Of a stretch of DNA of 47,340 nt, positions 1 to 47,340 are shown piece by piece. This DNA is from Patescibacteria group bacterium (GTDB lineage Bacteria > Patescibacteriota > Microgenomatia > UBA1406 > GWC2-37-13): NCBI GenBank assembly GCA_023381015.1, contig JAMCTE010000009.1, positions 1 through 47,340 of the forward strand, read 5' to 3'. The translations under genes were made by a program, and so were the position numbers. The notes under the pieces are model-generated. The model worked only from the letters and a program-made list of their open reading frames with translations, searched no databases and was not told the DNA's origin. Within the stretch, counting starts at the first letter, position 1; each line of letters starts with the position of its first letter.

Positions 1-1017
1 ATTTTGATCAGCCGGCAGTTCATGATAGTAAGATTGAAGATTCGGTGATGAGCCACTTCCGGTATCGGCGATTCTATTGAGATTTCCCGTATCAAATACG
101 GAAGACGTATTATGTACTATTGTTGGGTCTATTATTATTGGCAAGACCCGTTTTGGATCATGAAGCCAGGAGGAGTCAATCTCAATCATCATTGTTTGAT
201 CACCCGTAGGGAGTCCATTAGGCCACCCTACGGGTGTCATTGATTCCCCAAGTAGAGTCTGTCTTGTTGAGTTGCCTGATTTTGTTTGAAATGAATTATC
301 ACTTCCCTGGAATACGTACCAGACTCCATAACTAACATTACCTGCTCCATCTTTTACAAACGGACGCTCGAAATTGAACATATATTGATCTTGAGACTGG
401 ATTCCGGCCTTCGCCGGAATGACAGAGGAGGGTGCATAAAATACCGGCGTTCCATCGGCAGTAATTTTTAGTTTTAAGTTTGTAGTTTTTAGTTTAATCG
501 GTAAACGATTTTCCGAAGGGATTTTATTCAAAATTATCTCTTCTTTAAGGCCATCGGGGATGAGATTGTATTTTGCCTCGATAATATTGTCCTGCGATTT
601 GAAAGAGACATCTTCTGGTTGGAGGAGGCTGCCTTTTTCTCCGGTCAATGTCGCGTTCGTTATAGGAAGATTAAAAGTCAATCTGCTGTTATCGCGAGAT
701 ACCTCAATTGACCCAACGTTTTTATCGACGGAAAATGACGCCGTCATCACGCCATTGACATCGCCGGTATAAGCATAAGGGCCGATCAATTGGCGCTGAA
801 ATGTCAAGGGATTGGGTTTTTTTTTGGTTTCATAAATGAAACCCCTACGAGAGATAATAAAACCAGATATTATTGCCACAAATATAAAACCGGCAAATAC
901 GTAAAAAAATAATTTTTTTATAGGGGTTTGATTCATCAGACCCTTTTTTATATCCTTCCAGGGTTTCATAAATGAAACCCCTACATTGTCTAATTTAGAA
1001 TAAATTTTTTTCTTCAT
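1..1017 (-). CDS. Large membrane-anchored surface protein, N-terminal 339 codons only
   Basis: The frame is open from an ATG at 1017 to the left edge without a stop, so only the N-terminus is present. Residues about 1-35 are basic and precede one strong membrane segment (about 36-56, FFYVFAGFIFVAIISGFII), which suggests an N-in signal anchor with the rest outside. The extracellular part is Ser/Thr/Asn-rich and ends with an IIIDPTIVHNTSSVF stretch of a kind I associate with very long CPR surface proteins (recollection, not a search). The gene starts one base after the stop of the giant upstream gene, so the two are probably co-transcribed. The N-terminus is partly built from small palindromic repeats read in frame (826-848, 921-943, 961-984), and a different palindrome at 397-423 is read as VIPAKAGIQ. 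Function unknown; adhesion or envelope role inferred. Confidence 0.8.
   Translation of the reverse strand, partial: MKKKIYSKLDNVGVSFMKPWKDIKKGLMNQTPIKKLFFYVFAGFIFVAIISGFIISRRGFIYETKKKPNPLTFQRQLIGPYAYTGDVNGVMTASFSVDKNVGSIEVSRDNSRLTFNLPITNATLTGEKGSLLQPEDVSFKSQDNIIEAKYNLIPDGLKEEIILNKIPSENRLPIKLKTTNLKLKITADGTPVFYAPSSVIPAKAGIQSQDQYMFNFERPFVKDGAGNVSYGVWYVFQGSDNSFQTKSGNSTRQTLLGESMTPVGWPNGLPTGDQTMMIEIDSSWLHDPKRVLPIIIDPTIVHNTSSVFDTGNLNRIADTGSGSSPNLQSYYHELPADQN
397..423. repeat. REP-like palindrome (ATTCCGGC-cttc-GCCGGAAT)
   Basis: An 8-bp stem (401-408 with 413-420) closes a cttc tetraloop, flanked by ctgg on the left and gac on the right. It is the same family as the element in aroB at 45320-45347, with compensatory base changes in the stem. 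Confidence 0.75.
826..848. repeat. Small palindromic repeat of the GTAGGGG type
   Basis: ggtttcat-aa-atgaaacc followed by cctac. On the minus strand it reads GTAGGGGTTTC... and is translated in frame as RRGFIYET in the partial surface protein. Confidence 0.75.
921..943. repeat. Small palindromic repeat of the GTAGGGG type
   Basis: taggggtttga-ttca-tcagaccc, an 8-bp stem with one mismatch. It is read in frame on the minus strand as GLMNQTP. Confidence 0.7.
961..984. repeat. Small palindromic repeat of the GTAGGGG type
   Basis: gggtttcat-aa-atgaaaccc, a 9-bp stem, followed by ctac. It is read in frame on the minus strand as VGVSFMKP. Confidence 0.75.
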
Positions 1018-1018
1018 A

Positions 1019-4000
1019 TTAATTTATGATCAGCCAGTTGAACTTGATTGCCGAGGTTGATGGACTGTTGGTAACGACTTTAAAGTATGGTTTGTCGACA
1101 TTGAACTGCTTGTCGGATACGGTGAGGCCCGCCTGCGGCAAGCCTACGGCGGGCGAAGTTGGCGTGATATAGATGAGGGAGTCTTTTTTGACGTTGTTGT
1201 TATAGATGATGATTTCGTTGGAATTGGGCGGGATGAAGGCGATCCCGGCCGACGTCGTGGCCGTATCTATAGCCGGCGCGAAAATGCCGTTGACGCTGAA
1301 GTTGTCCGGAGCCGAGATCACCTGGGCAGAGGAGGTCGCATCCAGATATTTCGGTACCTGGAGATTGCCGATGATGTTCAGGTTGCCGGCGAGATCAAGA
1401 GTATCGGAATTGATCGGTTTTATCACGTTGGTGGAAACTCCGCCTTGGGCGATCAGTTGACCTTGGGTGGTAATCGTGCCATCGCGGGCGATGGTGACGC
1501 CGCCGTCAAAGAAATTTATTTTGTCCAAAGCCGACAGCTTCAGCTCAGAGGCCAGGGAGATCACCGAGTTGTTTTCGATCATGGTCGATCCGGTCAAAAT
1601 CGAATTGGAAACGGAAAGGTTATAGAGATTGCTGTTTCCCGTGACAGTAAGTTGATCCAACGTAGGGGTTTGATTCATCAAACCCGTACCCGTATTGGTC
1701 GAGGTGGTTGAATTGGTCAAATTGGCCAGATTGGTTGAGGTGGTCAGATTTTGGTAGTCGGCCGCATTTGGTGAAGGTTGATTACGGATGTCGGCGATTA
1801 GTTTCTGGATATCGTTGATGTTAGACGACAGATTTTGCAGGTTGGAATTTTGGTCAGCCAAAGTCGAGGAGGCCGAGGCGACTTGGTTTTCCAGCTGGTT
1901 GATGTTGTTGGATTGGACGTTGCCCGCGATTAACGTTCCTGAAATCGATGCGGTGTTAGAGTTCAAATTATTACTGGCAATATTATTGGCGTTGAGGGTG
2001 CCGGAGATGGTGGCGTCGTTGTTGATCGAAAGCGACTGGGCGACGACCTGGCCGGCAAACGAGGCGTCTCCGGAGGCGTCGATCGTCGTCACGGTTTTAC
2101 CCTCAAAGCCTTTGATGATCAGTTTGGCGAGTTGGCCGCTGTCGGATGATGTTGGCGCGGTCGGAGAAAGTTGAGCGGTCGGGGAGGCATCAGACGATGA
2201 GTGATTGAGGTCGATTGTGATGTCGCCGTTTTGCGGATGGATGGTATTCGTCTGTATTTCATTCAGTTTAGCCGTTCCTGTTGCCGTGATGTTGCCAGTC
2301 TCGACGACCGGCGAGACGATTTTTTGGCTGGCATTGATGTTTTCCGCGACCAAGTCCATCGTATTGACGGCGCCGGCTTTGAGATTGCCGATGACGGCAG
2401 TCGAGTAAGCCGCGGCGTTGTTGAGCTGTTGGCCGGTGGCGTCGATCACCTGGTAGGTGGCGCCTGAGACCGTCGCTACTTTTTGGACGACTGCCGAAGT
2501 GAGATCGCTAGGACTCGGTAGTGCGATTGAGTTGTCGACCAGAGCCAAGACACTATCTCTGTTTTGACCAGGACTCCAACTGTCAAGAGATTTGGCGACT
2601 GTCCGGTCGCCTGGTCTGGCTTTCATGGCTTCGCCGGGAATGTCAGATGAAGTCAACATGTCTCCCGGCTGGATCGACGGTGAGTCAGAGGCAATTTTGA
2701 CCGGTACGCGTCCGGCCAGGGCCAACAGCCGTCTATCATCGGCCTGGATGCCAAGGGTTTGCCCGGCTTGGGTAGAGATGATTCCGGCGATCTGAGGATC
2801 GTTGGCGCTATTTGATTTTCTCAATATCGGGACGCCGTAAGCGTCGAGTTGTCCGGTCATGGCGACGACGTCAGCGGCGCCGATATTCTGGTCGTTGACG
2901 GCATAGTATTCTGCCAAATCAGCGCCGAAGACAACGGCATCAAGTTTTAGTTGTTGTGTTTGTCCGGTTAAGTTATAGAGCCTGACGTTTTGGCTGTCGA
3001 TTTGCTGGATTTTGAAGCCGTTATTCCAGTTTATTTGTACGTTATAAAGCGTTGGCGTATATCCGGCGTTGTCGCTCGTCAAGATCACCCGGTATTGGAT
3101 ATAGTTGTTGGGGGTTGAGGCGATCGTCGCTCCTGTCGAGTTGGTCAGGAATCTGTTGGCGACGATATTGTCGAAATAGAAATAATTGGCGCTGTCGCCC
3201 ATATTAGTGATTCTTAGGTATTTGACTCCGTCTCTTTCGTTAGGCGGGATCTTGGAAATATCCCAATAAACTTTCTGCCAAGTGTTTGGGGCGGTAATAT
3301 TAAAGGTCTGTTCGTGTTCAGTGGGAACAGTCTCACCAAAACCAACTTTAACGGTATTACCAGACTCAGCTGACATGAGCCAAAGGGTGATGTAATCATA
3401 GTTGCTAAGGTCAGTCGCTCCCATAATGTTTCCGACATATCCTCCATTTTGAGTTGGTTGTACTAACGTGAAATTATTAGCATTCGACTCATCTTCATCT
3501 TCATAATAATTGACATTTCTTGTCGGGTCAGATGGAGTAGTATTGTTGGACATGACAGCGTAGTAAATTCTTTCATTGGTGCCGTCGTGGCCACCATACC
3601 AAGCTTTATATGTGCCGTTGTCGTCTATAACTGCTGGGAATAATGCATGAGTCTGATCACCTACGCCAGTCGCCGTACCAAGCGGTATTTGTCCAAAAGC
3701 CGACGAAGTATTTGAGTTAGACGGCGTAACGTTGTTTACTTTTGTCCAAGTTAATCCGTCAGGTGAGGTTGCCTGGTAAATTCTCCAATTTGAGCCATCA
3801 TGACCACTATAAAACATTTCATAAGTCGAACCGTCCTTAAATACGGCAGAAGCGACAACGTGAGTGTCATCACCATAACCGTTAGTTCCTAAAGCAAGCC
3901 GACCATTTGTTGTCGTTGAGTTTGAAGCAGGTGGGATCGTGTTATCTAATTTGGTCCAGGTTAGTCCATCGGGAGAAGTGGCATAAAACACACGACGGTA

Positions 4001-7000
4001 CGTACCGTCACCTCCAGAATACCACATCTTGTACGTTGATCCATCTTTGATTACTGACGAGTAAAGTATGTTGTTAACATCTCCTCTTCCAGCAGTTGCT
4101 CCCAATGGTATTTTTCCATTAGTTCCGGTCGTGTCAGAGTTGGCAGGAATCGTATTGTCGTATTTAGTCCATGTTAATCCGTCTGGTGATGTGGCATAAT
4201 AAACTCGCCAAACACTAGAAGCGTCCATTCCAGAATACCACATCTTGTACGTTGATCCGTCTTTGATGACTGCGGGAGAATGAACGCCGTTAACATCTCC
4301 ACGTCCCGCAGTCGCCCCAAGCGGGATTCGACCGTTGGTTCCGGTCGTGTCGGAATTAGCAGGCTTAGTATTGTCATACTTTGTCCATGTTACACCATCA
4401 GTTGATGTAGCATAGTAGATCCTCCAATTCGAGCCGTCTGGTCCGGAATACCACATTTTGTACGTTGATCCGTCTTTGATTACGCTCGGTTTTTCAATAT
4501 TAACCGTGTCTCCACGTCCTGCAGTCGCTCCAAGCGGGATCTGCCCGTTGACTCCGGTTGTATCAGAGTTAGCACCGGCAACATTATTATATTTATTCCA
4601 AACTCCGTTTGGCGTCGATAGGGAAGTGCTGCCGGAATAGACCGCGGCATTGGTCGGCGTCCAGTTGGACGGCGTGTTGGCGTTATCCAAGGTCACCAGG
4701 CTGGCGCTACTGGTTGCCGGCAACCATTGTTCCCAGCTGCCATCGGTAGAGTTGTTGGAAGGACCCGATCTGGTCTGCAGTTCAACCAATCCATAAGGAG
4801 TTTGGTTAGCCAACCAAGAAATATCATGGTATTCGGCGGCATTTGGAGTGGCAATTTCGTCGGAAACAAACACAGAGTAATTATTACTGGAAGGAGTGAT
4901 CGTACCGACGTTATAAGTCGGGGATGTGTTGCCGGAAATGGTCGATCCGTAGTTGACGGCGATTATGCCGGTTCCGCCGTTTCCTCCCCAGGCGTATCCG
5001 CCTAAATCGGACCAACCTCCTGCATATGTAGATTGAGCTCCATTCGTACCTCCGCTTCCGCCATTGGCATGGACGTTGCTGTTTGTGCCGAGATTGACAG
5101 TATTTCCTTGTAATAAGATAGATCCGCCAGCGCCTCCTCCTCCTCCTCCCGAAGGAATTGCCGTACTGCTTCCACCGCTTCCGGCGCCTCCTCCTCCTCC
5201 ATCTGAGCCGATGTATCCTGAAACCGTGATTATGTTCGCTGAAATATAGACAATACCTCCGCCTGTTCCGCCATTGCCACCTGTTTGATTCCATCCGCCG
5301 TTATAACCATAAGAACCGCCTCCTCCTCCTGAACCGAAATACAACTTATTCAAAGTGCTATTTCCACCGGTCGGATAATATGTACCAGCGTAACCTGGAG
5401 TACCGCAGTTTGACCCGGACCTGGTGCCTGCTGCTCCATTTGTACCATAGGCTCCACCTCCACCGCCCGAGCATCCTTGAGGAGCGCCATTTGGTTGTCC
5501 GCCTCCGCCTCCGCCTTCAGGATTGACAGTATAAGTATTCGTCGTTCCCTCTAGGGTGGTTGAAGCTCCCTGATAGCCGCCGTAATATCCTTGGACTCCT
5601 CCTGGATATCCGCTTGCACCTTGGCCGATGCTGCCATCTATATTGACCGCACCAGAAGCCCTGAAGAACATTACGCCGCCCTTGGCACCATTATATGCCG
5701 AAGCATAAAAAGACACGCCGGAGTCGAGAGTCAGATTATGATAATTAGGTACTCTTTGGAGCATGACTCTTTGGGTGCCGTCGGTCGTTCCAAGATTCGT
5801 GTCGTCTGTCGGATTATTTCCGTAATATTTCGTTTTTGCAGTCGTGAAAGTAATGACATTTTGGTTGATGTTTTGGATTCTCAAAGTTTCCCAATTTCCT
5901 ACATTTGAATGTGCGGTTGCCGTTCCCTGCAGATTGATAATCAAAACTTCGTCGCCGATTGCCAAACAGCTTGAAGAGGGGGTGACACTTAGGGTCGCCG
6001 TCTGCGAAGTCATGGCGACAATGTTGTAGTTGACGGCGTCACCGCCATCGGCACAATAACGCCCGGCAATCCTATTGGTGGTGTCAACGACCGTACTCAC
6101 GCTGATTTCGACGTCGCCGTCGGCTCCATTGCCGGTATTGATGGCGCTGCTTAAACTAACGCCTGTTTCTAATTTGTTGACGTTGACGCTTTTATAGTTG
6201 TCGAGATTTATTGAATTGATAATCAATCTGGCGCTTGGATCATAGACGTCAAAACCGTTTTGATTGGACAGTTTATCCGTGACCGTCTGCGTCCCCGAAG
6301 CCGTAGTGTAGGTGATGGTGACGTTGGAAAAGGTGGGTGTCACCGACGGACTGGTGGTTGTCAAAATCGCCCGATACATAATATAGTTATTGGCAGTTGA
6401 AGTGATAGTCGCGCCAGCATTATTCGACAGGTCGTTTTCGGCGACGATGCTATCGATATAGAAGCTGTTGCCGGCAACGCTTGAGGTAAAACGTATTTTA
6501 GTGACGGAGCTTCTTGATCCGGCGGCAATATCGGATATATCCCAGTATATTTTCTGCCAGGTATTGGCATTGTTGATGGTGAAAGATTGCTGTTGTTCGT
6601 TACCAGTAGTTTGGCCAAAACTTAGAGTGATGACGTTTCCAGCAACTGCCGAGCTCACCCAAGCGCTAATATATTGGTAAGAAGAGATATTTGTTGCGGC
6701 AATCGTCCTTTCTGCGTATCCGTTGGCAGCGGTCGTCGTAATTTTAGTATTGACATTTGGGGCTCCAGTGACGTCTTCATCCTCATAATAATTGACATTA
6801 CGGGTTAGCTGCCCATCAGTTACGGTAGCATTTGTTCCTACCCAGTTGGTATAGGTGTTGGCATCGTCAAGAACTAGTTGGGAAGTAGTCGGTTTCCATG
6901 CCTCCCATGTGCCGTCGGTAGAGTTGGTCGTGTTACCGGATCTGGTTTGCAGTTGGACCATGGTTCCTGTCGGTAGGTTTTGCGCCCAAGCAATGGTGCT

Positions 7001-10000
7001 AAAGGCCGTCGCTCCGGTCGTGGCAATTTCTTTGGAGATATAGACATTATATGGATTGTAGTTGCCGGTGCTTGAATCGACGCTGTAAGCCGGAGAGGTT
7101 GATCCGGAAATGGTCGCCGTATCATAGGCGGCAATAATCCCGACTCCGCCATTTCCTCCATACGAGACGGTATTGTAGTTACACCACGTATCTCCTCTCG
7201 AACAGGCAGAATTCTGTCCGCCGGTTCCTCCAGAGGCAGTCACTTTTGAGGCCCCTAAAGTTAAAGTGCCGCCGACGATCTTTACCGATCCGCCAGCGCC
7301 TCCTCCTCCTCCTCCGGATGGGATGGCGGTTGATGATCCGGCTGAGCCGGCGCCACCATTGGCACCGTTAGACTGGACTGTTCCTGAGACGGTTAAAGTG
7401 CTTGCCGCCACATAGATAATTCCTCCTCCTCTTCCGCCTGTACCACCTGACTGATTCCAATTGGTACCATCGTAACCAATATCGCCTCCACCGCCGGCTG
7501 ACCCCATATAGAGTTTAGTGAGACTGTTGTTTCCTCCACTTGGATAAGCAGGTCCGGCAGCTCCGACGGTTCCGCAGCTTGTCCCGGATCTTAAGCCAGC
7601 GGTGCCGGCTGTTCCGTAACCAGCTCCACCACCACCGGAACAGTTGCCTCCTCCTCCACCTCCTCCACCTCCGCCTTCAGGATTGGCGGTTGTTGCCGTT
7701 CCGGTATTTTCGAATGAAGTTGACTCGCCTTGATAAGATGAAGAAGAGACAGTTCCGGCGCCACCTCTATATCCATAACCCGAAGAATTGATATTACCAT
7801 TGACGTTGACTGCTCCGTTTGCCCTGAAGAATATCACTCCGCCTTTTGATCCATTGTATGCGGTTGGAACCATACTTACTCCAGAATTTATTGTCACATT
7901 GGTATAGTTTGGTACTCTTTGCAACATCACCCTTTGAGTTCCAGTAACAGTTCCTAAATTACTATCATCATTGGCATTGTTACCGTAGTAGTTTTGTTTT
8001 GGAGTAGTAAAGGTGACGACATTAGAGGAAACACTCTGAACGATTAATGTTTCCCATTTACCGACATTGCCATAAGCACTAGAAGTTCCTTGCAGATTGA
8101 TCAAAAGGACCTCATCGTTAGCCGCCAGACATCCGGCCGACGGAATGCTGACTAATGTGGCGGTTGTTGATGTTAATGATGTGACGTTGTAGTTGACAGC
8201 ATCACCGCCATCAACACATGTACGGCCACTGATTAAATTAGTGCCATTAATGCTAGTATTAACAGTGACTGTAATTGCACCGTCAGCTCCGGTACCGGTC
8301 GAATACATTGAATAAGGCAAAGTTGTCGGAACTGTTGGTCTAGCAGTCTGGTTTTGGACAGAAGCGTTGGGATCAATTATACTGTCGGCATCAATCGTAT
8401 AAGTTGTTCCTGCCGTGTTGGTCAAATTGATTTTAACCTGAGACAGGGTAGGCGAGTTGAGAGTATTGGTAGTTGACAAAATTGCACGATATTGAATGTA
8501 ATTATTAGCGGTTGATGTAATTGTTGATCCGGTGTTGGTCGCCAGGTCAGATTCTGCCTTGATATTGTCAAAATATACAATATTGCCGTTCGTGACATTT
8601 GTGATACGAAGCTTGGTAACGGCGTTTCTTGATCCGGCGGCGATGTTTGAGATGTCCCAGTAAACTTTTTGCCAGGTATTGGCAGCGTCGATCGTAACCG
8701 TCTTTGTTTGTTCGTTACCGGCAGTCAAGCCAAATCCCAAAGTGACCACTTGACCAGGTGCGGCGCTTCTTAACCAAAGGGATATATATTGATAAGATGA
8801 GATATCAGTTGAACTTATTGTCCTTTCTGCATAACCATTGGCAGCCGTTGCCGTGGTTTTAATTAGATTATTCGCGTTTGGTTCGTTTTCATCTTCGAAA
8901 TAAGAAACATAACGGGCGACATCGCCAGCCGCTACGGTATCGTTAGTACCAACCCAGTTCGATGGAGTATTGGCGTTGTCAAGTAAGAGTTGAGAAGTAG
9001 TCGGTTTCCAAGCCTCCCAGGTGCCGTCGGTCGAATTTGCCGTTGCACCGGAGCGGGTCTGCATTTGAATGGTTGTGCCTGATGGCAGATTTTGTGTCCA
9101 GGAAATATTGTTGAAAGAGGCCGTGTTTGGGGTATTGATCTCTTTGGATATATATATGGCGTAAGAATTATAAGAAAAAGAAATTGTATTGTAGCTTGGG
9201 TTACTGTTGCCGCTTATACTGCTTGTTGAGCCGATGGTAATAATCCCGACTCCGCCATTTCCTCCATACGAGACGGTATTGTAGTTACACCACGTATCTC
9301 CTCTCGAACAGGCAGAATTCTGTCCGCCGGTTCCTCCAGAGGCAGTCACTTTTGAGGCCCCTAAAGTTAAAGTGCCGCCGACGATCTTTACCGATCCGCC
9401 AGCGCCTCCTCCTCCTCCTCCGGATGGGATGGCGGTTGATGATCCGGCTGAGCCGGCGCCACCATTGGCACCGTTAGACTGGACTGTTCCTGAGACGGTT
9501 AAAGTGCTTGCCGCCACATAGATAATTCCTCCTCCTCTTCCGCCTGTACCACCTGACTGATTCCAATTGGTACCATCGTAACCAATATCGCCTCCACCGC
9601 CGGCTGACCCCATATAGAGTTTAGTGAGACTGTTGTTTCCTCCACTTGGATAAGCAGGTCCGGCAGCTCCGACGGTTCCGCAGCTTGTCCCGGATCTTAA
9701 GCCAGCGGTGCCGGCTGTTCCGTAACCAGCTCCACCACCACCGGAACAGTTGCCTCCTCCTCCACCTCCTCCACCTCCGCCTTCAGGATTGGCGGTTGTT
9801 GCCGTTCCGGTATTTTCGAATGAAGTTGACTCGCCTTGATAAGATGAAGAAGAGACAGTTCCGGCGCCACCTCTATATCCATAACCCGAAGAATTGATAT
9901 TACCATTGACGTTGACTGCTCCGTTTGCCCTGAAGAATATCACTCCGCCTTTTGATCCATTGTATGCGGTTGGAACCATACTTACTCCAGAATTTATTGT

Positions 10001-13000
10001 CACATTGGTATAGTTTGGTACTCTTTGCAACATCACCCTTTGAGTTCCAGTAACAGTTCCTAAATTACTATCATCATTGGCATTGTTACCGTAGTAGTTT
10101 TGTTTTGGAGTAGTAAAGGTGACGACATTAGAGGAAACACTCTGAACGATTAATGTTTCCCATTTACCGACATTGCTGTAGGCAGTTGATGTCCCTTGGA
10201 GATTGATGATAAGAATTTCGTCGCCTACGGCTAGACAACCGGCTGACGGAGAAGAAGTCAAGGTGGCTGTGGTCGATGTTAAAGTGGTGATGTTGTAGTT
10301 GACCATGTCGCCGCCGTCAGCACAAGAACGGCCGCTAATAAGGCTGGTCGCATTCATGTTGGTTGTTACTGAGACAGTAATCGCTCCATCAGCACCTGTC
10401 CCAACAGAGTTATTTTGATACTGTAAGGTAACAGTCGTCACCTTATTCTTCTGGGTGTATGACGGATTGAATTGGTTGTTTAGGTTATTGACGATCGTGT
10501 TAGCCCAAGACTGGATATTTTTCCAGGTATTGGTAATCGTGTCATAGACCCAGCCGACGATCGAAAGATCATTGGTAGTTTGCGTATGGTTGATGTTTAT
10601 ATATCCACCGTTGGCGATGTTGGCTGAAGTTGACGTGTACATCGTCATATCAAGGGCAATCCTGTGAAATGCACTGTCCTGGCCGTACAACCAGAGGTCT
10701 CCGGTCGTGACATTATTGGTGGTGGTTGTATTGTTGTAATAAACCGTTCCTGGAACTACCGCAATTCCTTGTTCAGTAGTCGGGTTAGAAGAGATTCCTG
10801 AGAGAGTGATGCTGCCGTCATGGTTAACTGTAAATTTGGTGACGCCAGAAGCAGAGGCAGTCAACAAAGCCTGATCTCCGGTTTCGTTGAGGATGGTCAA
10901 AGCTTTTCCCGGGACTGCCCCTTGGACGTCCAGTTTGCCGACGGGCGTTTGGTTGCCGATGCCAACGAGTCCTGAATCATAAGCCATCAAGGCGCCGCCG
11001 GTGATTTTAAAAGAATAGCCGCCGAAGTTGGTGGTGCCGGCCGGATCAAGGCCATAGTTGGGATTGTCTTTGTCCAAATAGTACTGGGCGCCGACCGTGC
11101 CGGCGACATCCAGTTTGTACGCCGGGGTAGTGGTGCCGATGCCGACGTTGCCGAGCGAGTCGATCGTCAATCTGTCGGTGCCGTTGGTCGTGAACCTCAA
11201 AACATTAGTTGTCGCCAAGTACATACCCGTGTTGGCGCTTGATGAATAAGAATAGGTTGGAGCCGTTACCGTTCCGGTTGATCCTAGGGCTTGGAGGAAA
11301 TTGGTCAAGTTATTTGAATTGAAGTTGATGTTTCCCGATGCGGCACTGATCGTAATATCTCCGGCCGTGTTGGTTATGCTGGATGTGGCTCCGGCAATAT
11401 CCAATTTGGCTTGAGGGTTGTTGGTGCCGATGCCGACGTTGCCTGTGTCTCCAACATATAACGCCGCATTGGCATCTCCCGATTGGGCATAAACATAAAA
11501 ACGGCTGCCGGTAGTCGGTGTCACAAAGTATCCGGTCGGTGCGGTTGTCACCTGAGTCGAGGAGCGCAGCCTGACCCAGTATTTAGTAACGCCATTTACA
11601 GTTGTCGTTGTCCAGTCAGATGGAGCTGTAAAAGTGATCGTCCCGGACTGGGTCAAACTGCTCGTATTATCGGTCGAGGTAAAACTCGTCCATGACCCGT
11701 TCCAGTATTCGCGAACCAAAGTAACACCAACACCAACAGTTGCTAGGTTGACATTGATTGTCGCGAAAGGATGGTCAAGGCCAAGGTACAGAATATCAAC
11801 CGACGGATTGGCGACTTGGAAAATTGTGAACGGAGTACCGGCATTGGTGGCGGCTTCGGTTGTATCATCAGTGTATGACGTGCCGTTATAATAGAAGACT
11901 TTATCAAAAGCCGATGGTTTTAGAGTAGTGACGCCGCCATCACCAATCAGGACATCCTGGTTGTTGGCTCCGTCATAAAATCCAGCCACATCTCCGACAG
12001 AGTTGATTTTTACGGTTAGCTTTTGGGAGGGTGAGGTGGTGCCAATGCCGACCTGATCGTTTTTCAGGGAAAGAGTGTCGAGAGCTGTCCCAAGAGTGTT
12101 ATATGAAGCTAAAGTTAAACGACCGTATTGATAACCGTTATTATCAAATACGCTGTATATTTTTCCTGAAGTATAGGTGTTGATTCCGTCGCCGACCGAT
12201 CCGTAAAAAGTGATGGCATTACCGGTACCGATCGCGTCGGATTTATTGGCACTAAGTTTTAAAATGTCACTGATACCGCTCGAACTTTGATTAATCTGCA
12301 GTTTGGTTGTCGGCGTCGTTGTATTTATTCCGACATTTCCTCCATTCAAAATGGTGAAAACAGGATTTAGGCCGGTGTTGCCGCCAACGGACGTTTGAAC
12401 GTTGAAATTGTCGCCATTTAGGATATTTACATTTGCCGGAGAACTGCCCCTGAATGACAAACTTCCTGAAGTTGAAGCATTTCCGGCAATGTCGAGTAAA
12501 GCGGTCGGATTAGTTGTCCCGACACCAACATTGCCGCCGTTATCTAGATATAATCCAGTCGTACCATTTGGAGACAGTTGAATCGGTCCGGTTGTCGTTC
12601 CTCCTATTGTGAAAGGCTGCATGTTAGTGGTGCCGAGGTTGCCGTTTCCGGTCAGATAGGTGGCGACGTTGGCCAGTGATCCCGCGATTGACGCCGTTGG
12701 AGTTCCGGAATTGACATTAAGGAAGGCGAATTTCGACGAAGTCGTCGCTGAGGCAGGATTACTTGTACCTATAAAAGCGTCGAGCGTATTATTTATCGGA
12801 TATAGGGCTCCACCGCTTGTTGTCCATAGGCCGAAAGTCTGCGGATTAGTCCACGACAGACCGCCTGATCCGTTGGTTGTCAGAGAGTATCCGCCGGTTT
12901 GTGCGCCCGGCCAGGTATAGGTAATGCCGTTGAGTTGGGTGGTGCCGATGTTGGTCAGATTTCCCGAAGCGTCGATCCTTTGCGTGCCGCCGGTTTTGAC

Positions 13001-15166
13001 GGTTGAAGCGTTTAGATTACCCGTACTATCAAGATAATAGGTAGTTCCGTTGCCGACGCTGACGCCATTGCTAAACTGGGCATAACCGGAAACTCCGGTT
13101 AGGGTATTCGAATTCGGTAGGGTAAACGTTCCGCCGGCGGTCAGGTCGGTACCGTTGGCAGTCAGGGCAGTTGACCCTCTTGAGTTCAGGATGACATTGC
13201 CCGTGGTTGAGCCGCCCAAGGTCAAATTAGCCATGTTGGTAGTCGCCAGGTTGCCGTTACCGGTCAAATAGGTGGCGACGTTGGCCAGCGATCCGGCGAT
13301 CGATGCGGTTGGCGTTCCCGAGTTGACGTTCAAGAAGCCGAATTTGGCCGACGTGGTGGCGCTATTAGTATTGGATACGCCAATAAAAGCATCGACCGTG
13401 TTGTTGATAGGATAGATTGATCCGTTGGCGTTGATGATCCAGGTGCCGCTTCCGCCGCCGCCGCCGGTTTGAGCTACCCACGATAAACCGCCAGTGCCGT
13501 TGGTCGAAAGGACATAACCATTGGTGCCGGCTGTTCCCGGCCAGGTATAGGCGACGCCATTAAAGGTAGTCGTTCCCGGAACTGTCAAGTTTCCGGCAAT
13601 CGTAAGATTTCCTGAAGAATTTATATAATTTGAGGAGTTAAAAAACTCGACAAGCTTATTGGAATTAGGAGAAATCAAAATGTTTCCCGTCTGTGAATCT
13701 CCGATCGCCAGATCATTTAGAGCCCTTGAGGCAATGGTTCTAACGCCGCCGTAAAAGGTCAGATTGCCGGCGATCGTGGCGTTGCCGTTGACGTCAAGCT
13801 TTTCCATAGGAGCAGTTGTACCGATGCCGACGTTGCCGCCGTTTGTTGACGAGTCTATATACAGTCTGGTGTAGGTGTCGGATGAGCCGCCGGTGCGGAA
13901 CCTGAGGGCTCCTGAGCCGGTGGCTTGGAGGATGATGTCTCCGGAGCCTGCTGATTGGATAGTTGCCGCATTGGCCGAAGAGATAGTGAAGGTTGCCGAA
14001 GCATAGGTCGAGTTGATATTTGGATTGGATTCTGAAATTAGCAGATCGCCGTCTGAATTGATATAGGGGATGTTAGACATACCTGCGCCTGGTGGCAAGC
14101 CTTGAAGGGTCTCGGCGTTGATCGCATAACCTACGTTCGCAATCTGCTGGCGGGGTGTCATTTCCGAATCAGAAGCAACGGTGATTCCCAGATAGACGTT
14201 GGCGTTTTCCGAAAAAATCGTCGAGTCGACTTCGGTGCCACAGACGGTTTGTGGCGGGGTAGGAGAGTATCCTGAGCCCCCAATCAACGCATTGAAGATT
14301 CCGTCTTGGTCAGGGGTGATCGAACAAGGTCCGGCCGTATATAAAGCAGTTCCTCCCGTTGAGACGTTGTATAGTTTAAAAGTGACGTTGGTGGCCGTTG
14401 TGATGGGGTTTCCTAAGCTATCGGTGAGTCGGCCCTGGAATGACAGCAGTCTTCCGGCTCTTACCGGAGCTGTCGGATAAGCAAAAGTCTTTGCGGAATT
14501 GGAAAAGAACTGGTTGTAAATCCCAGCTCCTAAGGTAGCGATAAAAACCAAAATAATTAAAAACCCGATGTAGTATTGAAAGCCCAGATTTGAACTTGGC
14601 GGCAGATTTTGCAATGTACTTGAACTTTTATTTTCCGGGCTGTTTTTTTCTTCATTATGTTTTTTAACAAGTCCAATTCGTTGTCCAAGCTTTCTCACCA
14701 GACCTAAAATTAGAGCAAAAAGGCCAAATATAAAATTAGGGCTTCTTGGGGCCTTAATCTCAGTAACTTCCTCAATCTGAGTCATCTTATTCTGATCGGT
14801 TTCACCGGATTTATATCCTATATTATTGACTTTTTTGGCGGGATTTTCTTTCAACCAGCCTTGTGAGATACAAAAAGAACAGAATTTTCTTACCGTGGAC
14901 AATCTCCGGTTGATGGTTTTTAAAGGAATGTTATTTTCGCTAAGATAGGAACGGTACTCTTCGACTGATTTTTCATTGACCATTTCTGATAAGTTCTCAT
15001 AGTTTTTGGCAGATGTTTGGTTTGAACTGGTGTAAAGCTCTATCCAACCGGAAAAATGGCGAAAATCTGAAAGATAGTTTTTTAAAGAGATAGGGGAAAT
15101 GTTTTCCGCAAGAAGAAAATTCTTAAATTGGGGCTCAAGATTATAAAGATTATACCCTTTTTGCAT
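1019..15166 (-). CDS. Giant modular surface protein (4715 aa) with integrase-SAM-like N-terminus, tail-fibre-like repeats and a beta-propeller
   Basis: Residues 10-118 resemble the core-binding (SAM-like) domain of tyrosine recombinases, but no catalytic domain follows. A weak hydrophobic stretch (144-157) and a strong membrane segment (196-220) come next, so the first 195 residues should be cytoplasmic and about 4500 residues external. Residues 240-350 look like a beta domain; 350-1500 carry tail-fibre-like repeats of the form GNVGIGTT-P-KLDV. About 1580-4060 hold three related modules: a Cys-containing beta region, a very Gly-rich region, and a jelly-roll-like region. A five-bladed propeller (about 3520-3876) sits inside the third. 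About 4061-4219 resembles a Peptidase_G2-like tail-fibre module (ADLAEYYAV, AGRVPVKI). A coiled coil lies near 4423-4464. Adhesin or appendage role is inferred. The start is supported by a promoter 8 nt upstream. Confidence 0.88.
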   Translation of the reverse strand: MQKGYNLYNLEPQFKNFLLAENISPISLKNYLSDFRHFSGWIELYTSSNQTSAKNYENLSEMVNEKSVEEYRSYLSENNIPLKTINRRLSTVRKFCSFCISQGWLKENPAKKVNNIGYKSGETDQNKMTQIEEVTEIKAPRSPNFIFGLFALILGLVRKLGQRIGLVKKHNEEKNSPENKSSSTLQNLPPSSNLGFQYYIGFLIILVFIATLGAGIYNQFFSNSAKTFAYPTAPVRAGRLLSFQGRLTDSLGNPITTATNVTFKLYNVSTGGTALYTAGPCSITPDQDGIFNALIGGSGYSPTPPQTVCGTEVDSTIFSENANVYLGITVASDSEMTPRQQIANVGYAINAETLQGLPPGAGMSNIPYINSDGDLLISESNPNINSTYASATFTISSANAATIQSAGSGDIILQATGSGALRFRTGGSSDTYTRLYIDSSTNGGNVGIGTTAPMEKLDVNGNATIAGNLTFYGGVRTIASRALNDLAIGDSQTGNILISPNSNKLVEFFNSSNYINSSGNLTIAGNLTVPGTTTFNGVAYTWPGTAGTNGYVLSTNGTGGLSWVAQTGGGGGSGTWIINANGSIYPINNTVDAFIGVSNTNSATTSAKFGFLNVNSGTPTASIAGSLANVATYLTGNGNLATTNMANLTLGGSTTGNVILNSRGSTALTANGTDLTAGGTFTLPNSNTLTGVSGYAQFSNGVSVGNGTTYYLDSTGNLNASTVKTGGTQRIDASGNLTNIGTTQLNGITYTWPGAQTGGYSLTTNGSGGLSWTNPQTFGLWTTSGGALYPINNTLDAFIGTSNPASATTSSKFAFLNVNSGTPTASIAGSLANVATYLTGNGNLGTTNMQPFTIGGTTTGPIQLSPNGTTGLYLDNGGNVGVGTTNPTALLDIAGNASTSGSLSFRGSSPANVNILNGDNFNVQTSVGGNTGLNPVFTILNGGNVGINTTTPTTKLQINQSSSGISDILKLSANKSDAIGTGNAITFYGSVGDGINTYTSGKIYSVFDNNGYQYGRLTLASYNTLGTALDTLSLKNDQVGIGTTSPSQKLTVKINSVGDVAGFYDGANNQDVLIGDGGVTTLKPSAFDKVFYYNGTSYTDDTTEAATNAGTPFTIFQVANPSVDILYLGLDHPFATINVNLATVGVGVTLVREYWNGSWTSFTSTDNTSSLTQSGTITFTAPSDWTTTTVNGVTKYWVRLRSSTQVTTAPTGYFVTPTTGSRFYVYAQSGDANAALYVGDTGNVGIGTNNPQAKLDIAGATSSITNTAGDITISAASGNINFNSNNLTNFLQALGSTGTVTAPTYSYSSSANTGMYLATTNVLRFTTNGTDRLTIDSLGNVGIGTTTPAYKLDVAGTVGAQYYLDKDNPNYGLDPAGTTNFGGYSFKITGGALMAYDSGLVGIGNQTPVGKLDVQGAVPGKALTILNETGDQALLTASASGVTKFTVNHDGSITLSGISSNPTTEQGIAVVPGTVYYNNTTTTNNVTTGDLWLYGQDSAFHRIALDMTMYTSTSANIANGGYININHTQTTNDLSIVGWVYDTITNTWKNIQSWANTIVNNLNNQFNPSYTQKNKVTTVTLQYQNNSVGTGADGAITVSVTTNMNATSLISGRSCADGGDMVNYNITTLTSTTATLTSSPSAGCLAVGDEILIINLQGTSTAYSNVGKWETLIVQSVSSNVVTFTTPKQNYYGNNANDDSNLGTVTGTQRVMLQRVPNYTNVTINSGVSMVPTAYNGSKGGVIFFRANGAVNVNGNINSSGYGYRGGAGTVSSSSYQGESTSFENTGTATTANPEGGGGGGGGGGNCSGGGGAGYGTAGTAGLRSGTSCGTVGAAGPAYPSGGNNSLTKLYMGSAGGGGDIGYDGTNWNQSGGTGGRGGGIIYVAASTLTVSGTVQSNGANGGAGSAGSSTAIPSGGGGGGAGGSVKIVGGTLTLGASKVTASGGTGGQNSACSRGDTWCNYNTVSYGGNGGVGIITIGSTSSISGNSNPSYNTISFSYNSYAIYISKEINTPNTASFNNISWTQNLPSGTTIQMQTRSGATANSTDGTWEAWKPTTSQLLLDNANTPSNWVGTNDTVAAGDVARYVSYFEDENEPNANNLIKTTATAANGYAERTISSTDISSYQYISLWLRSAAPGQVVTLGFGLTAGNEQTKTVTIDAANTWQKVYWDISNIAAGSRNAVTKLRITNVTNGNIVYFDNIKAESDLATNTGSTITSTANNYIQYRAILSTTNTLNSPTLSQVKINLTNTAGTTYTIDADSIIDPNASVQNQTARPTVPTTLPYSMYSTGTGADGAITVTVNTSINGTNLISGRTCVDGGDAVNYNVTSLTSTTATLVSIPSAGCLAANDEVLLINLQGTSSAYGNVGKWETLIVQSVSSNVVTFTTPKQNYYGNNANDDSNLGTVTGTQRVMLQRVPNYTNVTINSGVSMVPTAYNGSKGGVIFFRANGAVNVNGNINSSGYGYRGGAGTVSSSSYQGESTSFENTGTATTANPEGGGGGGGGGGNCSGGGGAGYGTAGTAGLRSGTSCGTVGAAGPAYPSGGNNSLTKLYMGSAGGGGDIGYDGTNWNQSGGTGGRGGGIIYVAASTLTVSGTVQSNGANGGAGSAGSSTAIPSGGGGGGAGGSVKIVGGTLTLGASKVTASGGTGGQNSACSRGDTWCNYNTVSYGGNGGVGIIAAYDTATISGSTSPAYSVDSSTGNYNPYNVYISKEIATTGATAFSTIAWAQNLPTGTMVQLQTRSGNTTNSTDGTWEAWKPTTSQLVLDDANTYTNWVGTNATVTDGQLTRNVNYYEDEDVTGAPNVNTKITTTAANGYAERTIAATNISSYQYISAWVSSAVAGNVITLSFGQTTGNEQQQSFTINNANTWQKIYWDISDIAAGSRSSVTKIRFTSSVAGNSFYIDSIVAENDLSNNAGATITSTANNYIMYRAILTTTSPSVTPTFSNVTITYTTASGTQTVTDKLSNQNGFDVYDPSARLIINSINLDNYKSVNVNKLETGVSLSSAINTGNGADGDVEISVSTVVDTTNRIAGRYCADGGDAVNYNIVAMTSQTATLSVTPSSSCLAIGDEVLIINLQGTATAHSNVGNWETLRIQNINQNVITFTTAKTKYYGNNPTDDTNLGTTDGTQRVMLQRVPNYHNLTLDSGVSFYASAYNGAKGGVMFFRASGAVNIDGSIGQGASGYPGGVQGYYGGYQGASTTLEGTTNTYTVNPEGGGGGGQPNGAPQGCSGGGGGAYGTNGAAGTRSGSNCGTPGYAGTYYPTGGNSTLNKLYFGSGGGGGSYGYNGGWNQTGGNGGTGGGIVYISANIITVSGYIGSDGGGGGAGSGGSSTAIPSGGGGGGAGGSILLQGNTVNLGTNSNVHANGGSGGTNGAQSTYAGGWSDLGGYAWGGNGGTGIIAVNYGSTISGNTSPTYNVGTITPSSNNYSVFVSDEIATPNAAEYHDISWLANQTPYGLVELQTRSGPSNNSTDGSWEQWLPATSSASLVTLDNANTPSNWTPTNAAVYSGSTSLSTPNGVWNKYNNVAGANSDTTGVNGQIPLGATAGRGDTVNIEKPSVIKDGSTYKMWYSGPDGSNWRIYYATSTDGVTWTKYDNTKPANSDTTGTNGRIPLGATAGRGDVNGVHSPAVIKDGSTYKMWYSGMDASSVWRVYYATSPDGLTWTKYDNTIPANSDTTGTNGKIPLGATAGRGDVNNILYSSVIKDGSTYKMWYSGGDGTYRRVFYATSPDGLTWTKLDNTIPPASNSTTTNGRLALGTNGYGDDTHVVASAVFKDGSTYEMFYSGHDGSNWRIYQATSPDGLTWTKVNNVTPSNSNTSSAFGQIPLGTATGVGDQTHALFPAVIDDNGTYKAWYGGHDGTNERIYYAVMSNNTTPSDPTRNVNYYEDEDESNANNFTLVQPTQNGGYVGNIMGATDLSNYDYITLWLMSAESGNTVKVGFGETVPTEHEQTFNITAPNTWQKVYWDISKIPPNERDGVKYLRITNMGDSANYFYFDNIVANRFLTNSTGATIASTPNNYIQYRVILTSDNAGYTPTLYNVQINWNNGFKIQQIDSQNVRLYNLTGQTQQLKLDAVVFGADLAEYYAVNDQNIGAADVVAMTGQLDAYGVPILRKSNSANDPQIAGIISTQAGQTLGIQADDRRLLALAGRVPVKIASDSPSIQPGDMLTSSDIPGEAMKARPGDRTVAKSLDSWSPGQNRDSVLALVDNSIALPSPSDLTSAVVQKVATVSGATYQVIDATGQQLNNAAAYSTAVIGNLKAGAVNTMDLVAENINASQKIVSPVVETGNITATGTAKLNEIQTNTIHPQNGDITIDLNHSSSDASPTAQLSPTAPTSSDSGQLAKLIIKGFEGKTVTTIDASGDASFAGQVVAQSLSINNDATISGTLNANNIASNNLNSNTASISGTLIAGNVQSNNINQLENQVASASSTLADQNSNLQNLSSNINDIQKLIADIRNQPSPNAADYQNLTTSTNLANLTNSTTSTNTGTGLMNQTPTLDQLTVTGNSNLYNLSVSNSILTGSTMIENNSVISLASELKLSALDKINFFDGGVTIARDGTITTQGQLIAQGGVSTNVIKPINSDTLDLAGNLNIIGNLQVPKYLDATSSAQVISAPDNFSVNGIFAPAIDTATTSAGIAFIPPNSNEIIIYNNNVKKDSLIYITPTSPAVGLPQAGLTVSDKQFNVDKPYFKVVTNSPSTSAIKFNWLIIN
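1662..1688. repeat. Small palindromic repeat of the GTAGGGG type, inside the giant gene
   Basis: gtagg plus the 8-bp stem gggtttga-ttca-tcaaaccc. It is read in frame on the minus strand as TGLMNQTPT near the C-terminus of the giant protein. Confidence 0.75.
3540..4610 (-). repeat. Five tandem propeller-blade repeats within the giant gene
   Basis: Five successive units of about 70 codons share the pattern VIKDGSTYKMWYSG, then R-I-Y-Y-A-T-S-x-D-G-x-T-W-T-K, then IPLG. The fifth is shorter and degenerate (WYGGHDGTNERIYYAV). This is the blade signature of five-bladed propellers such as GH43/GH32/GH130-like folds. I see no convincing catalytic acid set, so binding rather than hydrolysis is the safer guess. 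Confidence 0.75.
7133..8070. repeat. Direct repeat copy 1, 938 bp, within the giant gene
   Basis: By eye this stretch is base-for-base the same as 9239-10176 at an offset of 2106. It encodes the end of the Cys-containing beta region and the whole Gly-rich region (protein residues about 2366-2678). Flanking sequence diverges at once on both sides (cattgcC versus cattgcT at the right end). A third, clearly diverged homologue lies at about 4930-5930. Confidence 0.92.
9239..10176. repeat. Direct repeat copy 2, 938 bp, within the giant gene
   Basis: Matches 7133-8070 as far as I can read. It encodes residues about 1664-1976. Perfect identity next to diverged flanks points to recent gene conversion or duplication, or to an assembly effect. 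Confidence 0.92.
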
Positions 15167-15174
15167 ACAATTTC

Positions 15175-15204
15175 ATGATAAAACAATGTTAATAACGATG
15201 TCAA
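15175..15204 (-). promoter_or_regulatory. Promoter of the giant surface-protein gene
   Basis: On the minus strand TTGACA (15199-15204), an 18-nt spacer and TATCAT (15175-15180) lie 8 nt before the ATG. The expected transcription start falls at or next to the start codon, so the message should be leaderless. The -35 is part of CCTCTTGACA. Confidence 0.7.
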
Positions 15205-15673
15205 GAGGTATTTAGAGTATATTTTGATATAGTTTTTATATATGGATATAGTAATCCTATAATATTATTTAATTAGATTTACTACAATTACCGCAGATTA
15301 TTTTTACCTACCTTAAAGTATCAAAATACATCAACAAACTTATAGTATTTTAGAGGTCTTAAATTATCTATATCAAAGTATTTAATAAAGTTTAATAAGT
15401 TGCATATTTTTTATTTATTAGTTCTTAATTTTTAATTAATCATTGATTTTTATTTTTTAGAAATTACAAAATATTTCACTACAAACTTAACAAAAACTAA
15501 AAAATATGAACTAAAAAATTTTAATTATTTGCCGATTTTGATTGAATTATCAGTTAGATATGTGTTCTGCTATTTTTTTCTTGTTCTTGTATGAGCTCTT
15601 ATAAACTTCCAAACACTAGGGGAGCTGTAATCAAACAAAAAATGCGCTACCTATAGTAGCTAAAAAGGCCAAG

Positions 15674-15702
15674 TTGACTTTTTGCCGGATTACCTCTATG
15701 AT
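15674..15702 (+). promoter_or_regulatory. Promoter of the Ig-like membrane protein gene
   Basis: TTGACT (15674-15679), a 17-nt spacer and TATGAT (15697-15702), 8 nt before the ATG at 15711. Leaderless geometry. Confidence 0.75.
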
Positions 15703-15710
15703 AAAAAAAT

Positions 15711-16124
15711 ATGAAGAGTTGGGTTATTTTTTTAGCTTTGTTTGTCTTTATCTTGCTAGGATTTTCATTGTTTTTTGGGCTTTACGAAGTCAAGTTCTTC
15801 AGCAGTAAGGCTTCGGTAAAAACGGTGTCTTTTTCGGTTGACAACTCGTATGTTTTTATTACGCCTTTACAGGCCAGAGCGAACGGACAAGAAAAAATAA
15901 GAGTAACAGTTTTCGTCCTCGACGACCAAGGCCTCGGAGTCTTGGGTAAAAATGTGATTTTAGCTCCGAATGAAGCCCTAAATATTGAAAATATCCAGGC
16001 CTTGACCGATAACTTTGGCAAAGCCTATTTTGACGTTTCCTCGACTAAAGCAGGAGATTACTTTCTAGACGTAAAAGTCGACGGTCAAAGCCTGAAGCAG
16101 TCGGCTCACCTGACATTTAACTAG
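15711..16124 (+). CDS. Membrane-anchored protein with a single Ig-like (Big_1-type) domain
   Basis: The 137-residue product has one N-terminal membrane segment or signal anchor (residues 4-26, very rich in F and L) followed by one extracellular beta domain. The latter carries features of bacterial Ig-like domain 1 of intimin/invasin type: ITPLQARANGQEKIRVTV near residue 50, then ALTDNFGKAYFDVSS and a closing HLTF. The start is supported by a promoter 8 nt upstream. Its 3' end overlaps the convergent gene at 16121 by four bases. It lies among other exported proteins, so an envelope role is likely; the partner is unknown. Confidence 0.8.
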   Translation: MKSWVIFLALFVFILLGFSLFFGLYEVKFFSSKASVKTVSFSVDNSYVFITPLQARANGQEKIRVTVFVLDDQGLGVLGKNVILAPNEALNIENIQALTDNFGKAYFDVSSTKAGDYFLDVKVDGQSLKQSAHLTFN

Positions 16125-17065
16125 TTTTCAACCACTAACGGATATTTTTCTTCTTTAGCAGGTAGAGAAGCCTCATATGGTACGATTGCTTTGTTTTTGG
16201 AGAGCCGGTAGGGTGAAAGCATGGCGCGGAGAAAATAAGCCAGCAGGGCAATGACTTCAAGAGAGATAGAGATTTCAAGCAGCCGGTCCTTAATGATGTT
16301 CCAAAGAGAAAGAAAAAAAGTCATTATTACCATCCATATCGGCATAATTTTTAAAGATAAAGTCAAGCTATTGGCAGACGGCAAGTTCTGGTAATCGACT
16401 TGAGCAAAAAGTCGATAATTTTCAGCTTGTGACGAAGGCAAGGAAACGGCAAAATTACCCTTGTCGTCTGATTTTATCGACAGTTTGGGCAAAGAAAAGG
16501 CTTCGACCGGCTTAATCAAGCTTAGGCTGGAGATTTTAGATAAAAAGCCCTGGTGTTGGGTGAACATGGACAAGTTAATATCAGAATCCGGCAGGGTTTG
16601 GCCTGATAAGACAGCCTCATCGCCGACATAATAGTTTGGTTTATCAAAAGAGATCGTCGGCGGTATGATTACCGGGCCGATGACGACGTTTGACTGGGTG
16701 GGAAAAGGCGGTAGGCAGGTTGGCGCTGAGGTCCGTCCAAACTGGTCTGCGGCACTAAGACAAGCTTCACGTGGTGATAGTGGCAAGAACCGATTACTAA
16801 ACTCAAAATATCCTAATTTGTCGGCATAGGTTTGGTCGCTAATCCCTTCACCGGTCAGATTTACCAATGCTTTAGGGGATGTATATCCAAAAAGGGTAAA
16901 GCGGAATTCGCCGATAAAAAGAGAGTTTAACACGTCTTTCGTTTGTTGGGTTTCCAACCCGGCCACGATGCCATTTGGACCATTGTTGCCGTTTTTGATA
17001 TATAGATATCCTATTTGGATAGGGATGACAACAACCAAAGCAAGAATGATGACGAACTGCTTCAT
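16121..17065 (-). CDS. Membrane-anchored surface protein with Ig-like domains
   Basis: 314 residues. An N-terminal hydrophobic segment (4-24) acts as signal or anchor. Residues about 50-120 form a beta domain (FTLFGYTSPKALVNLTG, then GYFEFSNRFLPL), and about 135-225 a second one starting at VVIGPVIIPPTISFDKPNYY. Two hydrophobic segments near 236-285 make a C-terminal membrane anchor, and a short charged cytoplasmic tail follows. It is the third gene of a minus-strand cluster behind the WxL-like and DUF916-like genes, 16 bases after the latter, which suggests a shared surface complex. The family is one I recall from CPR surface loci, but I cannot name it. Molecular function unknown. Confidence 0.78.
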   Translation of the reverse strand: MKQFVIILALVVVIPIQIGYLYIKNGNNGPNGIVAGLETQQTKDVLNSLFIGEFRFTLFGYTSPKALVNLTGEGISDQTYADKLGYFEFSNRFLPLSPREACLSAADQFGRTSAPTCLPPFPTQSNVVIGPVIIPPTISFDKPNYYVGDEAVLSGQTLPDSDINLSMFTQHQGFLSKISSLSLIKPVEAFSLPKLSIKSDDKGNFAVSLPSSQAENYRLFAQVDYQNLPSANSLTLSLKIMPIWMVIMTFFLSLWNIIKDRLLEISISLEVIALLAYFLRAMLSPYRLSKNKAIVPYEASLPAKEEKYPLVVEN

Positions 17066-17081
17066 TAAGATAAGTATACTC

Positions 17082-18128
17082 TTACTCTCGATTACGAATC
17101 TGTTTTTTTAGGGTTTCAATTTCTTCCTTTTCTTTTTTCAGTTCTTCTTCAAGATTAGTCTCTTTGCCAACAAAAGTCTTATAAAGATGCTTGCCGAAAA
17201 GATAAATGATGATTAACGTAAGGATGATGATGATGGCGATTCGCCAAGGGAATACCCAAACATAGATGTATGAGGTCAATCCGCGGCCTTGATCGCCATA
17301 GGACAGGTCCAGGCTGACTTTATAACGGCCGATCATCCATTTTGAGCCTAATTGGTTTTCATAAGTTCTTGTCGTGTCGGGGAAGATGTTTTGTTCGTCA
17401 AACCGTTGTTGGTCGGTCAACCAACCGAAAAGATTGGTCAGATTGACAACTCCTCTTGGCCTGATGTGAAGGTCGCCGCGGTTGAGGACGTCTGTTTTTA
17501 CCGTAATTGGTCCATATTCAAGAAACGACGGCGCATAAAATCTTGAGATAATGGCCGATTCGTTGATCGGTCCTTTGACGCGGATATATATTAATCCGGC
17601 AATTCTTGGCGAAGTTCCGGTGCCGACTTCTTCGGGAGCTCCGGTAGCATTGAGTGTGCCGGAATTGGGTTCAAAATAGATGGCGACATAGCGGCCACCC
17701 GGATGAGCATCGCTTGGAACGTCAATATTGGCTTGGAAAGAAACCTTTTCGTTGGCGGGTAAAGTAGCACGATCCATCGTCGACGTCATCCACGATGAGG
17801 CGGAAAAGCGCGGTTGCACCTGGCTGAAGTTATCAACGATCACGGGCGTACCTTTATTGTCCAAGACGACGAAATCGGCGATCTTGAAAAATCCCGAGAT
17901 AGGATTGTTGGATTTATTGTAAAAATTAACCGTTACGGCGGTTTTTTCTCCCGGAGAAACTTCCAGTTCCGTCCTCGCCGGCATTACCATCAACGGTAGG
18001 ACGTCTTGAGCAAAAACATTCGGTCTCAAAGCATAAAATCCAATACCAAGGACTAAGATAAAAACAATAATGCTTTTTAGATTGGATTTGAGGTTTATGA
18101 TTTGGATTTTAGATTTATGATTTGACAT
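17082..18128 (-). CDS. DUF916-like (WxL-partner) membrane-anchored surface protein
   Basis: 348 residues. The leader (about 1-40) has a basic start and a hydrophobic core IIVFILVLGIGFYAL. The ectodomain has the pattern of DUF916/WxL-interacting proteins: P-A-R-T-E-L-E-V-S-P-G-E near residue 55, a conserved W (SSWMTST), and a VPSDAHPGGRYVAIYF strand. A membrane segment (about 292-312, AIIIILTLIIIYLFG) is followed by a charged coiled-coil tail (about 322-348). It starts 9 bases after the WxL-like gene, mirroring Firmicutes loci where DUF916-type proteins bind peptidoglycan and WxL proteins. The first 22 codons come from an A/T-rich repeat. Family assignment is by pattern, not search. Confidence 0.72.
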   Translation of the reverse strand: MSNHKSKIQIINLKSNLKSIIVFILVLGIGFYALRPNVFAQDVLPLMVMPARTELEVSPGEKTAVTVNFYNKSNNPISGFFKIADFVVLDNKGTPVIVDNFSQVQPRFSASSWMTSTMDRATLPANEKVSFQANIDVPSDAHPGGRYVAIYFEPNSGTLNATGAPEEVGTGTSPRIAGLIYIRVKGPINESAIISRFYAPSFLEYGPITVKTDVLNRGDLHIRPRGVVNLTNLFGWLTDQQRFDEQNIFPDTTRTYENQLGSKWMIGRYKVSLDLSYGDQGRGLTSYIYVWVFPWRIAIIIILTLIIIYLFGKHLYKTFVGKETNLEEELKKEKEEIETLKKQIRNRE

Positions 18129-18133
18129 TTAAG
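18070..18133. repeat. A/T-rich 'AAATC' repeat that supplies a start codon and leader
   Basis: Runs of gattt/tagattt/atgattt units end in tttgacattt. Read on the minus strand they give ATG TCA AAT CAT AAA TC..., i.e. the MSNHKS start of the DUF916-like gene. Similar stretches lie at 23838-23900 and 24631-24690, with a non-coding one at 25645-25738. Confidence 0.7.
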
Positions 18134-18137
18134 TTTA

Positions 18138-19604
18138 TTAAAATGTTGCCGTTGCCGTATAACGGACTTTGTTAAAGTAGTATCCGGCCGGTTGAGTCGA
18201 AGATACGTTTAACCGATAACAAAGATAGACTTGATCAGATGCGGCCGGTCCGGCTTTGGACATGATCGTTTGTTTGGTTTCGCTCGCTTCCTGGTCGGCA
18301 AACTGCTTGGAAGAAAATGTCCGGGCAGATTCGTTATAAAGAAAGGCAGCGTCTGTTCCTGATATATTGGCTAAAGAATAACCCAGGCCATAGTAGCTGG
18401 TGCTTGTCCAGTCTTGTGAGGTAACTTCAGTGCATCCGGTGGCATTACAGGTGGTATCCTGGATACAATTTTGAGCTTCTCCGGCAGCATCTCCGGTACA
18501 GACCTTGCCGTCTTTGCCCATCTGGTCATTTTCATCGACTTTCACGGTGTAGCCCGAAGCGGCATTGGTTGAGATGGTTACGGTTTGGGCAGCCTGTTGA
18601 AAAGAACCGAAGTTGGAAACTGTGCCCCAAGGAACAGAGGTGGCGGTCGTCGTGACGCCGGTTGTCTGTCCGCAGGCTGAGGTCGTGCTGGCAACTCCGG
18701 CGACGGTCATGGAAAGAGTTTCCTGGACAGTAGCGGAAACCAAAACGCTTTCGATGACGGCGACTTTCATGTCGCTTTGGTCCAGAACGTTATTGGATCC
18801 GTCCCTTGTTTGTACATTGATAGTATATACATCAGCTACTCCTTGGGTGTGGCCGGTCGAGATCGGCGCCGGATTGATCAGTTGTTTGTTGACGTCGCCG
18901 ACCGTGACAGTAATTACCGAGGAAGCAGCACAGGATGTAGTTGACCGGTTGATCAGGATGGTGTGGTTTGTCGAACCATTTCCGGCCGTTACCGAAGCAA
19001 CGGTCCAGTTGTTAGTGCAGCCGGTAGAAGCGATTGATACGTTAGTTGTCCCTAAGCCATTCAGGTCAAAGCCATTGTTGGCGATCGACGAGGCGGTATC
19101 AGGAAATCCATCGTTGGTTTTTCCGGCGGTTTTCACGGCCGGGATGGTGACTAATATATTACCATTTGAAGGAACGGCGTTGACCAGCGTGAAACTGATG
19201 GTGTGAATGGCGGATTGAGTGGCGATGGTAAAACCGGAAGTGTCGAGATTGTTAGTCAAAGGCGTGTTGACGTTGAACGAAGTCGTGCTGATGATATTGG
19301 CGACATTGTAAGTGGTTGATCCGATGCAGCCGTTCATTCCGGCATCAGTAAAACAGACCGTGTCGTTGGGAAAGAGGTGGTTGGTGTCGTTGTCGGCATT
19401 GCCGGTCGCCGGAATTGTTACTAAGGACGAACCTGAGGTTCCTGAGGCAACTCCTGCCCGGTAAGAAAGCCTAGAATTGCTCAAAGTATCCGATGCGTTC
19501 GTAAAACTTGCTGAATCAAGCTTGGAGTTTTCCGGAAGGATCTTGAAAAAAATCAGGGAAAAAATCAAACACACAAAAAAAGAAACAAAGATTTTTTTCA
19601 TCAT
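18138..19604 (-). CDS. Secreted WxL-like surface protein (488 aa)
   Basis: A signal peptide (about 1-22, KKIFVSFFVCLIFSLIFF) is followed by a long Ser/Thr/Asn-rich beta-type region with six or more Cys, and a C-terminal domain (about 300-488) that begins VSATVQETLSM and ends QPAGYYFNKVRYTATATF. The closing pattern QPAG-x-Y...AT-x-x-F recurs in the gene at 23901 and resembles the end of Firmicutes WxL domains, though I see no canonical W-x-L pair. Two ATGs are adjacent at the start; the promoter ends 9 nt before the first. A DUF916-like gene follows 9 bases downstream. Role in cell-surface attachment inferred. Confidence 0.72.
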   Translation of the reverse strand: MMKKIFVSFFVCLIFSLIFFKILPENSKLDSASFTNASDTLSNSRLSYRAGVASGTSGSSLVTIPATGNADNDTNHLFPNDTVCFTDAGMNGCIGSTTYNVANIISTTSFNVNTPLTNNLDTSGFTIATQSAIHTISFTLVNAVPSNGNILVTIPAVKTAGKTNDGFPDTASSIANNGFDLNGLGTTNVSIASTGCTNNWTVASVTAGNGSTNHTILINRSTTSCAASSVITVTVGDVNKQLINPAPISTGHTQGVADVYTINVQTRDGSNNVLDQSDMKVAVIESVLVSATVQETLSMTVAGVASTTSACGQTTGVTTTATSVPWGTVSNFGSFQQAAQTVTISTNAASGYTVKVDENDQMGKDGKVCTGDAAGEAQNCIQDTTCNATGCTEVTSQDWTSTSYYGLGYSLANISGTDAAFLYNESARTFSSKQFADQEASETKQTIMSKAGPAASDQVYLCYRLNVSSTQPAGYYFNKVRYTATATF

Positions 19605-19613
19605 ATATAGATA

Positions 19614-19642
19614 TTATTAATGCAAATAATAAATATTGTCAA
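19614..19642 (-). promoter_or_regulatory. Promoter of the WxL-like gene
   Basis: Minus strand: TTGACA (19637-19642), 17-nt spacer, TAATAA (19614-19619), 9 nt to the ATG at 19604. The -35 lies in CCTCTTGACA. The -10 is weak, but the geometry matches its neighbours. Confidence 0.6.
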
Positions 19643-19717
19643 GAGGATTTTTATGATTTCGCTTGTTGATAACTGACATTTAATTAGTATGAGTCGTTTT
19701 TTTTGTTTATTAACCTC

Positions 19718-19746
19718 TTGACATAATTTTTTCCGTCTGTTAAAGT
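19718..19746 (+). promoter_or_regulatory. Promoter of the PaaX-like regulator
   Basis: TTGACA (19718-19723), 17-nt spacer, TAAAGT (19741-19746), 9 nt to the ATG. The -35 is again within CCTCTTGACA, facing away from the copy at 19637-19646. Confidence 0.65.
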
Positions 19747-19755
19747 GTAGGTTAT

Positions 19756-20493
19756 ATGGGAGTTAAAGAAAGACGAACGAAGATTTTGCTTTCATTATTT
19801 ATGATTGCGGGCGTTGAATTTTCTAACGTTTCCATTGATGACAAGGTCCAACAGGCGTTTGATCTGACTTTGAACCAAAAAACACGCGGCACCTTGTCAG
19901 GTTTAATCAAGGAAGGGCTGATCAGCAAAGGCGACAAGGAAAACCATTATCAACTGACTGAAAAAGGCTTTTTTTCTTTGTGTCTGGAGTTTCCTTTTTT
20001 TAGATTCTTGAAAGATCAATGGGATGGCAAATGGCGCGTCATTTCCTATGAAATTCCCGAGAAGAAACGGGAAATGCGCGATCGTTTGCGACGCGAGATG
20101 CAGGGTTGGGGGCTTGGTCCTTGGCACCGCTCTTTCTGGCTGACGCCTCATCCCATTATCACTACCTTAAAATCCCTTACCTCCCAAAAAGAGGAGGAAA
20201 AATATATCCAGGCTTTTGAAGCCGACCATGTCTTTGGCGACCGTGAAGTTTTAATCGAAAAGGTCTGGGGAAAGACCAATCTCGATAAGCAGTATCGTGA
20301 ACTTTTCAAAAAATGGCACGACATTTTGTCTTCTAATGAGGAGAAGTTGGCTAAGTTCAAAAAGGTAATTTCTCATTATGTTGACATTCTTCGTCAGGAT
20401 CCGGGTTTGCCCAAGGAACTAATCGGTGAAAACTGGATTGGCTTTGAGGGCTATAATATTTTTAAGGAGATCCGCAGCATACTGCTTTCTTAA
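19756..20493 (+). CDS. PaaX-like transcriptional regulator
   Basis: 245 residues. The N-terminal part (about 1-75) looks like a winged helix: a helical start, then TRGTLSGLIKEGLISKGD and YQLTEKG as helix-wing. The middle and C-terminal part has the PaaX-type Cas2-like ferredoxin fold signature: WDGKWRVISYEIPEKKREMR (about 91-110) followed by LRREMQGWGLGPWHRSFWLT. PaaX proteins are repressors; in CPR such proteins are common but their targets are not known to me. It is divergent from the WxL-like operon and shares a 10-base motif with two surface-gene promoters, suggesting autoregulation and control of surface genes (inference). Confidence 0.82.
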   Translation: MGVKERRTKILLSLFMIAGVEFSNVSIDDKVQQAFDLTLNQKTRGTLSGLIKEGLISKGDKENHYQLTEKGFFSLCLEFPFFRFLKDQWDGKWRVISYEIPEKKREMRDRLRREMQGWGLGPWHRSFWLTPHPIITTLKSLTSQKEEEKYIQAFEADHVFGDREVLIEKVWGKTNLDKQYRELFKKWHDILSSNEEKLAKFKKVISHYVDILRQDPGLPKELIGENWIGFEGYNIFKEIRSILLS

Positions 20494-20494
20494 T

Positions 20495-21343
20495 TTATTT
20501 AAAATCGTTCGGTCTAAATAAAATATTGCCATTTATATCCGTCCGTTTTATTTTAACGTTCTTGCTTTTGAGTAGCTCCAAAACTGTCTTAGCAGGGTGA
20601 CCGTAGAGGTTATTTTTTCCGACACTTATCACTGTTACCCTGGGTTCTGCTAATTCTAAAAAGTTTTCGGTCAGACCGTTTTTTGAGCCATGATGAGGAA
20701 TTTTGAGAATCGTCAAGTTTTGCAAAGGTTGATTTAACAATCTATTCATTACAAACGGAGAAGCGTCGCCGCTAAACAGCAGCCTAAACCGGTAATCATC
20801 AGTAACTTCCTCAAAGAGAAATACCAACGAATAGTCATTATCGTCGTTGGAAACAAAGCTTTTGGGCGGCCAGAAGAAGATCAATTCGTCCTCTTTTGTT
20901 AGCTTGAGCCTGTCTCCTTGAGCAATGGATCTAAAGGGAATCTTATTCGCCATAATTTCACTGACAAGTTTTTTGTAAGATTGGGTTGTTGCGGAGGTCT
21001 TGATCGTCAAAAAATTGTCTATTTTATAGCGGTTGATGATTTCGAAAAATCCGTTGTAGTGGTCGTTATTCGGATGGGTTAAGATCGCCAGTTCTATCTC
21101 ACGATCCCAAAAGGGCATATATTTGCCTAAGCAGTTGAGGACGCTTCTGTCCGGACCGGCGTCGATCAAGATATCGAATCGATTCTTGATTCTCATATAG
21201 GCGGCGTCTCCCTGGCCGACGTCGCAAAAAACGACCTTGGTTTTGTCATTATTAATCTGCAAAAAAAATATTGACAACAATATTGCCGCGCTCAAGAAAC
21301 AGAATAGCAACAATTCTTTTTTTGTTACGGGCGGTTGATTCAT
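20495..21343 (-). CDS. comEC: ComEC C-terminal half: competence metallo-beta-lactamase-fold hydrolase
   Basis: This is the beta-lactamase-like nuclease part of ComEC as a separate gene. From the ATG at 21343 it has one membrane segment (KKELLLFCFLSAAILLSIFF) and then the hydrolase: VFCDVGQGDAAY, the metal-binding ILTHPNNDHYNGF (THxxxDH), LLFSGDAS, and IPHHGSKNGL. In ComEC this domain is thought to degrade one DNA strand during uptake. An upstream in-frame start at 21415 would overlap the permease gene by 50 bases; I prefer 21343, which leaves a 22-base gap and removes an implausible leader. It is the last gene of the comEA-comEC cluster. Confidence 0.85.
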   Translation of the reverse strand: MNQPPVTKKELLLFCFLSAAILLSIFFLQINNDKTKVVFCDVGQGDAAYMRIKNRFDILIDAGPDRSVLNCLGKYMPFWDREIELAILTHPNNDHYNGFFEIINRYKIDNFLTIKTSATTQSYKKLVSEIMANKIPFRSIAQGDRLKLTKEDELIFFWPPKSFVSNDDNDYSLVFLFEEVTDDYRFRLLFSGDASPFVMNRLLNQPLQNLTILKIPHHGSKNGLTENFLELAEPRVTVISVGKNNLYGHPAKTVLELLKSKNVKIKRTDINGNILFRPNDFK

Positions 21344-21365
21344 CTTTTTTGGCGAACTTTTCCAA

Positions 21366-22145
21366 TTAATTAAACTGGATAAAAGCAAAAGGCAACTTTG
21401 ATAACCAATCGACAACCATAACGACGTAGGTCAAAAGACCATAACAAAGATAAGCCGGTACAAGTCCAAGAAAGTAGTTAATTTTGCCAAGAATCGCCGC
21501 TAGGAACCCGAAAATCATCAAAGGCGGGATAGTTGCCGCCACTAACAAGTTGGCAATGGGCGAGATCAATGATATCTGTTTGAAATGAATAAAAATCAAA
21601 GGAGTAGTAAAAATTTGCGCTGCCAAAGAAATTTTTAATTCTTTCCAAAGAGTAGATCTGGAATTAGTTTGACCAAAAAGAATGATTCCCAAAGTGGCAC
21701 CGTATGACAATTGCAAAGAAATAGACGTAATCCATTTCGGAAAAAAAATCAAAATAAAAAACAATGACAAAAACAAAGAGTACAAGACTGAATTTTTCCT
21801 ACCAAATAAAATAGAAACAGACGTTAATACACCCATTACGCCGGCCCTGATAATTGGGGCCTGAGGTCCTACGAATAAAATAAACAAAATTATCGATAGT
21901 ATGGTTAGCAATAGTGATACCAATTTGCCAAAAAAGCTGGTCGTAGACGATATGATTGATGACAGGAAGGTGATATTGATACCAGACAAAACCACCATAT
22001 GGAGCAATCCGACAACCCTTAGTTCATCATAAAAACTTTTTGAAGTCTTTAGGTTAACGCCGAAAATGATGCCGTTGAGTAAGGAAGATTGCGGTTCGGG
22101 AAGATAGTTATTGATGACATTGGCAAAAATATCTGGAGTAATCAT
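21366..22145 (-). CDS. comEC: ComEC N-terminal half: competence DNA-channel membrane domain
   Basis: 259 residues, almost all hydrophobic, with about seven membrane segments. The Competence-domain signature is clear: LPEPQSSLLNGIIFG near residue 15, then GLLHMVVLSGINITFL (equivalent of GLAHLLAISGLHI), and RAGVMG. The usual N-terminal OB-like region of full ComEC is missing, and the hydrolase domain is encoded by the next gene. It follows comEA by three bases. It should form the inner-membrane channel for single-stranded DNA uptake. The split is clean (stop, gap, new membrane segment), so it does not look like a sequencing frameshift. Confidence 0.87.
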   Translation of the reverse strand: MITPDIFANVINNYLPEPQSSLLNGIIFGVNLKTSKSFYDELRVVGLLHMVVLSGINITFLSSIISSTTSFFGKLVSLLLTILSIILFILFVGPQAPIIRAGVMGVLTSVSILFGRKNSVLYSLFLSLFFILIFFPKWITSISLQLSYGATLGIILFGQTNSRSTLWKELKISLAAQIFTTPLIFIHFKQISLISPIANLLVAATIPPLMIFGFLAAILGKINYFLGLVPAYLCYGLLTYVVMVVDWLSKLPFAFIQFN

Positions 22146-22148
22146 GAG

Positions 22149-22787
22149 TTAAATTGAAATGAGATTTTTTATGTTTTCATAAACATTTTTGTTGACAACT
22201 TTTTTATTTATTAATTCTTCTAGAGCCCCAAAAGGCCTATTGTCAATTATTTTTTGTCCGACGACGGCGCCGACCCCGGGAAGCTTGTCCAACTCTTCAA
22301 TCGTCGCCGAGTTAATATTGATAAGATCGCTCGTGGCGATAGCTTGATTTGTACTTTGGGATGCAAAATTAACGGCGATAGTTTTCGGTTCTTCGATGAA
22401 GTAGCCGTTGCTGACTTCCCAGGTAGAGGGCACATATATTTTCTCCTGATCGGAAACGACACGGGATAAATTTGAATTTCTGGAGAAAAAATCCTTGTCG
22501 GCATCGATTGTCAATCCGCCGGCCTTGTCGATCATTTCTTTAAGCCTTGCCCCGTTTGAGGCTTCATATAAACCCGGCTTATTAACGCTTCCGGAGACGT
22601 CGACAAAAATAGTTGTTTGACTATAAGATGAAATTGGCTCGATTGAAGATTGAGTCGTGGAAGACTGATAATTTTCCTGGTAAGTTTTTGACAACAGTAC
22701 TAAAGAGATAACGGTAGTAACAACGGCAGCCGCGATTAAAATCAATTCAACTAGATATTTTTTTATTTTTTTACCAAAACCAATCAT
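22149..22787 (-). CDS. comEA: ComEA-type DNA receptor with SLBB and helix-hairpin-helix domains
   Basis: 212 residues. An N-terminal membrane anchor (about 11-32, VELILIAAAVVTTVISLVLL) precedes a linker and an SLBB domain (about 59-120, IFVDVSGSVNKPGLYEAS through SDQEKIYVPS). The C-terminal helix-hairpin-helix pair (about 152-212) has the ComEA hallmark ININSATIEELDKLPGVGA. ComEA binds incoming DNA outside the membrane and hands it to ComEC, which is encoded next. A near-consensus promoter lies 9 nt upstream of the ATG. Confidence 0.93.
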   Translation of the reverse strand: MIGFGKKIKKYLVELILIAAAVVTTVISLVLLSKTYQENYQSSTTQSSIEPISSYSQTTIFVDVSGSVNKPGLYEASNGARLKEMIDKAGGLTIDADKDFFSRNSNLSRVVSDQEKIYVPSTWEVSNGYFIEEPKTIAVNFASQSTNQAIATSDLININSATIEELDKLPGVGAVVGQKIIDNRPFGALEELINKKVVNKNVYENIKNLISI

Positions 22788-22796
22788 ACAAAAAGA

Positions 22797-22825
22797 ATTT
22801 TAGATTCGTCACCCGTTACTGTCTA
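22797..22825 (-). promoter_or_regulatory. Promoter of the comEA-comEC cluster
   Basis: Minus strand: TAGACA (22820-22825), 17-nt spacer, TAAAAT (22797-22802), 9 nt to the ATG at 22787. Confidence 0.7.
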
Positions 22826-22895
22826 TGGACTATCCGCTACAAATACAAGGTTTTGGAGGATTTGCTCGTAAAGAATCTTGTGATATGTCAAATGG

Positions 22896-23894
22896 TTAGT
22901 CTTCGTCGTCGTTTTTGGAGAATTTTTTTACCATGACGATGGTGACGACGATGACGATGACAATGCCGGCCAACAGTTTGAATGGGAAGACAAAGAAACT
23001 GGTCGAAGCGAAGACAGTTGGCGAATTTTCCCCAAAGGTTACCGAAGTCGACAGATGATAAACACCGATGAAAAAACCGGAGAGCACCAAACTGACTGGT
23101 TTTCCGGAAAATGTCGTGTCGGCCGATGGCGTCGCTTCTATCATTCTTTCCGATTGGGCCAGGATGTTTTTCGGGACGATATCGTAGTTAAGCTCTTCGC
23201 CGAGATCTCCTTTTAGGGTAATTTGGCCCTCTGGTTGGATCATGTTTTTTCCTTGGTTGCCTATAACGAATACCATTGGGATTTTGTCGAAGCTGTCGTA
23301 GACGTTGCCTAGGGTTTTAAAAAGGACGACCTTGGGTTTGACTTCGATGATGCCGCTGTTGGTTACGGTGATCAAGATATTGCTGCCGATCGAAGCCTTT
23401 GCCCGGGCGCTGCCGACGCCCTCTAAGCCGTTAGGCGGCGTACTCTCTGCCAATAAGGTATAATAATAGTCCCCTTCGGGCGATCCATCAGGAACCCTTA
23501 TTCTCAAAAGAAGCTGTTGCGAGGCTCCTGTTTTTAAAAAGAACGGACGTCCTAATTGTAGATCGGCATTATCCAGGCTAAATCTAATTGGGCCATTGAG
23601 GTCGTCTTTCAGCTTGATGTTGCCAAGATCGTCTTTTGGCTCAAAATTGACGAGTTTGCTCGTCAGTATGACCGGATCGCCGAAATTCTCAATGTTATAG
23701 GCGACCATGATTGACTTTCCCGGCTTGATGACGAGTTGAAGGAGGGGAGGAGTAATAGAAAGGCTTAGTTGTTGGGCGTTTACGGTTGATGTCAAAACGC
23801 AAAACCCAAAACTCAAAACCATAAATAAAATCGCAAAACTTTTTAGTTTAGATTTTAGATTTAAGATTTGGATTTGCGATTTATGATTTGACAT
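22896..23894 (-). CDS. DUF916-like membrane-anchored surface protein, second copy
   Basis: 332 residues: leader about 1-41 with hydrophobic core FAILFMVLSFGFCVL, a beta-sandwich ectodomain (LSLSITPPLLQLVIKPGKS; VPDGSPEGDYYYTLLAES), a second beta region (about 190-290), one membrane segment (about 303-324, FKLLAGIVIVIVVTIVMV), and a short acidic tail. The overall plan equals the protein at 17082-18128, though sequence identity looks low. It lies 6 bases after a WxL-like gene. Start and leader codons come from the A/T-rich repeat. Expected to sit in the membrane and hold its WxL-like partner at the surface (inference). Confidence 0.72.
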   Translation of the reverse strand: MSNHKSQIQILNLKSKLKSFAILFMVLSFGFCVLTSTVNAQQLSLSITPPLLQLVIKPGKSIMVAYNIENFGDPVILTSKLVNFEPKDDLGNIKLKDDLNGPIRFSLDNADLQLGRPFFLKTGASQQLLLRIRVPDGSPEGDYYYTLLAESTPPNGLEGVGSARAKASIGSNILITVTNSGIIEVKPKVVLFKTLGNVYDSFDKIPMVFVIGNQGKNMIQPEGQITLKGDLGEELNYDIVPKNILAQSERMIEATPSADTTFSGKPVSLVLSGFFIGVYHLSTSVTFGENSPTVFASTSFFVFPFKLLAGIVIVIVVTIVMVKKFSKNDDED

Positions 23895-23900
23895 TTGATA
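23838..23900. repeat. A/T-rich repeat supplying a start codon and leader, second copy
   Basis: tagattttagatttaagatt...gatttatgatttgacattt at the start of the 22896-23894 gene; the minus-strand ATG lies inside tttgacattt. Confidence 0.7.
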
Positions 23901-24683
23901 TTAAAATGACGGCGTGGCAACAAAATTTATAATGGTTTGATAGCTTCCCGCCGGCTGGATCGGCGAAACGTTGGCTTTAAAAGTCATAGTTGATTGGCGG
24001 TTCTTGCCGACGTTTATTGAAGACATCACGACCGCCGGTGATGCCGACAGGCTCAAGTTGGGAAAAGGTCTGAAGTAGGTTGAATTGGTGAAATCAGCCG
24101 GAATGTCGTTGCCGATCATGTTATACCCGAATCCGTAGGCACTGGTTGATGACCAAACTGCCGCTGTCGACGTGGAACAAGTTTGCAAGCCGCCGTCGCA
24201 GCTGGTGTCAGGAATGGCGTTTCCGGAAAGAGTTTTCAGCTGATTTTCTTCGATTGCCGTTACTTGGTATTGGCCGGCGCCGCCAAAAGAGACCGTCAGA
24301 TTGGTTGTCGCCGTTGAAGGCGTGTTTGGGGTAAGGACGCCTAGGGGAATGTTGATGTTGGAAATGGAGAATTGAAAGGGGATGATCGAGTGGATATACT
24401 GGAAGCCGGCTTTGACGACGTAACCGGTCGAGGAAAACTGTCCGGCGGCCAGCTGGCCGATCGTATCTGACAGCTTATAACTGGCGCTGGACTTGTCGCC
24501 AGCGGCAGTATTGACGTTGCCGGAATCGATCCTGAAGCGGGGAGACTGCATATCCAAAGCGTCAGCGCTCTTAGTAAATTTAAAAACGCAAATCCCAAAA
24601 CTCAAAACCACAACTAAAATCACAAAACTTCTTATCATGGATTTTAGATTTGAGATCAGGATTTGAGATTTATGATTTGACAT
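23901..24683 (-). CDS. Secreted WxL-like surface protein, second copy
   Basis: 260 residues. A leader (about 1-42) precedes the pattern MQSPRFRIDSGNVNTAAGDK, then SSTGYVVKAGFQYI. The C-terminal beta domain (about 98-260) has FSISNINIPLGVL and ends QPAGSYQTIINFVATPSF, parallel to the end of the protein at 18138. Two Cys (SCDGGLQTC) lie about where the longer protein also has a Cys-rich loop before a W-S-S-T-S-x-Y-G-F/L-G-Y motif shared by both. The shared motif and paired DUF916-like gene support a common family. Confidence 0.74.
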   Translation of the reverse strand: MSNHKSQILISNLKSMIRSFVILVVVLSFGICVFKFTKSADALDMQSPRFRIDSGNVNTAAGDKSSASYKLSDTIGQLAAGQFSSTGYVVKAGFQYIHSIIPFQFSISNINIPLGVLTPNTPSTATTNLTVSFGGAGQYQVTAIEENQLKTLSGNAIPDTSCDGGLQTCSTSTAAVWSSTSAYGFGYNMIGNDIPADFTNSTYFRPFPNLSLSASPAVVMSSINVGKNRQSTMTFKANVSPIQPAGSYQTIINFVATPSF

Positions 24684-24690
24684 TTAAGAT
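24631..24690. repeat. A/T-rich repeat supplying a start codon and leader, third copy
   Basis: gattttagatttgagatcagg...gatttatgatttgacattt at the start of the 23901-24683 gene. Confidence 0.7.
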
Positions 24691-25322
24691 TAGTTCTTCT
24701 CAAACTTTTCCATCAATTTCTCCATTCTTGATGCAGATTTCTTTATGACATCGAGCTCGTGGTCGCCGACGAAGTTTTCCGCTGCCGTCTTGATGTTTTG
24801 TAGATGATTTTTTAAAAGCAGAGATATAAATAGAAAAGTATCCGTCTGTATTTTTTCATTTTTACTCTTTAAGTTTTCGCTTTTAATATGCTCTTCTCCT
24901 AAAAATAAGGCGAATGGAGTAATGAAGGCCAAGGAGATTATCGGCAAGAGGGTTTTCAGGTCTTGGCCTTGAGGAAGGGTGAGTAGGTAAAAAACAATCA
25001 AAGTGATCGTTGACGTTACCGATATCAAAGGTTCAAGCAACAAAGACAAAGAAAAAAGCAGGAAATAGATCAAAAAATAAAAAGGCGAGCTGACGCCTCC
25101 GGTCGTATTGACGATGCCGATTATGATCAGGGTAAAAACCACCGATTCGATCAGTCGCGAAGACGAGTTTTTGGCGACAAACAGCCTTTTTACAAGATAA
25201 AGGATGATAAAAAGAAAAGCGGTGATTTGGAAGTCGTATTGCGCCAAATTGGTTTTCGGAAAAATAAAAGCCAAGACAATGGCGAAGATGAGGACTAGGG
25301 AGTGGATGATTTCAGTAGTCAT
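24690..25322 (-). CDS. Polytopic membrane protein resembling the sensor part of a histidine kinase
   Basis: 210 residues. About six membrane segments fill residues 7-160. A GGVSSPFYFLIYF motif (about 75-87) resembles the loop of RegB/PrrB-type sensor kinases. After the last membrane segment come about 50 helical residues (FISLLLKNHLQNIKTAAENF) that look like the start of a dimerisation helix, but there is no H-box, no ATPase domain, and the gene stops. It may be a sensor remnant or a membrane protein with its own role. It heads the second WxL-like/DUF916-like cluster, with gaps of 6 bases between genes, so it may be co-expressed with them. Confidence 0.65.
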   Translation of the reverse strand: MTTEIIHSLVLIFAIVLAFIFPKTNLAQYDFQITAFLFIILYLVKRLFVAKNSSSRLIESVVFTLIIIGIVNTTGGVSSPFYFLIYFLLFSLSLLLEPLISVTSTITLIVFYLLTLPQGQDLKTLLPIISLAFITPFALFLGEEHIKSENLKSKNEKIQTDTFLFISLLLKNHLQNIKTAAENFVGDHELDVIKKSASRMEKLMEKFEKN

Positions 25323-25327
25323 AGTTT

Positions 25328-25357
25328 AATATACAATAATATTAAGGTAAAATTCAA
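25328..25357 (-). promoter_or_regulatory. Promoter of the 25322 operon
   Basis: Minus strand: TTGAAT (25352-25357), 18-nt spacer, TATATT (25328-25333), 5 nt to the ATG. Confidence 0.5.
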
Positions 25358-25433
25358 AAGGCAAAAGTCAAAAAACAAGCAAGATGATAAGTCGCTTTCG
25401 ACTTCTGAGTCTTAATTTTTGATTTTTTTGTGC

Positions 25434-25439
25434 TACAAT
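25434..25439 (+). promoter_or_regulatory. Extended -10 promoter of secE
   Basis: TGcTACAAT (TGnTATAAT-type; TACAAT 25434-25439) lies 6 nt before the ATG at 25446. The -35 region is poor (CTTAAT), as is usual for extended -10 promoters. It supports 25446 over the in-frame ATG at 25419, which would lie upstream of the promoter. Confidence 0.6.
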
Positions 25440-25445
25440 ATCAAA

Positions 25446-25643
25446 ATGGCTAATGCTGTGGCAAAACCAAATATTGGCAATGAAATTGTTGATGAGCTTA
25501 AAAAGGTTACCTGGCCGACGCGGGAGCAGACGATCAGATTGACGATCGTCGTCATTGTAGTTTCCTTGATAATTGGGTTTTATGTGGGTATAATTGACGT
25601 CTTATTGGCGAAAGGCCTTGAGTTTGTGACTAAATTTAGGTAA
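25446..25643 (+). CDS. secE: Preprotein translocase subunit SecE
   Basis: 65 residues, the short single-span form usual in bacteria. The amphipathic helix carries the conserved DELKKVTWPTREQT (residues 15-28), followed by one membrane segment (about 30-52, LTIVVIVVSLIIGFYVGIIDVLL). SecE clamps the two halves of SecY. The gene precedes nusG, rplK and rplA as in many bacteria. I take the ATG at 25446; a longer frame from 25419 would include the promoter. Confidence 0.93.
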   Translation: MANAVAKPNIGNEIVDELKKVTWPTREQTIRLTIVVIVVSLIIGFYVGIIDVLLAKGLEFVTKFR

Positions 25644-25644
25644 A

Positions 25645-25738
25645 ATCTCAAATGTCAAAACTCAAATCTACATCTAAAAGCTAAAATCTATACCAGATTT
25701 AAGATTTGCGATTTAGATTTGACATTTAGGATTTAATT
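25645..25738. repeat. Intergenic A/T-rich repeat between secE and nusG
   Basis: Units such as atttaagatttgcgattt and agatttgacatttagg, nearly the same strings as in the leader-coding copies at 23838-23900. Here they are non-coding. Confidence 0.6.
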
Positions 25739-25751
25739 TTTGAGTTTATTT

Positions 25752-26339
25752 ATGGACCAGCAGAAAATTGCCGAAGAAAAAAAAGAAGCCTTGAAAACTA
25801 ACGTTCCGACCGATGCCAGTGCCAAGTGGTATGTCATCCATATCCAGACTGGTTATGAGCAAAGGGTAAAGCAAGCTTTGGAGCAGAGGGTCAAGTCTCT
25901 GGGAGTCGAAGACAAGATCTTTAACGTCGTTATTCCAACGAGAGAGATCGTCGTTGTCAAAAAAGGCAAGAAAACCAAAGCAACAGAAAAAGTCTTTCCC
26001 GGCTATATTTTGGTTAAAATGGTTTTGAACGACGATTCTTGGCTGGTCGTCAGGACGACCGAGGGAGTGACCGGCTTTGTCGGCGCCGGCCTTAAGCCGA
26101 CCGCCATTTCCGAAAAGGAAGTCGACGCCATCATGAAATTCGTCGAGCAGGAACAACCCAAATTCAAGACGAAGTTTTCCGTCGGTGAGGCCGTCAAGAT
26201 CACCGAAGGCCCTTTCACCGACTTTTTGGGAACGGTCGAGGCGATTGACGAACAAAGAGGAAAGGTTAAGGTTTTGGTTTCGATCTTTGATAGAGAGACT
26301 CCTGTAGAATTGGATTTCTTACAGGTACAGAAGTTATAA
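25752..26339 (+). CDS. nusG: Transcription termination/antitermination protein NusG
   Basis: 195 residues from the ATG at 25752. Residues about 1-24 are a charged extension; the NGN domain (about 26-130) begins AKWYVIHIQTGYEQRVKQAL and includes VFPGYILVKM and VRTTEGVTGFVGAG. The KOW domain (about 140-195) has VGEAVKITEGPF and TVEAIDEQRGKVKVLV. NusG binds RNA polymerase to aid processivity and coupling. An earlier TTG at 25740 in the same frame is less likely. Standing between secE and rplK is the usual order. Confidence 0.95.
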   Translation: MDQQKIAEEKKEALKTNVPTDASAKWYVIHIQTGYEQRVKQALEQRVKSLGVEDKIFNVVIPTREIVVVKKGKKTKATEKVFPGYILVKMVLNDDSWLVVRTTEGVTGFVGAGLKPTAISEKEVDAIMKFVEQEQPKFKTKFSVGEAVKITEGPFTDFLGTVEAIDEQRGKVKVLVSIFDRETPVELDFLQVQKL

Positions 26340-26436
26340 TTTATAATTTCAAATTTCTAATCAATTTCTAATTTTTAAAATTTAAACATTAAAAATTGAA
26401 TAAAAATTAAAAAATAAAAATTTAAAATTAAACTAT
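26340..26436. other. A/T-rich spacer upstream of rplK
   Basis: Almost pure A/T repeats of the form aaatttctaat/aaaattaaa. A TAAAAT (26423-26428) lies 8 nt before the rplK ATG and may be a -10, but no -35 is convincing. Confidence 0.5.
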
Positions 26437-26862
26437 ATGGCTAAAAAAGTAAAAACATTAGTTAAGCTCAATCTGCCTGCTGGAGAAGCGACCCCGGCTC
26501 CGCCGGTTGGTCCGGCTCTCGGACAGCACGGTATCCCGATCATGGACTTCATCAAGGAATATAATGCCAAGACGGCGAAATTAAAAGGCCAAGTCATTCC
26601 GGCGGTTATTACCGTTTATGAGGACAGGAGCTTTACTTTCATCACCAAGTTGCCTCCCGTGGCAGCCATGATCAAGAAAAAACTGTCATTGGCAAAAGCT
26701 TCAGGAAGGCCAAATACGGAAAAGGTCGGCAAACTGACAAAGTCCCAGGTCGAGGAAATTGCCAAAGAAAAATTACCCGATTTGAACGCCAACGACGTCG
26801 ACGCGGCCAAAAAAATCGTCGCCGGTACGGCCAGAAGCATGGGAATTGATGTTGAAAATTAG
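26437..26862 (+). CDS. rplK: 50S ribosomal protein L11
   Basis: 141 residues, the usual length. The N-terminal domain has the Pro-rich [18 protein letters not shown] (about 16-33) that contacts release factors and thiostrepton in other bacteria. The C-terminal RNA-binding domain starts near residue 70 ([18 protein letters not shown]) and ends [10 protein letters not shown]. It binds the 23S GTPase-associated region. No Shine-Dalgarno sequence is visible upstream. A structured spacer separates it from rplA. Confidence 0.97.
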
Positions 26863-26865
26863 TTA

Positions 26866-26966
26866 AAAAGCTCGATACCGAAATTTTTTAACTCAGTGAA
26901 AATCTTTTTTTAGCTTTCCGTTTCGATAGATTTTCAAGTCGTAAAAAATTTGGTATCTTTGCTTTT
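26866..26966 (+). promoter_or_regulatory. Structured RNA in the rplK-rplA spacer (candidate autoregulatory leader)
   Basis: A long stem can form: AAAAGC (26866-26871) with GCTTTT (26961-26966); GATACC (26874-26879) with GGTATC (26952-26957); a bulged G (26880); and AAATTTTTTA (26881-26890) with TAAAAAATTT (26942-26951). Inside it TGAAAATCT (26897-26905) pairs with AGATTTTCA (26928-26936). The apical loop is about 22 nt. There is no terminal T-run on its 3' side, so it is not a plain terminator. L1 represses its own operon by binding mRNA in other bacteria, which makes an L1 site the leading guess (inference). Confidence 0.6.
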
Positions 26967-27013
26967 GAATATTTTAAAATCAACTATTAGTAATTTAAAA
27001 TTTTAGACCTGTT

Positions 27014-27793
27014 ATGGGAAAAGTAAAAACTAGATTGTTAGGAATGGAAGAAGTCGAAGAAAAACAAAAAAAGGAACAAAAAGAAAAGGCTGCCCAAAAG
27101 AAAACCGTCAAAAACAAGACAGAAGCAGCAGAACCGGTAAAGACCGAATCCGTTTCTAAAGCAGAGATTAAAAAAACTAAATCATCTAAAAAAGTCGCAG
27201 TCATTGCCAAATCACGAGGCAAACTATATCAAGAGGCCAAAAAGCTGGTCGATAAGAATAAAACTTATACTTTAGCGGAAGCTACGGGTCTGTTGAAAAA
27301 AATGAAGACGGCCGATTTTGATCAGTCCGTCGAACTCCATTTTGTCGTCGATGAAACCGGTTTGAAAGGTGAAGTTGACTTGCCGTTTTCGACCGGAAAA
27401 ACTGTCAAAATCGCCATCGTCGACGATAAGATATTATCCGAAATAGAAAAAGGTAAAATCAACTTTGACATGTTGGTGACTAATCCGTCATACATGCCCA
27501 AACTAGCCAGATTCGCGAAGATACTGGGTCCAAAAGGATTGATGCCTAATCCAAAAGCAGGCACAATTTCTCCAAATCCGGAAGAGCTGGTCAAAAAATT
27601 CGCTAAAGGTCTATTGAGATGGAAAACAGAACCCAAAGCGCCGTTAATTCACCAAATGATCGGAAAAATGTCCATGGCCGACAAAGAACTGATTGCCAAC
27701 GCGGAGAAGTTTTTCGACGCCGTCGGGCGAAAGCACGTATTGAAAGCTTATCTAAAATCAACCATGAGTCCTTCGATAAAACTGAATCTGTAA
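27014..27793 (+). CDS. rplA: 50S ribosomal protein L1 with a Lys-rich N-terminal extension
   Basis: 259 residues versus about 230 usual. The first 65 residues are a low-complexity K/E/A-rich extension (EEKQKKEQKEKAAQKK). The L1 fold then begins at about SRGKLYQEAKKLVDKNKTYT, with LPFSTGKTVKIAIV, and the hallmark ILGPKGLMPNPKAGTI near residues 175-190. L1 binds the 23S L1 stalk and in many bacteria represses its own operon. A structured spacer precedes it. The usual next genes (rplJ, rplL, rpoB) do not follow; a Cys-rich membrane protein does. Confidence 0.96.
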   Translation: MGKVKTRLLGMEEVEEKQKKEQKEKAAQKKTVKNKTEAAEPVKTESVSKAEIKKTKSSKKVAVIAKSRGKLYQEAKKLVDKNKTYTLAEATGLLKKMKTADFDQSVELHFVVDETGLKGEVDLPFSTGKTVKIAIVDDKILSEIEKGKINFDMLVTNPSYMPKLARFAKILGPKGLMPNPKAGTISPNPEELVKKFAKGLLRWKTEPKAPLIHQMIGKMSMADKELIANAEKFFDAVGRKHVLKAYLKSTMSPSIKLNL

Positions 27794-27832
27794 ATAGTCT
27801 TTTTAAACAAACTAAATTAATAGTATCACATA

Positions 27833-27860
27833 TTGACTTTTTAGTTTCTTTGTGTAATTA
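27833..27860 (+). promoter_or_regulatory. Promoter of the Cys-rich protein gene
   Basis: TTGACT (27833-27838), 16-nt spacer, TAATTA (27855-27860), 8 nt to the ATG at 27869. Confidence 0.5.
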
Positions 27861-27868
27861 TTAATATA

Positions 27869-28666
27869 ATGACTTCGTTCAATAATCAAATTTGCATTGA
27901 CAAGAAGATCACTTATCTTATCTTTTTTACCCTATTGATTCTCGGTGTACTATTATCAGTTTTTATGGTAGTAAATAATAAAATCACGAAAAATAATGAA
28001 GCTTTTGGAGGGTATGGGAATATCTGTGCAAAAATTTACGGGCAAAATTCTTATTGTTCCAGCTCTTGTTTGAATGGAGACGTCAAGACCAGTATTTCCT
28101 GTGGTCCAAATATGTACTATACAACCGGATATTGTTGTACCAAGCCTACTACTAATACTTGCCTGCAATTAGGGGGTATGTGGTATAAGGGGACTCCGGC
28201 CGATCTATCAGCAGCTCTGGAAGGTAATAATGCGATAATTAAAGAAATAACTAACATGAATGATGTAAGACCGGGATACCATTGTTATAGCGTTTCATAT
28301 ATAAATATACCTACTCCCGCTCCTGGTCTAAATGGTTTGAAAACTTGTGATCAACAATTCGGATTATGGGTAAACGATCCTTTTCAATATTCTAATCCAA
28401 GCGACGTGTGTGCAATATCAGGATCACAATTTCTTAACAGTTCTGATAAGGATTTTCACCAGGGATATGTTTGTTGTTCGATGCCGGCCCTCCTTCTAAC
28501 CTGTGATTCACTTCAAGGCAAGTGGTATCCTTACCGGTCATGCAACAAGGCCTCACAGTTAGAGGGCGTAAATTTAGTAATCCCAAATATGAATGGCCAT
28601 AATGTAACCGTTCCTAGTGATGCTTCACAACATTCTAATCAGGTATGTTGTCGCGCTATAAACTAA
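27869..28666 (+). CDS. Membrane-anchored, Cys-rich extracellular protein with internal repeats
   Basis: 265 residues. A membrane segment (about 14-36, ITYLIFFTLLILGVLLSVFMV) near the N-terminus leaves the remainder outside. The ectodomain has about 18 Cys in three or four repeats that begin TC-x-x-x-x-G-x-W (TCLQLGGMW, TCDQQFGLW, TCDSLQGKW) and end in G-Y-x-C-C or V-C-C. This pattern implies several disulphides and small stable domains. I do not recognise the family. It has its own promoter, and no neighbour gives a clue to function. Confidence 0.72.
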   Translation: MTSFNNQICIDKKITYLIFFTLLILGVLLSVFMVVNNKITKNNEAFGGYGNICAKIYGQNSYCSSSCLNGDVKTSISCGPNMYYTTGYCCTKPTTNTCLQLGGMWYKGTPADLSAALEGNNAIIKEITNMNDVRPGYHCYSVSYINIPTPAPGLNGLKTCDQQFGLWVNDPFQYSNPSDVCAISGSQFLNSSDKDFHQGYVCCSMPALLLTCDSLQGKWYPYRSCNKASQLEGVNLVIPNMNGHNVTVPSDASQHSNQVCCRAIN

Positions 28667-28688
28667 AACATGTCGATGAATCTTAACT

Positions 28689-29372
28689 TTAAGGCAGTCT
28701 GATTTTGAACCTTCTTTTTGCTAACTCTAAGATTATGTCGCTGGCGTCTTCAACGGTTAGATTCGGTCCGGTCCTGATCGTTATGTCGTAATGATGGGGT
28801 TTTTTATGGTCGTGGTTGAATAAGGTTTGGACAAACATCCGTCTTTCTTCGTCGGAATTCTCTATTTTTCTGACCGCCATTATCCGTGAGACGGCTTCGT
28901 GGGTCATCAGCCAGGTAATCCTTTGGTTCATGTCGCAGATGATTCTGATCTTTAAAGCGTGGGGAAAAATGAAATTGGCGCCTCTTCCCAAGATTATGGC
29001 ATAGCCGCGTTGTCCGATAAGAGACAGTACTTTTATCAGGTGTTTGTAGTATCCTGATAAATTCAGATAGCGCCGGCCGAACATCTCGGCGACCAGTTCG
29101 TCAACCAATGGCAGGCGTTTTTCGTCGATCGACCTGACCAATTGTTTTTCCAAATGGGCTTCCCTGGCAATCTCGTCGATGATTTCCTGGTCATAGACCT
29201 TCCATTTGCCTCCCAGTCGGTTAGCCACGAGGTTGGCGACCGGTTTTCCTCCCGAACCCATTTCCCTGGAAATAGTGATGATAGGAAGAGCGCCTTTGGT
29301 TTCCTTTTCTTCTTTGGGGAAGATTTTTTCGAACAGATTTTTTTCTATCAGTTGATAGACCGGTCGAATCAT
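28689..29372 (-). CDS. Cytidylate kinase-like P-loop protein
   Basis: 227 residues. The P-loop region is ITISREMGSGGKPVANLVAN (about residues 31-50), the typical ITISRxxGSGG of the cytidylate-kinase-like family. It continues with VYDQEIIDEIAREAHL, a GRGANFIF strand-turn, and a terminal THYDITIRTGP-like segment (HHYDITIRTGPNLTVEDA). Proteins of this family are annotated as cytidylate-kinase-like; true substrate unknown. It is divergent from the HEPN-like gene across a 31-nt spacer with overlapping TATAAT-like boxes. Confidence 0.8.
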   Translation of the reverse strand: MIRPVYQLIEKNLFEKIFPKEEKETKGALPIITISREMGSGGKPVANLVANRLGGKWKVYDQEIIDEIAREAHLEKQLVRSIDEKRLPLVDELVAEMFGRRYLNLSGYYKHLIKVLSLIGQRGYAIILGRGANFIFPHALKIRIICDMNQRITWLMTHEAVSRIMAVRKIENSDEERRMFVQTLFNHDHKKPHHYDITIRTGPNLTVEDASDIILELAKRRFKIRLP

Positions 29373-29403
29373 GATTATAATGATTATAACATTAATAACA
29401 AAA

Positions 29404-29901
29404 ATGGATAAACTAAACTCTCTAATTTTGCGAACGTCCGATTTCTGGCAGTATCTTTCCCAGAATCAAAAAGATCTGATCAAAGAAGGCCAGTATCTGA
29501 TGAATGACATTATCAAAGAGCAGGTCTATCAGTTCAAAGACTATTCGTTCCTGGTTTTTCCATTCGCCAAGGCTTATGAGGGTTTTTTGAAACAACTTTT
29601 CAAGGATGCCAAAATGATCAGCCATCTTGATTATATTTCCGATCACCTCCGTTTGGGAAAGCTGATGTCCCCCAATTTGATTGGCCGCCTCGGCGATAGA
29701 TCGCTTTATACAAAAATAGAAGAGAAAGCCGGCAAGGATCTGGCTGACAAGATATGGAATACCTGGAGGGGCGGACGAAATCAAATTTTTCACTATTTTC
29801 CTCATAATATAAAAGCAATTAGTTTTGATGAAGCGGGAAAAATTGTCAACGAAATCATAGACACGATGCAGGAAGCCTACGAGAAAATTAATAATAAATA
29901 A
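29404..29901 (+). CDS. HEPN-like protein with an RNQIFH (RX4H) motif
   Basis: 165 residues, mostly helical. The segment YSFLVFPFAKAYEGFLKQLF (about 45-64) and then TWRGGRNQIFHYF (about 121-133) fit a HEPN domain; R-N-Q-I-F-H is the RX4-6H motif found in HEPN ribonucleases. Arrangement resembles the RnlA/RNase LS dimerisation domain (inference). No antitoxin-like gene (MNT nucleotidyltransferase, RnlB) is adjacent: the next gene, 5 bases on, is a P-type ATPase. I start at the ATG at 29404; an upstream ATG at 29371 would overlap the divergent gene. Confidence 0.6.
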   Translation: MDKLNSLILRTSDFWQYLSQNQKDLIKEGQYLMNDIIKEQVYQFKDYSFLVFPFAKAYEGFLKQLFKDAKMISHLDYISDHLRLGKLMSPNLIGRLGDRSLYTKIEEKAGKDLADKIWNTWRGGRNQIFHYFPHNIKAISFDEAGKIVNEIIDTMQEAYEKINNK

Positions 29902-29906
29902 AATTA

Positions 29907-32348
29907 ATGAAGGGACTAACATCGCAACAGGCAGATAGTTTTCTAAAGCAATACGGTCTTAACGTTATATCAGAGCCTCCCAAAAGTAACTTCATCATAA
30001 AATTTTTTGAACAGTTTAACAACTTCTTGACCATTCTGCTGATTTTTGCGGCGATTTTTTCTTTGTTGATTGGAGAAACAGTTGACGGCATTTTAGTATT
30101 TGCCATCGTTGTCTTGAACGCTTTTTTCGGACTTTATCAGGAAGGTAAAGCGGAGGAATCGCTGAAGGTATTAAAACAGATGACCGCCAGTCGCGTCAGA
30201 GTGATCAGAGACGGCAAGCAGATGGAGATTAACAGTGAACTTTTGGTTCCCGGAGATGTTGTTTATTTGGAAGAGGGCGTCAAACTATCTGCCGACGGCC
30301 AATTGATCGAATCCGTCAATTTGGAAATCAATGAAGCGTCATTAACAGGAGAATCTTTGGCGGTAGCAAAACAAAAAAACGATGAAATTTTCTCGGGGAC
30401 AATTGTCTCCAGGGGCCGGGGGATGATGAAAGTATTGAAAACCGGAGACTCGACCAAATTTGGCCAGATCGCCAAGAATCTGTCTTTGATCAAAGAAGAG
30501 ATGACTCCTTTGCAAAAAAAATTGGCCGATTTGGCGAGGATGATCGGTGTCGCCGGAATAGTCCTTTCCTTATTGGTATTTTTGGTTTCTTTACTCGAAG
30601 GGACTGGCTACTTCCCGGCTTTTTTGTTGGCGGTGTCTTTGGCAGTGGCGGTCGTTCCCGAGGGTTTGCCAGCGGTAATGACGATAACGTTGGCGATCGG
30701 GATGAAGAAAATGGCGTCAAAAAAAGCCATTGTCAGGCGATTGTCGGCGATCGAATCCTTGGGCAGCATCACTTTGATTGCTACCGATAAGACCGGAACC
30801 TTGACTGCCAATAAAATGAAAGTCAGGGAAATTTTTGTTATCCACGACAAAAACATAGAAAAACTAATATTGAACGGGATACTTTGTTCGACGGCGTCTT
30901 TAGTCTACGTTCACGATCATGAAAGACCCGAAGCGGCCAATGCATCGGGAAGATGGGACGTGCTTGGTGACCCGACCGAGGGCGCTCTGCTTTATTTTGC
31001 GAAGGAAAACGGTTTTAACATCGAGGAAGAAAGAAATCGATGGAAATTGGTCGAAGAAAGCCCGTTTGACAGCGTGACCAAAATGATGAGTGTAGTTGTC
31101 AAGGAAACAAAGACAGATAAAAATCCACCGTTACAGTTTTCTAAAGGCGCTCCCGAATCGATTATTAACGTCTGTAAATTATCTCCAGAAGAGAAAAAAA
31201 CAATTGTTGACAAAGTCGACGCTTGGAGCCGTGAGGGTTTGCGGGTATTGGCGTTCTCAAGCGGAGATCGATTTTTGGGGATGGTGGCGATCCACGATGC
31301 GCCGCGGCCGGAAGTTGAAAAAGCAATCGAAAAGACAAAAAAAGCCGGCATAAAAGTAATCATGATTACCGGCGACAACGAAAAAACCGCCGAATCGATC
31401 GGTATGAGTATTGGACTGATTAAAAAAGGCGACGAAATTATTACCGGGGTGCAACTTGACAAATACAGCGATCAGGAGTTGTTGGCACTGTTGCCGAAGA
31501 TAAAAATCTTCGCCAGGACCAATCCTTTCCAAAAGCACCGGATCGTTAAACTCTACCAGGAGGCGGGAGAAGTGGTGGCGGTGACCGGTGACGGCGTCAA
31601 CGATGCCATAGCTTTGAAACAGGCCGATGTCGGCGTCGCCATGGGTTTGGTCGGAACAGATGTTGCCAGGGAAACGGCCGATGTCGTCATCACCGATGAC
31701 AACTTTGCCACGATCGTTATTGCCATCGAGGAAGGTCGGGGAATCATCAACAGCATTAAAAATACCATCAAATACTTGCTTTCCTGCAACGTTTCCGAAG
31801 CCTTGTCTTTGACGATGGGGTTAATATTGGGGTTGCCGACTTTGTTTTATCCGATCCAGCTCCTGTATATCAATTTGGTCACCGACGGCCTACCGGCTTT
31901 ACTGCTGTCTTTTTCCCCCCGCTATCCCGGCTTGATGGCGACTTCACCGCAAAAAGAATTGGTTCTTTTGAGAAGGAGGGATCAGATATATATTGGGGCG
32001 GTTGGAGCAGTCGGGGCATTTTTGGTGATCGGCGCTTATTTTATTTTTGCCAATCTTGGCAAGACCGCGGCTTTTTCAGTGTTAACCCTGATCCAGTCCT
32101 TTATTTTTATTGACCTCTGGCTGAGCCATCGTCACATTCATGAAAATCTTCATCATTTAGTTTCGCCTCTTTTTATTTTGGCATTCAGCATTCCAATGGT
32201 TTTTCAGTTTATTATTCTCAGTCATCCTTTTGCTGCCGGTCTTTTTAAGATTAACACAGTTGGAGTCTTGACATATATAGAGTTTGTTTTGATGTCGTTT
32301 TTTGTGTTGGTGGGGATAAGGGTGGTGAAGAAAGCAGTTAAATTGTAG
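29907..32348 (+). CDS. Cation-transporting P-type ATPase, Ca2+ (P2A) type
   Basis: 813 residues with all P-ATPase hallmarks: TGES in the actuator domain (about 147-150), DKTGTLTA phosphorylation loop, KGAPES nucleotide site, MITGDNEKTA, and TGDGVND hinge. Ca2+-site residues of SERCA/PMR1 are present: PEGLP in M4, N-x-x-E in M5 (SCNVSEAL), and NLVTDGLPA in M6. That makes Ca2+ (perhaps Mn2+) export the best prediction. The length is on the short side, as in bacterial pumps. The TAG stop (32346-32348) lies inside a palindromic element. It follows the HEPN-like gene by 5 bases. Confidence 0.93.
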   Translation: MKGLTSQQADSFLKQYGLNVISEPPKSNFIIKFFEQFNNFLTILLIFAAIFSLLIGETVDGILVFAIVVLNAFFGLYQEGKAEESLKVLKQMTASRVRVIRDGKQMEINSELLVPGDVVYLEEGVKLSADGQLIESVNLEINEASLTGESLAVAKQKNDEIFSGTIVSRGRGMMKVLKTGDSTKFGQIAKNLSLIKEEMTPLQKKLADLARMIGVAGIVLSLLVFLVSLLEGTGYFPAFLLAVSLAVAVVPEGLPAVMTITLAIGMKKMASKKAIVRRLSAIESLGSITLIATDKTGTLTANKMKVREIFVIHDKNIEKLILNGILCSTASLVYVHDHERPEAANASGRWDVLGDPTEGALLYFAKENGFNIEEERNRWKLVEESPFDSVTKMMSVVVKETKTDKNPPLQFSKGAPESIINVCKLSPEEKKTIVDKVDAWSREGLRVLAFSSGDRFLGMVAIHDAPRPEVEKAIEKTKKAGIKVIMITGDNEKTAESIGMSIGLIKKGDEIITGVQLDKYSDQELLALLPKIKIFARTNPFQKHRIVKLYQEAGEVVAVTGDGVNDAIALKQADVGVAMGLVGTDVARETADVVITDDNFATIVIAIEEGRGIINSIKNTIKYLLSCNVSEALSLTMGLILGLPTLFYPIQLLYINLVTDGLPALLLSFSPRYPGLMATSPQKELVLLRRRDQIYIGAVGAVGAFLVIGAYFIFANLGKTAAFSVLTLIQSFIFIDLWLSHRHIHENLHHLVSPLFILAFSIPMVFQFIILSHPFAAGLFKINTVGVLTYIEFVLMSFFVLVGIRVVKKAVKL

Positions 32349-32396
32349 GGGCGCAATTTATTGCGCCCTTTTAGGTTTGATAAATCAAACCACTAC
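32345..32396. repeat. Composite palindromic element between convergent genes, possible bidirectional terminator
   Basis: Two hairpins: gggcgcaat-tt-attgcgccc (32349-32368) followed by four T's, and ggtttgat-aa-atcaaacc (32374-32391). The ends are GTAG on the left and CTAC on the right, an inverted pair. Both convergent genes take their TAG stop from these ends (32346-32348 for the ATPase, 32393-32395 for transketolase). Confidence 0.75.
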
Positions 32397-34303
32397 ATAT
32401 TTTTTACTGTCTTGATGATCGCCTCTGCGTCGATTTCTTCGTAGTGGAGGAGTTCTTCAGGAGTGCCGGAAAATGGCGTTTTTCTGACTGCTAGATGGTG
32501 AAATTTTATCCCCAAGGAGCCGATGGCTTCGCCAATGCCACCGGCCGGGTAATGGTCCTCAACGACGATGGTCTTGGAATGTTCTTTGACCAATTGCTCG
32601 ATTGATTTTTTATTCAATGGTTTTATTCCGTATAGATCGACAACAGTCGTTGGTATGTTTTCTCCAGCCAGAATTTTTTGGGCTTTGAGAGCTTCGTGAA
32701 GCGTGATTCCCGCGGCAATCACAAGGACAGAGGGTTTACCTGTTTTTATACCGGCGTGGATTTTAAGGCCGCCGATATCGAATTGTTCACGATCGTCATA
32801 AATGATCGGAGTTTTACCCCGGGTCGTACGCAGGTAGAACAACCCTGAATTTTTTAACATTATCTCGGTTAACTTTTCCGCGGCGACTCCATCGGCTGGA
32901 TAGAAAACCACGCTCGGCAAAACACTCCTCATCATGGCGATGTCTTCGAGCCCCATCTGCGACGGGCCGTCCTGGCCGATGGAGACTCCGGCATGGGAGC
33001 CGACGATCTTCAGATTTGATTTCGAATATTGCGACATTCTGATTTGATCAAAGGCTCTAGTCAAGAAGGCGGCGAATGAGGAAACAAAAGGAATGAAACC
33101 AATTTTTTGCAGGCCAAGAGCGACCGATACCATATTTTGTTCGGCGATGTACATCTGGAAGAATCTTTCGGGAAATTTTTTGGCAAACTTGTTTTGGTAG
33201 GTGGAATTGGCGACTTCCCCGTCCAAAACGACGATGCCGGGATTTTCTTCGCCGAGTTTGGCAAGGGTGTCTCCATAAGCTTCCCTTGTTGATATTTGCG
33301 CCAGATTCTGTCTCGGATTCCCTCCCGTCGGTGCTCGACCGGCTACAACACCGCCGAGTCTGTGCGCCGCCGGGATCCCTGTCTCCTCGACACCTGGCGC
33401 AAATGTCGTAATGTTTGTTTTTCCTTTAAGATTTAAGTCGACATTCCCTAGTTCTTTTAGCGCCAATTTGAGTTGTTCTTGGTCTAGCGGTTTACCATGC
33501 CAACCGTCTTTGTTTTCCAAAAACGAAACGCCTTTGCCTTTGACGGTTTTTGCTATGATCATTATTGGTTTGCCGGTAGGCGAAGGCGGTAAATTTTTTG
33601 CGACTTGGGAATCCGGCTTGACCGGGGGACCCACTGGAGCATAAAAATTTAGACGCCGAGCCTTATGAAAAGCATCATAAATTTCTTTTAAATCGTGTCC
33701 ATCTTCGATGACAATCGTTTCCCAGCCGAAAGTGTTGGCTTTTTTAGCGTAGTATTCCAGGTCCCATCCGGCCATGGTTTGACCATTTTGGCCCAACCGG
33801 TTGACGTCCAGTATGGCGGTGAGATTGCCCAATTTATAGTGACTGGCAATTTCCATGGCTTCCCAGTTCTGTCCTTCGGCCATTTCGCTGTCGCCCAGGA
33901 GGACCCAAACTTTTGCTTTAGAGTGCTTTATGAGCCTTAGTCCGAGCGCCATGCCGACGCCGACTGACAAACCTTGTCCTAGACTACCGGTTGCTACCTC
34001 AATAAAAGGAAGTCTTGGCGTCGGGTGTCCTTCAAGCACGGAACCGAACTTCCTCAGAGTCAGAAGCTTCTGATAGTCGATCAATCCGGCGGCGTGATAC
34101 AATGAATATAAAAGGGGAGAAGCATGGCCTTTTGACAAAACAAAATGATCACCTTTCTGGTAAAAACCGCCGAAAAAAAGGCAGGTCGTCAGTTCGACTC
34201 CGGAAAGGGAAGAGGTCGGGTGTCCCGATCCGGCTGTCGTCGTTGAGGTCAAAATGTCGTAGCGGATGAGCCGGCAGAGGGATTGCAGATTTTTTTGATC
34301 CAT
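32393..34303 (-). CDS. tkt: Transketolase
   Basis: 636 residues; one chain with the thiamine-diphosphate domain (about 1-300), the pyrimidine-binding domain (about 345-510) and the C-terminal domain. Seen motifs: AGSGHPTSSLSG, LSKGHASPLLY, GSLGQGLSVGVGMA, the TPP motif GDSEMAEGQNWEAMEIA, TVKGKGVSF, YIAEQNMVSVALG, and GSHAGVSIGQDGPSQM. It exchanges two-carbon units and can yield erythrose 4-phosphate for the aromatic operon. Two stretches look like in-frame insertions: near 33575-33655 (PVGPPVKPDSQVAK) and 33294-33404, a 111-bp segment bounded by 11-bp inverted repeats. Confidence 0.95.
   Translation of the reverse strand: MDQKNLQSLCRLIRYDILTSTTTAGSGHPTSSLSGVELTTCLFFGGFYQKGDHFVLSKGHASPLLYSLYHAAGLIDYQKLLTLRKFGSVLEGHPTPRLPFIEVATGSLGQGLSVGVGMALGLRLIKHSKAKVWVLLGDSEMAEGQNWEAMEIASHYKLGNLTAILDVNRLGQNGQTMAGWDLEYYAKKANTFGWETIVIEDGHDLKEIYDAFHKARRLNFYAPVGPPVKPDSQVAKNLPPSPTGKPIMIIAKTVKGKGVSFLENKDGWHGKPLDQEQLKLALKELGNVDLNLKGKTNITTFAPGVEETGIPAAHRLGGVVAGRAPTGGNPRQNLAQISTREAYGDTLAKLGEENPGIVVLDGEVANSTYQNKFAKKFPERFFQMYIAEQNMVSVALGLQKIGFIPFVSSFAAFLTRAFDQIRMSQYSKSNLKIVGSHAGVSIGQDGPSQMGLEDIAMMRSVLPSVVFYPADGVAAEKLTEIMLKNSGLFYLRTTRGKTPIIYDDREQFDIGGLKIHAGIKTGKPSVLVIAAGITLHEALKAQKILAGENIPTTVVDLYGIKPLNKKSIEQLVKEHSKTIVVEDHYPAGGIGEAIGSLGIKFHHLAVRKTPFSGTPEELLHYEEIDAEAIIKTVKNM
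33294..33404. repeat. 111-bp insertion with 11-bp terminal inverted repeats inside tkt
   Basis: atttgcgccag (33294-33304) and ctggcgcaaat (33394-33404) are exact inverted repeats. Inside are further inverted pieces (CGGTG...CACCG). The 111 bases equal 37 codons, so the frame is kept, and the segment falls in the linker between the first two transketolase domains. Confidence 0.65.
33575..33655. repeat. Probable REP-like in-frame insertion inside tkt
   Basis: Contains the imperfect palindrome ccggcttgaccggg with ggg/ccc outer arms. The encoded PVGPPVKPDSQVAKNLPPSP has no place in the usual transketolase alignment between the ...DAFHKARRL and IIAKTVKGKG segments. Edges uncertain. Confidence 0.45.
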
Positions 34304-34309
34304 GGGTAT

Positions 34310-34338
34310 AGATTAACAAAGTTTTTTGCTTTTGACAA
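34310..34338 (-). promoter_or_regulatory. Promoter of tkt
   Basis: Minus strand: TTGTCA (34333-34338), 17-nt spacer, TAATCT (34310-34315), 6 nt to the ATG at 34303. Confidence 0.5.
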
Positions 34339-34346
34339 ATAAAAAT

Positions 34347-36332
34347 ATGATCGAATCAACTGGTCCTGTCATAACAGCGAAAGATCAGCGAAGACATTTG
34401 TTATTGAGGCCGGAACAAAAAATACCCGACGAATACAAAAAAGCATTCAGTTTCGAAACTTTCAAAGCCTTGCGCATGGCCGGAATCAAATTGGGAGAGG
34501 CCGACGAATTTTTACAATTGAGTCGTGAAGACGCCAGGTTGGTCGAAGCGATGATGCCCTATACAATCGATCATGGCTGCTTGAATTATTTGGAGCCATT
34601 GCATCCTTTACCCAAGGATTACGACAAAAAAAGACCAGATCTCAGTTATGACAACGGCGTTTTGGATCCGGTGCCGGTGCTGTCATCTTCGGTTCTGCCG
34701 TATCTTGCTCAAAACGGTGAACTTAACTTTGCCTCGGTTGACGGAGAGGGCATCTATAGCCATAACGAAGTCAATAATCTGGAGGCCGATCGGGTAATAA
34801 GAAAGATGCTTTTGGCCCTCAAAAATCAATTCGCTTTGGCCCAAGCGACCCGTTCTTCCATCCTGAGGTTTAAAGGGGATCATTTTGTGGTTGTTGATGA
34901 GAACGTCAAGCCGGACATCAATTATTTCATTGATAAAGTCCGATTGGACAGGTTTGACGCCAGATCAGCCGAGAAATTTACCGGCTTCAGGATCGATCCA
35001 AGCGGCCGGATTTTGCTCGATGCCATCAGGATGCATGAGGAAAAAACAGAAATAAACGAACGAACGGTGACTCCTTTTGAAAAATCCAAGGATATTAAAA
35101 GTCGATCAAATCGATTGCTTAAAAATCACCCGGAACTGAAATATTTAGTCGACTTGATAGGAGGAAAAGATCAGAATGAGGCTGATATATTGTTAGGGAT
35201 AGTCGAAGGAAATCTTTTTGACCCGAGGTTGCAAAAGGTAGCGGAAAAATATGATAGCAAAAACTTTAAGGTAAGAGTTTTCAACGACATGGAGGATATG
35301 CAAAATCACGTCGTGTCGGACAACAGCGGATTTGTTAAATTTGATTTTGCCTCGTCTTTGAAGTCGGTCAATGCCGAGCCAGGATTCGGAGAGAAAGCCG
35401 GGGATGCCGTGCTGACCGGTATTTACGACCAGATGTTGAAAACGATCAGGAAAAAATTGCCGGCGGTCAAAGAAATCACCGGTTTAAGACGATGGGGCGA
35501 TTTTTATTTTATCGACGAAAAAGGCACGTGCGGCGATATTGCCCGGACTTTGTTGGAGCAATTTGGCAATACCCCTTATCTTTTAATCAAAAAAACCGAT
35601 GACAAACACGAAAAATTCCACGTCAGCTTCATAAAAAAACCGCCAAGGCAGTTGGGCAGCGACAGTTATATCATTCCTTTATTGCCGATTGTCGGCATCG
35701 ACGAAGAGATCAGGCTGCAACACATTGACAGAGGAACGGATATTTCCACGGCCGATGCAATCAGGACGGCCAACGAGTTGACGTTTTCGACCAGGCTTAA
35801 AGTCGTCGACGAGGAAATCCGCAACATGAGGGCGAGAATGATTTCGGAAAGATTGGACAAGCTTGACGCGGTCGACATAGAATTTATTTTATTCAAAATG
35901 ATGAACCCAGACGACAGTAAAAGAGGCCTTGTCAGGTTGCGTAAGCTTTTGGAAGCTTCCGATGACGAAATCGCCCAAATGAAAAGTTTACTCGACGATA
36001 TTAAAAGCAAGGCGGACGGCGCTCCAAGTTCAAGAAAACGGGTTGAGGTTATAAGAGAAATGATCAAAAACGGTTCCGCGTCGCTAAATGGTTACCTGAA
36101 TTTGCTGTTTGATGCGACAAGAAGAATGATCAGCAGGGAAGAATATAAAAAATACCACAACGGAGTCCGCACCCTAACTAGCGAAGGGGCGATCGCCGAA
36201 GTGGAGGACATCAAAAAAAAGGAAGAAGCGGATCTGTTGTCGAGAACAAAACCAAGCACAAATCCTGACTTATACGCGATGGAATCGATTCGTAAGCGGC
36301 TTACTAATTTAATCGGAAAAAGCAAAAATTGA
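34347..36332 (+). CDS. Cytoplasmic protein with two degenerate GGDEF-like domains
   Basis: 661 residues from the ATG at 34347 (an earlier TTG at 34326 is less likely). No membrane segment. Two regions follow the GGDEF layout: first FASVDGEGIYSHNEVNN ... ADRVIRKML ... RFKGDHFVVV (about 128-196), then FVKFDFASSLKSVNAEPGFG, GDAVLTGIYDQML, RRWGDFYFID (about 330-395). In both the signature loop is altered (KGDHF and WGDFY instead of GGDEF), so cyclase activity is doubtful; GTP or c-di-GMP binding is possible. The C-terminal third is helical and charged. Assignment is by pattern and is tentative; the family is otherwise unknown to me. Confidence 0.6.
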   Translation: MIESTGPVITAKDQRRHLLLRPEQKIPDEYKKAFSFETFKALRMAGIKLGEADEFLQLSREDARLVEAMMPYTIDHGCLNYLEPLHPLPKDYDKKRPDLSYDNGVLDPVPVLSSSVLPYLAQNGELNFASVDGEGIYSHNEVNNLEADRVIRKMLLALKNQFALAQATRSSILRFKGDHFVVVDENVKPDINYFIDKVRLDRFDARSAEKFTGFRIDPSGRILLDAIRMHEEKTEINERTVTPFEKSKDIKSRSNRLLKNHPELKYLVDLIGGKDQNEADILLGIVEGNLFDPRLQKVAEKYDSKNFKVRVFNDMEDMQNHVVSDNSGFVKFDFASSLKSVNAEPGFGEKAGDAVLTGIYDQMLKTIRKKLPAVKEITGLRRWGDFYFIDEKGTCGDIARTLLEQFGNTPYLLIKKTDDKHEKFHVSFIKKPPRQLGSDSYIIPLLPIVGIDEEIRLQHIDRGTDISTADAIRTANELTFSTRLKVVDEEIRNMRARMISERLDKLDAVDIEFILFKMMNPDDSKRGLVRLRKLLEASDDEIAQMKSLLDDIKSKADGAPSSRKRVEVIREMIKNGSASLNGYLNLLFDATRRMISREEYKKYHNGVRTLTSEGAIAEVEDIKKKEEADLLSRTKPSTNPDLYAMESIRKRLTNLIGKSKN

Positions 36333-36337
36333 CTCAA

Positions 36338-36931
36338 TCAAGTTTTTTTGGCCGGTTGAAAAGCCCAGTTTGGCATTGGCGGCATGGATTTGAGAGATTC
36401 TAAAGTCAGTGGTTGGGAAGAGGTCGATAGGGGGTTGGTCAGGATCTTCGGCATCATACTTTCGGTTCCGGATCTATCTTCGAAAACTTCCATGCCGATC
36501 CGTCCGATCAGATCGGCGGCCCTGGGAAACAGTTTTTCGTCAAGGTATGGTATCAAGTCTGCATCTAAGCCCGAGGAATATTTAAGGTCGTTTGGATGCT
36601 GTAAGGCATTAAGGAAACTTTGTCCAATAGTTCGTTTTAAAACCTGTTTTTTAGGATCAGATTCTAGGGGTTTAGTCTGCGTCTGTTCGACAAATCGGAA
36701 ATCTTTGCTTTTGGACAGGATTTGATAGAGTTCACGGGAATCGTAGAGGGAAAAAATATCTATCAACGAAACGATCGATTTATAATTCGGCCCCAAAAAA
36801 GCCTCCGGATCTTTATTCCAGCTGGTCTCATCGACTGGAACTTTAGCGGTCGCCAAGTTTTTTTTGAGGTTAGAGAAGAATATTTCCCGATGGTTTGGCG
36901 GCGGTAGGACGGATTCCATATTATCAATCAT
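36338..36931 (-). CDS. Hypothetical protein, 197 aa
   Basis: No membrane segment or known motif. The N-terminal part is charged and helical, the C-terminal 40 residues are Pro/Ser/Thr-rich (PLSTSSQPLTLESLKSMPPM) and probably disordered. It converges with the GGDEF-like gene with a 5-base gap, and a TATAAT lies 6 nt before its start. A second in-frame ATG four codons on is an alternative start. Coding likelihood rests on the long open frame, the promoter and tight packing; function unknown. Confidence 0.68.
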   Translation of the reverse strand: MIDNMESVLPPPNHREIFFSNLKKNLATAKVPVDETSWNKDPEAFLGPNYKSIVSLIDIFSLYDSRELYQILSKSKDFRFVEQTQTKPLESDPKKQVLKRTIGQSFLNALQHPNDLKYSSGLDADLIPYLDEKLFPRAADLIGRIGMEVFEDRSGTESMMPKILTNPLSTSSQPLTLESLKSMPPMPNWAFQPAKKT

Positions 36932-36937
36932 TACTTA

Positions 36938-36943
36938 ATTATA
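36938..36943 (-). promoter_or_regulatory. -10 box for the 36338-36931 gene
   Basis: Minus strand TATAAT, 6 nt before the ATG; the -35 region (GAAAAC) is poor. Confidence 0.45.
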
Positions 36944-36988
36944 CAAAAAGTTCCGAAAATGTTTTCTAGTCGAATAAAGTCGGTTTGT

Positions 36989-38767
36989 TTAACGTTTTTT
37001 GGAAGGAGCGATCCGTTTGAGAAGATCCTGCACCAATCCGCTCTCGGTGAAGAAATCAGCGATATATTTTTTGGCTAGTTTCGGCCTTTTTTTGTCGTAA
37101 GTTTCCGCCAAATTATGGGTTAGTAGATCCTCGGCCAGTTTAAAAAATTGTCCAATACCTCTTTTCGAAAAGTCGAAGGTGATAGGTCCATCGTCGTTTT
37201 TGACGATTTGGCAAAAATACATCAAATTTAAACATACCAAAGCGTCGTAATAATATGGTTTTCTCGACTCGTCGCCTTTGAGGGCTAGGCTTCTTAAACC
37301 CGAAGCAAACAAGTAGAGGATCAGTTGCTTTTGTTCTTCGAAGCTGTGTTTGCCCGATAAGATTTCACCGGCAGCCGAGGTGATGGCGTGGGTCGATTTG
37401 TGTTCTTCCAGATTCTGGTAAGCGCTCGTCCCAATGGCTTTTCTTGTTCCCTTGACGATAAAAAGGTTGTGGGCGACTTCGTGGCCGGCGACGATGACGC
37501 TCATGCCGGTGTCGATCATTTTTTCTTCCTTAAACAATTTGGCGGTTTGTTTTTTGCCGAAGACTTTTTCCAGCAGTTCTTTTTCTTCGTGCCAGCGTTG
37601 CCTCATGGTTTCGACATCCAAAAATATTTTCACCCCGTGTAACCTGACGTTTTCCCGATTTGGGATATTTTGCCCGGCCGGGCGGAAGGCGTGACGCCGT
37701 CCTCCGATGACTGCCGAATTGAACATGCCGACCAAGGCCGACCTCATTGATTTTTCCGATTTTAATGCCGATTTGTAATCTTTAAGGTGGTCAACCAGCC
37801 AATCGATCATTTTTTCTTTTGTCCTGTTGGCTTTATTGGTCAAATTTTGATAGCGGTCATCCAAGAACATCAAAGAGATGTCCGGGTCGACGCGCAAACC
37901 AGCCGGATCCACATATGATTCCATCATGTGAATCGGTTGCATCCTGCCTCTTATCGCCAGCCAGTTTTCGTCGACCTGTTTCCAAAGTTTTTCGTGATTT
38001 TCCGTATCGGTTGAAGTCAGGGCTTTGACATAACTTCTGTAATAGGTGGCCAGGTGCTTGGCATTTTTTGCTCCTTTGCCTTTTTTGACTTTATCCAGGT
38101 CGGAGCACATCTTTTTTATTACCCGGGCGATTTCGTTGACTTCCTCTTCATAAGCAACGGCGTAAGGAACTTTTATGATTTTATTTCCTTCCTCTTTCAG
38201 GTCAGAGTAAATGTATTCGTCGCCGGATTTGATGGCTTTTTTTCTTTTCAGAAACTTGGATCTTTCCTCGGGAGCCATGCGGCGTAATTTTTTTGTCAGC
38301 GGATTTCTTGTGTCATTTAAACTCCATTTTCTGTAAAAGACGTCGGTTTGATCCGCTATGTCGCAGTTGGCAAGGAGAACGATCCGTTCGGCTTCGGTCA
38401 ATCCGAGGCGGTTTTCCCCTTTTTCCAAAACTTTCCTGATAATCTCTCTTTTTATCTGTTCGCGAAGCGAAGAAACCGCAATGAGCCTGTCGTATTTGAC
38501 CGTGCCGGGTTTGGCGCCTTTCATGTCCTGGTCAAAGAGGACTTTTTTTATTTGTTTTTGTGACAATCCTGTTTCTATTTCCTGACGATATTGCAAAAAT
38601 TCTGGACTTTTGTTTTGGAGGTATCTTTTGATAGCGAGTTCGTTGACAGAATCGAAGAATCTTCCCAAACTTTTTTCCCTTCTCAGTGGAGCGATTAATG
38701 CCTCGGTTTTTGGAGAAAAAACCGCCTCTCTTTTTACTAAACCGAATCGTTTAGCTTCGACACTCAT
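36989..38767 (-). CDS. HExxH zinc metallopeptidase-like protein (gluzincin type)
   Basis: 592 residues, no signal peptide or membrane segment. The zinc motif is VIVAGHEVAHNLFI (about residues 413-426), and about 25 residues later NLEEHKSTHAITSAAGE supplies a likely third ligand Glu, a spacing like gluzincins and reminiscent of the M49 EExRA-type helix. The N-terminal half is charged and mostly helical (repeated K/R/E blocks). The protein may be a cytosolic peptidase; substrate unknown. A near-consensus promoter ends 9 nt before the start, and a 24-nt palindrome covers the -35. Confidence 0.72.
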   Translation of the reverse strand: MSVEAKRFGLVKREAVFSPKTEALIAPLRREKSLGRFFDSVNELAIKRYLQNKSPEFLQYRQEIETGLSQKQIKKVLFDQDMKGAKPGTVKYDRLIAVSSLREQIKREIIRKVLEKGENRLGLTEAERIVLLANCDIADQTDVFYRKWSLNDTRNPLTKKLRRMAPEERSKFLKRKKAIKSGDEYIYSDLKEEGNKIIKVPYAVAYEEEVNEIARVIKKMCSDLDKVKKGKGAKNAKHLATYYRSYVKALTSTDTENHEKLWKQVDENWLAIRGRMQPIHMMESYVDPAGLRVDPDISLMFLDDRYQNLTNKANRTKEKMIDWLVDHLKDYKSALKSEKSMRSALVGMFNSAVIGGRRHAFRPAGQNIPNRENVRLHGVKIFLDVETMRQRWHEEKELLEKVFGKKQTAKLFKEEKMIDTGMSVIVAGHEVAHNLFIVKGTRKAIGTSAYQNLEEHKSTHAITSAAGEILSGKHSFEEQKQLILYLFASGLRSLALKGDESRKPYYYDALVCLNLMYFCQIVKNDDGPITFDFSKRGIGQFFKLAEDLLTHNLAETYDKKRPKLAKKYIADFFTESGLVQDLLKRIAPSKKR

Positions 38768-38776
38768 TTGGCGATG

Positions 38777-38805
38777 AGTATATAATAGTGTGATTTTATT
38801 GTCAA
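38777..38805 (-). promoter_or_regulatory. Promoter of the metallopeptidase gene
   Basis: Minus strand: TTGACA (38800-38805), 17-nt spacer, TATACT (38777-38782), 9 nt to the ATG at 38767. Confidence 0.78.
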
Positions 38806-38816
38806 GACAATAAAAT
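38793..38816. promoter_or_regulatory. Perfect 24-nt palindrome over the -35, operator-like
   Basis: attttattgtc-aa-gacaataaaat: 11-bp arms with a 2-base centre. It contains the minus-strand -35. On the plus strand it is followed by four further T's (38817-38820), so a weak terminator reading toward plus is an alternative. Confidence 0.5.
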
Positions 38817-38823
38817 TTTTCAG

Positions 38824-40701
38824 TTAGTCTTCCAGGGTGGAGACATCGCCGACGGGTTGTCCCAGTTCTTGGGCTTTCAAGACCCGCCTCATTATTTTGC
38901 CGGAGCGGGTTTTTGGCAGTTTGTCGACGAAGTCGATCGCGTCAGGTGTCGCGATCGGACCGATTTCTTTCCGAACGAGTTGTTTTAATTCGTCTTTAAG
39001 AACATCATCACCGGTGATTCCCTGTTTCAAGATAATGAAGGCCTTGATCGATTCGCCTTTGACGTCGTCGGGCTTACCGATGACGGCGGCTTCGGCGACT
39101 TTCGGGTGGGAGACGAAAGCCGATTCCAGCTCAGCCGACCCGAGCCGGTGTCCGGAAACTTTGATGACGTCGTCGTTGCGGCCGACGATCCAAAAATAAC
39201 CATCCTCGTCGATTTTGGCAGAGTCTCCTGAAAAGTATACGTCAGGGATTTTTTCAAAATAAGTTTCGTGGTATCTTTTGGAGTTGTTATAGACGTCAAG
39301 GAGCATGGCCGGCCAAGGTTTTTTTATGATCAAGTATCCCTGGGTGTTTGGAGGGACTTTGTTGCCTTTTTCGTCGACGACGTCGGCTTCGATGCCGAAA
39401 AACGGCTTGAAAGCGCTGCCTGGTTTTAAGCCTACCGAAGGCACCGGAGTAATCATGTGCATGCCGGTCTCGGTCTGCCACCAGGTGTCCATGATCGGGC
39501 ATTTTTCGTGGCCGACGTATTTGTAAAACCAGAGCCAGGCTTCCGGATTGATCGGTTCACCGACCGAACCCAAAATTTTCAAAGACGACAGACGGTATTT
39601 TTTCAGAGGCTCTTCGCCGAATTTCATCAAAGAGCGGACGGCGGTCGGCGCCGTATAGAACTTGGTAATTTTGTAGTTGTCAATCAGTTTCCACCAGATT
39701 TCGATGTCAGGATAAGTAGGGGTGCCTTCATAGATGAAAGTGGTAACGCCATTTATTAGGGGAGAGTAAAGGATGTATGAGTGTCCGGTGATCCAGCCGG
39801 CATCGGCCGTGCACCAGAAAACATCGTCCGGCTTGATGTTGAAAACCAATTTCAAAGTGGCATAGATGCCGACCATGTAGCCGCCGTGGGCGTGGACGAC
39901 GCCTTTTGGCGTGCCGGTGGTTCCCGACGTATAAAGGATAAAAGCCGGGTCGGTCGCTTCCACCATTTCCGTCGGACATTCTGGCGACTGCTTTTCTACG
40001 AGTTCACTCCAAAACATGTCCCGGGGGGTGGTTTTGCCGCTGCCGTTTTTGAGCCGGTCGACGACGATGACGTGCTCGATGGTTTTGTTGTCTTTCAAGG
40101 CTTCGTCGACGTTGGCTTTCGAGTCGACGGTTTTTTTGCCGTAAGGATAACCATTGGTGCACACTAAAACTTTGGCGCTGGCGTCGGTGACTCGGGTTTT
40201 CAAGGCGGTCGCCGAGAAGCCCGAGTAGACGACCGAATGGACGGCGCCGATTTTCAGGGAGGCCAGCATGGCGATGAACTGCTCCGGGACGCGCGGCATG
40301 TAAATCATGACCTTGTCGCCTTTTTTTACTCCCAATGACTTCAAGCCGTTGGCGAATTTCGACACTTGCTCGTTTAATTGTTTGTAGGTATAAGTGACGA
40401 CTTCATCTTTTTGAGCGGAGTCTGTTGGTTGGGCGACCCAGATCATGGCGACTTTGTCGGCGGCAGGAGTCGACAGATGGCGGTCGATGGCGTTGGCGAC
40501 GATATTGGTTTTGGCGCCGACGAACCATCTCGCATAAGGATACTGCCAGTCAAGGACTTTGTCCCACGGTTTGTCCCAGGATAGTTCTTTGGCGAGCTTT
40601 TCCCAAAATGCCTCCGGGTTGGCAATCGATTCTTTGTAAAGGGCGTCGTAGTCTTTGACGAAGCTTTCTCCAACTATTACCGGATCGGGATTAATTAGCA
40701 T
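38824..40701 (-). CDS. acs: Acetyl-CoA synthetase (AMP-forming)
   Basis: About 625 residues from the ATG at 40701; a start at 40719 is possible. Seen motifs: the adenylate-forming P-loop ILYTSGTTGTPKGVVHAHGG, WCTADAGWITGHSY, DTWWQTETGMHM, YFSGDSAKIDEDGYFWIVGR, VSGHRLGSAELESA, and the C-terminal catalytic Lys in PKTRSGKIMRR, the site that is acetylated in other bacteria. It activates acetate to acetyl-CoA. A TACAAT box lies 6 nt before 40701, which fits the leaderless geometry and favours this start; TATAAT also lies just before 40719. Confidence 0.95.
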   Translation of the reverse strand: MLINPDPVIVGESFVKDYDALYKESIANPEAFWEKLAKELSWDKPWDKVLDWQYPYARWFVGAKTNIVANAIDRHLSTPAADKVAMIWVAQPTDSAQKDEVVTYTYKQLNEQVSKFANGLKSLGVKKGDKVMIYMPRVPEQFIAMLASLKIGAVHSVVYSGFSATALKTRVTDASAKVLVCTNGYPYGKKTVDSKANVDEALKDNKTIEHVIVVDRLKNGSGKTTPRDMFWSELVEKQSPECPTEMVEATDPAFILYTSGTTGTPKGVVHAHGGYMVGIYATLKLVFNIKPDDVFWCTADAGWITGHSYILYSPLINGVTTFIYEGTPTYPDIEIWWKLIDNYKITKFYTAPTAVRSLMKFGEEPLKKYRLSSLKILGSVGEPINPEAWLWFYKYVGHEKCPIMDTWWQTETGMHMITPVPSVGLKPGSAFKPFFGIEADVVDEKGNKVPPNTQGYLIIKKPWPAMLLDVYNNSKRYHETYFEKIPDVYFSGDSAKIDEDGYFWIVGRNDDVIKVSGHRLGSAELESAFVSHPKVAEAAVIGKPDDVKGESIKAFIILKQGITGDDVLKDELKQLVRKEIGPIATPDAIDFVDKLPKTRSGKIMRRVLKAQELGQPVGDVSTLED

Positions 40702-40783
40702 AAATTGATTGTATATCATTTATTATATCCAGTGCAAGTGAAGGAATATTTGAAGCTAATTGTTAGGTAGTGTAAATTATTTT

Positions 40784-41569
40784 TTATTGATAAGCGCGAT
40801 TAAGAAACGGAATAATAAATGTTTGAAAAATAATCTGCATCATCAATTGTTTTCTTTCTTCGGAAATATGAGCAGGGATTTCGAAGGTAAAGCTTCTTTT
40901 CATACCTTGAGCAACTACCCAGTTTTCCAGAGTTCCGTCTATAAATTTTTCAGAATCAGCAGTTTGTAGACAGTAACCCTGTTTGACTTTATTTAGCTGA
41001 ACGTTTTCTTTTCTGAATTTCTTATAATCGTCAAAACCGTCATAAAGACTAAAGCGAGAATCAATCAAAGCCCTTCTTAATGGACCTAAAAATTCTGATA
41101 TAGAAATATTTTCTTTTTTTGGATCATAGGCATCATACATGTAAAAAGCATTTTTGTTTCTGTCGGAAATTAATATTTTTCCATCAACTTTTTGATACGC
41201 CTTTTTATCCGTTTCTTCATGAAAAGAAAATAAATATTCAATGTCAGGATACGAGGAAAAAATTTCAAGGATTTCCTTTTTTTGCCAGGAACCACCCTTT
41301 TTTTTGAATTCGCGGTTTAAATCTTTTCCCATAAATTTTCGATGTCCGAGATTTGCTGCAGGAGGATTGGCTTTAAAAATCGCTATATGATCAGGAAATC
41401 CAAGAGGATCTTTCGTTACCGCAAAATTTAATCCTCGACTCAAGGGTTTGACGACACCTCCTTCGTCGCCGTGGAGAAGTGAGATAAATCCTAACCGTGG
41501 ATCAGGACCATATCTCTTATGAACGATATGATGTCTGTCGTGGGGACGATTGAATCTTTCTCCTGTCAT
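40784..41569 (-). CDS. Zinc carboxypeptidase/succinylglutamate desuccinylase-like protein
   Basis: 261 residues. Zinc ligands of the M14/AstE-AspA superfamily can be seen: FISLLHGDEGGVV (H-x-x-E, about residues 28-40), then KDLNREF with the conserved N-R, then YLFSFHEETD (third ligand His, about 115), and TFEIP near residue 230 as catalytic Glu. Substrate could be an N-acyl amino acid or a short peptide. No signal peptide. It lies between acs and the CtlX-type gene, all on the minus strand. A TATAAT lies 12 nt before the start, with a weak -35. Confidence 0.75.
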   Translation of the reverse strand: MTGERFNRPHDRHHIVHKRYGPDPRLGFISLLHGDEGGVVKPLSRGLNFAVTKDPLGFPDHIAIFKANPPAANLGHRKFMGKDLNREFKKKGGSWQKKEILEIFSSYPDIEYLFSFHEETDKKAYQKVDGKILISDRNKNAFYMYDAYDPKKENISISEFLGPLRRALIDSRFSLYDGFDDYKKFRKENVQLNKVKQGYCLQTADSEKFIDGTLENWVVAQGMKRSFTFEIPAHISEERKQLMMQIIFQTFIIPFLNRAYQ

Positions 41570-41607
41570 AAGTGATTGGATATTATAACGCGCAGAAGGC
41601 TTTTGTA

Positions 41608-42522
41608 CTAAGGGAAGATCTCCGCCATCATGCAGCGGGCGCTGCCGCCGCCGACTTTTTCGATCGTCGGGATCTCGACGGCGATTATTTCTCCTGATTT
41701 TTCCAGAAGACGTTTTTGTTCGGACGTGAATGATGTAAAGGCGGTTTGAGACATGACAATTTTCTTATTGGTTTCAGATACCTTTAATTGAAGGATGTTG
41801 GCGCAGAATGAGTAAATTTGCTTTTGGGAAAGGGGGATGAGTTTTCTGCCGTTTTCGGTCAGTTTATCGGCAAGATTTTTTTGTTCTTGTCTGTTTTTGA
41901 CGGCGTCCAGGCCGATAACGGCGAAATCATCACCGATGCTCATGACAACGTTGGTATGGTAAATCGGCAGGCTGTTTTCGTCATAGGCGTGGAAGAATAT
42001 TCCTTGGTAGTCCATGATTTGGCACCATTTGTCGAATTCGGATTTTGTGGTTCTTGGCGATTCCATTGCATAGGCGATTCGGTTGACTCTGTCGAGCACC
42101 AAGCTACCTGTTCCTTCCAGGATTGATCCATGATTTTCATCCTTGGTTAAATCTATGGTTTTCAAAGCGCCGATTCCTTTTTCAGAAAGAAGTTTTGTCA
42201 AAACTTTGACTTGCCGTTCCGCCCTTCTGTTTTTGGCAAGCATCGGATAGAAAACGAGTTTGCCCGGATGGGAGGAAAACCAATTATTCGGAAAAACGGC
42301 GTCTGGAGTAATGGCGTCCTTGCGGCTGGGCATAACCAAGACCTTGATCTTTTTCGATTTTAGAAGATGAATCATTTGTTCAAATTCCGCCAAAGCTTTT
42401 TTTTGCAATTCTTTCTGTCCGATGTCGACTCGGTTTTGAAAGGCATTGCTGGCGGCGGTTTCTTGGTTAAAGCCAAACTGGTCGGGAGAAATCATTAAAA
42501 CCGTGTCGGTCAATTGATCCAT
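41608..42522 (-). CDS. CtlX-type amidinohydrolase (arginine deiminase/amidinotransferase superfamily)
   Basis: 304 residues from the ATG at 42522. It begins VLMISPDQFGFNQETAASNAFQ after a short lead, has DAVFPNNWFSSHPG (substrate-binding region), ILEGTGSLVLDR (Glu), YHTNVVMSIG (catalytic His), and ends GGGSARCMMAEIFP with the nucleophile Cys. These match CtlX/citrulline-utilisation type hydrolases of the guanidino-group modifying family. A longer frame from 42639 exists, but a consensus promoter lies between, so I reject that start. Possible role in arginine or citrulline turnover (inference). Confidence 0.88.
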   Translation of the reverse strand: MDQLTDTVLMISPDQFGFNQETAASNAFQNRVDIGQKELQKKALAEFEQMIHLLKSKKIKVLVMPSRKDAITPDAVFPNNWFSSHPGKLVFYPMLAKNRRAERQVKVLTKLLSEKGIGALKTIDLTKDENHGSILEGTGSLVLDRVNRIAYAMESPRTTKSEFDKWCQIMDYQGIFFHAYDENSLPIYHTNVVMSIGDDFAVIGLDAVKNRQEQKNLADKLTENGRKLIPLSQKQIYSFCANILQLKVSETNKKIVMSQTAFTSFTSEQKRLLEKSGEIIAVEIPTIEKVGGGSARCMMAEIFP

Positions 42523-42534
42523 AAAATAGGGGAA

Positions 42535-42563
42535 ATAATACCGGTTTTGTAATTCGGTGTCAA
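42535..42563 (-). promoter_or_regulatory. Promoter of the CtlX-type gene
   Basis: Minus strand: TTGACA (42558-42563), 17-nt spacer, TATTAT (42535-42540), 12 nt to the ATG at 42522. It fixes the start against the longer frame. Confidence 0.8.
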
Positions 42564-42580
42564 ATGACTTTAATTTCCCT

Positions 42581-42608
42581 TTGCATTTTCGTAATTCTCG
42601 TGTAAAAT
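42581..42608 (+). promoter_or_regulatory. Promoter of the aromatic operon leader
   Basis: TTGCAT (42581-42586), 16-nt spacer, TAAAAT (42603-42608), 8 nt to the ATG of the leader peptide at 42617. The -35 is weak; geometry equals that of the other promoters in the window. Confidence 0.55.
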
Positions 42609-42616
42609 AAATAGTT

Positions 42617-42685
42617 ATGAGCAAACAATCAGTCAACAACTTTTATTTTTACTTTGACCCACCGCAAGGCGGATGTAATTGTTAA
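42617..42685 (+). CDS. Phe/Tyr-rich leader peptide of an attenuator (22 aa)
   Basis: A complete 22-codon ORF, ATG to TAA. Codons 9-13 (42641-42655) are TTT TAT TTT TAC TTT, i.e. Phe-Tyr-Phe-Tyr-Phe. After them comes DPPQGGCNC and the stop at 42683-42685. It is followed at once by mutually exclusive antiterminator and terminator hairpins and then by genes for aromatic biosynthesis, the layout of enterobacterial pheL-type leaders. A ribosome waiting at the Phe/Tyr codons would cover 42662-42665 but leave 42668 onward free. The function is inferred; the ORF, codons and hairpins are seen. Confidence 0.78.
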   Translation: MSKQSVNNFYFYFDPPQGGCNC

Positions 42686-42714
42686 AGTAAAGATAAAACA
42701 ATTCGCAACCCGCC
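42668..42714 (+). promoter_or_regulatory. Antiterminator hairpin of the aromatic operon attenuator
   Basis: GGCGG (42668-42672 region) pairs with CCGCC (42710-42714), and AATTGTT (42677-42683) with AACAATT (42697-42703). The last CCGCC is also the 5' arm of the terminator, so the two folds exclude each other. A small competing hairpin, CCGC (42662-42665) with GCGG (42669-42672), would block the antiterminator when no ribosome is present. Confidence 0.7.
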
Positions 42715-42733
42715 GAAAGGCGGGCTTTTTTTT
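42709..42733 (+). terminator. Rho-independent terminator (attenuator)
   Basis: CCCGCC (42709-42714), GAAA tetraloop, GGCGGG (42719-42724), C, then eight T's (42726-42733). It lies 24 nt after the leader-peptide stop and 130 nt before the first enzyme gene. Confidence 0.92.
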
Positions 42734-42839
42734 GGTCTCTGTTAACGAACAAAGTGAGTTTACAGAGATCTACCCTCCAAAATTTGCCCTTCGAGCCGCA
42801 GTAGAAATCTACTAAGGCGAGAAGTAAAAGTTGGAGGGT
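42734..42839 (+). ncRNA. Second structured leader element, unidentified
   Basis: Two hairpins. First: GGTCTCTGT (42734-42742) with ACAGAGATC (42762-42770), extended inward by AAC/GTT. Second: ACCCTCCAA (42772-42780) with TTGGAGGGT (42831-42839), enclosing CTTC/GAAG, a tandem GA/GA mismatch (42793-42794 with 42819-42820), GCC/GGC, an internal loop, and AGTAG-aaat-CTACT (42800-42813). No T-run follows directly. It might regulate the operon further, or be a dispersed repeat; I cannot assign it to a known riboswitch or T-box. Confidence 0.55.
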
Positions 42840-42862
42840 GAGTTACTGATTTTTTCGTACTT

Positions 42863-43510
42863 ATGAAACTTTTTATAGACAGCGCCAATATTGGAGAGAT
42901 AAGGGAAGCGGTTTCCTGGGGGATAATCGACGGTGTTACCACTAATCCGTCTTTGATGGCTAAGGAAAAGGGATTAGCGATGGAAAAAATCGCAAAAGAG
43001 ATTTGTAAAATGGTCAAAGGCCCGGTCAGCCTCGAGGGTGGCGCCATGGAGCACGAGGCGATGTTGAGGGAAGGAAGAGCCTTCTCAAGCCTGGCCAAAA
43101 ACGCCGTTTTCAAGATTCCGATGACTATCGACGGCGTCAGGACGGTCAAGAAACTGTCGGCCGAAGGGATAAAAACTAACGTTACCCTGGTTTTTTCTGC
43201 CAATCAAGCGCTATTAGCCGCCAAGGCCGGAGCGACCTTTGTTTCGCCGTTTATCGGCAGACTTGACGATATCGGACGCTCAGGCATCGATCTTATCCGC
43301 GAAATCGTCTTGATTTTCCGCGCTCACGATCTGAAGACAAAGGTCCTGGCCGCCAGCATAAGGGACACCGATCATGTAAAACAATCAGCCTTGGTCGGTG
43401 CCGACATGGCAACGGTCCCTTTTCAAATATTGAGGAAAATGTTTGACCACGAGTTGACCGACAAAGGAATAGCAATTTTCCAGAAAGCTTGGAAAGAAAA
43501 AAACCAATAA
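42863..43510 (+). CDS. tal: Transaldolase (TalC/MipB type)
   Basis: 215 residues, the short transaldolase type. It opens [17 protein letters not shown], then [12 protein letters not shown]; the Schiff-base Lys lies in [10 protein letters not shown] (about residue 84), followed by [20 protein letters not shown] and [13 protein letters not shown], and TDKGIAIF near the end. It interconverts sugar phosphates and can yield erythrose 4-phosphate. As first gene of the aromatic operon, precursor supply is the likely job. The only GGAGG upstream is 25 nt away inside a hairpin, so no usable Shine-Dalgarno site is seen. Confidence 0.95.
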
Positions 43511-43511
43511 T

Positions 43512-44447
43512 ATGAGTCCGAATATTTTCAACAAACAACTAAAAATCATCGCCGGACCCTGTTCGATTGACGAAAACAACGTCGAGGACGTGATGGAAAT
43601 TGCCGAAATCAAAGTCAAAAACAGTTCCGGCAAAAACCGACCGGCGATTTTCGGTACCCGGGTGGTTGGTTTGAAGTCAAGGACGGCTTTGAGCCGCGAC
43701 GGCAAGAACATGGGGATAGACTTTCAGGTCTACAAAAAAAACATGGAGGCGTTTATGGCCGGTCAACCAGTTGATCGATTCAAGTTATTGCCGAGCGTCA
43801 AGATTGCCAAGCAGATTATCAAGAAAACCAAACTGTTGGTGGCGTCTGAGATCATGGATCCGCTTTTCCAACTGCCGGTTTTCGAAAAGAATTTGCCGAG
43901 AGAAAAAGTGATGGTTTGGAATCCGGCGGTTTCCCAACTGGGTTGGCCGATCATGAATATGGCTCATTTTGCCAGGAAAAACCGCTGGATGGTTGGATTG
44001 AAAAATCCCAAGTGGTATGGCGACGAGCACCTGGGGCAGACAACCATGGAAAAAACCTGGATTGGTTTGGTCCACTACACTGAGATGAATCAGCCAGGAT
44101 TCGAAGACAAGCTGGTTTTGATCCATCGGGGAGTCGACGTGTACAACAAAGGTGATTATAGGAACTTGCCGGTTCATCAGGCAGCCCAAAGGGTCAAGAA
44201 ATCCACCCGTGCCAAACTGTTTTTTGTCCCTTGCAAATTAATGCCTCCAAAATTAAGGGACGCCATCGTGTCCGCCTCAGTCGAAGCAATGAAGATTAAA
44301 ATCGACGAAGAAAATTTTTTGTATGACGGGATTTTGATCGAAGTCGGCCGGTCAAAAACCGATACAGAACAACACGTTACCGTCAAAGAATTAGCCGATC
44401 TTTGTCAGAGGCTGGCTGAGTTTAGAAGTTTGACGCCGCCTAATTAA
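43512..44447 (+). CDS. DAHP synthase-like protein (class I beta-like) with altered active site
   Basis: 311 residues. Family features: LKIIAGPCSID (metal-binding Cys, about residue 17), LKSRTAL (K and R of the KPRTSP-type loop), LVLIHRGVDVY, then GDYRNLPV (HRG...YRN-P), and DGILIEVGRSKTDTEQHVT (Glu and Asp metal ligands). It would join PEP and erythrose 4-phosphate, the first step to chorismate. Odd points: the usual DPSH with a metal-ligand His reads VPCK (FFVPCKLMPP), and the GAR region reads WNPAVSQLGW. So activity may be changed or a separate subfamily is involved. It starts one base after the transaldolase stop. Confidence 0.75.
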   Translation: MSPNIFNKQLKIIAGPCSIDENNVEDVMEIAEIKVKNSSGKNRPAIFGTRVVGLKSRTALSRDGKNMGIDFQVYKKNMEAFMAGQPVDRFKLLPSVKIAKQIIKKTKLLVASEIMDPLFQLPVFEKNLPREKVMVWNPAVSQLGWPIMNMAHFARKNRWMVGLKNPKWYGDEHLGQTTMEKTWIGLVHYTEMNQPGFEDKLVLIHRGVDVYNKGDYRNLPVHQAAQRVKKSTRAKLFFVPCKLMPPKLRDAIVSASVEAMKIKIDEENFLYDGILIEVGRSKTDTEQHVTVKELADLCQRLAEFRSLTPPN

Positions 44448-44448
44448 T

Positions 44449-45504
44449 ATGGAAAAAGTCATCGTAGGAAACAATTTGTTGGGAAAAATATCCGAGCTTA
44501 TCAACTTGGAAAAATTTTCCAAAGTCGCGGTTCTGACCGATAAAAACGTTGCCGGTCTGTGGTTGGAAAAATTGGAATCAGGTATCAATAAAGACGTTTT
44601 GAAAATAGTTGTCGAACCGGGGGAGGGGTCAAAAAGCTTGAGAAGGAGCGAAATAATTTGGCAAAAAATGCTCAACGGCAAAATGGATAGGCGGTCGCTT
44701 TTGATCAATCTGGGTGGGGGCGTCATCACTGATTTGGGAGGATTTGTCGCCTCGACTTTTATGCGTGGGATTGATTTTATTAACGCACCAACCACTTTAC
44801 TGGCGATGGCTGACGCCTCAATCGGAGGAAAAACAGGCATTAATTTGCAAGGGACAAAAAATATTATCGGCACTTTTTCTGAGCCTGAAAAAATAATAAT
44901 TGACACTAATGTTTTGAAGACTTTGTCTGACCGGGTATTTGTCGAAGGTTTTGCCGAGATAATCAAGCATAGTATTATTGACGGCCGTGATTATTTTGAA
45001 CTAGTGACATCAAAAAAGCCAAGAGAGTTTGACGGCAAAGAATTAGAAAAAATTATTAAGGAGTCGGTAAGAATAAAATCAGCCGTAGTCGATAAGGATA
45101 AAAAAGAAAAAGGTTTACGCAAAGTATTAAATTTCGGTCATACCATTGGTCATGCTATTGAATCAATCAGTCTAAAAACTGATCGGCCATTGCTTCATGG
45201 TGAAGCGATAGCGATCGGAATGGTCGCCGAAAGCAAATTAGCGCAGTTGATGGGTCTTTTGTCCGAAAAGGATTTCTTATTAATAAAGAACGCAGTTGAT
45301 CGCGTTGGCCTTCCATGTTGTCATCCCGACGAAGGTCGGGATCCAGACTTATTGATCCACAACATTTTACAGATAATGTCTTTCGACAAAAAAAATATCG
45401 AGAAAAGGATTCTTTGGAGTTTGCCGAAGAAAATCGGTCAGGTGACCGCCAACGTTCAAGTTCCTGACGCTTTAATAGTTGAGGTCTTACGGACAATCTT
45501 ATGA
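44449..45504 (+). CDS. aroB: 3-dehydroquinate synthase
   Basis: 351 residues. NAD- and substrate-site motifs are intact: GGGVITDLGGFVAST, PTTLLAMADASIGGKTGIN, KNIIGTF, FAEIIKHSIID (Zn-ligand Glu), NFGHTIGHAIE (Zn His) and LLHGEAIAIGM (Zn His), and FDKKN near the end. It converts DAHP to 3-dehydroquinate. A REP-like palindrome (45320-45347) is read in frame as CHPDEGRDPD in a C-terminal loop. It starts one base after the DAHP synthase-like stop and ends with a TGA that overlaps the next ATG. Confidence 0.95.
   Translation: MEKVIVGNNLLGKISELINLEKFSKVAVLTDKNVAGLWLEKLESGINKDVLKIVVEPGEGSKSLRRSEIIWQKMLNGKMDRRSLLINLGGGVITDLGGFVASTFMRGIDFINAPTTLLAMADASIGGKTGINLQGTKNIIGTFSEPEKIIIDTNVLKTLSDRVFVEGFAEIIKHSIIDGRDYFELVTSKKPREFDGKELEKIIKESVRIKSAVVDKDKKEKGLRKVLNFGHTIGHAIESISLKTDRPLLHGEAIAIGMVAESKLAQLMGLLSEKDFLLIKNAVDRVGLPCCHPDEGRDPDLLIHNILQIMSFDKKNIEKRILWSLPKKIGQVTANVQVPDALIVEVLRTIL
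45320..45347. repeat. REP-like palindrome inside aroB
   Basis: atcccgac (45323-45330), gaag loop, gtcgggat (45335-45342), flanked by gtc and ccagac. Reverse-complemented it matches the element at 397-423 except for stem changes that keep base pairing. Confidence 0.8.
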
Positions 45505-46805
45505 TTCTGAAGGTAAAAAAGAGCTCTTCTCTTAGGGGGGAAGTCATTATGCCGGTTTCCAAGACCCATTCGTTTCGGGCTTTAATCCTGGCCAGCATGG
45601 CCAATGGGACAACATTTGTCAGGAATCCCAAATTAAGCAACGATTGGCATGAGGCAGTCAAAGCGATGAGGATGTTCGGAGCCAAGATCGACGAAATCGA
45701 TTCCGGCGTGTTCAGGATAGTGGGGGTCAGTGGCAGATTGAAAACGCCGGCGGACGTGATTGATGTCGGTAATTCAGGGACGATGTTATTTTTTATGATC
45801 GGCATAGCCGCCGCTTGTCCTAGTTGGTCGGTGATTACCGGAGACGAGTCGATCAGGACTTTGCGGAAAATTTCCAGGAATCTTTTTGAGCCGTTTAAAG
45901 AACTTGGCGTACAAATCATTTCGACTAAAAATGACGGCATGGCGCCATTCTTGATCAAAGGAAAAGTTGACGGCGGCACCGCTCATATGGATGGCATCGG
46001 CTGCCAGCCGGTTTTCAGCGTTCTTATAGCATCGGTTTTTTCGAGACGGCCAGTGGAAATTTTTGTCCGCAATCCAGGAGAAAAAGCTTATATTGATTTA
46101 CTTTTATTTTGGTTTAATAAAGTCGGGTTGAAATTTGAGAACGTTGGAAATAAACACGAGCATTATAAATTTCCAGGAAATGAGCCGCCTAAACCTTTTG
46201 ACGCGACGATTCCTTTTGAGTGGTCGGCGCCCGGTTACCCGCTTTTAGCCGCAACTATCAGTCCAAATTCTGAGCTAAAAGTGAGAGGGATGGATCTTGA
46301 TGATCCATACGGCGATAAACAAGTAATCGATGTTTTAAAAAAAATGGGAGCCGATATAAAAGTGGATAAAAACTGTTTGACGGCCCGGACCAGCCAGTTA
46401 CGTGGGGTTGAGGCCGATATGAATGCCATGCCTGATCAAGTGCCGACGATCGCCGTGGCAGCTTGTTTTGCCAAGGGCAAGACAATCATTAAAAACGCGC
46501 TAACGGCCCGTTGGAAAGAATGCGACCGGATCAGTGCCGTTGCCAGCGAACTGAAAAAAATGGGTGCCAAAATCGCCGAAAAGAAAGACGGCCTGATAAT
46601 CAACCAAGACGGAAGCTGGAGGTTGAAGGCGGCCAAAGTCGACGGCCATAAGGATCATCGTATGGTCATGGCGCTGGCTTTGGCCGGTTTAAGGTGCGAG
46701 GGAGAAACGATCGTCACCGATGCCCAATATGTCGAAAAGTCATTCGAAGGTTTCATTCCGGGAATGAAAGAAGCCGGAGCCAATTTTGAATTGGTTAATA
46801 ATTAA
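45501..46805 (+). CDS. aroA: EPSP synthase-family protein (AroA-like) with altered ligand residues
   Basis: 434 residues. Family landmarks: VSKTHSFRALILASMANGTT (K and R near the N-terminus), VIDVGNSGTMLFFM, ITGDESIRTLRK, DMNAMPDQVPTIAVAACF (catalytic Asp), RWKECDRI (K-E-x-D-R), DGHKDHRMVM, and YVEKSFEGF. It would add an enolpyruvyl group to shikimate 3-phosphate. Departures: the Arg after NSGT is Phe, the SSQ triad reads GCQ, and the R-x-x-R-P loop is different. The start overlaps the aroB stop by 4 bases (ATGA), which implies translational coupling. Confidence 0.85.
   Translation: MILKVKKSSSLRGEVIMPVSKTHSFRALILASMANGTTFVRNPKLSNDWHEAVKAMRMFGAKIDEIDSGVFRIVGVSGRLKTPADVIDVGNSGTMLFFMIGIAAACPSWSVITGDESIRTLRKISRNLFEPFKELGVQIISTKNDGMAPFLIKGKVDGGTAHMDGIGCQPVFSVLIASVFSRRPVEIFVRNPGEKAYIDLLLFWFNKVGLKFENVGNKHEHYKFPGNEPPKPFDATIPFEWSAPGYPLLAATISPNSELKVRGMDLDDPYGDKQVIDVLKKMGADIKVDKNCLTARTSQLRGVEADMNAMPDQVPTIAVAACFAKGKTIIKNALTARWKECDRISAVASELKKMGAKIAEKKDGLIINQDGSWRLKAAKVDGHKDHRMVMALALAGLRCEGETIVTDAQYVEKSFEGFIPGMKEAGANFELVNN
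46493..46577. repeat. 85-bp inverted repeat, copy in aroA
   Basis: Exact reverse complement of 47256-47340. It is genuine aroA coding sequence. Confidence 0.95.
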
Positions 46806-46819
46806 ATCAACAATTAAAT

Positions 46820-47302
46820 ATGAAAATACTGGTTATTCACGGCCCGAATTTAAACATGTTGGGCAAGAGGGATCCGAAGAAATACGGATCGATTAAGCTC
46901 GCTATAATTAATGATTTACTTGAAAAAAAAGCTAAGGATCTGGATTGCCATCTGGAAATAATTCAGTCCAATCATACTGGTGATCTGATTGATTTTTTGC
47001 AAAAAGACTCGTCAAGAGAATCGGCTGGTTTATTGATCAATCCGGGCGCGCTGATTAGATTTGACTTTTGTTTCCGCCAGGCATTGGTCGATTTCGGCAA
47101 GCCTTTTGTCGAAGTCCACATGTCAAATATTGACAAGACCGGCATCAATAAAAAAGTGAACGTTTTTGATGATCTGCCAACAAGAGTCACCCAAGTAATC
47201 GGACTAAAAGAAAATAGCTATTTGGTTGGTTTGGAAGAGTTGGTTGGTCATTTGAGGCGATTTTGGCACCCATTTTTTTCAGTTCGCTGGCAACGGCACT
47301 GA
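46820..47302 (+). CDS. aroQ: Type II 3-dehydroquinase-like protein (AroQ-like), 3' end doubtful
   Basis: 160 residues as read. It has IHGPNLNMLGKRDPKKYGS (Arg and catalytic Tyr), IIQSNHTGDLIDF, LLINPGALIRFDF and FVEVHMSNID. Departures from the family: in the usual N-A-x-x-x-T-H-T-S loop the catalytic His is Arg (ALIRFD), and the two Arg of the R-E-x-x-R segment are missing (DKTGINKK). It would dehydrate 3-dehydroquinate. From codon 146 (47256) the sequence is antisense to aroA, so the final 15 residues are probably artificial; the true end may lie just beyond GLEELVGHLR. Confidence 0.75.
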   Translation: MKILVIHGPNLNMLGKRDPKKYGSIKLAIINDLLEKKAKDLDCHLEIIQSNHTGDLIDFLQKDSSRESAGLLINPGALIRFDFCFRQALVDFGKPFVEVHMSNIDKTGINKKVNVFDDLPTRVTQVIGLKENSYLVGLEELVGHLRRFWHPFFSVRWQRH

Positions 47303-47340
47303 TCCGGTCGCATTCTTTCCAACGGGCCGTTAGCGCGTTT
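47256..47340. repeat. 85-bp inverted repeat at the window end, probable assembly artefact
   Basis: Exact reverse complement of 46493-46577, ending precisely at the last base of the window. A fold-back at a contig end is the simplest reading. Confidence 0.9.

Follow-up and report, generated by a model that had tools for sequence, protein, structure and literature searches.

The aromatic operon at the end of the 47,340-nucleotide stretch of DNA analyzed here (the window) raises the question of whether its leader RNA is a switch that responds to phenylalanine and tyrosine, and whether such a switch is found in relatives. A sequence-only reading had proposed a Phe/Tyr transcription attenuator of the pheL/trpL type at this locus, in a probable bacterium of the Candidate Phyla Radiation (CPR). 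Based on the sequence and on modeled folding, we consider it highly probable that the leader is a ribosome-mediated attenuator through which the levels of charged tRNA-Phe and tRNA-Tyr govern tal-DAHPS-aroB-aroA-aroQ (DAHPS, DAHP synthase).

Leader, promoter, and operon of the window

The elements named in the sequence-only reading are all present where it had placed them. A 22-codon ORF, MSKQSVNNFYFYFDPPQGGCNC, extends over positions 42617 to 42685 of the forward strand (stop codon TAA, 42683-42685), and its codons 9 to 13, TTT TAT TTT TAC TTT (42641-42655), specify Phe-Tyr-Phe-Tyr-Phe. A protector hairpin, CCGC-AAG-GCGG (42662-42672), pairs CCGC at 42662-42665 with GCGG at 42669-42672. Between the leader ORF and the first operon gene, an intrinsic terminator at 42709-42733 consists of the GAAA-capped hairpin CCCGCC-GAAA-GGCGGG (42709-42724), a single C, and a run of eight T's (42726-42733). 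Antiterminator strand 2 (42668-42683) comprises GGCGG (42668-42672) and TGTAATTGTT (42674-42683), and strand 3 (42697-42714) comprises AACAATT (42697-42703), GCA (42705-42707), and CCGCC (42710-42714); these elements all lie on the forward strand. GGCGG at 42668-42672 can pair with CCGCC at 42710-42714, which is common to the antiterminator and the terminator, as had been claimed. The alternative hairpins are more extensive than that reading had recognized, as it missed both the full length of the antiterminator, about 15 bp (GGCGG/CCGCC plus 42674-42683 with 42697-42707), and an 18-bp helix of the untranslated leader RNA (42641-42658 with 42681-42698), the 5' arm of which includes the Phe/Tyr codons. 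The ORF, its codons, and the alternative helices can be read directly from the DNA. The predicted fold of the leader RNA has an energy of -36.7 kcal/mol compared to -22.9 kcal/mol for shuffled sequences (z -4.2), and none of 200 shuffles was equally stable.

Intrinsic terminators and short ORFs are common, and the window has other matches to our scan; the locus could therefore combine an ordinary terminator of upstream transcription with a Phe/Tyr ORF that arose by chance. However, the upstream gene, ctlX (41608-42522), is on the opposite strand, so the terminator serves no adjoining upstream gene, and no forward-strand gene lies just upstream.

A promoter is predicted on the forward strand at 42580-42608 (-35 TTTGCA, 17-nt spacer, -10 TAAAAT). 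Its -10 box ends 8 nt before the leader ATG, and the predicted transcription start is at about 42615-42617. In most of the leaders compared, TTGACA-like and TATAAT-like boxes are 16 to 18 nt apart, with the -10 box ending 6 to 12 nt before the ATG (26 of 33 leaders by computation; median shuffle p 0.005). The match in the window is weaker (TTTGCA/TAAAAT, p 0.075), and most homologous leaders are closer to TTGACA/TATAAT. The spacing predicts a 5' untranslated region of a few nucleotides at most and suggests that the leader mRNAs are leaderless, in agreement with the prediction made earlier for the leader ORF of the window. The same -10-to-start spacing precedes many first genes of the window, and a Shine-Dalgarno-like motif was detected for only 1 of 32 window genes. 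The 16S rRNA (G000:C18:45369-46884) ends in GGATCACCTCC, and its 3' end keeps CCTCC. Leaderless or Shine-Dalgarno-independent initiation looks general in this genome and not special to the leader.

The aromatic genes that had been noted downstream are present on the forward strand. The tal gene (42863-43510) encodes a transaldolase / fructose-6-phosphate aldolase (TalC; TIGR00875, above the NCBIfam cut-off), which is the likely supplier of erythrose-4-phosphate. It is followed by the gene for a divergent DAHP synthase (43512-44447), aroB for 3-dehydroquinate synthase (44449-45504; TIGR01357, above cut-off), aroA for EPSP synthase (45501-46805; TIGR01356, above cut-off), and aroQ for a type II 3-dehydroquinate dehydratase (46820-47302), which scored below the curated cut-offs (E 4e-35). 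The DAHP synthase has only a weak match to an NCBIfam DAHPS model (20.7 bits) and no Pfam match at E 0.001, and its family profile matched DAHP synthases in the PDB weakly (best E 4e-4). DAHPS, aroB, aroA, and aroQ fit the synthesis of the amino acids that would be sensed.

The contig also shows several irregularities. Within the DAHP synthase gene, positions 44220-44246 repeat 27 nt of aroB (44835-44861) in inverted orientation without a mismatch. This copy sits in place of the DPSH motif (FVPCKLMPP versus FDPSH in nearly all relatives) and is either a templated mutation or an assembly artifact. Because the DAHP synthase of this contig is without the DPSH motif, the operon may be damaged or misassembled. 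A 90-nt inverted repeat (98%) is present at the contig end (46493-46582 and 47251-47340), and the last 90 bases, from 47251, look like a chimera. Between the terminator and tal is a palindromic element (42772-42839), and the stretch from 42733 to 42865 has a fold z of -6.3. This element recurs in two genomes of the same genus with 76 to 90% identity and appears to be a small repeat, mobile or REP-like, that has inserted into the leader of the operon.

Ribosome position and competing helices

In the mechanism that we propose, transcription would start at the leader ATG or a few nucleotides away, and the leaderless end would be where ribosomes load. In a shortage of Phe or Tyr, the ribosome would stall with its A site on codons 9 to 13, opening the helix between strands 1 and 2 and covering the 5' arm of the protector. 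The freed GGCGG and TGTAATTGTT (42668-42683) could then pair with 42697-42714, and this pairing of strands 2 and 3 would sequester CCGCC and block the terminator, allowing RNA polymerase to enter the operon. When both Phe and Tyr are plentiful, the ribosome would reach the stop codon and cover strand 2, and the terminator would form, giving a transcript of about 117 nt that ends near 42733. If translation were absent, the protector would hide antiterminator strand 2, and the terminator would also form. We infer promoter use, ribosome loading, stalling, and read-through from the arrangement of these elements and from folding.

The sequence-only reading had held that stalling at Phe or Tyr codons allows read-through and had proposed folding the leader with and without a ribosome mask. 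We used a mask that covered the A-site codon, the 15 nt preceding it, and the 11 nt following it, and moved this mask along the ORF. With strand 4 not yet made, the antiterminator probability in the window was 0.96 to 0.98 with the A site at codons 8 to 13, 0.38 at codon 7, 0.43 at codon 14, and 0 from codon 15; without a ribosome or before codon 7, it was at most 0.01. The predicted switch lies over the Phe/Tyr codons (about 0.97 versus about 0), and the antiterminator obtained at codons 9 to 13 is consistent with the read-through that had been predicted. The protector hairpin had a probability of 0.81 in the free RNA and of 0 with a Phe/Tyr stall before strand 4 was made. For the full-length RNA, the terminator probability was 1.0 both for the free RNA and with the ribosome at the stop codon. 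Under stalls, it was 0.15 to 0.16 at F9 and Y10, 0.62 at F11, and 1.0 at Y12 and F13. Since the full-length equilibrium favors the terminator at Y12 and F13, read-through at these two codons must rely on the antiterminator forming first.

The same dependence on position was obtained for the 33 leaders. The mean antiterminator probability was 0.89 at aromatic codons compared to 0.08 downstream (Wilcoxon p 1e-10). At the last aromatic codon it was still 0.77, and two codons further on it had dropped to 0.19. The search for strand 2 was confined to the region past the aromatic codons, which biases this positional result slightly in its favor. About half of the leaders form the antiterminator with no ribosome present, and basal behavior therefore varies.

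Short helices were out of register in the MAFFT alignment of the leaders, and column-wise pair counting was therefore replaced by duplex energies with shuffle and swap controls. Strand 2, which begins 4 to 14 nt past the last aromatic codon, paired with the 5' arm of the terminator better than the dinucleotide-shuffle mean in all 33 leaders (mean z -3.1, combined Z 18.1); the test for the window alone was weak (p 0.10 with the short arm). Pairing became weaker when strand 2 was exchanged among the leaders, and the sum for the true combinations was not attained in any of 20,000 permutations (Z -7.1 with the arm only and -9.8 with 10 nt upstream). This result, together with the presence of 23 distinct terminator arms among the 33 leaders, indicates that strands 2, 3, and 4 change together. 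Examples of such sets are GGGAGG/CCTCCC/GGGAGG (locus L057), GGGGC/GCCCC/GGGGC (L085), and GGGCGGT/ACCGCCC/GGGCGGT (L061). The stems are kept while their sequences change, which is the covariation that the earlier reading had named as support to be sought in homologous leaders.

Control of the terminator by a trans-acting factor or ligand (a T-box, a TRAP-like protein, or a small-molecule riboswitch), with the ORF being incidental, would have a parallel in the T-boxes that control aromatic genes in other phyla. However, the T-box covariance model gave no match to E 10 in positions 42400-42900 of the window, no T-box or riboswitch model reached its gathering score in the window leader or in 16 homologous loci, and the switch point tracks the position of the aromatic codons. 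We rejected the T-box and riboswitch readings on these grounds and regard control by a factor or ligand as extremely improbable. Alternatively, the leader peptide might be the sensor of a switch that works chiefly through Rho-dependent termination, translational coupling, or some other route, and some leader peptides of Actinobacteria are indeed without attenuator parts (PMC1262725). Here, however, in every leader examined, an antiterminator competes with an intrinsic terminator that carries a T run, and the first gene begins only past the terminator, about 7 to 200 nt beyond it in most loci, which makes such a route very unlikely.

Distribution of the element in relatives

The same-family genomes identified with the DAHP synthase are named Ca. 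Roizmanbacteria, Microgenomates group, and Patescibacteria, which supports the CPR placement that had been proposed and puts the genome of the window in the Roizmanbacteria/Microgenomates part of the CPR. We counted the element as present where DAHPS or its operon was preceded by a short ORF that had at least four F/Y/W within six codons and was followed by a terminator. The Phe/Tyr-rich leader ORFs expected ahead of DAHPS and aro operons in related genomes were found: of 20 same-family loci, 19 have the element upstream of DAHPS, and so do 3 of 4 further same-class loci. A scan of the DAHPS family with one genome per species yielded 62 named loci, 31 of which have the element: 29 CPR or same-family loci (including the unassigned Bacterium HR35), one Elusimicrobium, and one delta-proteobacterium. 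The element was not found in 14 Bacteroidetes-group and 6 Rickettsiales DAHPS loci, also with relaxed settings (upstream DNA was under 200 nt for two of these 20 loci). In ten CPR loci, it was missing or the locus was not judgeable. The leader peptides differ (FYFYFDPP, YYFFFYPT, FYFYFYF, WFYFYFIF, and FFFFYPPF), while the aromatic run is constant. In 482 kb of control strand, the background was 4 strict matches of a short F/Y/W ORF with a terminator. Looser patterns, applied to the window's own genome to find other F/Y leaders, were uninformative (149 matches versus 175 in the control).

The Phe/Tyr ORF, strand 2, and the terminator thus recur and covary ahead of DAHPS against a low background. 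We therefore rejected the combination of a plain chance ORF with an ordinary terminator, which we consider exceedingly unlikely, and retain ribosome-mediated attenuation as the explanation of the locus.

This DAHP synthase is rare within the class (19 of 374 genomes). On a quick tree of the DAHP synthases, the element is scattered across the CPR parts but does not occur on the branches of Bacteroidetes and Rickettsiales, and 8 changes of element presence are needed. Deep support in this tree is weak, so an ancestral origin of the element is plausible but not shown. We lean neither for nor against the view that Phe/Tyr(/Trp) attenuation is an old device of a CPR-centered DAHP synthase family, one that several CPR phyla have retained, that does not accompany the enzyme in Bacteroidetes and Rickettsiales, and that operates on leaderless leader ORFs. 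If true, the reduced ribosomes of CPR bacteria would perform classical transcription-translation-coupled sensing without Shine-Dalgarno initiation.

The attenuated operons of relatives add genes for prephenate dehydratase, prephenate dehydrogenase with chorismate mutase, shikimate kinase, and shikimate dehydrogenase (aroE). A PfkB-family kinase is the first attenuated gene in loci L047, L051, L057, L060, L065, L067, L074, L075, L082, and L106, and a fructose-bisphosphate aldolase adjoins this kinase or DAHPS in L067, L075, and L106. The kinase and aldolase possibly provide an erythrose-4-phosphate route via sedoheptulose bisphosphate, replacing the tal of the window.

Additional leaders were observed in some loci. 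Two F/Y(W) attenuators are in tandem in L094 (3619-3960), and two are about 2.7 kb apart in L153 (1021-1135 and 3777-3890, reverse-complement coordinates). In the Dojkabacterium locus L105, an F/Y leader with a terminator, MNNKTKTNQNYFFFYFFGNPN, is located near 5056, downstream of DAHPS, and may control other genes. The trpD neighborhoods in CPR contained two Trp-type leader candidates. These are Trp-containing short ORFs (IWQSWxTLKxEDLL) with terminators, located about 2 kb upstream of trpD and conserved between two related genomes (L221, 4955-5074; L224, 453-557, reverse-complement coordinates), and they are candidate trp attenuators. No His leaders were found near hisG in the 11 CPR loci searched.

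Relation to described attenuators and significance for CPR bacteria

The mechanism is that of the classical attenuator, as the comparison with pheL/trpL had implied. The closest described system, however, is not E. coli pheL/trpL but aroR of Corynebacterium glutamicum, a leader with Phe-Tyr-Phe that precedes aroF, the gene for a DAHP synthase (Neshat et al. 2014, as described in PMC11802643; PMC4046766). As described there, aroR shares with the window a leader peptide with Phe-Tyr-Phe, ribosome-mediated attenuation, and a DAHP synthase operon. This likeness is one of features; the window belongs to another phylum, its aromatic run (FYFYF) is longer, and its operon is tal-DAHPS-aroB-aroA-aroQ. 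The pheL/pheST leaders of Proteobacteria likewise combine a Phe-rich leader with an antiterminator and a terminator, and the Rfam model Phe_leader (RF01859) covers the whole element. This model scored 38.3 bits on the window (E 6.7e-5), below its gathering score of 55, which was reached by none of 16 homologous loci. In contrast to pheL/pheST, the leader of the window has mixed Phe and Tyr codons and a probable leaderless start, and its target is the start of the pathway rather than pheA or pheST. Leaderless leader ORFs have precedents in trpL of S. meliloti, where the transcript begins with the leader ORF (PMC7298713), and in ilvBNC of C. glutamicum, the leader of which needs no ribosome binding site for its translation (Morbach 2000, cited in PMC4046766). 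The two systems concern other amino acids and other phyla, and their start sites were measured, whereas that of the window is predicted.

The sequence-only reading knew of no attenuator described in CPR, and our search, which was thin on subscription journals, found no paper on attenuators in Patescibacteria/Candidate Phyla Radiation. The taxon is new for this mechanism as far as could be checked.

Most of what is known about CPR bacteria comes from their genomes, and the usual picture is one of host-dependent cells with little regulation. The CPR bacteria with the element very probably use a classical translation-coupled switch to sense amino acid shortage. The attenuator supports a DAHP synthase function for a family that is barely recognized by standard models, and the RNA of about 117 nt with a predicted end is a concrete target in metatranscriptomes. 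The conservation of the attenuator suggests that some CPR bacteria still make aromatic amino acids and sense Phe/Tyr shortage and that transcription and translation in CPR are coupled closely enough for RNA switching.
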